Part shown: piece after piece, positions 1 through 36,953 of the stretch | Position numbering within the stretch: the first letter of the stretch is position 1 | How the letters are laid out: each line of letters begins with the position of its first letter | Source of the DNA: Candidatus Levyibacteriota bacterium | Lineage (GTDB): Bacteria; Patescibacteriota; Microgenomatia; Levybacterales; UBA12049 | Reading direction: 5' to 3' | DNA length: 36,953 nt | Assembly (NCBI GenBank): GCA_016186625.1 | Contig: JACPLG010000005.1 | Coordinates: forward strand, 1-36,953 | Notes under the pieces: generated by a model | What the model was told of the DNA's origin: nothing | The model's database searches: none | What the model saw: the letters and a program-made list of their open reading frames with translations, nothing else | Program-made: the position numbers and the translations under genes

Positions 1-2
1 AA

Positions 3-854
3 AATCTTACGCCTTTAGTCCAGAAAAAAATTGTGCCAGTTGTCACCGGATTTATTGGCGCAACTAAAAATGGTAGAGTAACAACGCTTGGTCGTGGAGG
101 ATCAGATTATTCAGCCGCAATTATTGGATATTGCCTTAATGCTAGGGAAGTTCAGATTTGGACCGATGTGGATGGAGTTTTTAGCGCTGATCCGCGTCTT
201 GTAAAAAACGCCAAACAACTTCAAAGAATAACCTACAAAGAGGCGTCTGAGCTAGCAGCTTTTGGGGCAAAGGTATTGCATCCCAGAACAATACGGCCTT
301 TAATACCCGAAAATATTCCAATCGTAATTAAAAATACATTTAATCCAAGTTCAGCGGGTACTTATATTAACGGCAGAGGAAGCGGTAACCCCAGAATTGC
401 GGCTATTGCCTCAAAACCAAAGGTAACTCTAGTTAATCTCTACAGTTTGGAAATGCTTTTAAGCAAAGGATTTCTTGAGAAAATTTTTGCAGTTTTTGCG
501 AAACATAATATTTCAGTTGACTTGGTAAGTGTTTCCGAGGTAAGCGTATCTGTAACACTTGATAATAGAGAAGATTTGCAAGGAGCTTTGCAGGAATTAA
601 AAGACTTTGCAATCACTTCAACAAATCAGGTAGGAGTTATTTCTTTAATTGGAGAGAACATTTTGGAAACAGACGGAGTTTTAAAAAATGTATTTTCTAT
701 TCTCTCTTCTGCCAAAGTTCCTGTACGTATGCTCTCGCTCGGAGCCTCAGATATTAACATAAGTATTGTAACCGACCCTGTTTTTGTTTCTTCAGCTGTA
801 AATGTATTACATGATGGCATTATTTCTAAAGACAAAGAAGGGAAAATTTCATGA
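3..854 (+). CDS. lysC: Aspartate kinase, C-terminal part (truncated by window start)
   Basis: Frame stays open upstream of the listed GTG to the window edge; motifs VTGFIGATKNGRVTTLGRGGSDYSA and TDVDGVFSADPR; C-terminal ACT-like region. Confidence 0.93.
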   Translation, partial: NLTPLVQKKIVPVVTGFIGATKNGRVTTLGRGGSDYSAAIIGYCLNAREVQIWTDVDGVFSADPRLVKNAKQLQRITYKEASELAAFGAKVLHPRTIRPLIPENIPIVIKNTFNPSSAGTYINGRGSGNPRIAAIASKPKVTLVNLYSLEMLLSKGFLEKIFAVFAKHNISVDLVSVSEVSVSVTLDNREDLQGALQELKDFAITSTNQVGVISLIGENILETDGVLKNVFSILSSAKVPVRMLSLGASDINISIVTDPVFVSSAVNVLHDGIISKDKEGKIS

Positions 855-1603
855 AAATTGCACTAGTGGGTTTCGGAAAAATGGGACGTGAGCTCGAAGA
901 TGTTATTGTTCAGAGCGGGGTTCATCAAATAATCTCCATAAGTTACAAAAACAGAAATGACAAAATAGACATAGATGGGTTAAAAGAATCGGACGTAGTC
1001 ATTGATTTCACCTCTCCGGAAATTATTTTCTCAACTATCAAAACAGTCATCGGATTAGGAAAACCCATGGTTGTTGGGACAACAGGCTGGTATGACAAAA
1101 TGCCCCAAGTAGAAAGAATCGTCAAAAAAAATAAAGGTAGTTTAATTTATGGCCAAAATTTCTCAATTGGCGCAAACATTTTTTTCTCTATAATTTCATT
1201 TGCCAGTGCGCTTATAGGTAAATACGAAGATTATGATGTTTTTGGAATCGAAACTCATCACAGCGGTAAAAAAGATAGTCCATCTGGAACTGCACGAAAG
1301 CTGGCGGAAATAATTATAAAGAATTATCCCAAGAAAACCACATTACAGGTGGAAAAACTTGATAGACAGATAAGAGCGGAAGAACTCCACTTTGCTTCTA
1401 TCCGCGGAGGAAGAAATTTTGGGATGCATGAAATTGTCTTTGACAGCCCGGCGGACGAGATAAGACTATCCCACCAGGCTTGGGGCAGAAAGGGTTTTGC
1501 CTTGGGAGCAATTAATGCAGCAGAGTTTATCAAAGGCAAAAAAGGATTTTATAATTTTAATGAAATTTTTGCTAATCAGAATAGAAAAGGAGGTGATAAA
1601 TAA
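851..1603 (+). CDS. dapB: 4-hydroxy-tetrahydrodipicolinate reductase
   Basis: N-terminal GFGKMGRE, VVGTTGW, ETHHSGKKDSPSGTA motifs; ATGA overlap with lysC. Confidence 0.93.
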   Translation: MKIALVGFGKMGRELEDVIVQSGVHQIISISYKNRNDKIDIDGLKESDVVIDFTSPEIIFSTIKTVIGLGKPMVVGTTGWYDKMPQVERIVKKNKGSLIYGQNFSIGANIFFSIISFASALIGKYEDYDVFGIETHHSGKKDSPSGTARKLAEIIIKNYPKKTTLQVEKLDRQIRAEELHFASIRGGRNFGMHEIVFDSPADEIRLSHQAWGRKGFALGAINAAEFIKGKKGFYNFNEIFANQNRKGGDK

Positions 1604-2487
1604 TGAAAAAATTTAGCGGTGCCATAACAGCTATTGTAACGCCTTTTAAAAAAGACGGCTCAATTGACGTTGGGGCTCTTAGAAATCTGGTTAAATTTCA
1701 AATAAATAGTGGAATAAACGGTATTGTCCCGTGCGGTTCAACCGGAGAAGCAGCAACTATGAATGCGGATGATTATCAATTGGTGGTTAGGACGGTTGTT
1801 GAGGAGGCAAAAGGCAGAGTGCCTATTATAGCAGGAGCAGGAAGTAATGATACAGCAAAAGCTATTAAACTTTCACAGCTTGCAAAAGAAGCAGGCGCAG
1901 ATGCTCTTTTACATGTAACTCCTTTTTATAACAAACCAACAATAAATGGTCTCGTAGCTCATTACAGCGCAATTGCTAATGCTGTAGATATGCCAATAGT
2001 TTTATATAATGTTCCGGGAAGAACTGGGCTAAATGCTACGGCAACAACAACAATTAGAATTGCAAAAGAAGTTCCGCAAGTTGTAGCTGTAAAAGAAGCA
2101 TCAGGAGATATTTCACAAATGGCCGATATTATTAGGGGAAGCTCTGCCTCTTTTAGCGTTCTTTCTGGTGATGATAGCCTTACACTTCCTTTGTTGAGTT
2201 TGGGAGGGGATGGTTGTATTTCTGTTGTTTCAAACGAAGTTCCAAAAAGGTTTACACAACTAGTCTCCTATGGACTTGAAGGCAATTTCAAACAAGCAAG
2301 GCGTTTGCATTACCAACTTTTGGATTTAATGAATGCTAACTTTATTGAGACCAACCCACAACCAGTTAAAACAGCGCTTTATATGATGGGCAAAATTCAA
2401 GAAGTCTTTAGACTTCCGCTTGTTCCTATGGAAGAGAAAAATAAAGAAACTCTTAGGAAAGTTTTGAAAGAGGGTGGTCTGTTATGA
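1603..2487 (+). CDS. dapA: 4-hydroxy-tetrahydrodipicolinate synthase
   Basis: GAITAIVTPF, CGSTGEAATM, YNVPGRTG, VKEASGD motifs; strong Shine-Dalgarno aggaggtgat upstream. Confidence 0.96.
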   Translation: MKKFSGAITAIVTPFKKDGSIDVGALRNLVKFQINSGINGIVPCGSTGEAATMNADDYQLVVRTVVEEAKGRVPIIAGAGSNDTAKAIKLSQLAKEAGADALLHVTPFYNKPTINGLVAHYSAIANAVDMPIVLYNVPGRTGLNATATTTIRIAKEVPQVVAVKEASGDISQMADIIRGSSASFSVLSGDDSLTLPLLSLGGDGCISVVSNEVPKRFTQLVSYGLEGNFKQARRLHYQLLDLMNANFIETNPQPVKTALYMMGKIQEVFRLPLVPMEEKNKETLRKVLKEGGLL

Positions 2488-3557
2488 GAAAAATTCCAGT
2501 CGGAATACTTGGAGCAACAGGAATGGTGGGGCAAAGGTTTGTAACTTTGCTTAAAAACCATCCGTGGTTTGAAGTTGTAATTTTGGCGGCTTCTCCGCGT
2601 TCTGCCGGCAAGACATATCAAAAAGCGGTTGGGGAAAATTGGCGGATAGATGCTCCAATGCCGGCATACTCAAAAAAAATGAAAGTTTATGCTGTTGAGA
2701 AAGACGAAGCATTTATTGCTAAAAAGGTTCGTCTGGTTTTCTGCGCTCTTGATATGGAAAAAGACGAAATCAGAGCGATTGAAGACAAATATGCCCAAAA
2801 GGGAATAGTTGTAGTTTCTAACAACTCAGCAAATCGATGGACAACGGATGTTCCAATGATTATACCGGAGATTAATCCGGATCATACTGATCTAATTAAA
2901 ATCCAGCGAAAACGTCGGGGGTGGAAAGGGCTTATTGTTGTCAAGCCGAATTGCTCTGTGCAGTCGTATATCCCGATTATCCATGCACTTCGGGAGTTTG
3001 GTCCAAGACAGCTTGAAGTAACAACTCTTCAAGCAGTATCGGGCGCTGGAAAAACTTTTACATCCTGGCCTGAAATGCTTGATAATGCTATCCCTTTTAT
3101 TTCCGCAGAAGAGGAAAAAACAGAAAAAGAACCCTTAAAGATTTTGGGGTCTTTAACAAATGAGAGTATAAAAACGAAAAATGGCTTACAAATTTCGGCA
3201 ACTTGTATTAGAGTTGCTGTTACTGATGGACATATGGTAAGCGTTGCTGCTAAATTTAAAAAAAAGCCGACTCTTGCACAAATTATTCGCTGCTTAAAGC
3301 AATACAAAAATCCAATAGCACATTTGAATTTACCCTCTTCGCCCAGTCCTTTTATTCATTATTTTGCAGAGGAAGACCGGCCACAAACAAATCTGGATCG
3401 AGACCTGGGGAACGGAATGGCTATTTCTTGCGGCAGGTTTCGGGAGGATCCAATTTTTGATTGGAAATTTGTAAGCTTGTCTCATAATACAATACGAGGT
3501 GCTGCAGGTGGGGCCATTTTAACTGCAGAATTGCTTCTTGCAAAAAAATTGATTTAG
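2484..3557 (+). CDS. asd: Aspartate-semialdehyde dehydrogenase, archaeal/fungal-like type
   Basis: GILGATGMVGQRF, VKPNCSVQSY, LQAVSGAGKT; ATGA overlap with dapA. Confidence 0.92.
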   Translation: MRKIPVGILGATGMVGQRFVTLLKNHPWFEVVILAASPRSAGKTYQKAVGENWRIDAPMPAYSKKMKVYAVEKDEAFIAKKVRLVFCALDMEKDEIRAIEDKYAQKGIVVVSNNSANRWTTDVPMIIPEINPDHTDLIKIQRKRRGWKGLIVVKPNCSVQSYIPIIHALREFGPRQLEVTTLQAVSGAGKTFTSWPEMLDNAIPFISAEEEKTEKEPLKILGSLTNESIKTKNGLQISATCIRVAVTDGHMVSVAAKFKKKPTLAQIIRCLKQYKNPIAHLNLPSSPSPFIHYFAEEDRPQTNLDRDLGNGMAISCGRFREDPIFDWKFVSLSHNTIRGAAGGAILTAELLLAKKLI

Positions 3558-3587
3558 TTTGGTATTACTAAAAAAGAAAAAACCAAA

Positions 3588-3593
3588 TATAAT
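3588..3593 (+). promoter_or_regulatory. Predicted -10 box TATAAT, 6 nt before lysK ATG (leaderless)
   Basis: TATAAT-acatat-ATG. Confidence 0.6.
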
Positions 3594-3599
3594 ACATAT

Positions 3600-5132
3600 A
3601 TGTTTTGGGCTGATAAAATTGCGAAAGAAATCATTGATAGCGGAGAATATGTACCGTACTGGGTGGATGATATGAAAACTCCCAGCGGGCGCGTTCACGT
3701 GGGTGCTCTTCGCGGTGTTGTAGTTCACGACCTTGTTTATAAAGCATTAAAAAGCAAAGGAAAGAAAGCAAAATTTACTTATGTTTTTGAAGATCACGAT
3801 CCAATGGACGATATCCCATCATATCTTCCTCGGGAGAAATTTGAAAAATACTTAGGAATGCCCTTATTTAAAATTCCATCTCCTGTTGAAGGATATGAGA
3901 ATTATGCTAGGTTTTATGCTGGGGAGTTTCAGAAAGTTTTTCGAGCAATTGGATGCGAACCGGAAATTATTTGGACCAAGGATCTTTATACAAGCGGGCG
4001 GATGAATGATTTAATAAAAGAAGTTTTAGATAAAGCTGCGGAAGTCCGAAAAATTTACGAGGAACTATATGATAAAAAAATACCTGAAAATTGGTATCCA
4101 TTCCAGCTCTATTGTCCAGCCTGCGGAAAAGTTTCAACAACCCAGGTTTTGGATTGGGATGGAGAGAATGTTACTTATGAATGCGTTGTTGACAAAGTCC
4201 CATGGGCTAAAGGATGCGGAGTAAAAGGAAAAACCTCCCCATTTAGTTCTAGCTCAGGAATTGTAGGAAAGCTGCCTTGGAAAATTGAATGGGCATGTAA
4301 ATGGAAAGTAATAGGGGTAACTATAGAGGGAGCCGGAAAAGATCACATGTCAGCTGGAGGATCCCACGACTTAGCTTCACTTATTTCTCAAAGGATCATT
4401 AATTATCCAATTCCTTATCCGATTGCCTACGAATGGTTGTTAATTGGTGGAAGAAAAATGTCTTCTTCAAGAGGAGTTGGAATTTCTGCAAAAGATATGC
4501 TTGAGATACTCCCGCCTGAGCTTATTCGTTTTCTTATGGTAAGAATCAAAGTAAACACTCAAATAAATTTCGATCCTTCTCAAAAGGATACCATCCCAAG
4601 TTTATTTGACGACTACCAAAAAGCCTACTTGGATTATAAGAAAAATCCAAAATCAGATATGGGAAGAATTTTTGAATTATCCCAGATTAGAGAAATAGAA
4701 AAACCCCCAATGGATGCCAGATTCTGGAACCTTACCCAATGGGTGCAAATGCCTAATATGAAAGATGATATAAAAAAAGAAGGGCTTGAGGAATGGGCTA
4801 AATACGCAAGAGTTTGGGTGGAGCGTTTTGCGCCAGAGGATCAAAAATTTATTGTTCAAAAAGAACTGCCAGAAGCGGTAAAACATTTATCCAATGAGCA
4901 GAAAAAGTTCCTTGCTGAATTGTCAAAGATTATAGGCGAGTACAAAAATCCAGAAGAGTTTCAGACAAAAATTTATGATTTGGGGAAAGATATAGGCCTA
5001 AAGTCATGGCAGGCATTTGAAGCAATTTATAAAGCCTTGCTCGGAAAACACCATGGCCCCAAAGCCGCGTGGCTAATACTTTCTTTGGATAAAGAGTTTG
5101 TAAAACAACGATTTGAAGAAGCCTCCAAATGA
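3600..5132 (+). CDS. lysK: Lysyl-tRNA synthetase, class I
   Basis: HVGALRG (HIGH-like) and KMSSSRG (KMSKS-like) motifs, zinc-binding CPACG; class I LysRS architecture. Confidence 0.93.
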   Translation: MFWADKIAKEIIDSGEYVPYWVDDMKTPSGRVHVGALRGVVVHDLVYKALKSKGKKAKFTYVFEDHDPMDDIPSYLPREKFEKYLGMPLFKIPSPVEGYENYARFYAGEFQKVFRAIGCEPEIIWTKDLYTSGRMNDLIKEVLDKAAEVRKIYEELYDKKIPENWYPFQLYCPACGKVSTTQVLDWDGENVTYECVVDKVPWAKGCGVKGKTSPFSSSSGIVGKLPWKIEWACKWKVIGVTIEGAGKDHMSAGGSHDLASLISQRIINYPIPYPIAYEWLLIGGRKMSSSRGVGISAKDMLEILPPELIRFLMVRIKVNTQINFDPSQKDTIPSLFDDYQKAYLDYKKNPKSDMGRIFELSQIREIEKPPMDARFWNLTQWVQMPNMKDDIKKEGLEEWAKYARVWVERFAPEDQKFIVQKELPEAVKHLSNEQKKFLAELSKIIGEYKNPEEFQTKIYDLGKDIGLKSWQAFEAIYKALLGKHHGPKAAWLILSLDKEFVKQRFEEASK

Positions 5133-5695
5133 GAAAAATTGTTTTTGTGACAGGGAATAAGTGGAAGGCAAAAGAGACTGAAGAGATTCTCAACACAAAA
5201 CTTCAAATTTCTGAAATTGAACTTCCGGAAATTCAGGAAACAGATTTGGAAAAAGTAGCGCTCCATAAACTTACTCAAGCATTCAAAATTTTAAGAAAGC
5301 CAGTAATTATTGATGATGTATCTTTTGAAGTAGAAGCCTGGAATGGTTTCCCAGGGCCACTGATTAAATGGTTATTAAAGGCTGGCGATGGTCCAAGTCT
5401 CCTTCTTAAAATGCTTGAAAAAGAAAAGAATCGGAGGGCATATGCCAGGCTTGCAATTGGGTATCATAATAGTAAAAAAGCCTACCTATTTTTAAGTAAA
5501 GTAAAAGGTTCGATATCTCATGAGATCAGAGGGGATAATGGTTTTGGCTGGGATAGGGTTTTTATACCGGATGGTTATAAGGAGACTTTTGCTGAGATGG
5601 ATCCCAAACTAAAAAATTCCATATCCCACCGAGCAATTGCCCTTAAAAAATTTAGCAATTTCCTGAATAAAGAATATAGGAGATTAAGAAAATAG
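5129..5695 (+). CDS. Non-canonical purine NTP pyrophosphatase (RdgB/HAM1 family)
   Basis: FVTGNKWKAKE, DDVSFEVEAWNGFPG, GFGWDRVFIPDG, NSISHRAIA motifs. Confidence 0.88.
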   Translation: MRKIVFVTGNKWKAKETEEILNTKLQISEIELPEIQETDLEKVALHKLTQAFKILRKPVIIDDVSFEVEAWNGFPGPLIKWLLKAGDGPSLLLKMLEKEKNRRAYARLAIGYHNSKKAYLFLSKVKGSISHEIRGDNGFGWDRVFIPDGYKETFAEMDPKLKNSISHRAIALKKFSNFLNKEYRRLRK

Positions 5696-6057
5696 TGATA
5701 AAGAGTTATAAAGATTTGATTTTTTGGCAAAGAGCTCTCGAAGTAACAAAATTAGTAATTAAACTTTGCAGAGAATTGCCGAAAGATCGAGTTTCAGTGA
5801 TACTTATTTCTCAGATCATAAGATCAAGTGCATCTGTTGGCGCTAACATTGCTGAGGGTTACGGCAGATACAAGACAAAAGAATATCCAAGATTTTTGCA
5901 AATAGCACTTGGATCAGCAAATGAGACAGAATATTGGCTTATTCTAATTAAGGATACATATCCTATCTTTGAAAAAGAGATAGACATTATTATTGAAAAG
6001 AATCTAGAAACAATAAAAATGCTTTCTGCAAGTCTTAAGACATTTAAGAATAGCTAG
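5695..6057 (+). CDS. Four helix bundle protein (23S rRNA intervening-sequence protein family)
   Basis: SYKDLIFWQRALEV...QIIRSSASVGANIAEGYGR...YPRFLQIALGSANETEYWL is typical of the family; GTG start. Confidence 0.9.
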   Translation: MIKSYKDLIFWQRALEVTKLVIKLCRELPKDRVSVILISQIIRSSASVGANIAEGYGRYKTKEYPRFLQIALGSANETEYWLILIKDTYPIFEKEIDIIIEKNLETIKMLSASLKTFKNS

Positions 6058-6120
6058 TAATGAGTTATAATTTATCTATTGACTTATCATTAAAATCTTA
6101 TAGTTCTAATTCTTAACATT

Positions 6121-7359
6121 ATGATTGATATAAAGCTCATAAGAGAAAATCCGGAAAAAATTCAAAAGGCTGCTAAGGATAAAGGAATAGAAATTGATAT
6201 CGGTCATATTCTGGAAATTGACACTAAATTCCGGGAGCTTTCTCAAAAAGTCCAGTCACTTCGGGAAGAGAGAAATAAAGCTGCTAAAGAGAAGAGTATA
6301 GAAGAAGGAAAAAGAATTAAGGAAGAGCTCCAAAAATTAGAGCCAGAATTAGAAGAACTTGAAAGAAAGTTTGCCGAAGAGTTTAATAAAATACCAAATC
6401 CTCCGCTTCCTCAAGTTCCAGTTGGAACAAGCGAGAAAGATAATATTGAAGTCAGAAAATGGGGCGAAGTTCCAAAGTTTAACTTTTCTCCCAAAGACCA
6501 TTTGGAGCTTGGGGCCTCCCTTGGAATACTTGATTTTGAGACAGGAGCAAAAGTTTCTGGGTCTCAATTCTATTTCCTTTACGGCGCCGGAGCAATTTTA
6601 GAGATTGCGCTCGTTCAGTATGCAATTGAATTACTTCACAAAGAAGGATTCATTCCAGTTATTACCCCAGATCTAGCAAAATCAAGATATTATTTAGGTA
6701 CCGGATATTCTCCAAAAGGTGATGAAGCCCAGACTTATGAGATTGATGGTGAAGATTTAGGTTTGATAGCAACAGCCGAGGTTACACTCGCAGGCAAACA
6801 TGCAGATGAAGTAATTTCGGAAAAAGATTTGCCCATAAAATATATTGGATATTCGCACTGTTTTAGAAAAGAAGCAGGAGCATATGGTAAATTCTCAAAA
6901 GGGCTTTATAGAGTACACCAATTTACAAAAGCAGAAATGTTTATTTACTGCACACCTGCGGATTCAGAAAAAATGCACCAGCACATTTTAGAAATGGAAG
7001 AAAAAATTTACCAAGGACTGGATCTTCCTTATAGAGTAGTTGAGATGTGTACGGGCGATCTTGGCGCAATGGCAGCAAGGAAATTTGATATTGAAGCTTG
7101 GATGCCCTCAAGACAAGAGTATGGAGAAGTGACTTCTACCTCAAACTGCACTGATTATCAAGCAAGAAATCTAAACATAAGATATAGAACAAAAGACGGC
7201 AGGAGTGAATTCCTTCATATGTTAAACGGGACAGCAATTGCAACATCTCGGACTCCATTGGCAATTTTGGAAAATTATCAACAGGAAGATGGTTCGGTTT
7301 TAATCCCTAAGACTCTCCAAAAGTATATGCATGGCATCAAGAAAATCGATCGAAAATAG
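6121..7359 (+). CDS. serS: Seryl-tRNA synthetase
   Basis: N-terminal coiled coil MIDIKLIRENPEKIQ; class II motifs FRKEAGAYGK and TSTSNCTDYQARNLNIRYR. Confidence 0.96.
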   Translation: MIDIKLIRENPEKIQKAAKDKGIEIDIGHILEIDTKFRELSQKVQSLREERNKAAKEKSIEEGKRIKEELQKLEPELEELERKFAEEFNKIPNPPLPQVPVGTSEKDNIEVRKWGEVPKFNFSPKDHLELGASLGILDFETGAKVSGSQFYFLYGAGAILEIALVQYAIELLHKEGFIPVITPDLAKSRYYLGTGYSPKGDEAQTYEIDGEDLGLIATAEVTLAGKHADEVISEKDLPIKYIGYSHCFRKEAGAYGKFSKGLYRVHQFTKAEMFIYCTPADSEKMHQHILEMEEKIYQGLDLPYRVVEMCTGDLGAMAARKFDIEAWMPSRQEYGEVTSTSNCTDYQARNLNIRYRTKDGRSEFLHMLNGTAIATSRTPLAILENYQQEDGSVLIPKTLQKYMHGIKKIDRK

Positions 7360-7379
7360 CAATTTAGCCTCGCGTTTGC

Positions 7380-7385
7380 TATAAT
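7380..7385 (+). promoter_or_regulatory. Predicted -10 box TATAAT, 6 nt before secA ATG
   Basis: TATAAT-tagtcc-ATG. Confidence 0.55.
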
Positions 7386-7391
7386 TAGTCC

Positions 7392-10148
7392 ATGTTAGGA
7401 ATGCTGGGGAAGTTGTTTGACTCCAACGAAAAAGAAGTAAGAAAACTTGAGCCTCTGGTTAGGGAAATTAATTCTCTTGAAGAAAAAGTCAAAAAATTAA
7501 AGGCCTTAGATTTTTCCAAAAAGACTGCGGAATTTAAGAAGCGCACTTTGGATGGAGAGAGCTTAGACTCAATCCGGGGAGAAGCATTTGCACTGGTCAG
7601 AGAGGCAGCGAGACGTTCAATTGGCCAGCGGCACTATGATGTTCAGTTAATGGCGGGGGCAGCTCTTTCAATGGGCAAAATCGCCGAGCAAAAAACAGGA
7701 GAAGGAAAAACTCTTTCGGCCGTTCCAGCGCTATACCTGCATGCCCTGACAGGCAAAGCTGTTCATCTAGTTACTGTAAATGACTATCTTGCCCGCCGTG
7801 ATGCTGGCTGGATGGGACCTATTTTTAATTTGTTAGGGATGCAGGTTTCATCTATTATCTCCGAGCAATCTTTTATCTATGATCCTAAGTTTAATAATCC
7901 GCAAGCTAACGATTTCCGTTTGTCTCATTTAAAACCAATTAGCAGAAAAGAGGCTTATCAGGCCGATATAGTTTATGGTATCAATTCTGAGTTTGGCTTT
8001 GACTATCTTAGGGACAACATGGCCCAAAGTTTTGAACAAGTAGCCCAGCGTGGTTATTACTTTGGAGTAGTTGATGAGGTAGACTCCGTACTTATTGATG
8101 AAGCAAGAACTCCACATATAATTTCAGCACCGGATGAGACCCCAACAAATAAATATTACGAATATGCAAAGTTAGTTGATAAACTTTCTTCAGATATTGA
8201 CTATAAAATTGATGAAAAATTGCATACAGCCCATCTCACAGATCACGGTCTTGGTAAGATAGAAAAACTTTTTGGAATACAAAATATATACGAAAAAGAT
8301 TTTGATACAGTTTATCATATTGAGGCTGCCTTGAAAGCAAGAACTCTCTTCCATAAAGAAAAAGAATACATAGTTAAAGACGGAGAGGTGATTTTGGTTG
8401 ACGAATTTACGGGGCGATTAATGCAAGGTCGAAGACTCTCTGAAGGACTCCATCAAGCAATAGAAGCAAAAGAGGGAGTAGCAATTCAGAGAGAAAGCAA
8501 AACCCTGGCAACGGTTTCCCTTCAAAATTACTTCAGGATGTATGAGCGCTTGGCCGGAATGACAGGAACCGCAGTGACAGAAGCGCAAGAATTTCACAAA
8601 ATTTATAATCTTGATGTTGTAGCAATTCCTACAAATAAACCAACAAAAAGAGAGGATTTTTCAGATGCTATTTATAAAACAGGTCGCGCTAAGTTTTCGG
8701 CTGTAGCAGCCGAGATTGAGGGAGCACATAAAAGAGGCCAACCGGTTTTAGTGGGTACTACGTCCATTGAAAGGAACGAGATTTTATCCCAGCTTTTAAG
8801 AAGAAAGGGAATAAAACATGAGCTACTTAATGCTAAAAATCACGTTCGGGAAGCAGAAATTATTGCAAAAGCCGGAGAAAAGGGAGCTGTTACTGTGGCA
8901 ACAAATATGGCGGGACGCGGTGTTGACATTATCCTTGGTGGAGAAACACCGGTAAATGAGGATGGAACTGAGAAAAGAGGTACGAAGGAGTGGGAAGTGT
9001 GGGAGAAAAGACATAAAGAAGTTGTTGATCTGGGTGGGTTATATGTTATTGGGACCGAACGCCACGAGTCAAGAAGAATAGATAATCAATTGAGGGGTCG
9101 CTCCGGGCGTCAGGGAGATCCCGGAAAATCCCATTTTTATGTTGCACTTGATGATGAAATCATGAGACTTTTTGGAGGTGATAGTATTGCAGGACTAATG
9201 ACTAAATTCAACATGCCGGAGAATATTCCCCTTGAGCATTCAATAGTAAGCCGGGCTATAGAACAAGCCCAAACCAAGGTGGAAGGGTTTAATTTTGACA
9301 GAAGAAAGCACTTAGTTGAATATGACGATGTTTTAAATAAGCAAAGGGAAATAATATATAGAAGAAGACGCGAAGTTTTAGAAGCTGCAGCGGACGAGGA
9401 GAAAAGTTCCAAAGATGAGGTTTTGGAAAACCTAAAAAACTCGATCTCTCAAATTGTCTTAGCATCGGAAGCTATCCCGGGAGATCTGAGCGGAGCAGAG
9501 AAAATAATATCTGATTTCTCAACCATTATACCTTTTGATCAGGCTTCCCAGAAAGAACTGGTAAAACAGATTGAACAAAGGCCGGAAGCAGCCTCCAGAA
9601 TCGAATTTCTTTTTGATTTAACCAAAAAGATGTATGAGGCGCGGGAAAAACAGGTCGGAGAAAAAATAATGCGCCAGATCGAAAATTTCGTAACCCTCTC
9701 GGTAATTGATAATCTGTGGATGGATCATTTGGATGTTGTTGATAATCTTAGGGAAGGAATTGGCCTTAGAGCTTATGGGCAGAAAGATCCATTGGTAGAA
9801 TACAAAAATGAAGCATTCAGAATGTTTGAGACTTTAGTTAATGGAATTGATGATGAAATTGCTCATAGAATATTTAGAATTCAAGTTGCTACGCCTGAAC
9901 ACCAACATGTGCATATTACAGAAAGCCCGGCAGGAGAAGAGATCGGCGCTGACGAAGCGCCTAAGCGGCAAATAGCAGACAGGCCACAGACTACAGCAAA
10001 AAACCCGATTGCTCCGAGTTTAGGTTTGGATACCCCTGCCGTAGTCGGTAGTCCGTCAGCTGTAAGCGGTAAAAAGAAGATTGGCCGCAATGACCCCTGT
10101 TGGTGCGAAAGCGGAAAAAAATACAAAAAATGCCACTATCCAAATTAG
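7392..10148 (+). CDS. secA: Preprotein translocase subunit SecA
   Basis: GEGKTLSAVPALYL, VDEVDSVLIDEARTP, TNMAGRGVDIILGG, C-terminal SEC-C zinc motif CWCESGKKYKKCH. Confidence 0.97.
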   Translation: MLGMLGKLFDSNEKEVRKLEPLVREINSLEEKVKKLKALDFSKKTAEFKKRTLDGESLDSIRGEAFALVREAARRSIGQRHYDVQLMAGAALSMGKIAEQKTGEGKTLSAVPALYLHALTGKAVHLVTVNDYLARRDAGWMGPIFNLLGMQVSSIISEQSFIYDPKFNNPQANDFRLSHLKPISRKEAYQADIVYGINSEFGFDYLRDNMAQSFEQVAQRGYYFGVVDEVDSVLIDEARTPHIISAPDETPTNKYYEYAKLVDKLSSDIDYKIDEKLHTAHLTDHGLGKIEKLFGIQNIYEKDFDTVYHIEAALKARTLFHKEKEYIVKDGEVILVDEFTGRLMQGRRLSEGLHQAIEAKEGVAIQRESKTLATVSLQNYFRMYERLAGMTGTAVTEAQEFHKIYNLDVVAIPTNKPTKREDFSDAIYKTGRAKFSAVAAEIEGAHKRGQPVLVGTTSIERNEILSQLLRRKGIKHELLNAKNHVREAEIIAKAGEKGAVTVATNMAGRGVDIILGGETPVNEDGTEKRGTKEWEVWEKRHKEVVDLGGLYVIGTERHESRRIDNQLRGRSGRQGDPGKSHFYVALDDEIMRLFGGDSIAGLMTKFNMPENIPLEHSIVSRAIEQAQTKVEGFNFDRRKHLVEYDDVLNKQREIIYRRRREVLEAAADEEKSSKDEVLENLKNSISQIVLASEAIPGDLSGAEKIISDFSTIIPFDQASQKELVKQIEQRPEAASRIEFLFDLTKKMYEAREKQVGEKIMRQIENFVTLSVIDNLWMDHLDVVDNLREGIGLRAYGQKDPLVEYKNEAFRMFETLVNGIDDEIAHRIFRIQVATPEHQHVHITESPAGEEIGADEAPKRQIADRPQTTAKNPIAPSLGLDTPAVVGSPSAVSGKKKIGRNDPCWCESGKKYKKCHYPN

Positions 10149-10154
10149 CTGTTG

Positions 10155-12557
10155 ATGGAAAAGATAATTAAAAATAGAGGGGCCCTATTCTTTCTATTCC
10201 TTATTTCTTTTTTAACTTTTATCATATTTCGGCCAGTTTTTCTTCAGAATAAAATTCCCTTTAATGCCAATTTGCTAGCCTCTTTTTACAATCCCTGGGC
10301 CCAAGAAAAATTTCCAGGATGGGAAGTTGGAATTCCCAATAAGCCTGTTGGGAAAGATGATATTTGGATTTTCTATCCGCAAAGAACTTTTACAAATAGT
10401 GTTCTTAAAAACGGAGAAATACCTTTCTGGAATCCTTATTCTTTTTCAGGAAATTATCATTTAGGTCTTTCAGAAACCGCGGTTTTTTATCCATTAAATT
10501 TTTTATTTTTCCTGCCTGCCGGCAGGCAGGGAGTTTTCCCTCAAATAGATGTATGGACATTTCTTATTCTCATTGAATTTATTATTGCCGGAGCGGGAAT
10601 GTATTTGTTTTTAAAAAGAATTGTTCGGTACGAGAAATCCGCAGTTTTTGGAGCCCTAGCTTTTGCTTTTTCTGGAATTGTAATTGTCCGATCAATTGAA
10701 GGTTTAAGCGTAGGGCACAGCTTAATTTGGATGCCATATGTTTTTTGGGGAATTGAGTCTTTTTTCCAAACAAAAAAGATAAGATTTCTATGGTTAATTC
10801 TTGTTTTCCTATCTTTTTCTCTTCTTGCAGGCTGGTTTCAATACACTTTTTATATTTTCGTGTTTTCTTTAGTCTATTCCGTAATTAAACTTTATTGGAT
10901 AAAAGATAGAACAAAATTTTACTTTCTAATTTTAACCCCTTTTTTAATTCTGCCTCTTATTAGTCTTTTTCATACAACTGCGGCTTTTCAGACGCTTTTA
11001 GAGTCTCCAAGATCTGCGTTGGAAGGAGGAGTGTTTTCCTTTACCCATTTAATGCCAATACTACACACTTTTACTCTCATTTTTCCTGATTTTTGGGGGA
11101 ATCCTGCAGTTTACAATTACTTTGGAAAAAGTGAATACAAAGAGTCAATGATGTTTATAGGTGTAATTCCTTTAGTTTTTTCCTTAATCTCAATTTTTAA
11201 ACAAAAAAAGAAAGAAGAGGCTTTTTTCTTAGGAGCAATTATAGTTTCATTTATTTTAGCAATAGATAACCTGTTTTCAAGATGGCTTGTTTCCTCTGCT
11301 TTGCCAGTTTTTAGCTCTTTTCTGCCCAACAGAATATTTTTAGTAAGTACTTTTTCTTTTTGTGTTCTTTCTGCTTTTGGATTAGATTATCTTCTTTCAG
11401 GGAAAAATGAAGCGATTAAAAGAACTATAAAAAAAACTTTTATTTTTCTCTGGCTTTCTGCCACGATTTTAATTTTGTTTGTAGCATTTGAAGTTTCAAA
11501 AAATCCTGCAGTTTTGGACAAAGAAATAATTCAAATACGAACCTCAATAATTCCACTAGCTTTTATATTTATAACTTCAGCTACATTTTTTGTTTTTAGA
11601 AAAAAATATTCAAAAAATATTTTCTTCATAGTACTAGTAGGAATTCTTTTTTTCCAAAGTTACATTTTCTCTGCGAAATATATCCCATTTTCCTATCGTG
11701 AGTTTTTGTATCCAGAGCATCCTGTCTTTTCTTATCTTGATAAACATCAGGGGCTTGATAGATTTATGAGCGTTGGTTACGGACATGTTGTTCCAAGCAT
11801 TCCCTTGCAATTCGGTTTATATTCTCCGGAAGGTATTGGGTCTATGTATATTCGCCGTTATGGAGAATTTGTTAGATATATGAAGCTTGGAGACTATGGA
11901 ATTCCAGATAAAATTGCATATGATCAAGAAATCTATCCAAAGGATGTTTTTTATCCAAAAGACGAGAGACTTCACAGGTTTTACGAGCTGACAAGTGTAA
12001 AATACATTGTTTCGGATAATAAATCTATGAATGAAGCAGGTGTTGTTCCCGATAAAAATGTTTTTCCCATGCTTTGGGAAAATGATAAATGGCTAGTCTT
12101 CCAATACAAAAAATCAATGCCAAGATTTTTTATAACAAGCAATTTTAAAGTCATAAAAGATGATAAGGAAATTTTAAATTCGTTGTTTGGTAAAGATTTT
12201 GCTCCGAATAAAATAATCCTGGAAGAAGACCCGGGTTTTGAACCAAAAGAAAGTAGCGGGAATGCAAAAATTATTGATTATTCTCCAAATAAGATATCAG
12301 CAAGAGTTAGCGCCGGAAATGATTCTTTATTTTATTTATCTGATAATTACTCAAAAATGTTTAAAGTTTTCATTGATGGAAAAGAAGGAAAGATGCTACG
12401 AGCAAACTATACTTTTAGAGCTGTTCCTATACCAGCGGGAGAACATATGATAGAAATGAAATATGACGATCGTCCGTTTGTTTTAGGTATTAAAATAGCT
12501 ATACTTACACTTTCAACGCTAGGAATTTTTACTTATATTTTTAGAAAATATGTTTAG
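10155..12557 (+). CDS. Multi-pass membrane protein, YfhO-like
   Basis: About a dozen hydrophobic segments, N-terminal FNANLLASFYNPW and PFWNPYSFSG; ATG at 10155 preferred over the TTG at 10152. Confidence 0.7.
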   Translation: MEKIIKNRGALFFLFLISFLTFIIFRPVFLQNKIPFNANLLASFYNPWAQEKFPGWEVGIPNKPVGKDDIWIFYPQRTFTNSVLKNGEIPFWNPYSFSGNYHLGLSETAVFYPLNFLFFLPAGRQGVFPQIDVWTFLILIEFIIAGAGMYLFLKRIVRYEKSAVFGALAFAFSGIVIVRSIEGLSVGHSLIWMPYVFWGIESFFQTKKIRFLWLILVFLSFSLLAGWFQYTFYIFVFSLVYSVIKLYWIKDRTKFYFLILTPFLILPLISLFHTTAAFQTLLESPRSALEGGVFSFTHLMPILHTFTLIFPDFWGNPAVYNYFGKSEYKESMMFIGVIPLVFSLISIFKQKKKEEAFFLGAIIVSFILAIDNLFSRWLVSSALPVFSSFLPNRIFLVSTFSFCVLSAFGLDYLLSGKNEAIKRTIKKTFIFLWLSATILILFVAFEVSKNPAVLDKEIIQIRTSIIPLAFIFITSATFFVFRKKYSKNIFFIVLVGILFFQSYIFSAKYIPFSYREFLYPEHPVFSYLDKHQGLDRFMSVGYGHVVPSIPLQFGLYSPEGIGSMYIRRYGEFVRYMKLGDYGIPDKIAYDQEIYPKDVFYPKDERLHRFYELTSVKYIVSDNKSMNEAGVVPDKNVFPMLWENDKWLVFQYKKSMPRFFITSNFKVIKDDKEILNSLFGKDFAPNKIILEEDPGFEPKESSGNAKIIDYSPNKISARVSAGNDSLFYLSDNYSKMFKVFIDGKEGKMLRANYTFRAVPIPAGEHMIEMKYDDRPFVLGIKIAILTLSTLGIFTYIFRKYV
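10511..10530. repeat. 20-bp perfect palindrome CCTGCCTGCCGGCAGGCAGG inside the CDS (encodes LPAGRQG)
   Basis: CCTGCCTGCC is the exact reverse complement of GGCAGGCAGG. Confidence 0.9.
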
Positions 12558-12570
12558 TTTAGGTAAAAAA

Positions 12571-12609
12571 AGTTTACCCTGAGCAGTTCGATTTCACTCA
12601 CTGTAAACT
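12571..12609. repeat. Intergenic hairpin (agtttac ... gtaaact with inner tgag/ctca)
   Basis: 7-bp outer stem, 2x2 internal loop, 4-bp inner stem; no T-tract. Confidence 0.5.
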
Positions 12610-12666
12610 TGCCGAACGGACCACTACCCCATTGATTTTTGAGTTCACCTTTTAGGACTTTTGTGC

Positions 12667-12672
12667 TACGAT
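12667..12672 (+). promoter_or_regulatory. Predicted -10 box TACGAT, 6 nt before pilB ATG
   Basis: TTCACC-N17-TACGAT-taaact-ATG. Confidence 0.5.
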
Positions 12673-12678
12673 TAAACT

Positions 12679-14361
12679 ATGCTTCTGCCCGACATCGAAA
12701 TTCAACAGTTACTCTTGCAGTCTGGTCAAATCGATACCAAGACAATGCGAGACGTCTTGGTTTTTGCCGCAAATGCCAGAATTCCCCTTCAGCAGGCAGT
12801 AATGGAGAAGGATGCTATTGATGATGAGAGGCTAGGACTTCTTATTGCAAATCATATCAAGTATCCCTTTGTATCTCTATCAAAAATCACAATTCCTGAG
12901 AAAGTATATCGCATTATTCCTGAGAGACTTGCCAGAAAACACAAGGCAATAGTATTTGAAAAGGATAGTAACGGAGTAAAGCTGGCAACAGCAGACCCAG
13001 TGAATACAAAACTTCCGGCAATAATTGCTAAAAAAACCGGGCAAAAAGCCATTGTTTATATGGCAACAGAAAAGGACGTGGAGAATGTTTTGCAGCTTTA
13101 TAGAAAAGACCTTCAAAGAACGTTTGATGAACTCTTGCAGGCTGAGATTACTCGTACGGAGACATCAGTTGATGAAGCTCCCATTGCAAAAATCGTTGAT
13201 CTACTCATTGCGTACGCATACCGGGATAAAGCATCAGATATTCACATAGAGCCTGAAGAAAAAAATTCACTCGTAAGATTTCGCATAGATGGAATGCTTC
13301 ATGACGTGTTATACATGGATAAAAAACTTCATGACAGAATGGTTACCAGAGTTAAAGTTTTATCACGCCTTAGGACTGATGAGCACTTAAGTGCTCAGGA
13401 TGGAAAATTGAGAATGGAAGTTGATGAAGAAAATTTGGATATTCGCGTTTCAATTATTCCTATTACTGAGGGAGAGAAGGTGGTAATGAGGCTTTTATCG
13501 TCTCGTTTCAGGCAGTTTTCATTAGAAGATTTAGGTATGAATGATTCGGATCTTACCAAAGTAACAAGCGCAATAAATAAGTCATACGGAATGATTCTAT
13601 CAACAGGGCCTACGGGATCAGGTAAAACCACAACTGTTTATTCAATTCTTAAAATCCTTAATACCAGAGAAAAAAATATAACTACAATTGAGGAGCCTGT
13701 TGAATACCGGATTAAAGGCGTTAACCAAATTCAGGTTAACCCAAAAACGAATCTTACATTTGCAAATGGACTGCGCTCAATTCTTCGCCAAGATCCCAAT
13801 GTAATTTTTGTTGGAGAAATTAGAGATAGCGAAACAGCGGGAATCGCAGTTAATGCAGCGCTTACCGGACATTTGGTCTTATCAACTCTTCATACAAATG
13901 ATGCAGCAACCGCCCTTCCAAGATTAGTGGATATGAAAGTAGAACCATTCCTTGTAGCCTCAACCGTGAATGTTATTATTGCCCAGAGGTTGGTCAGGAA
14001 AATTTGCGATTCATGTAAAACTAGAGTTGTAATTGGTAGACGCGATGCGCTTAAAGATATTCCGGAAGAGATTATTTCAAAACATTTCGGGCCTAAAGAA
14101 GAGATTGGGGTATATGAGGGGAAAGGGTGCAAAGTTTGTCACGCAACAGGCTACACAGGAAGAATTGGAGTTTTTGAGGTAATTGACATGTCAGAAAAAG
14201 TAAAGGAATTAATTGTCCAAAAAAGCGATTCTGATGAGATTGCGCAACAAGCAATTTTAGACGGTATGACAACGATGCTTGATGACGGACTGGACAAAGT
14301 GTTAAAAGGCTTAACAACTATTAAAGAAGTACTAAGGGTTACGAAGGTGGAGTCTGCCTAG
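12679..14361 (+). CDS. pilB: Type IV pilus assembly ATPase PilB (GspE family)
   Basis: Walker A GPTGSGKTTT, VFVGEIRDSETAGIAVNAALTGHLVLSTLHTNDA, zinc motif CDSC...CKVC. Confidence 0.95.
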   Translation: MLLPDIEIQQLLLQSGQIDTKTMRDVLVFAANARIPLQQAVMEKDAIDDERLGLLIANHIKYPFVSLSKITIPEKVYRIIPERLARKHKAIVFEKDSNGVKLATADPVNTKLPAIIAKKTGQKAIVYMATEKDVENVLQLYRKDLQRTFDELLQAEITRTETSVDEAPIAKIVDLLIAYAYRDKASDIHIEPEEKNSLVRFRIDGMLHDVLYMDKKLHDRMVTRVKVLSRLRTDEHLSAQDGKLRMEVDEENLDIRVSIIPITEGEKVVMRLLSSRFRQFSLEDLGMNDSDLTKVTSAINKSYGMILSTGPTGSGKTTTVYSILKILNTREKNITTIEEPVEYRIKGVNQIQVNPKTNLTFANGLRSILRQDPNVIFVGEIRDSETAGIAVNAALTGHLVLSTLHTNDAATALPRLVDMKVEPFLVASTVNVIIAQRLVRKICDSCKTRVVIGRRDALKDIPEEIISKHFGPKEEIGVYEGKGCKVCHATGYTGRIGVFEVIDMSEKVKELIVQKSDSDEIAQQAILDGMTTMLDDGLDKVLKGLTTIKEVLRVTKVESA

Positions 14362-14368
14362 AAACCAC

Positions 14369-15424
14369 ATGGTAAATAACGAAAAAATAACATTAAAAAA
14401 CTCAGATAAACTATCTCTTCTCGGAAATCTATCAACTATGATTTCCGCGGGAATCCCAATCCTAGAAACTATAGACTCACTTTTAGAAGATTCAAAAGGA
14501 AATTCAAAGAAAGTTTTGGAAGTTGTTAGGGAAGACTTGATTCAGGGCCACCATCTGTATTCCTCATTTGCAAGATTTCCAAATGTATTTGATAAGGTTA
14601 CAGTTAATGTTGTCCGGGCATCTGAGGAAGCAGGTTCGCTTGACGTGACCCTTAAAGATTTAAGAGCCCAAATTCAGAAAGAAATAGAATTCAACGATAA
14701 AGTTAAAGCCGCAATGATTTATCCGGCAGTAATTGCTGTTGTTTTCTTTGGGGTTTTGCTTCTTATTCTTGTTGTTGTTATTCCTAAAATTTCTACTGTA
14801 TTTTCAAGATTAAATGTTGTGTTACCACTGCCTACTCGTTTATTAATTTTTCTGTCAAACGGCTTATTAGATTACACCCTTCCAGTACTAGTTGGAGCAA
14901 TAGTTATAGGAACAATTTTATTTCTGATTTTTAAAGCACAAAAATCTAGGATTTTAGGCTTCATTTACTCCCTTCCTCTTATTTCAAATCTTATTAAAGA
15001 AATTGATCTCGCACGCTTTTCAAGAAGCATGTTTTTGCTCCTTACTTCCGGTATCACCATAACTAATGCACTCGAGCTTGCTGAAGAAGTAGTTAGGAGA
15101 AAAGATATATCAGCAGCAATTAAATACGCAAAAGAGACTGTACTCGGAGGGAAAAACTTATCGCAAGGATTTAAAGACCAAAAAAGAGTTTTCTCCTCAA
15201 TTATTGTAAAAGTAATTGAAGCTGGAGAAAAAACTGGAACTTTGGATAAATCTATGGCAGAAATATCTGCACAACAAGACTATCGTGTCACCAACAGCCT
15301 GAAAACCCTAACAACTCTTCTTGAGCCGGTAATGCTTGTCGCCGTTGGGGTTTTAGTTGGCGCAGTTATGCTTTCTATTATTGCACCAATTTACGGACTA
15401 ATTGGGCAAGTAAGTAGTAGGTAA
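14369..15424 (+). CDS. pilC: Type II secretion / type IV pilus inner-membrane protein PilC (GspF family)
   Basis: Duplicated GspF domain; FPNVFDKVTVNVVRASEEAGSLD and ALELAEEVVRRKD; C-terminal LEPVMLVAVGVLVGAVMLSIIAPIY. Confidence 0.95.
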   Translation: MVNNEKITLKNSDKLSLLGNLSTMISAGIPILETIDSLLEDSKGNSKKVLEVVREDLIQGHHLYSSFARFPNVFDKVTVNVVRASEEAGSLDVTLKDLRAQIQKEIEFNDKVKAAMIYPAVIAVVFFGVLLLILVVVIPKISTVFSRLNVVLPLPTRLLIFLSNGLLDYTLPVLVGAIVIGTILFLIFKAQKSRILGFIYSLPLISNLIKEIDLARFSRSMFLLLTSGITITNALELAEEVVRRKDISAAIKYAKETVLGGKNLSQGFKDQKRVFSSIIVKVIEAGEKTGTLDKSMAEISAQQDYRVTNSLKTLTTLLEPVMLVAVGVLVGAVMLSIIAPIYGLIGQVSSR

Positions 15425-15425
15425 T

Positions 15426-15941
15426 ATGTTTACAAAACCCATTTCCAAAGAAAGAAACAGCCCCTTTCAAAAGGGTTTCAGCCTTTTGGAGATTATAATT
15501 ACCACCACTGTTATGAGCATAATGTTTGGGTTAATTGTCTTTAGCCTCCTAAGGACTCAGAGTAGAACCTCTGCACAATCAAACCTGGATAAACTCAACT
15601 CAGACATAGTAGCCCAGCAGATTAAAGCCATGACAGGGGCAACCGAGGGAAGAACTACAACAGATGACTATGGAATTTACTTTCTTTCTGATCAATATGT
15701 TCTTTTTCACGGAAGCACCTACAATCCAAGTGAACCGACAAATTTTACAGTCAATCTTCCCCAGGATCTTGAAATTCAAAGCACTACTCTACCAGGGAAC
15801 ACTCTTATTTTTTCCAAACTCTCAGGAGAAATTGTCGGATTTTCAGAATCAGCAAATACTATCACCATTAGGCTGATCAACACAAATGAACAAAGGACAG
15901 TTACTCTTAACAGATACGGAGTTATAACCAGTACAGACTAA
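15426..15941 (+). CDS. Prepilin-type N-terminal cleavage/methylation protein (GspH/FimT-like)
   Basis: FQKGFSLLEIIITTTVMSIMFGLIVFSLL type III signal peptide. Confidence 0.85.
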   Translation: MFTKPISKERNSPFQKGFSLLEIIITTTVMSIMFGLIVFSLLRTQSRTSAQSNLDKLNSDIVAQQIKAMTGATEGRTTTDDYGIYFLSDQYVLFHGSTYNPSEPTNFTVNLPQDLEIQSTTLPGNTLIFSKLSGEIVGFSESANTITIRLINTNEQRTVTLNRYGVITSTD

Positions 15942-15957
15942 TGAAGGGTTTGGCAAT

Positions 15958-17922
15958 ATGTTTATAAATAGAAAAAAAGAGGCAGGTCAATCTTTGGTAG
16001 AGCTTCTAATAGCAATCGGGCTTGCAACACTTCTTTTACCCGCTCTTATTACAGGTTTAGTAGCCGCAAGAGGAGGACGTGCCCAACAAGAACAAAGACT
16101 TGAGGCAACAGCCTATCTTAGGCAGTCCCAGGAAGCAGTCAGAAGCATTGCTCAGCGAAGTTTTAGCAATATTGCAACAAACGGAACATATTATACTGAA
16201 ATCTCAAACGGACGTTTTGAGCTTGTAGCAGGAACCCAAAGCATAAACGACTATACACTAAGTGTAGTGATTAGTGATGTGTACAGGAATAGCAATGGAG
16301 ATATAGTCTCATCGGGCGGATCCCTTGACCCATCAACTAAAAAAATTGTTTCAACGGTTTCGTGGAACAGCCCTATTGTTTCATCAGTAAGTAATATTTC
16401 TTATTTTACCAGGCATAAAAATGAGGTTTATATTGAAACGACTGTGGATGATTTTACTCCGGGGACGGCAAACCCTGCCACTACAGGCATTTCAATCACA
16501 GATTCGGATGGGGGAGAAATTACACTTAGTGCAGGAAGTGGCGGAGGAGACTGGTGCTCACCGGAATTAATTCTTGCAACTTTTGATTTACCAAAAAACG
16601 GAGTTGCAAATGCCATCTCTGCAATTGAAGGGAAAATCTCAGCTGGCACAGGAGAAAATGCATCGGGAGTTTCTTTTGCAAGCGTTGATGTTACTACCGA
16701 CTACCCACCTGCCCTAACTTTAGAAGCCACGTTTGTCGGATATAAAACAAATGACGTGTTTGGCGAAACAGATTATGCATACTTAGCAACTGATAATAAT
16801 TCCAAGGAGATTGTAATTATTGATCTTAATAATATTGTTAACGGGAAATATCAAGAGGTTGGATATTTCGATGCACCAGGAAATGGGGATGGGGATGCTG
16901 TTTCAACATCAGGTAACTACGGATACATGACTAGCGGGAATAAATTTTATATTTTTGACCTTTCAAGTAAATCAGGTTCAAGAGCAAAAGTAAATACGTC
17001 AGACATTACACTCTCAGGGACTGGGATAAGAATACAAATAATAGGAGGTTTTGCTTATGTGGCAACGAGTGCAAGTGCCAACCAGTTGCAAATAATCGAT
17101 ATTTCAAATTCCCAGGCCCCATCTATTGTAGGCCAGATTTCAGTAAATGGTTTGGGGGGCAAAGATGTTGTGGTAAATACAACTGGAACAAGAGCATATT
17201 TGGTAACTGGTGCGTCAAGTACTCAAGGAGAATTTTTTATCATTGATACGCAAAATAAAAATTCCCCAACACTTGTTGGCGGTGGAGTATATGACACAAA
17301 CGGTATGGATCCCAAGGGAGTAACGGTGGTTACTGGCAACAAAGCTATAGTAGTGGGAACAGGCGGAACAAATCAATACCAGGTAGTAAATATTAATAAT
17401 GAAAGCGCACCTGTTAACTGCGGAAACCTTGTTGTTGCAAGCGGAATCAATGGAGTTTCTTCAGTTCTTCAGTCAAACGGATATGCATATTCATATATTA
17501 TTACCGCAGATAGTACTTCTGAGCTTAAAATAATCCTTGGAGGAGCAGGCTCGGGAAGTAGCTATTCAAGCTCTGGAGTTTTTGAATCGCAAACTTTTGA
17601 CGCAGGAGGCAATGTCACATGGAATAGAATTTCGGCAACCTCTTCTATACCTCAAAACACAACTTTGCAATTTAGAGTAGCTCTGAAAGATAGCATTAGC
17701 AATAGCTGCAGTAGCGTTGTTTTTGATGATTCTGACTTTGTTGGAGAAACAGGAGATCCAAGTTCTTTCTTTCCATTAACGGGCGGGGTCTTAACATTTA
17801 ACGACGATGGGCAAGGCTATGAAAATCCGTCACAATGCATGCGTTATAGAGCATATCTGTCAACATCTGATTCAACTCAGACACCAGTGGTTTATGATGT
17901 AAGTATTAATTATTCCCCGTAG
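15958..17922 (+). CDS. Large pseudopilin-like protein with C-terminal beta-propeller-like (LVIVD-type) repeats
   Basis: N-terminal AGQSLVELLIAIGLATLLLPALITG; repeated YAYLAT..KEIVIIDLNN, FAYVAT..NQLQIIDISN, RAYLVT..GEFFIIDTQN, KAIVVG..NQYQVVNINN units. Confidence 0.75.
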   Translation: MFINRKKEAGQSLVELLIAIGLATLLLPALITGLVAARGGRAQQEQRLEATAYLRQSQEAVRSIAQRSFSNIATNGTYYTEISNGRFELVAGTQSINDYTLSVVISDVYRNSNGDIVSSGGSLDPSTKKIVSTVSWNSPIVSSVSNISYFTRHKNEVYIETTVDDFTPGTANPATTGISITDSDGGEITLSAGSGGGDWCSPELILATFDLPKNGVANAISAIEGKISAGTGENASGVSFASVDVTTDYPPALTLEATFVGYKTNDVFGETDYAYLATDNNSKEIVIIDLNNIVNGKYQEVGYFDAPGNGDGDAVSTSGNYGYMTSGNKFYIFDLSSKSGSRAKVNTSDITLSGTGIRIQIIGGFAYVATSASANQLQIIDISNSQAPSIVGQISVNGLGGKDVVVNTTGTRAYLVTGASSTQGEFFIIDTQNKNSPTLVGGGVYDTNGMDPKGVTVVTGNKAIVVGTGGTNQYQVVNINNESAPVNCGNLVVASGINGVSSVLQSNGYAYSYIITADSTSELKIILGGAGSGSSYSSSGVFESQTFDAGGNVTWNRISATSSIPQNTTLQFRVALKDSISNSCSSVVFDDSDFVGETGDPSSFFPLTGGVLTFNDDGQGYENPSQCMRYRAYLSTSDSTQTPVVYDVSINYSP

Positions 17923-17940
17923 AAAGGGACAAGTATCTTA

Positions 17941-18441
17941 ATGAAAATTTTTAAAATAAACAAAGGCTTTACATTAATAGAATTTATTCTTTATATGGGA
18001 ATTTTTACTATTCTTCTAACTGTTACACTTCAAATGTTTGGATCGATTTTTGATGTTCAGCTTGAATCTGAGGCTCATTCATCCGTAGAGTCTGACGGCA
18101 GATTTATTTTGAGTAGGTTTAGCTATGACATTTCTAGAGCACAAAGTATTTCCGCTCCCGTCTCTTATGGCAGCCCGTCCCCATCACTTTCAATTGTTAT
18201 AAATGGCCAGACTATTACTTATAGTTTGGGAAGTAGTGATTTTCTTCTTCAAAACGAAGGAACTGGGACAATGGATCAGTTAAATAGTGGGGAGACTTCT
18301 GTTTCTGACCTCTCATTTATGCGCCTTGAAGGAGACAGCGGGAAAGATGTAATTCAAATCTTGTTTACTTTAACTTCCGAGACAACAAAAAGATCCGGCA
18401 AAGAAATTAATACTTTTCAAACAACCGCAGGGATGAGATGA
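17941..18441 (+). CDS. Prepilin-type N-terminal protein (PulJ/GspJ-like)
   Basis: INKGFTLIEFILYMGIFTILLTVTLQMF. Confidence 0.82.
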   Translation: MKIFKINKGFTLIEFILYMGIFTILLTVTLQMFGSIFDVQLESEAHSSVESDGRFILSRFSYDISRAQSISAPVSYGSPSPSLSIVINGQTITYSLGSSDFLLQNEGTGTMDQLNSGETSVSDLSFMRLEGDSGKDVIQILFTLTSETTKRSGKEINTFQTTAGMR

Positions 18442-18815
18442 AAAAATTACAAAAAACACAATTAGGTTATGCCGTCCTGACATTACTTTTCTTTATGACT
18501 ATTTCCATGGCAATTGTTACAGGTATTGTTATAGTAGTTCTTAACAACGCCTTGTCCACAAGTAGCCTAGAGCAGGGAACAGTATCTTACTATAGCGCAG
18601 AATCCGGAATTGAAAATGCACTTCTTAGGCTAATTCGTGACCCAAACTACACCGGAGAGAGCCTACAAATTGACGGAGCAACCGTTGGGGTGCAGGTCAG
18701 TAATGGGATAATAACCTCAACTGCCACATTTGAAAAATCCATCAGGAAAATCCAGGTAGATTATGTGTACAATAATAGTGCACTTACAATTACATCATGG
18801 AAGGAGATAAACTAA
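18438..18815 (+). CDS. PilX/GspK-like minor pilin or pilus assembly protein
   Basis: QLGYAVLTLLFFMTISMAIVTGIVIVVLNNALSTSSLEQGTVSYYSAESGIENALLRL; ATGA overlap with upstream gene. Confidence 0.65.
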   Translation: MKKLQKTQLGYAVLTLLFFMTISMAIVTGIVIVVLNNALSTSSLEQGTVSYYSAESGIENALLRLIRDPNYTGESLQIDGATVGVQVSNGIITSTATFEKSIRKIQVDYVYNNSALTITSWKEIN

Positions 18816-19621
18816 AAAAAGGTATTTCAGGTCGGCCAACCGGAGTTTTCTATTTGGAACGCAACAGAGCCTATTTTTACGAAGAGTCATTAGCGTCTCC
18901 GCTTTCTCTGGAACTGTCCGCAGATATTATTAGCGACTTGGAATTAGTTAGCAAAAAAAGCCTTGAAACTGCTATTCAAGCGTTTGTGAGCGCGAATAAA
19001 TTAGCCCCTAAAAATATAGTGATTCTTCTTTCTACAACAGTAACTTTTGATACTGAGTTTGCGGATAATACACTAGAAATTGATAAAAAAATTGAAGAGT
19101 TTTTGGAGCTTGTTCCATTTGAAAACAATGTTAGCAAGCAAACAAAATTTCCTGGAAAAATAAAAATTGTCGCAGCAAATAAAGAGCTGGGGGAAGCTAT
19201 TAAAGAAACCTTTGTTGGCTTAGGATTTGTAGTTGGAGGAATTTACCCTTTATCTTTCTGCCTTGAAGTTATACCCCAGCTTCAAACAAATTTAGATTTA
19301 GGACTTGTGATAAATAAAATTCAAGAAATCCGTCATTTCAACTTGTTATCAGATGTACAATCGTTGGTGGTCTCTCCAAAAAAAGAAAAGAAAGACAACA
19401 GGAGGCTTTATATTTTAGCAGGAGTTTTTGCAATTTTGATGGTTATTCTCCTATTTGTAATTTATAGATTTATAGTTTTACCTCCAAAGCAGCCGAGCGC
19501 TCTTCCGGTCAGCACTCCTGCCCCACAGCCAACTATTTTTGAAGAGCAAGCAAGCCCCTCAGCGCAGTTTCAGACAGAAGGATCTTTATCAACCCCAGCT
19601 GGAAATACGCAAAATTTCTGA
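18797..19621 (+). CDS. Hypothetical protein, possible pilus assembly accessory protein (single TM, soluble N-terminus)
   Basis: Operon position between pilins; TM segment RLYILAGVFAILMVILLFVIYRFIV; Pro/Ser-rich tail. Confidence 0.6.
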   Translation: MEGDKLKKGISGRPTGVFYLERNRAYFYEESLASPLSLELSADIISDLELVSKKSLETAIQAFVSANKLAPKNIVILLSTTVTFDTEFADNTLEIDKKIEEFLELVPFENNVSKQTKFPGKIKIVAANKELGEAIKETFVGLGFVVGGIYPLSFCLEVIPQLQTNLDLGLVINKIQEIRHFNLLSDVQSLVVSPKKEKKDNRRLYILAGVFAILMVILLFVIYRFIVLPPKQPSALPVSTPAPQPTIFEEQASPSAQFQTEGSLSTPAGNTQNF

Positions 19622-19649
19622 GCCCAGGCAAGGAAACCAAAAATGCCTC

Positions 19650-19679
19650 TTGACAAGTAATTTTTGTTGTGTTTATTAT
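19650..19679 (+). promoter_or_regulatory. Promoter for pilin gene: TTGACA-N18-TATTAT, 7 nt before GTG
   Basis: Exact consensus -35 at 19650-19655, TATTAT at 19674-19679. Confidence 0.6.
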
Positions 19680-19686
19680 TAGTTAA

Positions 19687-20136
19687 GTGAGAAAATTAAC
19701 TGCCCAAAAAGGTTTTACATTAATTGAGCTCCTAGTTGTTATAGGTATCCTCGCAATTTTACTCTCAATCGTTCTTATTGCAATTAATCCTGGAAGGCAG
19801 TTTGGTCAGGCAAATGATACTAAAAGGCGAAGCGCGGTGACACAAATACTTAACGCAGTTGGAGCCTATGCTGCTGAGAATAAAGGCAATCTCCCAACAC
19901 AGATAACAACAACCGCTGCTGAAATAAGTAACACAGGAGCAGACCTTTGCACTGTTTTGGTTCCTGATTACATACCGGCACTTCCCACAGACCCTGTTCT
20001 AAATGCTGCCGATGTTGCTGCTCCATGCCCAACAACATATGCAACAGGTTATAATATTGTCAAAGACGCTAGCAATAGAGTGACCGTAAGCGCTCCAAGT
20101 GCGGAAATAAACACACCTATTGAGATCACAAGATAA
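19687..20136 (+). CDS. Type IV pilin (probable major pilin)
   Basis: GTG start; QKGFTLIELLVVIGILAILLSIVLIAINPGRQFGQANDTKRRSAVTQILNAVGAYAAENKG; two Cys in C-terminal half. Confidence 0.9.
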   Translation: MRKLTAQKGFTLIELLVVIGILAILLSIVLIAINPGRQFGQANDTKRRSAVTQILNAVGAYAAENKGNLPTQITTTAAEISNTGADLCTVLVPDYIPALPTDPVLNAADVAAPCPTTYATGYNIVKDASNRVTVSAPSAEINTPIEITR

Positions 20137-20149
20137 CCCAACTTCTTAA

Positions 20150-20371
20150 ATGGCAAAAAAAAGAACCTCTAGCTCCGTAAATATAAGCGCCGCAAACGCA
20201 GTAATTGCTTTCCTTGTTTTATTATTAGCCTTTTCAACCCTTCTACTTTTTAGAAATTACAAAGATACTATCTTGGAATCCGGAAACTTTAATCTCTTTA
20301 TACTGCTTGTAGGTATTGGATTTGGATTATTAATTACCCTACTTTATCTTATTAATTCAAAGGGGAAGTAA
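20150..20371 (+). CDS. Small membrane protein, two predicted TM helices
   Basis: 73-aa ORF with two hydrophobic segments. Confidence 0.55.
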   Translation: MAKKRTSSSVNISAANAVIAFLVLLLAFSTLLLFRNYKDTILESGNFNLFILLVGIGFGLLITLLYLINSKGK

Positions 20372-20395
20372 GACTGCGATTAAAAGCCTCACGAA

Positions 20396-20418
20396 GTTAA
20401 ATCTATTGTTGATTTAAC
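20396..20418. repeat. Inverted repeat gttaaatc-tattgtt-gatttaac overlapping a putative -35
   Basis: 8-bp perfect stem, 7-nt loop. Confidence 0.55.
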
Positions 20419-20437
20419 CCTCTTAGCAAAGTACTAT
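20409..20437 (+). promoter_or_regulatory. Promoter TTGATT-N17-TACTAT upstream of glycosyltransferase
   Basis: Spacer exactly 17 nt. Confidence 0.45.
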
Positions 20438-20458
20438 AGAGTATTGATTTAAAACTTT

Positions 20459-21178
20459 ATGTATAAAGGAAAAAAAATTTCCATTGTTTTGCCGGAGTTT
20501 AATGAAGAAAAAAATATAGGAAGGGCAATTTCTGATTTTTGGAAACTTAAAATAGTTGATGAAATTATTGTGATTGATAACAATTCGAAAGATAGAACAT
20601 CAGAGTCTGCACTTCGAAATAAAGCAAAAGTTATAAAAGAACATAAACAAGGCTACGGATTTGCACTTCAAAGAGGACTAAGAGAGGCGAAGGGCGATTA
20701 TGTTGTTTTATGTGAGCCTGATGGCACTTTTGTAGCAGCGGATCTTTTAAAGCTTTTAAGCAAAATGGGTGACTATGATATTGTATCCGGAATAAGAACC
20801 AACAAAAAATTTATAAGTAGAAATGCCAATATGGGAGAATTTCTTCGCCTCGGAAATATTTTTGTCGCAAAAATAACCCAGTTTTTATACAGTCCAACAA
20901 CTAATCTTTCAGATTGTGGTTGCACTTTTAAAGTTATAAAAAAAATCAGCTGTTAAAAAGTTACTCCCAAGACTTAGTGTAGGCGAGTCATATTTTTTAG
21001 CCGAGTTTACCGCCCTGTCTCTACTATCTGGCCTAAGCATTTTGAGCTACCCGTTAGATATAGAAAAAGAATAGGTGAGTCTAGGATAACAGGCTCACTT
21101 ATAAAATCAATCATCGTAGGATTGCGAATGTTTAAAATAGTCCTCAAATACAGATTTTTAAAGCAAATTAAGAATTAA
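20459..21178 (+). pseudogene. Family 2 glycosyltransferase (dolichol-phosphate mannosyltransferase-like), disrupted by two frameshifts
   Basis: KISIVLPEFNEEKNIGRAI...VIDNNSKDRTSE in frame 1; continuation SAVKKLLPRLSVGESYFLAEFTALSLLSGLSIL in another frame after A8 at 20938-20945; then ELPVRYRKRIGESRITGSLIKSIIVGLRMFKIVLKYRFLKQIKN* after T4 at 21040-21043. Confidence 0.82.
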
Positions 21179-21223
21179 ATTTATTTTGCTCCCCAAATGG
21201 CATATTCATTTTTGTTAAAAAAA

Positions 21224-23104
21224 TTAAGAAGCACACTGTACACCGTCTTTGTATTCTGGAATTAATTTTCGGCTTCTTAAATCGTCTTCAAACAGTTTAA
21301 TCCATGCGCTGGTAGACCTCTTCCATTCTTCTCGAAAATCAGCCTCAGTGATGCCTGATTGCTCAAGCGCCGCGATCCCGTGAGAAATAGTTCTTTCCAA
21401 GGCAGCTCTGCCTTGTTCAATTTCATATCTTGAGCGGTAAGTTATCAAATCAATCCCGTTCCTTCTGGAAAAATCAAGCCTTGCTCTAATTTCGGTTAGT
21501 GACTGAATTAATAGTTTTCTTCCATCCGCTCTCGATAAGTTAAAAATCCCATACCTTCCTGATAGAGAAATTGCCTCCAAAAGCTCATCAGCTGATCTGG
21601 TGTCATATTCATATTTCTCAACCTCTTCTCCTTCCTTTCCCCAATGTGGATTAACAAAATTGATCCTTAAAGTTCTCCTAACTTGTTCCACAGTTATTCT
21701 TCTATTGATAAGGTCTTGCCTAATTTGTTGGGCAACCACAAAAAGATCCGTAGCAAAATAACTGGTTCCTTGCCCAAATATTTTTCTTACCGAAGGGTCT
21801 TTACTATGCCTATTGATTAAGCTTCTAATTTCCTGCTGAATTCTTTCAGGCCTAATTGTTCCGTTAACCGCAGATCTAACCAAAGTATCAACCACCTCTT
21901 GCCTAATTGGCCCATTTATCTCGATTCTTTCCTCATCAGAAGGAGTGTATCGGCTTTGATATTGAATCGCCGCAGTTTTGCCCAGAGCCGAGGCGTATTC
22001 AGCTGTACGGCTTTCTCTTGTACTTACAGCTCTTTGGTTACCCCAATCAATAGATGCATGTATATCATTAGCTTCGATAAGCCATCTTTCAGCCTTTTGG
22101 GAAAGATTAAGATGCACCCTTCTGTCAAACAATCTCCAAAGAACTTTTCCTTTAAAGTTATTAAATATATTTCCCCTAGACACCTCTGTTTTTAAATATC
22201 CTCTTGCTGCTTCTCTCGCTCTTCTCTTAAGTTCTGACGTGCGGTTGGCAATAACAACCATATATTGTGGTGAAGGTGGGGGCACTTCAGGCCTTGGTAG
22301 TGCAGGAGGAGGTAAAGGTGGGTGTGGGCACCTCTCACGGAGATGTTGGAGAGTTTCTCTGCCAGCGCGTTCGAATTGGCGTCGCAGCCGGTCAAGTAGC
22401 CGTTCGGCCCTTAGACTCGGCGCAGGCGCTGGAGGAGGCTCATGTCTTGGCGGTCTGTGCGGTGGCCGACGAAGCTCAATTGTTCGTTCAGGCCCAGGAG
22501 GTAGACTATGAAGCCAATCCTCTATCGTCTGCCCAGGCGCTTGAGCTTGTCGGGGTCTGGGAGAGGGTTGGGCTCTCTCTTTTGGTGGTACAAATACCCA
22601 ATAATTGTAGACATCACGTTCTGTTCTATAGGGATCGATTGTTAACCCCAGTCTCTCTCTTGTTTGAGAGACATGTGTCTCCACAGAAGTCCATCTTTCT
22701 TCTTTTACAACTTTTGTTGCATCTTTACTGTTTGATTGTACGATCTGTATATCTCTTCTTAATGTCTCTAAGTTCTCGGGAGATAATGGATCTCCTATTA
22801 CACCGTTTGCCCTCTCTCTAGAAAAGACTAAGAGTCTGCCGCTGGGAGGGCCTGGTAGTTTAAATGTTCTATTTGTACTTAGGTTTTTAATGGTTTCACC
22901 ATTTATTTCTCTTGCATCTAGATTAATAAGTTCTCCTAGTAATATCTTTTCTGCAACCATCTGTTCATTAAGCTGGTTGTCTGGGGTATAGAATAAAAGC
23001 CCAGCAAGGCGCAAATAAGAGTCTATAGCCCTCTCTCTTGGGGATCTCTCAATCAACCCAAGTTCGGGCTGGCCTGGGCTTCCTCTTTCTCTCTCAGCAG
23101 TCAT
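21224..23104 (-). CDS. Hypothetical protein, 626 aa, soluble, Pro/Arg-rich central linker
   Basis: Long uninterrupted ORF with promoter TTGCTA-N17-TATAAT and Shine-Dalgarno aaggaag 8 nt before ATG; no TM segments. Confidence 0.75.
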   Translation of the reverse strand: MTAERERGSPGQPELGLIERSPRERAIDSYLRLAGLLFYTPDNQLNEQMVAEKILLGELINLDAREINGETIKNLSTNRTFKLPGPPSGRLLVFSRERANGVIGDPLSPENLETLRRDIQIVQSNSKDATKVVKEERWTSVETHVSQTRERLGLTIDPYRTERDVYNYWVFVPPKERAQPSPRPRQAQAPGQTIEDWLHSLPPGPERTIELRRPPHRPPRHEPPPAPAPSLRAERLLDRLRRQFERAGRETLQHLRERCPHPPLPPPALPRPEVPPPSPQYMVVIANRTSELKRRAREAARGYLKTEVSRGNIFNNFKGKVLWRLFDRRVHLNLSQKAERWLIEANDIHASIDWGNQRAVSTRESRTAEYASALGKTAAIQYQSRYTPSDEERIEINGPIRQEVVDTLVRSAVNGTIRPERIQQEIRSLINRHSKDPSVRKIFGQGTSYFATDLFVVAQQIRQDLINRRITVEQVRRTLRINFVNPHWGKEGEEVEKYEYDTRSADELLEAISLSGRYGIFNLSRADGRKLLIQSLTEIRARLDFSRRNGIDLITYRSRYEIEQGRAALERTISHGIAALEQSGITEADFREEWKRSTSAWIKLFEDDLRSRKLIPEYKDGVQCAS

Positions 23105-23112
23105 AATGTTTT

Positions 23113-23126
23113 CTTCCTTTTGGAAG
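23113..23126 (-). promoter_or_regulatory. Small hairpin CTTCC-AAAA-GGAAG sequestering the Shine-Dalgarno of the 626-aa gene
   Basis: 5-bp perfect stem, 4-nt loop, 3' arm is the SD. Confidence 0.5.
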
Positions 23127-23130
23127 TTGT

Positions 23131-23159
23131 ATTATACTGTAATTTACATCCTATAGCAA
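23131..23159 (-). promoter_or_regulatory. Promoter TTGCTA-N17-TATAAT for the 626-aa gene
   Basis: On minus strand: TTGCTA (23159-23154), 17-nt spacer, TATAAT (23136-23131). Confidence 0.6.
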
Positions 23160-23227
23160 AAATTTAGAGAAGAATGAAAGCATGTAGATGTACTCAGTTC
23201 AAAAACGAGCATATCTATCCTATAGCA

Positions 23228-23256
23228 TTGACTTTTAGGTAGTTTTGCGGTATAAT
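23228..23256 (+). promoter_or_regulatory. Near-consensus promoter TTGACT-N17-TATAAT
   Basis: TTGACT 23228-23233, 17-nt spacer, TATAAT 23251-23256. Confidence 0.65.
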
Positions 23257-23265
23257 GCAGCCTTC

Positions 23266-23433
23266 ATGAAAGATTTTATAGCAATTGCCCAGGCTTTATT
23301 TTGGTTCACTTTATGCGTGGCTGCAGCTTTGTTTCTATTGGTAGCTGCGTTAGTTTACAATGGTTTGATTGTGTTAAAAAAGGGATTTAGCCTCAGAAAG
23401 TTTGAATTTCCCAAGCTTGAAATTGCTAGGTAA
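23266..23433 (+). CDS. Small membrane protein (about 55 aa)
   Basis: ATG 9 nt after TATAAT; MKDFIAIAQALFWFTLCVAAALFLLVAALVYNGLIVLKKG single TM. Confidence 0.55.
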   Translation: MKDFIAIAQALFWFTLCVAAALFLLVAALVYNGLIVLKKGFSLRKFEFPKLEIAR

Positions 23434-23728
23434 AAGAAAATAATTGGGAATCAATTTTTACTTTTGATCCTTCAAATTCAATACCCTCCTGCTCGAGGAG
23501 CTGTTTTTGAACTCCCGGTCCGCCGAAAGCATAGCCGGGCGCAAGCTTGCCATCTCTATTTACCACTCTATGACAGGGTACCGTATTTGGTGTTTTATTT
23601 GAATGCAGCGCGTATCCTACTACCCTAGGATTTCTTATGCCAACAAAACGGGCGACATCTCCGTAGGTTGTGACATATCCTATCGGAATTTTGGCAACTG
23701 CCCTGTAAACTGCTTCAAATGTACTCAT
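23426..23728 (-). CDS. MGMT-like / alkyltransferase-like DNA-binding domain protein with PCHRVV motif
   Basis: VYRAVAKIPIGYVTTYGDVARFVG, PCHRVVNRDGKLAPGYAFGG; 100 aa. Confidence 0.9.
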   Translation of the reverse strand: MSTFEAVYRAVAKIPIGYVTTYGDVARFVGIRNPRVVGYALHSNKTPNTVPCHRVVNRDGKLAPGYAFGGPGVQKQLLEQEGIEFEGSKVKIDSQLFSFT

Positions 23729-24492
23729 GAAATAAAAATTAAATAAAAAACTATAGCAATTATTATTCGATAAACACCAAAAGCAATAAAAGTGTGATTT
23801 TTAATATAATCTATTAAAAACTTCACTGCAAGTAGTGCAAATAAATAGGAAGCAATAAAGCCGATAGAAAGAACTACAAGCTCGCTATTTGAAAAATTAA
23901 GCCTAGTTTTAAAAACATCAAGAGAAGTTGCCCCAAGCATGGTTGGAACTGCAAGAAGAAATGAGAATTCAGTTGAGGCCTTTCGATTAAAACCAAGAAT
24001 AAGTCCTCCTAGAATTGATGCTCCTGCGCGGGAAACTCCGGGAATGATACTTATTGACTGAAAAAGTCCTATCAAAAATGCTTTTTTGGTTGTTAGATCT
24101 TTAAAATCGTAGCTTTTTTCTCTTTGTCTATCCCAAAGCTCAATCCCAATAAATGCAAATCCTCCTACAAATAATGCGGCAACGGTTACAAGGATGTTTC
24201 CTATCAAGGATTCTTTTATAAATGAATAAAGAAGAAGTCCTACAACCGCACTTGGAATAAAACCGGCAATTATTTTTGGCCATATTTTTACGTTTGTCAG
24301 CCTTCTAAAATAAAGGGTAACCACTGAAAGAATTGCTCCAAGCTGAATTATTATTAAAAAACTTTTTACAAATTCGGTTTGCTCTATACTTAAGACATGA
24401 GAGGTTAAGATAAGATGACCAGTTGAGGAGACAGGAAGAAACTCGGTTATTCCCTCAATAGCGGAGAGTATTAAGGTTTGAATAATGCCCAT
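23725..24492 (-). CDS. uppP: Undecaprenyl-diphosphatase UppP/BacA
   Basis: SAIEGITEFLPVSSTGHLIL and SIIPGVSRAGASILGGL motifs. Confidence 0.96.
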   Translation of the reverse strand: MGIIQTLILSAIEGITEFLPVSSTGHLILTSHVLSIEQTEFVKSFLIIIQLGAILSVVTLYFRRLTNVKIWPKIIAGFIPSAVVGLLLYSFIKESLIGNILVTVAALFVGGFAFIGIELWDRQREKSYDFKDLTTKKAFLIGLFQSISIIPGVSRAGASILGGLILGFNRKASTEFSFLLAVPTMLGATSLDVFKTRLNFSNSELVVLSIGFIASYLFALLAVKFLIDYIKNHTFIAFGVYRIIIAIVFYLIFIS

Positions 24493-24498
24493 TTAAAA

Positions 24499-24504
24499 AT
24501 TATA
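24499..24504 (-). promoter_or_regulatory. Predicted -10 box TATAAT, 6 nt before uppP ATG
   Basis: Minus strand: TATAAT-ttttaa-ATG. Confidence 0.55.
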
Positions 24505-24603
24505 GCAAAGCTACGTCCGTCTTCCTAAAACCGCCGAATGATAAAAAAGTCCAATACTACCAAGTATTATACTTTTTTCAAATCTTTAATTTTTACAATT
24601 TGA

Positions 24604-24609
24604 TATGAT
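24604..24609 (+). promoter_or_regulatory. Predicted -10 box TATGAT, 6 nt before transketolase ATG
   Basis: TATGAT-aaagat-ATG. Confidence 0.5.
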
Positions 24610-24615
24610 AAAGAT

Positions 24616-26478
24616 ATGGAAAACCTGGAAAAACTCGCAAGACTTGTTAGATATTACTGCCTGCTTTCTACCTCCGCCGCAGGTTCGGGACACCTTACCT
24701 CATCATTATCCGCAGCAGACTTAATTACAGTTTTATTTTTTGGAGGATTTTTTAGATTTGATCCAAAAGCAGTGGATTTTCCTAACAATGACAGAATAAT
24801 TTTTTCAAAAGGACATGCCTCACCACTCCTTTATGCGCTATGGGCAGCTGCTGGAGAGCTTAGCGAAGACGATCTTCTAACTTTTAGAAAATTCGGAAGT
24901 CCTCTGGAGGGTCATCCTTCCATGGAATTCAAATTTACAGAGGCTCCAACAGGGTCCCTAGGTCAAGGCTTATCCATAGGTCTTGGAATGGCACTGGCGG
25001 CGAAAATGGATAAATTGTCTTATAAAACATATGTTTTGCTTGGCGACGGGGAAATGGCGGAGGGGCAGATTTGGGAGGCAATTGAAATTGCAAGTTATTA
25101 TAAACTAAATAACTTAATAGGGATAATTGATGTGAATAGACTAGGACAAAGTGGGGAAACAATGTATGGGTGGGATGTTGCGGAATACAAAAAGAGAATT
25201 TCTAGCTTCGGCTGGGAGACAGTTATAATTGACGGGCATGATTTAGCAGAAATTTCACAGGCATTTTCTCTAGTTTTAAGTAGCCACGGGCGACCCACAA
25301 TGATAATTGCAAAAACTGTTAAAGGGAAGGGTATAAAATCGCTGGAAAATAAAGAAGGTTTTCACGGGAAAGCACTCCCCTACGAAAAAATAGGGGAGTA
25401 CGAAAAAGCGCTTGGTGAAATTGATAGGACTATCCGGGGACAAATTGCAAAGCCGCATAGATTAAAAGATGAAAAAACACCTCGCCCCCGATATATATCT
25501 CACGTCGCACAACGGAGATTGTACAACATTTCTAATGTCGCACAATCTCCGGATAAAGAATTAATTGCTACTCGAAAAGCTTATGGTGAAGCTCTTGTTT
25601 ATCTTGCGCCTGACTTCCCTTCCCTAGTCTCCTTAGATGGAGAGGTTTCTAACTCAACTTATGCAGAGCTTTTTGCCGAAAAATATCCTGATAAATATTT
25701 TGAGATGTTTATTGCAGAACAAAATATGGTTTCTGTCGCTGTTGGAATGACTCGCCGGGGAAAGATTCCATTTGTTTCTACTTTCTCAGCTTTTCTAACG
25801 CGAGCTCATGATCAGATAAGAATGGCAAGCTACGGGCGGGCAAATATTAAATTTGTTGGTTCTCACGCCGGTGTATCAATCGGGCAGGACGGATCATCCC
25901 AGATGGGGCTTGAAGACATAGCAATGTTTCGCACACTTGCGGATAGTGTAGTTTTATACCCATGTGATGCTAATTCTACCCAAAAGCTTGTCGAACAAGC
26001 CGCAAAGCATCAGGGATTAGTTTATCTTCGGACAACCAGAATGGAAACGGCGGTAATTTACGATAGTTGGGAGGAGTTTGAAATAGGCGGAAGCAAAGTA
26101 ATAAAGAGTTCAAAAAAGGACAAGATTACTGTAGTTGGAGCAGGAATTGCGGTTCATGAGGCTCTTAAGGCTTATGAAGAATTAGAAAAAGAGAGGATGT
26201 TAATCAGGGTAATAGATTTATATTCGATTAAACCAATAGATTGTGCGACGCTGGGGCGGGCAGCAGAGGAGACAGGCTCGATCATAGTTGTTGAGGATCA
26301 TAGACCAGAAGGCGGAATTGCCGAGGCAGTGAGAAGCTGCCTATTTGATTATAAAGTAACAGTTCACAGCCTGGCTGTTTCTCGGATGCCAAAAAGCGGA
26401 AAGCCCGAGGAACTTCTTGCCTATGAAGAGATTGACGCAGCATCAATCATTAATAAAGTTAAAGAAATCCTGGGGTGA
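24616..26478 (+). CDS. tkt: Transketolase
   Basis: SAAGSGHLTSSLSAADL, GDGEMAEGQIWEA, FSAFLTRAHDQIRMA, C-terminal VVEDHRPEGGIAEAV. Confidence 0.92.
   Translation: MENLEKLARLVRYYCLLSTSAAGSGHLTSSLSAADLITVLFFGGFFRFDPKAVDFPNNDRIIFSKGHASPLLYALWAAAGELSEDDLLTFRKFGSPLEGHPSMEFKFTEAPTGSLGQGLSIGLGMALAAKMDKLSYKTYVLLGDGEMAEGQIWEAIEIASYYKLNNLIGIIDVNRLGQSGETMYGWDVAEYKKRISSFGWETVIIDGHDLAEISQAFSLVLSSHGRPTMIIAKTVKGKGIKSLENKEGFHGKALPYEKIGEYEKALGEIDRTIRGQIAKPHRLKDEKTPRPRYISHVAQRRLYNISNVAQSPDKELIATRKAYGEALVYLAPDFPSLVSLDGEVSNSTYAELFAEKYPDKYFEMFIAEQNMVSVAVGMTRRGKIPFVSTFSAFLTRAHDQIRMASYGRANIKFVGSHAGVSIGQDGSSQMGLEDIAMFRTLADSVVLYPCDANSTQKLVEQAAKHQGLVYLRTTRMETAVIYDSWEEFEIGGSKVIKSSKKDKITVVGAGIAVHEALKAYEELEKERMLIRVIDLYSIKPIDCATLGRAAEETGSIIVVEDHRPEGGIAEAVRSCLFDYKVTVHSLAVSRMPKSGKPEELLAYEEIDAASIINKVKEILG
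25513..25551. repeat. In-frame hairpin cggagattgt...acaatctccg within transketolase
   Basis: 10-bp perfect stem plus inner acat/atgt; flanked by direct repeat GTCGCACAA. Confidence 0.85.
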
Positions 26479-26495
26479 AGCCTCAAGATCACCCC
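26472..26495 (+). terminator. Hairpin ggggtga-N10-tcacccc overlapping transketolase stop codon; possible terminator
   Basis: 7-bp GC-rich stem; no clear T-tract. Confidence 0.35.
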
Positions 26496-26537
26496 GGGGG
26501 TGGATTTAGGTTTACACCTTAGGAATACTGGGAATAT

Positions 26538-26566
26538 TTGAAATATAAAGCTGACGAGACTATTAT
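26538..26566 (+). promoter_or_regulatory. Promoter TTGAAA-N17-TATTAT, 6 nt before gap ATG
   Basis: TTGAAA 26538-26543, 17-nt spacer, TATTAT 26561-26566, tgactt, ATG. Confidence 0.65.
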
Positions 26567-26572
26567 TGACTT

Positions 26573-27613
26573 ATGATAAGGATTGCGATTAATGGTTACG
26601 GTAGGATCGGAAGAATGACCCACAGAGTTATTCTTGAAAAATACAAAACTAAAATTGACGTTGTTGCCATTAACGCAGGTTCATCAACAGATATTGAGGG
26701 GTGGATGTATCTTCTCAAATACGATACGGTTTACGGGGTACTTAAAGATCAGGTTTCGATTGAACCATCGAAAGAATCAAAAAAAGATTATTTGGGAAAA
26801 ATTGTAATCAACAAACGCAGGAAAACCCAGGTATACTCCCAAAAAGACCCTTCTCTTCTTCCGTGGGAAGACCTCAAAATTGACGTTGTGATTGAGTCAA
26901 CAGGCCATTTCTTAAGTTTAGATAAGGCTAATTTACATCTTAAGGCAGGTACCAAAAATGTAATTTTGTCTGCTCCTGCAAAAGGTGGAAACATTGAGAC
27001 TTATGTTTTATCGGTTAACGAGGTTGATTATTCGGGTGCAAATGTTATCAGTAACGCTTCCTGTACTACAAATTGCATTACTCCTGTTGCAAAAGTTTTA
27101 TCTGATAAGTTCGGTATAGAAAAAGCCATGATGACAACAATTCACGGTTATACTCAGGATCAGCGGTTGCAAGATGGGGGTCATAAGGACTATAGGCGCG
27201 CAAGAGCTGCTGCTGAAAATATTGTGCCAACATCAACCGGTGCCACAATTGCCTCGGCAAAAGCGCTTCCCGAGCTTGAAGGGATATTTTCAGGTCTTGC
27301 AATTCGCGTGCCAGTGCCTGTTGGATCGCTTTCAGATTTTACCTTTCTTTTAAAACGAGATGTTTCGGCAGAGGAAGTAAACAATGAGTTTAAATCTGCT
27401 TCTCAAAGTTCGCAATACAAAAACATTTTAGAAGTTACGCAGGATCCTATTGTTTCATCAGATATAATCGGGAATTCACACTCGGCAATTGTGGATTTAT
27501 CTCTAACCCAAGTTGTAGGAGGCAACATGGTTAAAGTTATTGCCTGGTATGATAATGAATACGGCTACGCTAACCGCCTGATAGAAGAAGTTTTAATGAT
27601 TGGCAAAAACTAA
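26573..27613 (+). CDS. gap: Glyceraldehyde-3-phosphate dehydrogenase, type I
   Basis: INGYGRIGRM, SNASCTTNCITPVAKVL, NIVPTSTGA, WYDNEYGYANRL. Confidence 0.97.
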   Translation: MIRIAINGYGRIGRMTHRVILEKYKTKIDVVAINAGSSTDIEGWMYLLKYDTVYGVLKDQVSIEPSKESKKDYLGKIVINKRRKTQVYSQKDPSLLPWEDLKIDVVIESTGHFLSLDKANLHLKAGTKNVILSAPAKGGNIETYVLSVNEVDYSGANVISNASCTTNCITPVAKVLSDKFGIEKAMMTTIHGYTQDQRLQDGGHKDYRRARAAAENIVPTSTGATIASAKALPELEGIFSGLAIRVPVPVGSLSDFTFLLKRDVSAEEVNNEFKSASQSSQYKNILEVTQDPIVSSDIIGNSHSAIVDLSLTQVVGGNMVKVIAWYDNEYGYANRLIEEVLMIGKN

Positions 27614-28053
27614 GCTTCAAGCGCGGTGATTTTTTCAATTCTTCTTTTGTGTCTTTCTTCGTTTGAGAATGGGGTATTTAGAAAAAGTTCGATCAAACGT
27701 TTCGCAGTTTGCTCGTCCACCAGCTCAGAGCCTAAAGATAAAACATTCGCATCGTTATGCTCCCTAGCCAACTTGACATTTTGTTCGCTCACTCCCAGAA
27801 AAGCTCGAACTCCTTTTATTTTATTTGCCACAATACACTCGCCCGCTCCTGATTTTCCGAGAACTATTCCAAAAGATTCAGGATCTTGGGCCACTTTTTT
27901 AGCAGCCGGCGCTATAAAATCCGGATAGTCATCACTATGATTTAGTTCAAAAGCCCCGCAATCTTCAACTTCATATCCTTTTTGCCGAAGAAATGCTTTT
28001 ATCTTCTCTTTAAATTCAAATCCTGCGTGGTCTGTTGCTAGAAAAACTTTCAT
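27610..28053 (-). CDS. rpiB: Ribose 5-phosphate isomerase B (RpiB/LacA/LacB family)
   Basis: ATDHAGFEFKEKIK, DYPDFIAPAAKKV, LGKSGAGECIVANKIKGVRAFLG. Confidence 0.92.
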   Translation of the reverse strand: MKVFLATDHAGFEFKEKIKAFLRQKGYEVEDCGAFELNHSDDYPDFIAPAAKKVAQDPESFGIVLGKSGAGECIVANKIKGVRAFLGVSEQNVKLAREHNDANVLSLGSELVDEQTAKRLIELFLNTPFSNEERHKRRIEKITALEA

Positions 28054-29027
28054 ATCTTGACCGCTGTTAAGGCGAGATTTTGTTTAGATTTTTGTTCCAT
28101 CTCTTCCTTATTTAACAAACCTTCCTGTGCCCCAATTTTTTTGATTACCGAATTAGCGTTTATTGCAGCGTATCTCATAGCTTCTTGAACCGAATGGCCA
28201 TTTAAGGCTGCCCAGAGAAATCCGGTAGCATAAGAATCCCCTGCCCCGGTTCTCTCGATCGGTCTTTCACTTGTAACAACTCCAATGTGAAACATTTCCC
28301 CAGTCTTGTTAATAGCGTAAGAACCATTTATTCCGTCAGTGACAACGGCAATTTTTACCCCATGGGTTTTTAATTTATTTAAAATTGATTTCACATCAGG
28401 ATTATTATCCTTTATTATTTTCTGAGCTTCTTGTAAATTCACGAAAAGAATTTCAATCTTGGGAAGAATTTCAATAAGCTTATCTGCGGTCTCCATAATC
28501 TGCCTTGTTCCGGGATTCATGGCAAATCTTGCATTTTTATATTTTGAAAAAATACTCTCATATACTTTTTCCCAGCCTCCCCTAATGTTTGTTAAAAAAA
28601 CCAATTTTGCATCAATATAGCCTACCTCTAAATCCAATCCAAGAGGATTTTTTTCTTCAAGTATTGTTCTTTCTCCACCATAGCTTAGAATTACATTAAA
28701 ATATGGATTCTTTGTTTCCTCTTTTTTTAAAAATGTCATGTCAACGCCCTCTTTAGCTAATGTATTTGGGATTTTTTGTTGTAGCTCATCACTTCCTACC
28801 TCAGCGGCAAGCGAAGTTTTAAATCCCAATCGAGATAGGCCAACTGCGACATTGCAAGCATTTCCCCCAAGAGCAATTGTGTATTCATCAAGTGGAACCT
28901 TCTCTCCCAAAGTAAAAGAAATTTGATTGGAAAATTTATCGTAGGTGAATTTTTGAAGTTTCTGAAGCATTATGAAAACGTCAATGGTTGTTGATCCAAT
29001 ACACAGGACATCAATACCTTTATCCAT
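28050..29027 (-). CDS. PfkB-family carbohydrate kinase
   Basis: GGNACNVAVGLSRLG and RTGAGDSYATGFLWAAL motifs; ATGA overlap with rpiB. Confidence 0.92.
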   Translation of the reverse strand: MDKGIDVLCIGSTTIDVFIMLQKLQKFTYDKFSNQISFTLGEKVPLDEYTIALGGNACNVAVGLSRLGFKTSLAAEVGSDELQQKIPNTLAKEGVDMTFLKKEETKNPYFNVILSYGGERTILEEKNPLGLDLEVGYIDAKLVFLTNIRGGWEKVYESIFSKYKNARFAMNPGTRQIMETADKLIEILPKIEILFVNLQEAQKIIKDNNPDVKSILNKLKTHGVKIAVVTDGINGSYAINKTGEMFHIGVVTSERPIERTGAGDSYATGFLWAALNGHSVQEAMRYAAINANSVIKKIGAQEGLLNKEEMEQKSKQNLALTAVKI

Positions 29028-29033
29028 AATTTG

Positions 29034-29062
29034 AGTTTAGTAGATATGTTTAATTTTTACAA
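29034..29062 (-). promoter_or_regulatory. Promoter TTGTAA-N17-TAAACT, 6 nt before PfkB-kinase ATG
   Basis: Minus strand: TTGTAA (29062-29057), 17-nt spacer, TAAACT (29039-29034), caaatt, ATG. Confidence 0.55.
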
Positions 29063-29094
29063 TGACTGGCTGTTGAGATCCTGCGATTAAAAAA

Positions 29095-29190
29095 GAGTAT
29101 CGCGAGTATCACGAGTACCAAGGGTATCAAAGGGAGTTTTAGCTCGTTCTCCCCGTGATACTTCTGATACTTGTGGTACTTTTGATACCT
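29095..29190. repeat. 96-nt palindromic array: four 9-nt repeats (GAGTATCRC-like) and four inverted 9-nt repeats (GTGATACTT-like), 12-nt loop
   Basis: gagtatcgc gagtatcac gagtaccaa gggtatcaa a gggag [ttttagctcgtt] ctccc c gtgatactt ctgatactt gtggtactt ttgatacct. Confidence 0.9.
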
Positions 29191-29202
29191 TTTGACTTGG
29201 GT

Positions 29203-29231
29203 TTGCAAATACGAGCTCAAAACCTTAGAAT
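29203..29231 (+). promoter_or_regulatory. Promoter TTGCAA-N17-TAGAAT, 6 nt before ATG at 29238
   Basis: TTGCAA 29203-29208, 17-nt spacer, TAGAAT 29226-29231, tgactt, ATG. Confidence 0.55.
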
Positions 29232-29237
29232 TGACTT

Positions 29238-29663
29238 ATGTTTTTCAGAAAAAAGGAAATCCTGGAAGAGAGTGTAAAGCTTAAGAAAAAAGAAGAACCA
29301 GGCGGTGAAGAATGGGATAAAAGAAAGATCATTATCTCCTCTTTTTTTGCAATCGTTGCGATTCTAGTCCTAGCGGAGATCAAAGGAATTTTTTTTCCTA
29401 GCAATCAGGAAATTTTAGGAGAGTCAATTAGCAGGCCAACTCCTATTAAAAAGCCTGATATAAAACCGCCAAGTTTTGATGTTGCAGCGGGAGTCGGTTC
29501 AAAAATAGAAGATATAAAGAAAAATATCGAGGGACTTGATGCCGAGGAAGTTGCTTCTTCATCTCCTCAAATTCAAAAAGTTCTGCGGGACATCCAGGGA
29601 ATAAAAGATTTGCCAACAAATCAGGCACGAGAAATGTGTTTTAAAATCTGCTCTGGAATTTAG
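29238..29663 (+). CDS. Hypothetical membrane-anchored protein
   Basis: Single TM KIIISSFFAIVAILVLAEI; directly upstream of prfB. Confidence 0.6.
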   Translation: MFFRKKEILEESVKLKKKEEPGGEEWDKRKIIISSFFAIVAILVLAEIKGIFFPSNQEILGESISRPTPIKKPDIKPPSFDVAAGVGSKIEDIKKNIEGLDAEEVASSSPQIQKVLRDIQGIKDLPTNQAREMCFKICSGI

Positions 29664-29665
29664 CT

Positions 29666-30670
29666 ATGGAAGATTTAAAAAAGCGTGTTGAAAAGGTTCT
29701 GGAAAAAACAAATGTCGCTCATAAAGAAAAAGAGCTTAGGCAAATTGAAAAGGAATCGATGAGTCCTAACTTTTGGAAGGATCAAAAACTGGCATCTTCT
29801 AAAATGAAACAAATGGCCCTACTTTCGCAAGAAATTGACAACGCCAGGAAGCTTCAGTCAAAGCTTGACTCATCAGATTTTGAAGGGGTTGAAAAACTTT
29901 TGGGAGAGCTTGAGACACAATTATATTTTTCAGGCGAATATGATGAAAACGCAGCCCTTGTTTCTATACATTCTGGACAGGGTGGAGTTGAGGCTATGGA
30001 TTGGACCCAAATGCTTTATAGAATGTATGCAAGATATGCGCAGCGGAAAGGATTCACCCTTGAAACGATTGATGAAAAGGAGGGAGATGAGGCAGGACTT
30101 AAAAGCATAATTTTTACAGTTGAAGGACAGTACGCTTATGGGCTGCTAAAGTATGAAGCTGGAGTACATAGACTTGTTAGACAATCCCCTTTTAATGCAG
30201 ATAAACTCAGGCAAACTTCCTTTGCACTCGTTGAAGTAATGCCGCAAATCGACGAAAGTTCGGAAATTCAAATAAAGGAAGAGGATTTGGAATGGGATTT
30301 TTATCGAAGCGGTGGCCATGGAGGCCAAAATGTAAACAAAGTTTCAACTGCAGTGAGACTTAAGCACAAACCGAGTGGGATTGTCGTTTCTGCGCAATCA
30401 CAAAGGCATCAAGGCCAAAACCGTGAGTTTGCTCTAAAGCTTTTGATGGGCAAGCTTTGGGTCTTGCGTGAAGAAGAAAAGAAGAAAAAAGAGGCGCAGC
30501 TTAAAGGTGGATATAAAACTCCAGGCTGGGGAAATCAAATCCGCTCGTATGTTCTCCACCCGTATAAAATGGTAAAAGATCTAAGAACTGGACATGAGAC
30601 ATCAAATGTTTCCGCGGTTTTAGACGGAGAAATTGACTCTTTTATTGAGGAAGAGTTGAAGGCTTTTTAA
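29666..30670 (+). CDS. prfB: Peptide chain release factor 2
   Basis: GGHGGQNVNK (GGQ) and RQSPFNADKLRQTSF (SPF tripeptide of RF2). Confidence 0.95.
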   Translation: MEDLKKRVEKVLEKTNVAHKEKELRQIEKESMSPNFWKDQKLASSKMKQMALLSQEIDNARKLQSKLDSSDFEGVEKLLGELETQLYFSGEYDENAALVSIHSGQGGVEAMDWTQMLYRMYARYAQRKGFTLETIDEKEGDEAGLKSIIFTVEGQYAYGLLKYEAGVHRLVRQSPFNADKLRQTSFALVEVMPQIDESSEIQIKEEDLEWDFYRSGGHGGQNVNKVSTAVRLKHKPSGIVVSAQSQRHQGQNREFALKLLMGKLWVLREEEKKKKEAQLKGGYKTPGWGNQIRSYVLHPYKMVKDLRTGHETSNVSAVLDGEIDSFIEEELKAF

Positions 30671-30724
30671 GGTTGATAAAAAGTTGTGGATGTGCTTTAC
30701 TTAATAAGTCTCAAAAGTTAGAAA

Positions 30725-31183
30725 ATGGAAAAAGATAAGAATACAGAAGAGGAGTTGGTGAAGAAGTTTGACTCAAACAAAAAAAATTTTTGGTGGGGAA
30801 AACTCACGGTTGTTGCTATTTTAATGATAGCTCTTGGTGCAGGGAGCGGATTTTTGATTGTAAAAGGAACAGCCCAGCAAGCTGGTGAGATAAAAGAGGT
30901 GACAAGCGCCTCAGGGACTACAAAAGGAACAATATTTGGTAGTAACGATACTAAAACCTTTAAAGACACTGCAGAGGGGGTTCTTAGAGAAGGCGGAATT
31001 GACGGAGAAGGGCAGTACCATCTTGAAAGACCAGGAGGGCAGAGCCAAAATGTTTATCTCACGTCCTCAGTAGTTGACCTCTCTTTGGTTAAAGGTAAAA
31101 AAATAAAGGTTTGGGGCGAGACATTTGATGCCGAAAAAGCGGGATGGTTAATGGATGTTGGTCGAGTGGAAGTCCTAGAATAG
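30725..31183 (+). CDS. Hypothetical protein with N-terminal TM segment
   Basis: TM WGKLTVVAILMIALGAGSGFLIV; C-terminal small beta-rich domain. Confidence 0.6.
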   Translation: MEKDKNTEEELVKKFDSNKKNFWWGKLTVVAILMIALGAGSGFLIVKGTAQQAGEIKEVTSASGTTKGTIFGSNDTKTFKDTAEGVLREGGIDGEGQYHLERPGGQSQNVYLTSSVVDLSLVKGKKIKVWGETFDAEKAGWLMDVGRVEVLE

Positions 31184-31207
31184 CCCCGCTGCGGGAAGCA
31201 ACTTTTG

Positions 31208-32092
31208 ATGATAAGTCTTGAAAATGTTTCAAAAAAATTTGGCACGGGAGTTTTTGCAATTTCGGACATCTCACTCACGGTTGAGAGGGGAGAATTCGTT
31301 TTTCTAGTTGGTCCAACCGGTTCAGGAAAAACCACAATTTTTAGATTACTCATTCGGGAAATAATACCAACTCAGGGAAGTGTTGTCGTAAATAGCTTCG
31401 ATGTCATCAAGCTTCCTAATAAAAAAGTTCCGGATTTAAGAAAAATGATCGGAGTAATATTTCAGGACTTAAAACTTCTTCACGATAGAACCATTATTGA
31501 AAACACTATATTACCCCTTGAAGTTTCAGGTGTGAAAAGAAAAGAAGCTGCTGCCCGCGCAGAAGAGGTTTTGTCCCAACTCGGGATCTTGGAGCACAAG
31601 GATAAATTTCCCGTTCAGCTTTCTGGTGGAGAAATTCAAAGAGCAGCAATCGCAAGAGCGCTGACTCTTTCCCCACAAATACTATTGGCAGATGAGCCAA
31701 CGGGAAATCTAGATGACGAAACATCCTGGGAGATTGTGAAGTTGCTTTCTGATATTAACGAAAAAGGAACAACGGTAATTATGGCAACTCATAACGCGGA
31801 TATTGTAAAACGCCTTAATAAAAGAATTATTGAGCTTAAAGCAGGAACTGTGGTAAATGACAGAAAGGGACATAAAGTCAACCATAAAAGTTCGGAAAAA
31901 GATGAGAAAGAAAAGCCTGCAGTAACAGAAGAGTCCAGGAAGTCCACTGAAACATCCTCCTTCGCTAAAGCTTCGGCGGACAAGCAGAATAGAGAACAGA
32001 GCGAGACTGATCCGAAAAAGGAAGAACATTTGAGAGAAAAAGACAAAAAAGCAGAGGATATAACCAGTGATTTTGAGGAGGCATTAAAATAA
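31208..32092 (+). CDS. ftsE: Cell division ATP-binding protein FtsE, with low-complexity C-terminal extension
   Basis: GPTGSGKTTIFRLL, LSGGEIQRAAIARAL, LLADEPTGNLD; followed by ftsX. Confidence 0.93.
   Translation: MISLENVSKKFGTGVFAISDISLTVERGEFVFLVGPTGSGKTTIFRLLIREIIPTQGSVVVNSFDVIKLPNKKVPDLRKMIGVIFQDLKLLHDRTIIENTILPLEVSGVKRKEAAARAEEVLSQLGILEHKDKFPVQLSGGEIQRAAIARALTLSPQILLADEPTGNLDDETSWEIVKLLSDINEKGTTVIMATHNADIVKRLNKRIIELKAGTVVNDRKGHKVNHKSSEKDEKEKPAVTEESRKSTETSSFAKASADKQNREQSETDPKKEEHLREKDKKAEDITSDFEEALK
31955..31980. repeat. In-frame imperfect palindrome tcctccttcgctaaagcttcggcgga in ftsE (encodes SSFAKASAD)
   Basis: tcctcc/ggcgga stem with one mismatch, 14-nt loop. Confidence 0.65.
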
Positions 32093-32138
32093 AAATAGAC
32101 TATCTAACAAGAACTAACAAGAACAGGATTGCATTGGG

Positions 32139-32144
32139 TATAAT
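32139..32144 (+). promoter_or_regulatory. Predicted -10 box TATAAT, 6 nt before ftsX ATG
   Basis: TATAAT-agaatt-ATG. Confidence 0.55.
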
Positions 32145-32150
32145 AGAATT

Positions 32151-33017
32151 ATGAAATTTATTGGGATAACATGGAAAAATATCAGAAGATCTCCATATCA
32201 AGCTATTGCAGCCGTGTTTATTATGATGCTTACTTTTCTGGCCTTTTCCATATTCTCATTTATTATTTTCGGCTCCTCGCGAATTATCGCTTATTTTGAA
32301 TCCAAACCCCAAGTTACGGCCTTTTTTAGAGACGAAGCGAGGCAGGAAGAAATTGATGAATTAGCAAAAACTCTTAAAGAGTCTGGTCTGATATCATCCG
32401 TTAAATTCGTCTCGAAGGAAGAGGCGCTTAACATTTACAAAGAGCAGAATAAAAATGATCCATTGCTTCTTGATTTAGTCACTGCGGAGATTCTTCCCTC
32501 GTCGCTTGAAATATCAACTTATCAGATAGAAGATTTAGCACTCGTTTCAGATACACTTAGGAAATCAACTATTGTTCAGGAGGTAGTGTTTCAAAAAGAC
32601 GTGGTTGCAACCTTGACGTCGTGGACCTCTGCTCTTAGAAAAATTGGGCTCGCTGTTGTTGCATTTCTGTCTCTAGTCTCATTATTCATAATGGTAACAA
32701 TAATAGGAATAAAAATATCTCAAAAAAGAACCGATATTGAAACAATGAGGCTCATTGGGGCAGGAAGCTGGTATATCCGCTGGCCATTTATTTTGGAAGG
32801 AATTTTTTACGGTTTGGTAGGTGCGTTTGTAGGATGGTTTATTTCAGTCGGAACTCTTTTGTACGTAACTCCATATCTTTCCTCCTTCCTGCGAGGAATT
32901 CCACTTTTCCCGATTTCTCCCATAATTCTTTTGCAACTATTGGGAATTGAGGTTGTGGTTGCAATTGTGCTTGGAGCGTTCTCTAGTTATCTCGCAGTCC
33001 TTCGATATTTGAAATAA
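32151..33017 (+). CDS. ftsX: Cell division permease FtsX
   Basis: Four TM segments, PQVTAFFRDEARQEEIDELAKTLKE, IKISQKRTDIETMRLIGAGSWYIRWPFILEG. Confidence 0.93.
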   Translation: MKFIGITWKNIRRSPYQAIAAVFIMMLTFLAFSIFSFIIFGSSRIIAYFESKPQVTAFFRDEARQEEIDELAKTLKESGLISSVKFVSKEEALNIYKEQNKNDPLLLDLVTAEILPSSLEISTYQIEDLALVSDTLRKSTIVQEVVFQKDVVATLTSWTSALRKIGLAVVAFLSLVSLFIMVTIIGIKISQKRTDIETMRLIGAGSWYIRWPFILEGIFYGLVGAFVGWFISVGTLLYVTPYLSSFLRGIPLFPISPIILLQLLGIEVVVAIVLGAFSSYLAVLRYLK

Positions 33018-33058
33018 TCCGATTTATAATCCGGCTAAACATCGATTGAAGTAGAGTG

Positions 33059-33064
33059 TATAAT
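33059..33064 (+). promoter_or_regulatory. Predicted -10 box TATAAT upstream of M23 peptidase (12 nt before ATG)
   Basis: TAAACA-N17-TATAAT. Confidence 0.5.
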
Positions 33065-33076
33065 TAAATTGCTGGC

Positions 33077-34258
33077 ATGGGAAGGATAAACCTAAGAAAA
33101 ACAGTACTTGCTATCTTTTTTTGCTTTCTAATTTTGGGAGCAGTTTTAAAAAATGCGATTGCTCAATCTCCGACTCTAACTCCAACCCCGACTCCTTCTA
33201 AAAATAGAGCGGAAATTCTTAGGCAAATAGATGAAACTCAGACAAAAATAAGCGAACTCCAGAATCAGGAAAAGACTTTATCATCTCAAATAAAAGTAAT
33301 TGATAATCAAATTAAGTTAACAGAGCTAAAAATAGAATCTACAAAGCAACAGATTTCAGATTTGACTTTAGACATTGATACAGCAGATAAAAAAATAGAC
33401 AAGCTTGAAGGTTCTCTGGATGCATTATCTAAGGTTCTAATTAACAGGATAAAAGAAACTTATATTGTTGGTACAACATCCCCATTCCAGATACTTCTTT
33501 CGTCAGGAAGCGTTCAGGATTTTATAAAAAAAGCAAATTATCTTCGCATTGCCCAAGCTCATGATAAAAGACTGATTTACGATACCGTACAGGCCAAAAA
33601 CGATTATTCAAATCAAAAGGAGATATTTGAAGATAAAAAATCCAAAATCGAACAGCTTAAAGTCGAGCTTGAAGGTTATAATGAACAACTTGATGCGGAT
33701 AGAGAGGGGAAAGAGCAGCTTTTAGCAATCACTAAAAATGATGAAGCAAAATTTCAAGAAATTCTAGCAAGGCTAAGGGCTGACGCCGCCTCAATTAGTC
33801 GGGCTCTTGGAAATATTACCGCCAATATAGGACCTGTTAATCGTGGTGATATTATAGCTTCCGCTGGTAATACAGGCTGTTCAACAGGCGCACATCTCCA
33901 CTTTGAAGTTATGACTCCTGCAAGAGTAGAGGGCGAACAAGTTATTGGCAGGGAAAATAAGGTAAATCCGATGGATTATATTAATAATGGTAAATTTCAA
34001 CACCCACTGCCCAATAGCATAATTACAACGTCCTATGCCCAACCTTATTTTCTCGGCGTGCATACTGGTACAGATTTCGCTTACCCTTTTAGTGAAGGAC
34101 CTACTTTTGGACGCCCTATTTATGCTGCCGAAGGAGGAATAGCTTACCTTTCTCAAGACTCGCAATTATGTAAAGGATTTGAATCTAATGGACTGGGTAA
34201 GGGACTCGTTATTGACCATCAGAATGGATTTGTAACGCTCTATTGGCACATACCATAA
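33077..34258 (+). CDS. EnvC-like coiled-coil protein with LytM/M23 peptidase domain in permuted motif order
   Basis: Signal-like N-terminus, long coiled coil, then GAHLHFEV preceding HTGTDFAYP and ending LYWHIP. Confidence 0.85.
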   Translation: MGRINLRKTVLAIFFCFLILGAVLKNAIAQSPTLTPTPTPSKNRAEILRQIDETQTKISELQNQEKTLSSQIKVIDNQIKLTELKIESTKQQISDLTLDIDTADKKIDKLEGSLDALSKVLINRIKETYIVGTTSPFQILLSSGSVQDFIKKANYLRIAQAHDKRLIYDTVQAKNDYSNQKEIFEDKKSKIEQLKVELEGYNEQLDADREGKEQLLAITKNDEAKFQEILARLRADAASISRALGNITANIGPVNRGDIIASAGNTGCSTGAHLHFEVMTPARVEGEQVIGRENKVNPMDYINNGKFQHPLPNSIITTSYAQPYFLGVHTGTDFAYPFSEGPTFGRPIYAAEGGIAYLSQDSQLCKGFESNGLGKGLVIDHQNGFVTLYWHIP

Positions 34259-34301
34259 AAAAATAAAATATAAAAAATAAAATATTAAATATTTAGCAAA
34301 G

Positions 34302-35183
34302 ATGAAGAAGCATGTATTTGCTTTTGGGTTAAGTTTGTTTTTGTTTGCTTCATATATAACCCCGTCTTTTGCAGTCTCTTTGTCAGTGGATAGTTTTCCG
34401 AGTTCTATCGATCAATCAGAAGAAGCAGAGGTTGGCGTCACTCTTCTTTGTTCAGGCTGTAAAGACTCATACTTACGTGGTGTGTTTTACCCCACCGGCA
34501 CAAGCTATTTTGGTTACACTCAACATAATGCCGGAACTTGGAGTAACGCTCCAGCAAGTGGTTGTACAACTTTCTTTAAAGTTGAACAAGCAGATTTTAT
34601 AGAAGGGAGCTGGAGCGGAACTCTAAAAATAAAGCCAGATAAAGACAGTTCATATTATAAAGGGCCCAGTGAGTATTTTTTTAAAGTTGGCAGGTATACT
34701 TCAAGCTGTGGATCTGCGACCTGGTCGGAAGACGTGATTATTGCTATAAGCGGCCCTACTCCTACCCCGATTCCAATAAACACACCTACGCCCACTAAAA
34801 GCCCAACTCCTACAAAAATTCCAACTCAGAAAAAGACGGCTGCTTCGCAAGAAGGCAAAAGTCCTACAAAAACCCCAACTCCTAAGATAAGTCTTAATAG
34901 TGCCTCATCAAAAAACACTACTTCAAACCCTACCTCAACAAATACAAAAGATTTTGCCAGAATATCAACTCAATCAAAGCCTGCAACTCATTTCGCTGCC
35001 ATAAAAAACACTATAGAGGATAAGAGTGAGAAGGAGACAGAAGTCCTTGGCGCAAAAGATTCTAATTTATCGTTTGTCCCGGTTATATTAGGAATATTGT
35101 TAATCACTGTCTCAGGCGGTTTGATTGCATTTAAAAACAAAGAGATTATACGAGACCTTATAAAAATATGGATAAAAAGATAA
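34302..35183 (+). CDS. Secreted, membrane-anchored protein with Thr/Pro-rich stalk
   Basis: N-terminal signal peptide, PTPTPIPINTPTPTKSPTPTKIPT linker, C-terminal TM FVPVILGILLITVSGGLIAF and basic tail. Confidence 0.7.
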   Translation: MKKHVFAFGLSLFLFASYITPSFAVSLSVDSFPSSIDQSEEAEVGVTLLCSGCKDSYLRGVFYPTGTSYFGYTQHNAGTWSNAPASGCTTFFKVEQADFIEGSWSGTLKIKPDKDSSYYKGPSEYFFKVGRYTSSCGSATWSEDVIIAISGPTPTPIPINTPTPTKSPTPTKIPTQKKTAASQEGKSPTKTPTPKISLNSASSKNTTSNPTSTNTKDFARISTQSKPATHFAAIKNTIEDKSEKETEVLGAKDSNLSFVPVILGILLITVSGGLIAFKNKEIIRDLIKIWIKR

Positions 35184-35626
35184 TTACAAGAGGAAGCGGC
35201 GAAACAGAAATTTTAGGATCAGAATTTTCGAAAAAACTCAAGGTTGGAGATGTTATTTTGCTTTTTGGAGAGTTAGGAGCGGGCAAAACTACGTTTGTCA
35301 AAGGAGTAGCAGAGGGTCTGGGAATAACAGAGCGGATTGCCTCCCCTACTTTTGTTTTGCTAAGAAGTCACAGGGTGAATAGAAATAACATCAAAAATCT
35401 AAATCACGTAGATCTTTATAGAATTGAAAAACCGCAAGAGCTTGAGAGTCTTGGTTTGCCCGAAATAATAGAGCAAGAAGGATCGGTCACAATAATTGAG
35501 TGGGCAGATAGGCTTTTAGATTTTAATTTAAAGAAGAGCCTTTCTTCGGGAGGACAGGTTTACAGGATTTATTTTAAGCACTTGAATAGAGGCCAGAGAG
35601 AGATTACAATAGAAAGCTATGGATAG
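35168..35626 (+). CDS. tsaE: tRNA threonylcarbamoyladenosine biosynthesis ATPase TsaE
   Basis: GELGAGKTTFVKGVAEGLGI Walker A, ASPTFVLL, HVDLYRIE. Confidence 0.94.
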   Translation: MDKKIITRGSGETEILGSEFSKKLKVGDVILLFGELGAGKTTFVKGVAEGLGITERIASPTFVLLRSHRVNRNNIKNLNHVDLYRIEKPQELESLGLPEIIEQEGSVTIIEWADRLLDFNLKKSLSSGGQVYRIYFKHLNRGQREITIESYG

Positions 35627-36194
35627 TCTCAGTAAGGCAATTGAAGTTATACGAGAGGGTGGAATTGTAATTTTCCCAACAGATACCGCGTTTGGCATAG
35701 GGTGTCGGATGGACGACGAGAAAGCAATTGAGCGGCTTTTTAAAATTAAAAAAAGACCTGCCCAGCAAGCAACGCCGGTTTTATTTGACAATTTAAAAAG
35801 AGTTGATGAGTACGTATTGCCATATGGAAGCGATATCAAAAGATTAATGAAACGACATTGGCCCGGCGCTTTAACTATTGTAACCGCCTGTAAAATGACC
35901 AAAGTACCTTCTCTTGTTCGCGGTGGCGGAAAGACTTTAGGAGTGAGAATTCCCAACCATAGTGTTCCAATAAGGCTAATAAAAGCTGTAGACTCTCCAA
36001 TACTTGCGCCATCCGCTAACTTTCATGACGAGAAAACTCCGTATATATTCGAAGAACTGGACAAAACACTTATAAAACTAGTAGACTTTGTTATAGAGGG
36101 AGAAACCGGGGGGAGTCTCTCATCAACAGTAGTAGACTGTTCGAGACAACCTTGGAAAATAATCAGGCAGGGTGCAATCTTGCTTGATTTATGA
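35619..36194 (+). CDS. tsaC: L-threonylcarbamoyladenylate synthase (TsaC/Sua5/YrdC)
   Basis: GGIVIFPTDTAFGIGC, IKKRPAQQATPVLF, HWPGALTIV, PSANFHDEKTP. Confidence 0.93.
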   Translation: MDSLSKAIEVIREGGIVIFPTDTAFGIGCRMDDEKAIERLFKIKKRPAQQATPVLFDNLKRVDEYVLPYGSDIKRLMKRHWPGALTIVTACKMTKVPSLVRGGGKTLGVRIPNHSVPIRLIKAVDSPILAPSANFHDEKTPYIFEELDKTLIKLVDFVIEGETGGSLSSTVVDCSRQPWKIIRQGAILLDL

Positions 36195-36499
36195 ATAAGC
36201 TGGTAATAGATACAACTGACGCAAAAAAAACGACAATAAAACTTGTATCGGACAAGCTCCTGGATAAAATAACAGAGGAAAATACCAAAAAATCCCAAAT
36301 TACCCTGATTCTTATAGACAAAATTCTAAAGAAAAATAAAATTAATCCTGCAGATTTGGATGAAATTGAAGTGAATACTGGGCCTGGATCATTTACGGGA
36401 ACTAGGGTTGGAGTGGCAATTGCAAATGCGCTTGGATTCGGACTTGATATAAAGGTAAATGGGAAAAAATCAAAGCAGGCTCTTCCCAGGTACTCATGA
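36191..36499 (+). CDS. tsaB: TsaB-like t6A complex dimerisation subunit, short form (102 aa)
   Basis: MNKLVIDTTD...NTGPGSFTGTRVGVAIANALGF; ends far short of canonical length. Confidence 0.85.
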   Translation: MNKLVIDTTDAKKTTIKLVSDKLLDKITEENTKKSQITLILIDKILKKNKINPADLDEIEVNTGPGSFTGTRVGVAIANALGFGLDIKVNGKKSKQALPRYS

Positions 36500-36505
36500 T
36501 ATACT
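36500..36505 (+). promoter_or_regulatory. Predicted -10 box TATACT, 6 nt before CAP-protein ATG
   Basis: TATACT-cacatt-ATG. Confidence 0.45.
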
Positions 36506-36511
36506 CACATT

Positions 36512-36953
36512 ATGCGCCAGTTCTTTTACTGCCTAATCTTTCCCCATCATTTAAATAATCATAGAGCCTCCTTTCTTCATCATAAAACGATTTTATTTTT
36601 AATTTCTTTTTTTATCCTAAGCTCTCTATTTTTCCCCTCAACTTTAAATCCGCTCGGAGAAAAGGTTAAAGCTTTTGCGGATATTTCAGTTGCGGAGCTA
36701 ATACAGGCTACAAATCAGAAGAGGATAGAGAATGGCCTTAGACCTCTTTCTAGTAACCCCCAATTATCAGAAGCAGCCGGAAAAAAAGCAGAAGATATGT
36801 TTGCCAAAAATTACTGGGCCCATAATAGTCCGACAGGCACTACCCCTTGGGTGTTCATAAGACAAGCTGGCTATAACTATATTTATGCTGGGGAAAATTT
36901 AGCCAGAGGTTTTAATTCTGCAAACGATGTTGTTAATGCGTGGATGGCTTCCC
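36512..36953 (+). CDS. CAP/SCP-domain secreted protein (truncated by window end)
   Basis: Manual translation: TM/signal ILFLISFFILSSLFF; LIQATNQKRIENGLRPLSSNPQLSEAAGKKAEDMFAKNYWAHNSPTGTTPWVFIRQAGYNYIYAGENLARGF. Confidence 0.88.
   Translation, partial: MRQFFYCLIFPHHLNNHRASFLHHKTILFLISFFILSSLFFPSTLNPLGEKVKAFADISVAELIQATNQKRIENGLRPLSSNPQLSEAAGKKAEDMFAKNYWAHNSPTGTTPWVFIRQAGYNYIYAGENLARGFNSANDVVNAWMAS

Follow-up and report, generated by a model that had tools for sequence, protein, structure and literature searches.

Rickettsia palindromic elements (RPEs) are dispersed palindromes that, as related in the parts of PMC10969869 that draw on Ogata et al. (2000, 2002), lie in frame in unrelated housekeeping genes, with just under half of those in R. 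conorii being situated within genes (PMC10969869). A second relevant system is the IVS of Coxiella burnetii 23S rRNA, in which inverted arms surround one S23 gene, the arm containing GACAGAT heptamers in tandem where that gene begins and the stem measuring 28 bp (PMC4990558), while the passage of PMC4990558 that cites Ralph and McClelland (1993) credits them with the proposal that IVSs are mobile with the ORF as a component. REP-REPIN-RAYT systems, in which a Y1 transposase gene accompanies the palindromes, and the tandem heptamers (short tandemly repeated repetitive sequences, STRRs) of cyanobacteria are further systems against which the locus described here was compared.

The DNA under study (hereafter the window, 36,953 nucleotides) is contig C15 of a 922 kb assembly in 16 contigs, 92.5% complete, of a Candidatus Levyibacteriota bacterium. 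A sequence-only reading had reported a hairpin at 29095–29190 in which four 9-nt repeats face four inverted 9-nt repeats, and the current analysis confirmed that this hairpin is real, with units, axis and coordinates all as first given: four units of 9 nt lead into GGGAG, followed by the loop of 12 nt, by CTCCC and by the four units in inverted form (Table 1). Folding of the + strand as RNA (29085–29200) yielded −49.1 kcal/mol and 40 pairs (z −6.8), as compared to −24.2 ± 3.7 kcal/mol for shuffled sequences, none of 200 of which was equally stable, and the − strand of the hairpin region likewise folded better than its shuffled controls (−40.0 kcal/mol, z −6.3). The stem, formerly given as about 42 positions, proved to be slightly longer, reaching the A/T tracts at approximately 29091 and 29193. 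The motif GTAYC-N4-GTAYC occurs six times in the window (expected 0.02), on every occasion in the hairpin, and Tandem Repeats Finder called a period of 9 for both arms. A known RNA family was rejected as the identity of the hairpin, as no Rfam match was obtained at the locus.

Table 1. Features of the hairpin and of its neighbourhood (positions of the window).
Feature	Position	Strand	Remarks
pfkB, PfkB-type sugar kinase gene, left neighbour	28050..29027	-	Kept in both same-genus relatives
Whole predicted stem	29091..29193	none	A5/T5 flanks included; based on RNA fold
Left arm	29095..29130	+	Four 9-nt units, GAGTATCGC, GAGTATCAC, GAGTACCAA and GGGTATCAA, starting at 29095, 29104, 29113 and 29122; unit GTAYCAVRR, register from 29097
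Axis	29131..29154	none	GGGAG (29132-29136), loop TTTTAGCTCGTT (29137-29148), CTCCC (29149-29153)
Right arm	29155..29190	-	Four inverted 9-nt units, starting at 29155, 29164, 29173 and 29182
Promoter-like TTTGCA-N18-TAGAAT (or TTGCAA-N17) of ORF 29238	29202..29231	+	Hexamers conserved in hairpin-free G008 and G009
ORF 29238, small membrane-anchored protein, 141 aa, right neighbour, followed by prfB	29238..29663	+	Kept in both same-genus relatives

Employing pattern searches together with similarity searches, on which the copy counts in the window genome rest, further copies were located by similarity and unit pattern on C2, C3 (two), C11, C13, C15 and C16. These are mostly single arms of 3–4 units followed by ACGGGGAG or AAAGGGAG at the point where the axis sits in the hairpin, and on account of this ending each such arm is regarded as half of the window palindrome; among the window-genome copies read, the window hairpin is the only one with two arms. 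Behind one single arm (L035, C13:27514) lies a longer run of GC-rich sequence, GAGCGAGGGGTGG...GGGATCCCGACAGCGCTC, and behind a Curtissbacteria copy (L211, 7416–7447) the similar GTGAGGGGTGGTGTCAGTGGAAGGGTTCCCGACAGCGC; this stretch is possibly a second element or a common coding sequence. Three-unit arrays are patchily distributed, being present in 13 of 73 family genomes (1 to 29 matches each) and in neither of the two other genomes of the same genus among those 73, whereas the reversed control pattern gave a single match in one of the 73. Across the class, the strict two-arm pattern was found in 6 of 384 genomes and its reversal in none. The same hairpin architecture is seen on contigs of Levybacteria, Curtissbacteria, Daviesbacteria, Blackburnbacteria and Gottesmanbacteria, while most of the array matches from other phyla look different, being perfect coding repeats or simple repeats. 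Copies of the hairpin sequence thus exist both elsewhere in the genome and in relatives, and the GTAYCAVRR family occurs in three forms, namely the lone arm, the hairpin of two arms and the pair of arms with a gene between them. Of the refuting conditions named in the sequence-only reading, neither folding at shuffled-control stability nor a lack of further copies was observed.

The third form was found at five loci, where inverted arms lie approximately 400 bp apart around one gene of about 120 codons, frameshifted in one of the five (L187). The framed gene matches the S23 / 23S_rRNA_IVP profile (PF05635, 91–122 bits; Pfam cut-off 33.8) and TIGR02436 (four helix bundle protein, 88–91; NCBIfam cut-off 24). 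Sequence comparison with solved structures led to a single relative, XCC0516 of Xanthomonas (2gsc), which the passage of PMC4990558 citing Lin et al. (2006) describes as a pentamer of four-helix bundles. The framed protein also bears a weak likeness to the Avd/bAvd proteins of diversity-generating retroelements (NF033474, E 4e-8 to 4e-6), but its matches to NF033474 and PF22296 are below the curated cut-offs. If the S23-bearing elements are the autonomous form, the hairpin would relate to them as a MITE does, since its terminal inverted repeats are common to both.

In the reading that we consider likely, the hairpin belongs to a dispersed element that is palindromic and presumably selfish, of which it is a non-autonomous copy and the autonomous relatives of which carry S23. 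The building block would be an arm of about four tandem GTAYCAVRR units ending in GGGAG, which occurs alone, as an inverted pair around a short loop (the window copy) or as an inverted pair around one S23 gene. The S23 protein may recognise the arm that is cognate to it, probably when this is single-stranded and structured (RNA or ssDNA), and may promote copying of paired arms, while another enzyme would presumably carry out strand transfer or reverse transcription; at the window locus the copy would have inserted into the spacer of pfkB and ORF 29238, on the upstream side of the promoter of the latter. An S23 gene of the cognate clade is present in the array-rich genomes G030 and G040. Counting against this explanation, no gene of that clade was found in the assembly of the window genome (92.5% complete) or in that of G032 (80% complete), the most array-rich genome of the family, and the gene is single-copy wherever it was found, so that mobility of its own is not visible. 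It likewise counts against it that S23 is not known to have a catalytic activity. The window contains an S23/four-helix-bundle gene of its own (5695–6057, GTG start; PF05635 match 5710–6027), which was rejected as partner of the hairpin as it has no significant arms (p 0.75) and belongs to a clade other than that of the GTAYC-armed S23s.

The singlet, doublet and gene-flanking organisation is also that of REP-REPIN-RAYT, and the window genome contains four Y1_Tnp genes, with such a gene being present in 41 of the 73 family genomes, which would fit a REP/REPIN element that owes its mobility to the Y1 (RAYT) transposases encoded in its own genome. However, the Y1_Tnp genes of the family are flanked by short GC-rich palindromes (e.g. 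AAGGCGACGCCTT) rather than by tandem arms, no GTAYC array lies near any of the four Y1 genes of the window genome, and G011, G031 and G037 possess arrays but no Y1 hit. As the RAYT genes carry REP-type palindromes of their own, the arms of which differ from those of the hairpin, Y1/RAYT was rejected as the mobiliser and this alternative is deemed unlikely. In Levybacteria, Y1_Tnp genes (L263, L265, L274–L279, L137, L138) are flanked by inverted GC-rich palindromes such as TAGCCTCGCAAGG and constitute a separate REP system.

Concerning the locus itself, both other genomes of the genus (G008 and G009) retain the gene order of the window, with pfkB divergent from the small membrane protein gene and prfB following, and in neither is the hairpin present in the pfkB/ORF 29238 spacer, although the hexamers TTTGCAA and TAGAAT are conserved in all three genomes. 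As both spacers lack the hairpin while genes and promoter are kept, these sequences argue that the hairpin is a recent insertion, dispensable for pfkB and for ORF 29238. No target-site duplication could be resolved from G008/G009 or from the carB alleles considered below, the empty alleles being too diverged. In G008 the corresponding spacer is occupied by a different short tandem array, AATAGCAAATAGCAAATATACATAGTAAATG (AAATAGC type; L343, ~930–1040).

The sequence-only reading had also raised the prospect of a regulatory RNA or a multi-site operator, and had found the wobble pairs of the stem compatible with RNA-level selection or with inversion of a tandem repeat. Among 18 two-arm hairpins, however, units that face each other in one hairpin resemble each other less (similarity 0.737) than do units paired across different elements (permutation mean 0.775, sd 0.013), and the palindrome thus stems from the unit consensus and not from pair-by-pair covariation. 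On the sense strand of the S23 elements, G-U-type and A-C-type mismatches number 48 and 40, respectively (p 0.46). RNA-level selection was rejected as unsupported on both counts, with a weak per-hairpin strand asymmetry (p 0.023) remaining. The lower than expected likeness of opposed units looks like an avoidance of perfect palindromes or their loss during assembly. A regulatory hairpin or operator controlling pfkB and ORF 29238 would be in keeping with the strong fold, with the location between divergent genes and with the A/T tracts on both sides, which resemble a bidirectional terminator; yet G008 and G009 do without the hairpin while keeping genes and promoter, most other copies are housed in coding sequence, and pairwise covariation is absent. 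Regulation of either gene as the role of the hairpin is thus unsupported and is judged very unlikely; the window copy most likely has no dedicated role, although, as a hairpin flanked by divergent genes, it may exert a side effect.

ORFs with a minimum length of 100 codons contain 24 of the 31 GTAYC hairpins and 41 of the 58 single arms collected, and a clear protein family could be assigned to 19 of the 20 host ORFs scanned: histidine kinase, dnaX, topA (two entries), carB, recG, a rluA-type synthase, leuS, transketolase, folC, obg, smpB, radA, dprA, rplC, cysS, fpg, rplD and comEC. When hairpin-bearing CarB is aligned with human CPS1, the match runs to residue 695 and resumes at 696, the hairpin accounting for the 31 extra residues, and the DnaX insert presents a similar picture. 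The CarB turn is short and empty in the window genome (G000), G009, G030 and G045 and filled by the hairpin in G032 and G040, while in G003 (L399) another tandem array occupies it. The proposal of a REP/MITE-like mobile palindrome, initially one of three readings of the bare sequence, is thus supported by dispersed copies, by empty sites in the same genus and by empty and filled carB alleles in the family.

In 23 of the 24 in-ORF hairpins the right arm is read as D-T-R and the left arm as V-S-R or S-I-T, never in the frame that contains stops, the single exception being a doubtful ORF; this avoidance fits translation of the copies as tolerated hydrophilic loops. One loop of recG is read in different frames in different copies (L083 and L105 as opposed to L170), which suggests separate insertions. 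In the dprA loops of G040 (L391) and G019 (L394), other tandem arrays or a REP-like palindrome are found where other genomes have GTAYC copies, and the carB and dprA loops would appear to be tolerant sites common to several repeat families. The competence genes dprA, comEA and comEC repeatedly host single arms (L032, L080, L100, L106, L074, L095, L102, L211, L235). A DNA-uptake signal read by the competence machinery could be supposed from this recurrence, but copies number about ten per genome and not hundreds, they are patchy and missing from close relatives, many other housekeeping genes carry arrays as well, and other repeat families occupy the same dprA linker, making such a signal extremely improbable.

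The association of S23 with inverted tandem arms extends beyond the GTAYC family. In a non-random sample of 64 S23 genes (strong hits plus chosen genomes), each upstream flank was compared to the reverse-complemented downstream flank of the same gene and to those of all other S23 genes. The own-flank score exceeded 95% of non-own flanks for 46 of the 64 genes, as against 8 of 64 in the direct-orientation control and 2 of 26 for prfB genes; the remaining 18 genes, that of the window included, have no significant arms, which counts against our explanation. The arms are tandem arrays, mostly of period 7 and in some cases of 8 or 9, and the period matches between flanks in 13 of the 15 genes with both flanks clearly periodic. 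Arm similarity is above threshold in 75% of pairs when the S23 proteins are more than 0.7 similar, in 10% at a protein similarity of 0.45–0.7 and in approximately 2% below 0.45 (Mantel p 0.006). The S23 tree unites the proteins with 9-nt GTAYC arms and two others, the GGTACA arms of which are related, in one group (support 100/99), and the ATTGTTMC-armed and the ACTAGAA-armed proteins each form a single group. By these comparisons of flanks and proteins, the arm repeat tracks the S23 subfamily. Among S23 genes of cyanobacterial plasmids, five of eight have significant inverted heptamer arms (e.g. TAGGGAG, GGGTGTA, AAAAGGG). One with inverted arms has cas10 on one side and cmr3 on the other within a type III-B CRISPR locus on a Picosynechococcus plasmid (L375), and a TAGGGAG-armed one lies between the two ribonucleotide reductase genes of a Nostoc edaphicum plasmid (L368). 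Comparison of 20 S23 loci with rRNA models gave no match.

Growth by slippage of immobile simple repeats, with the palindrome arising from local inversion, would agree with the variation in unit copy number and with the differing number of IVS heptamers among Coxiella strains (PMC4990558). It is highly improbable given that one unit consensus recurs at unrelated loci, in differing frames, on both strands and across phyla-level groups, that matching inverted arms frame S23 genes and that the reversed pattern is essentially absent. As read from the genomes compared here, the preferred explanation, a non-autonomous relative of S23-bearing elements, has behind it dispersal, patchiness, insertion relative to empty alleles, framing of S23, tracking of its subfamilies and in-frame residence. 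A broader proposal, which we judge to be somewhat less likely than not, is that S23 four-helix-bundle genes may form the autonomous core of a wide class of mobile elements that ranges from Microgenomates to Cyanobacteria and takes in the rRNA IVSs, each subfamily having its cognate tandem arms, with solo arms and arm pairs (the window hairpin, perhaps also the cyanobacterial STRRs) as non-autonomous offspring that spread without a classical transposase of their own.

When set beside the known systems, the GTAYC hairpins resemble RPEs in being palindromes in frame inside unrelated genes (24 of 31 in ORFs of at least 100 aa), but RPEs are about 150 bp long with conserved peptide families, whereas GTAYC copies measure 60–100 bp, have arms of four tandem 9-nt units, use several reading frames, share their arms with those framing an S23 gene and occur in a different phylum. 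Like the Coxiella IVS the family has inverted, stem-forming arms around an S23 ORF, but that IVS is part of an rRNA and undergoes cleavage by RNase III, while GTAYC copies lie in protein genes and spacers; neither the S23 loci (0/20) nor the window locus (no Rfam match) gave an rRNA match. The singlet arm, the inverted doublet and the single gene with the same arms on both sides recall REPIN/RAYT, although the framed gene is S23 (a four-helix bundle) and not a Y1 transposase, and the arms are tandem arrays. Cyanobacterial STRRs share the tandem layout, and S23 genes carried by plasmids of Nostoc, Calothrix and Geminocystis have heptamer arms around them, but the window family is of 9-nt units. 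Given the RPE-like working and the REPIN layout, yet with arms unlike those of RAYT genes and a location outside rRNA, the hairpin is placed among palindromic MITE-like elements as a variant, the comparison with RPEs and STRRs being by description only. In the open-licence literature, no publication was found that links arms made of tandem repeats with S23 genes located outside rRNA; given this scope, the absence is no proof.

Judged from its sequence, the window hairpin is one copy of an element that is scattered in Microgenomates bacteria, is probably selfish and often resides in frame in essential genes. The element points to a hitherto unrecognised spreading route for such DNA. These bacteria would represent a second group, not closely linked to Rickettsia, with in-frame palindromes in essential genes in otherwise small genomes. 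The proposed link between the S23 protein and its arms offers candidate answers to two old puzzles, namely the purpose of S23/IVS genes and the origin of the dispersed short tandem repeats of some bacteria.
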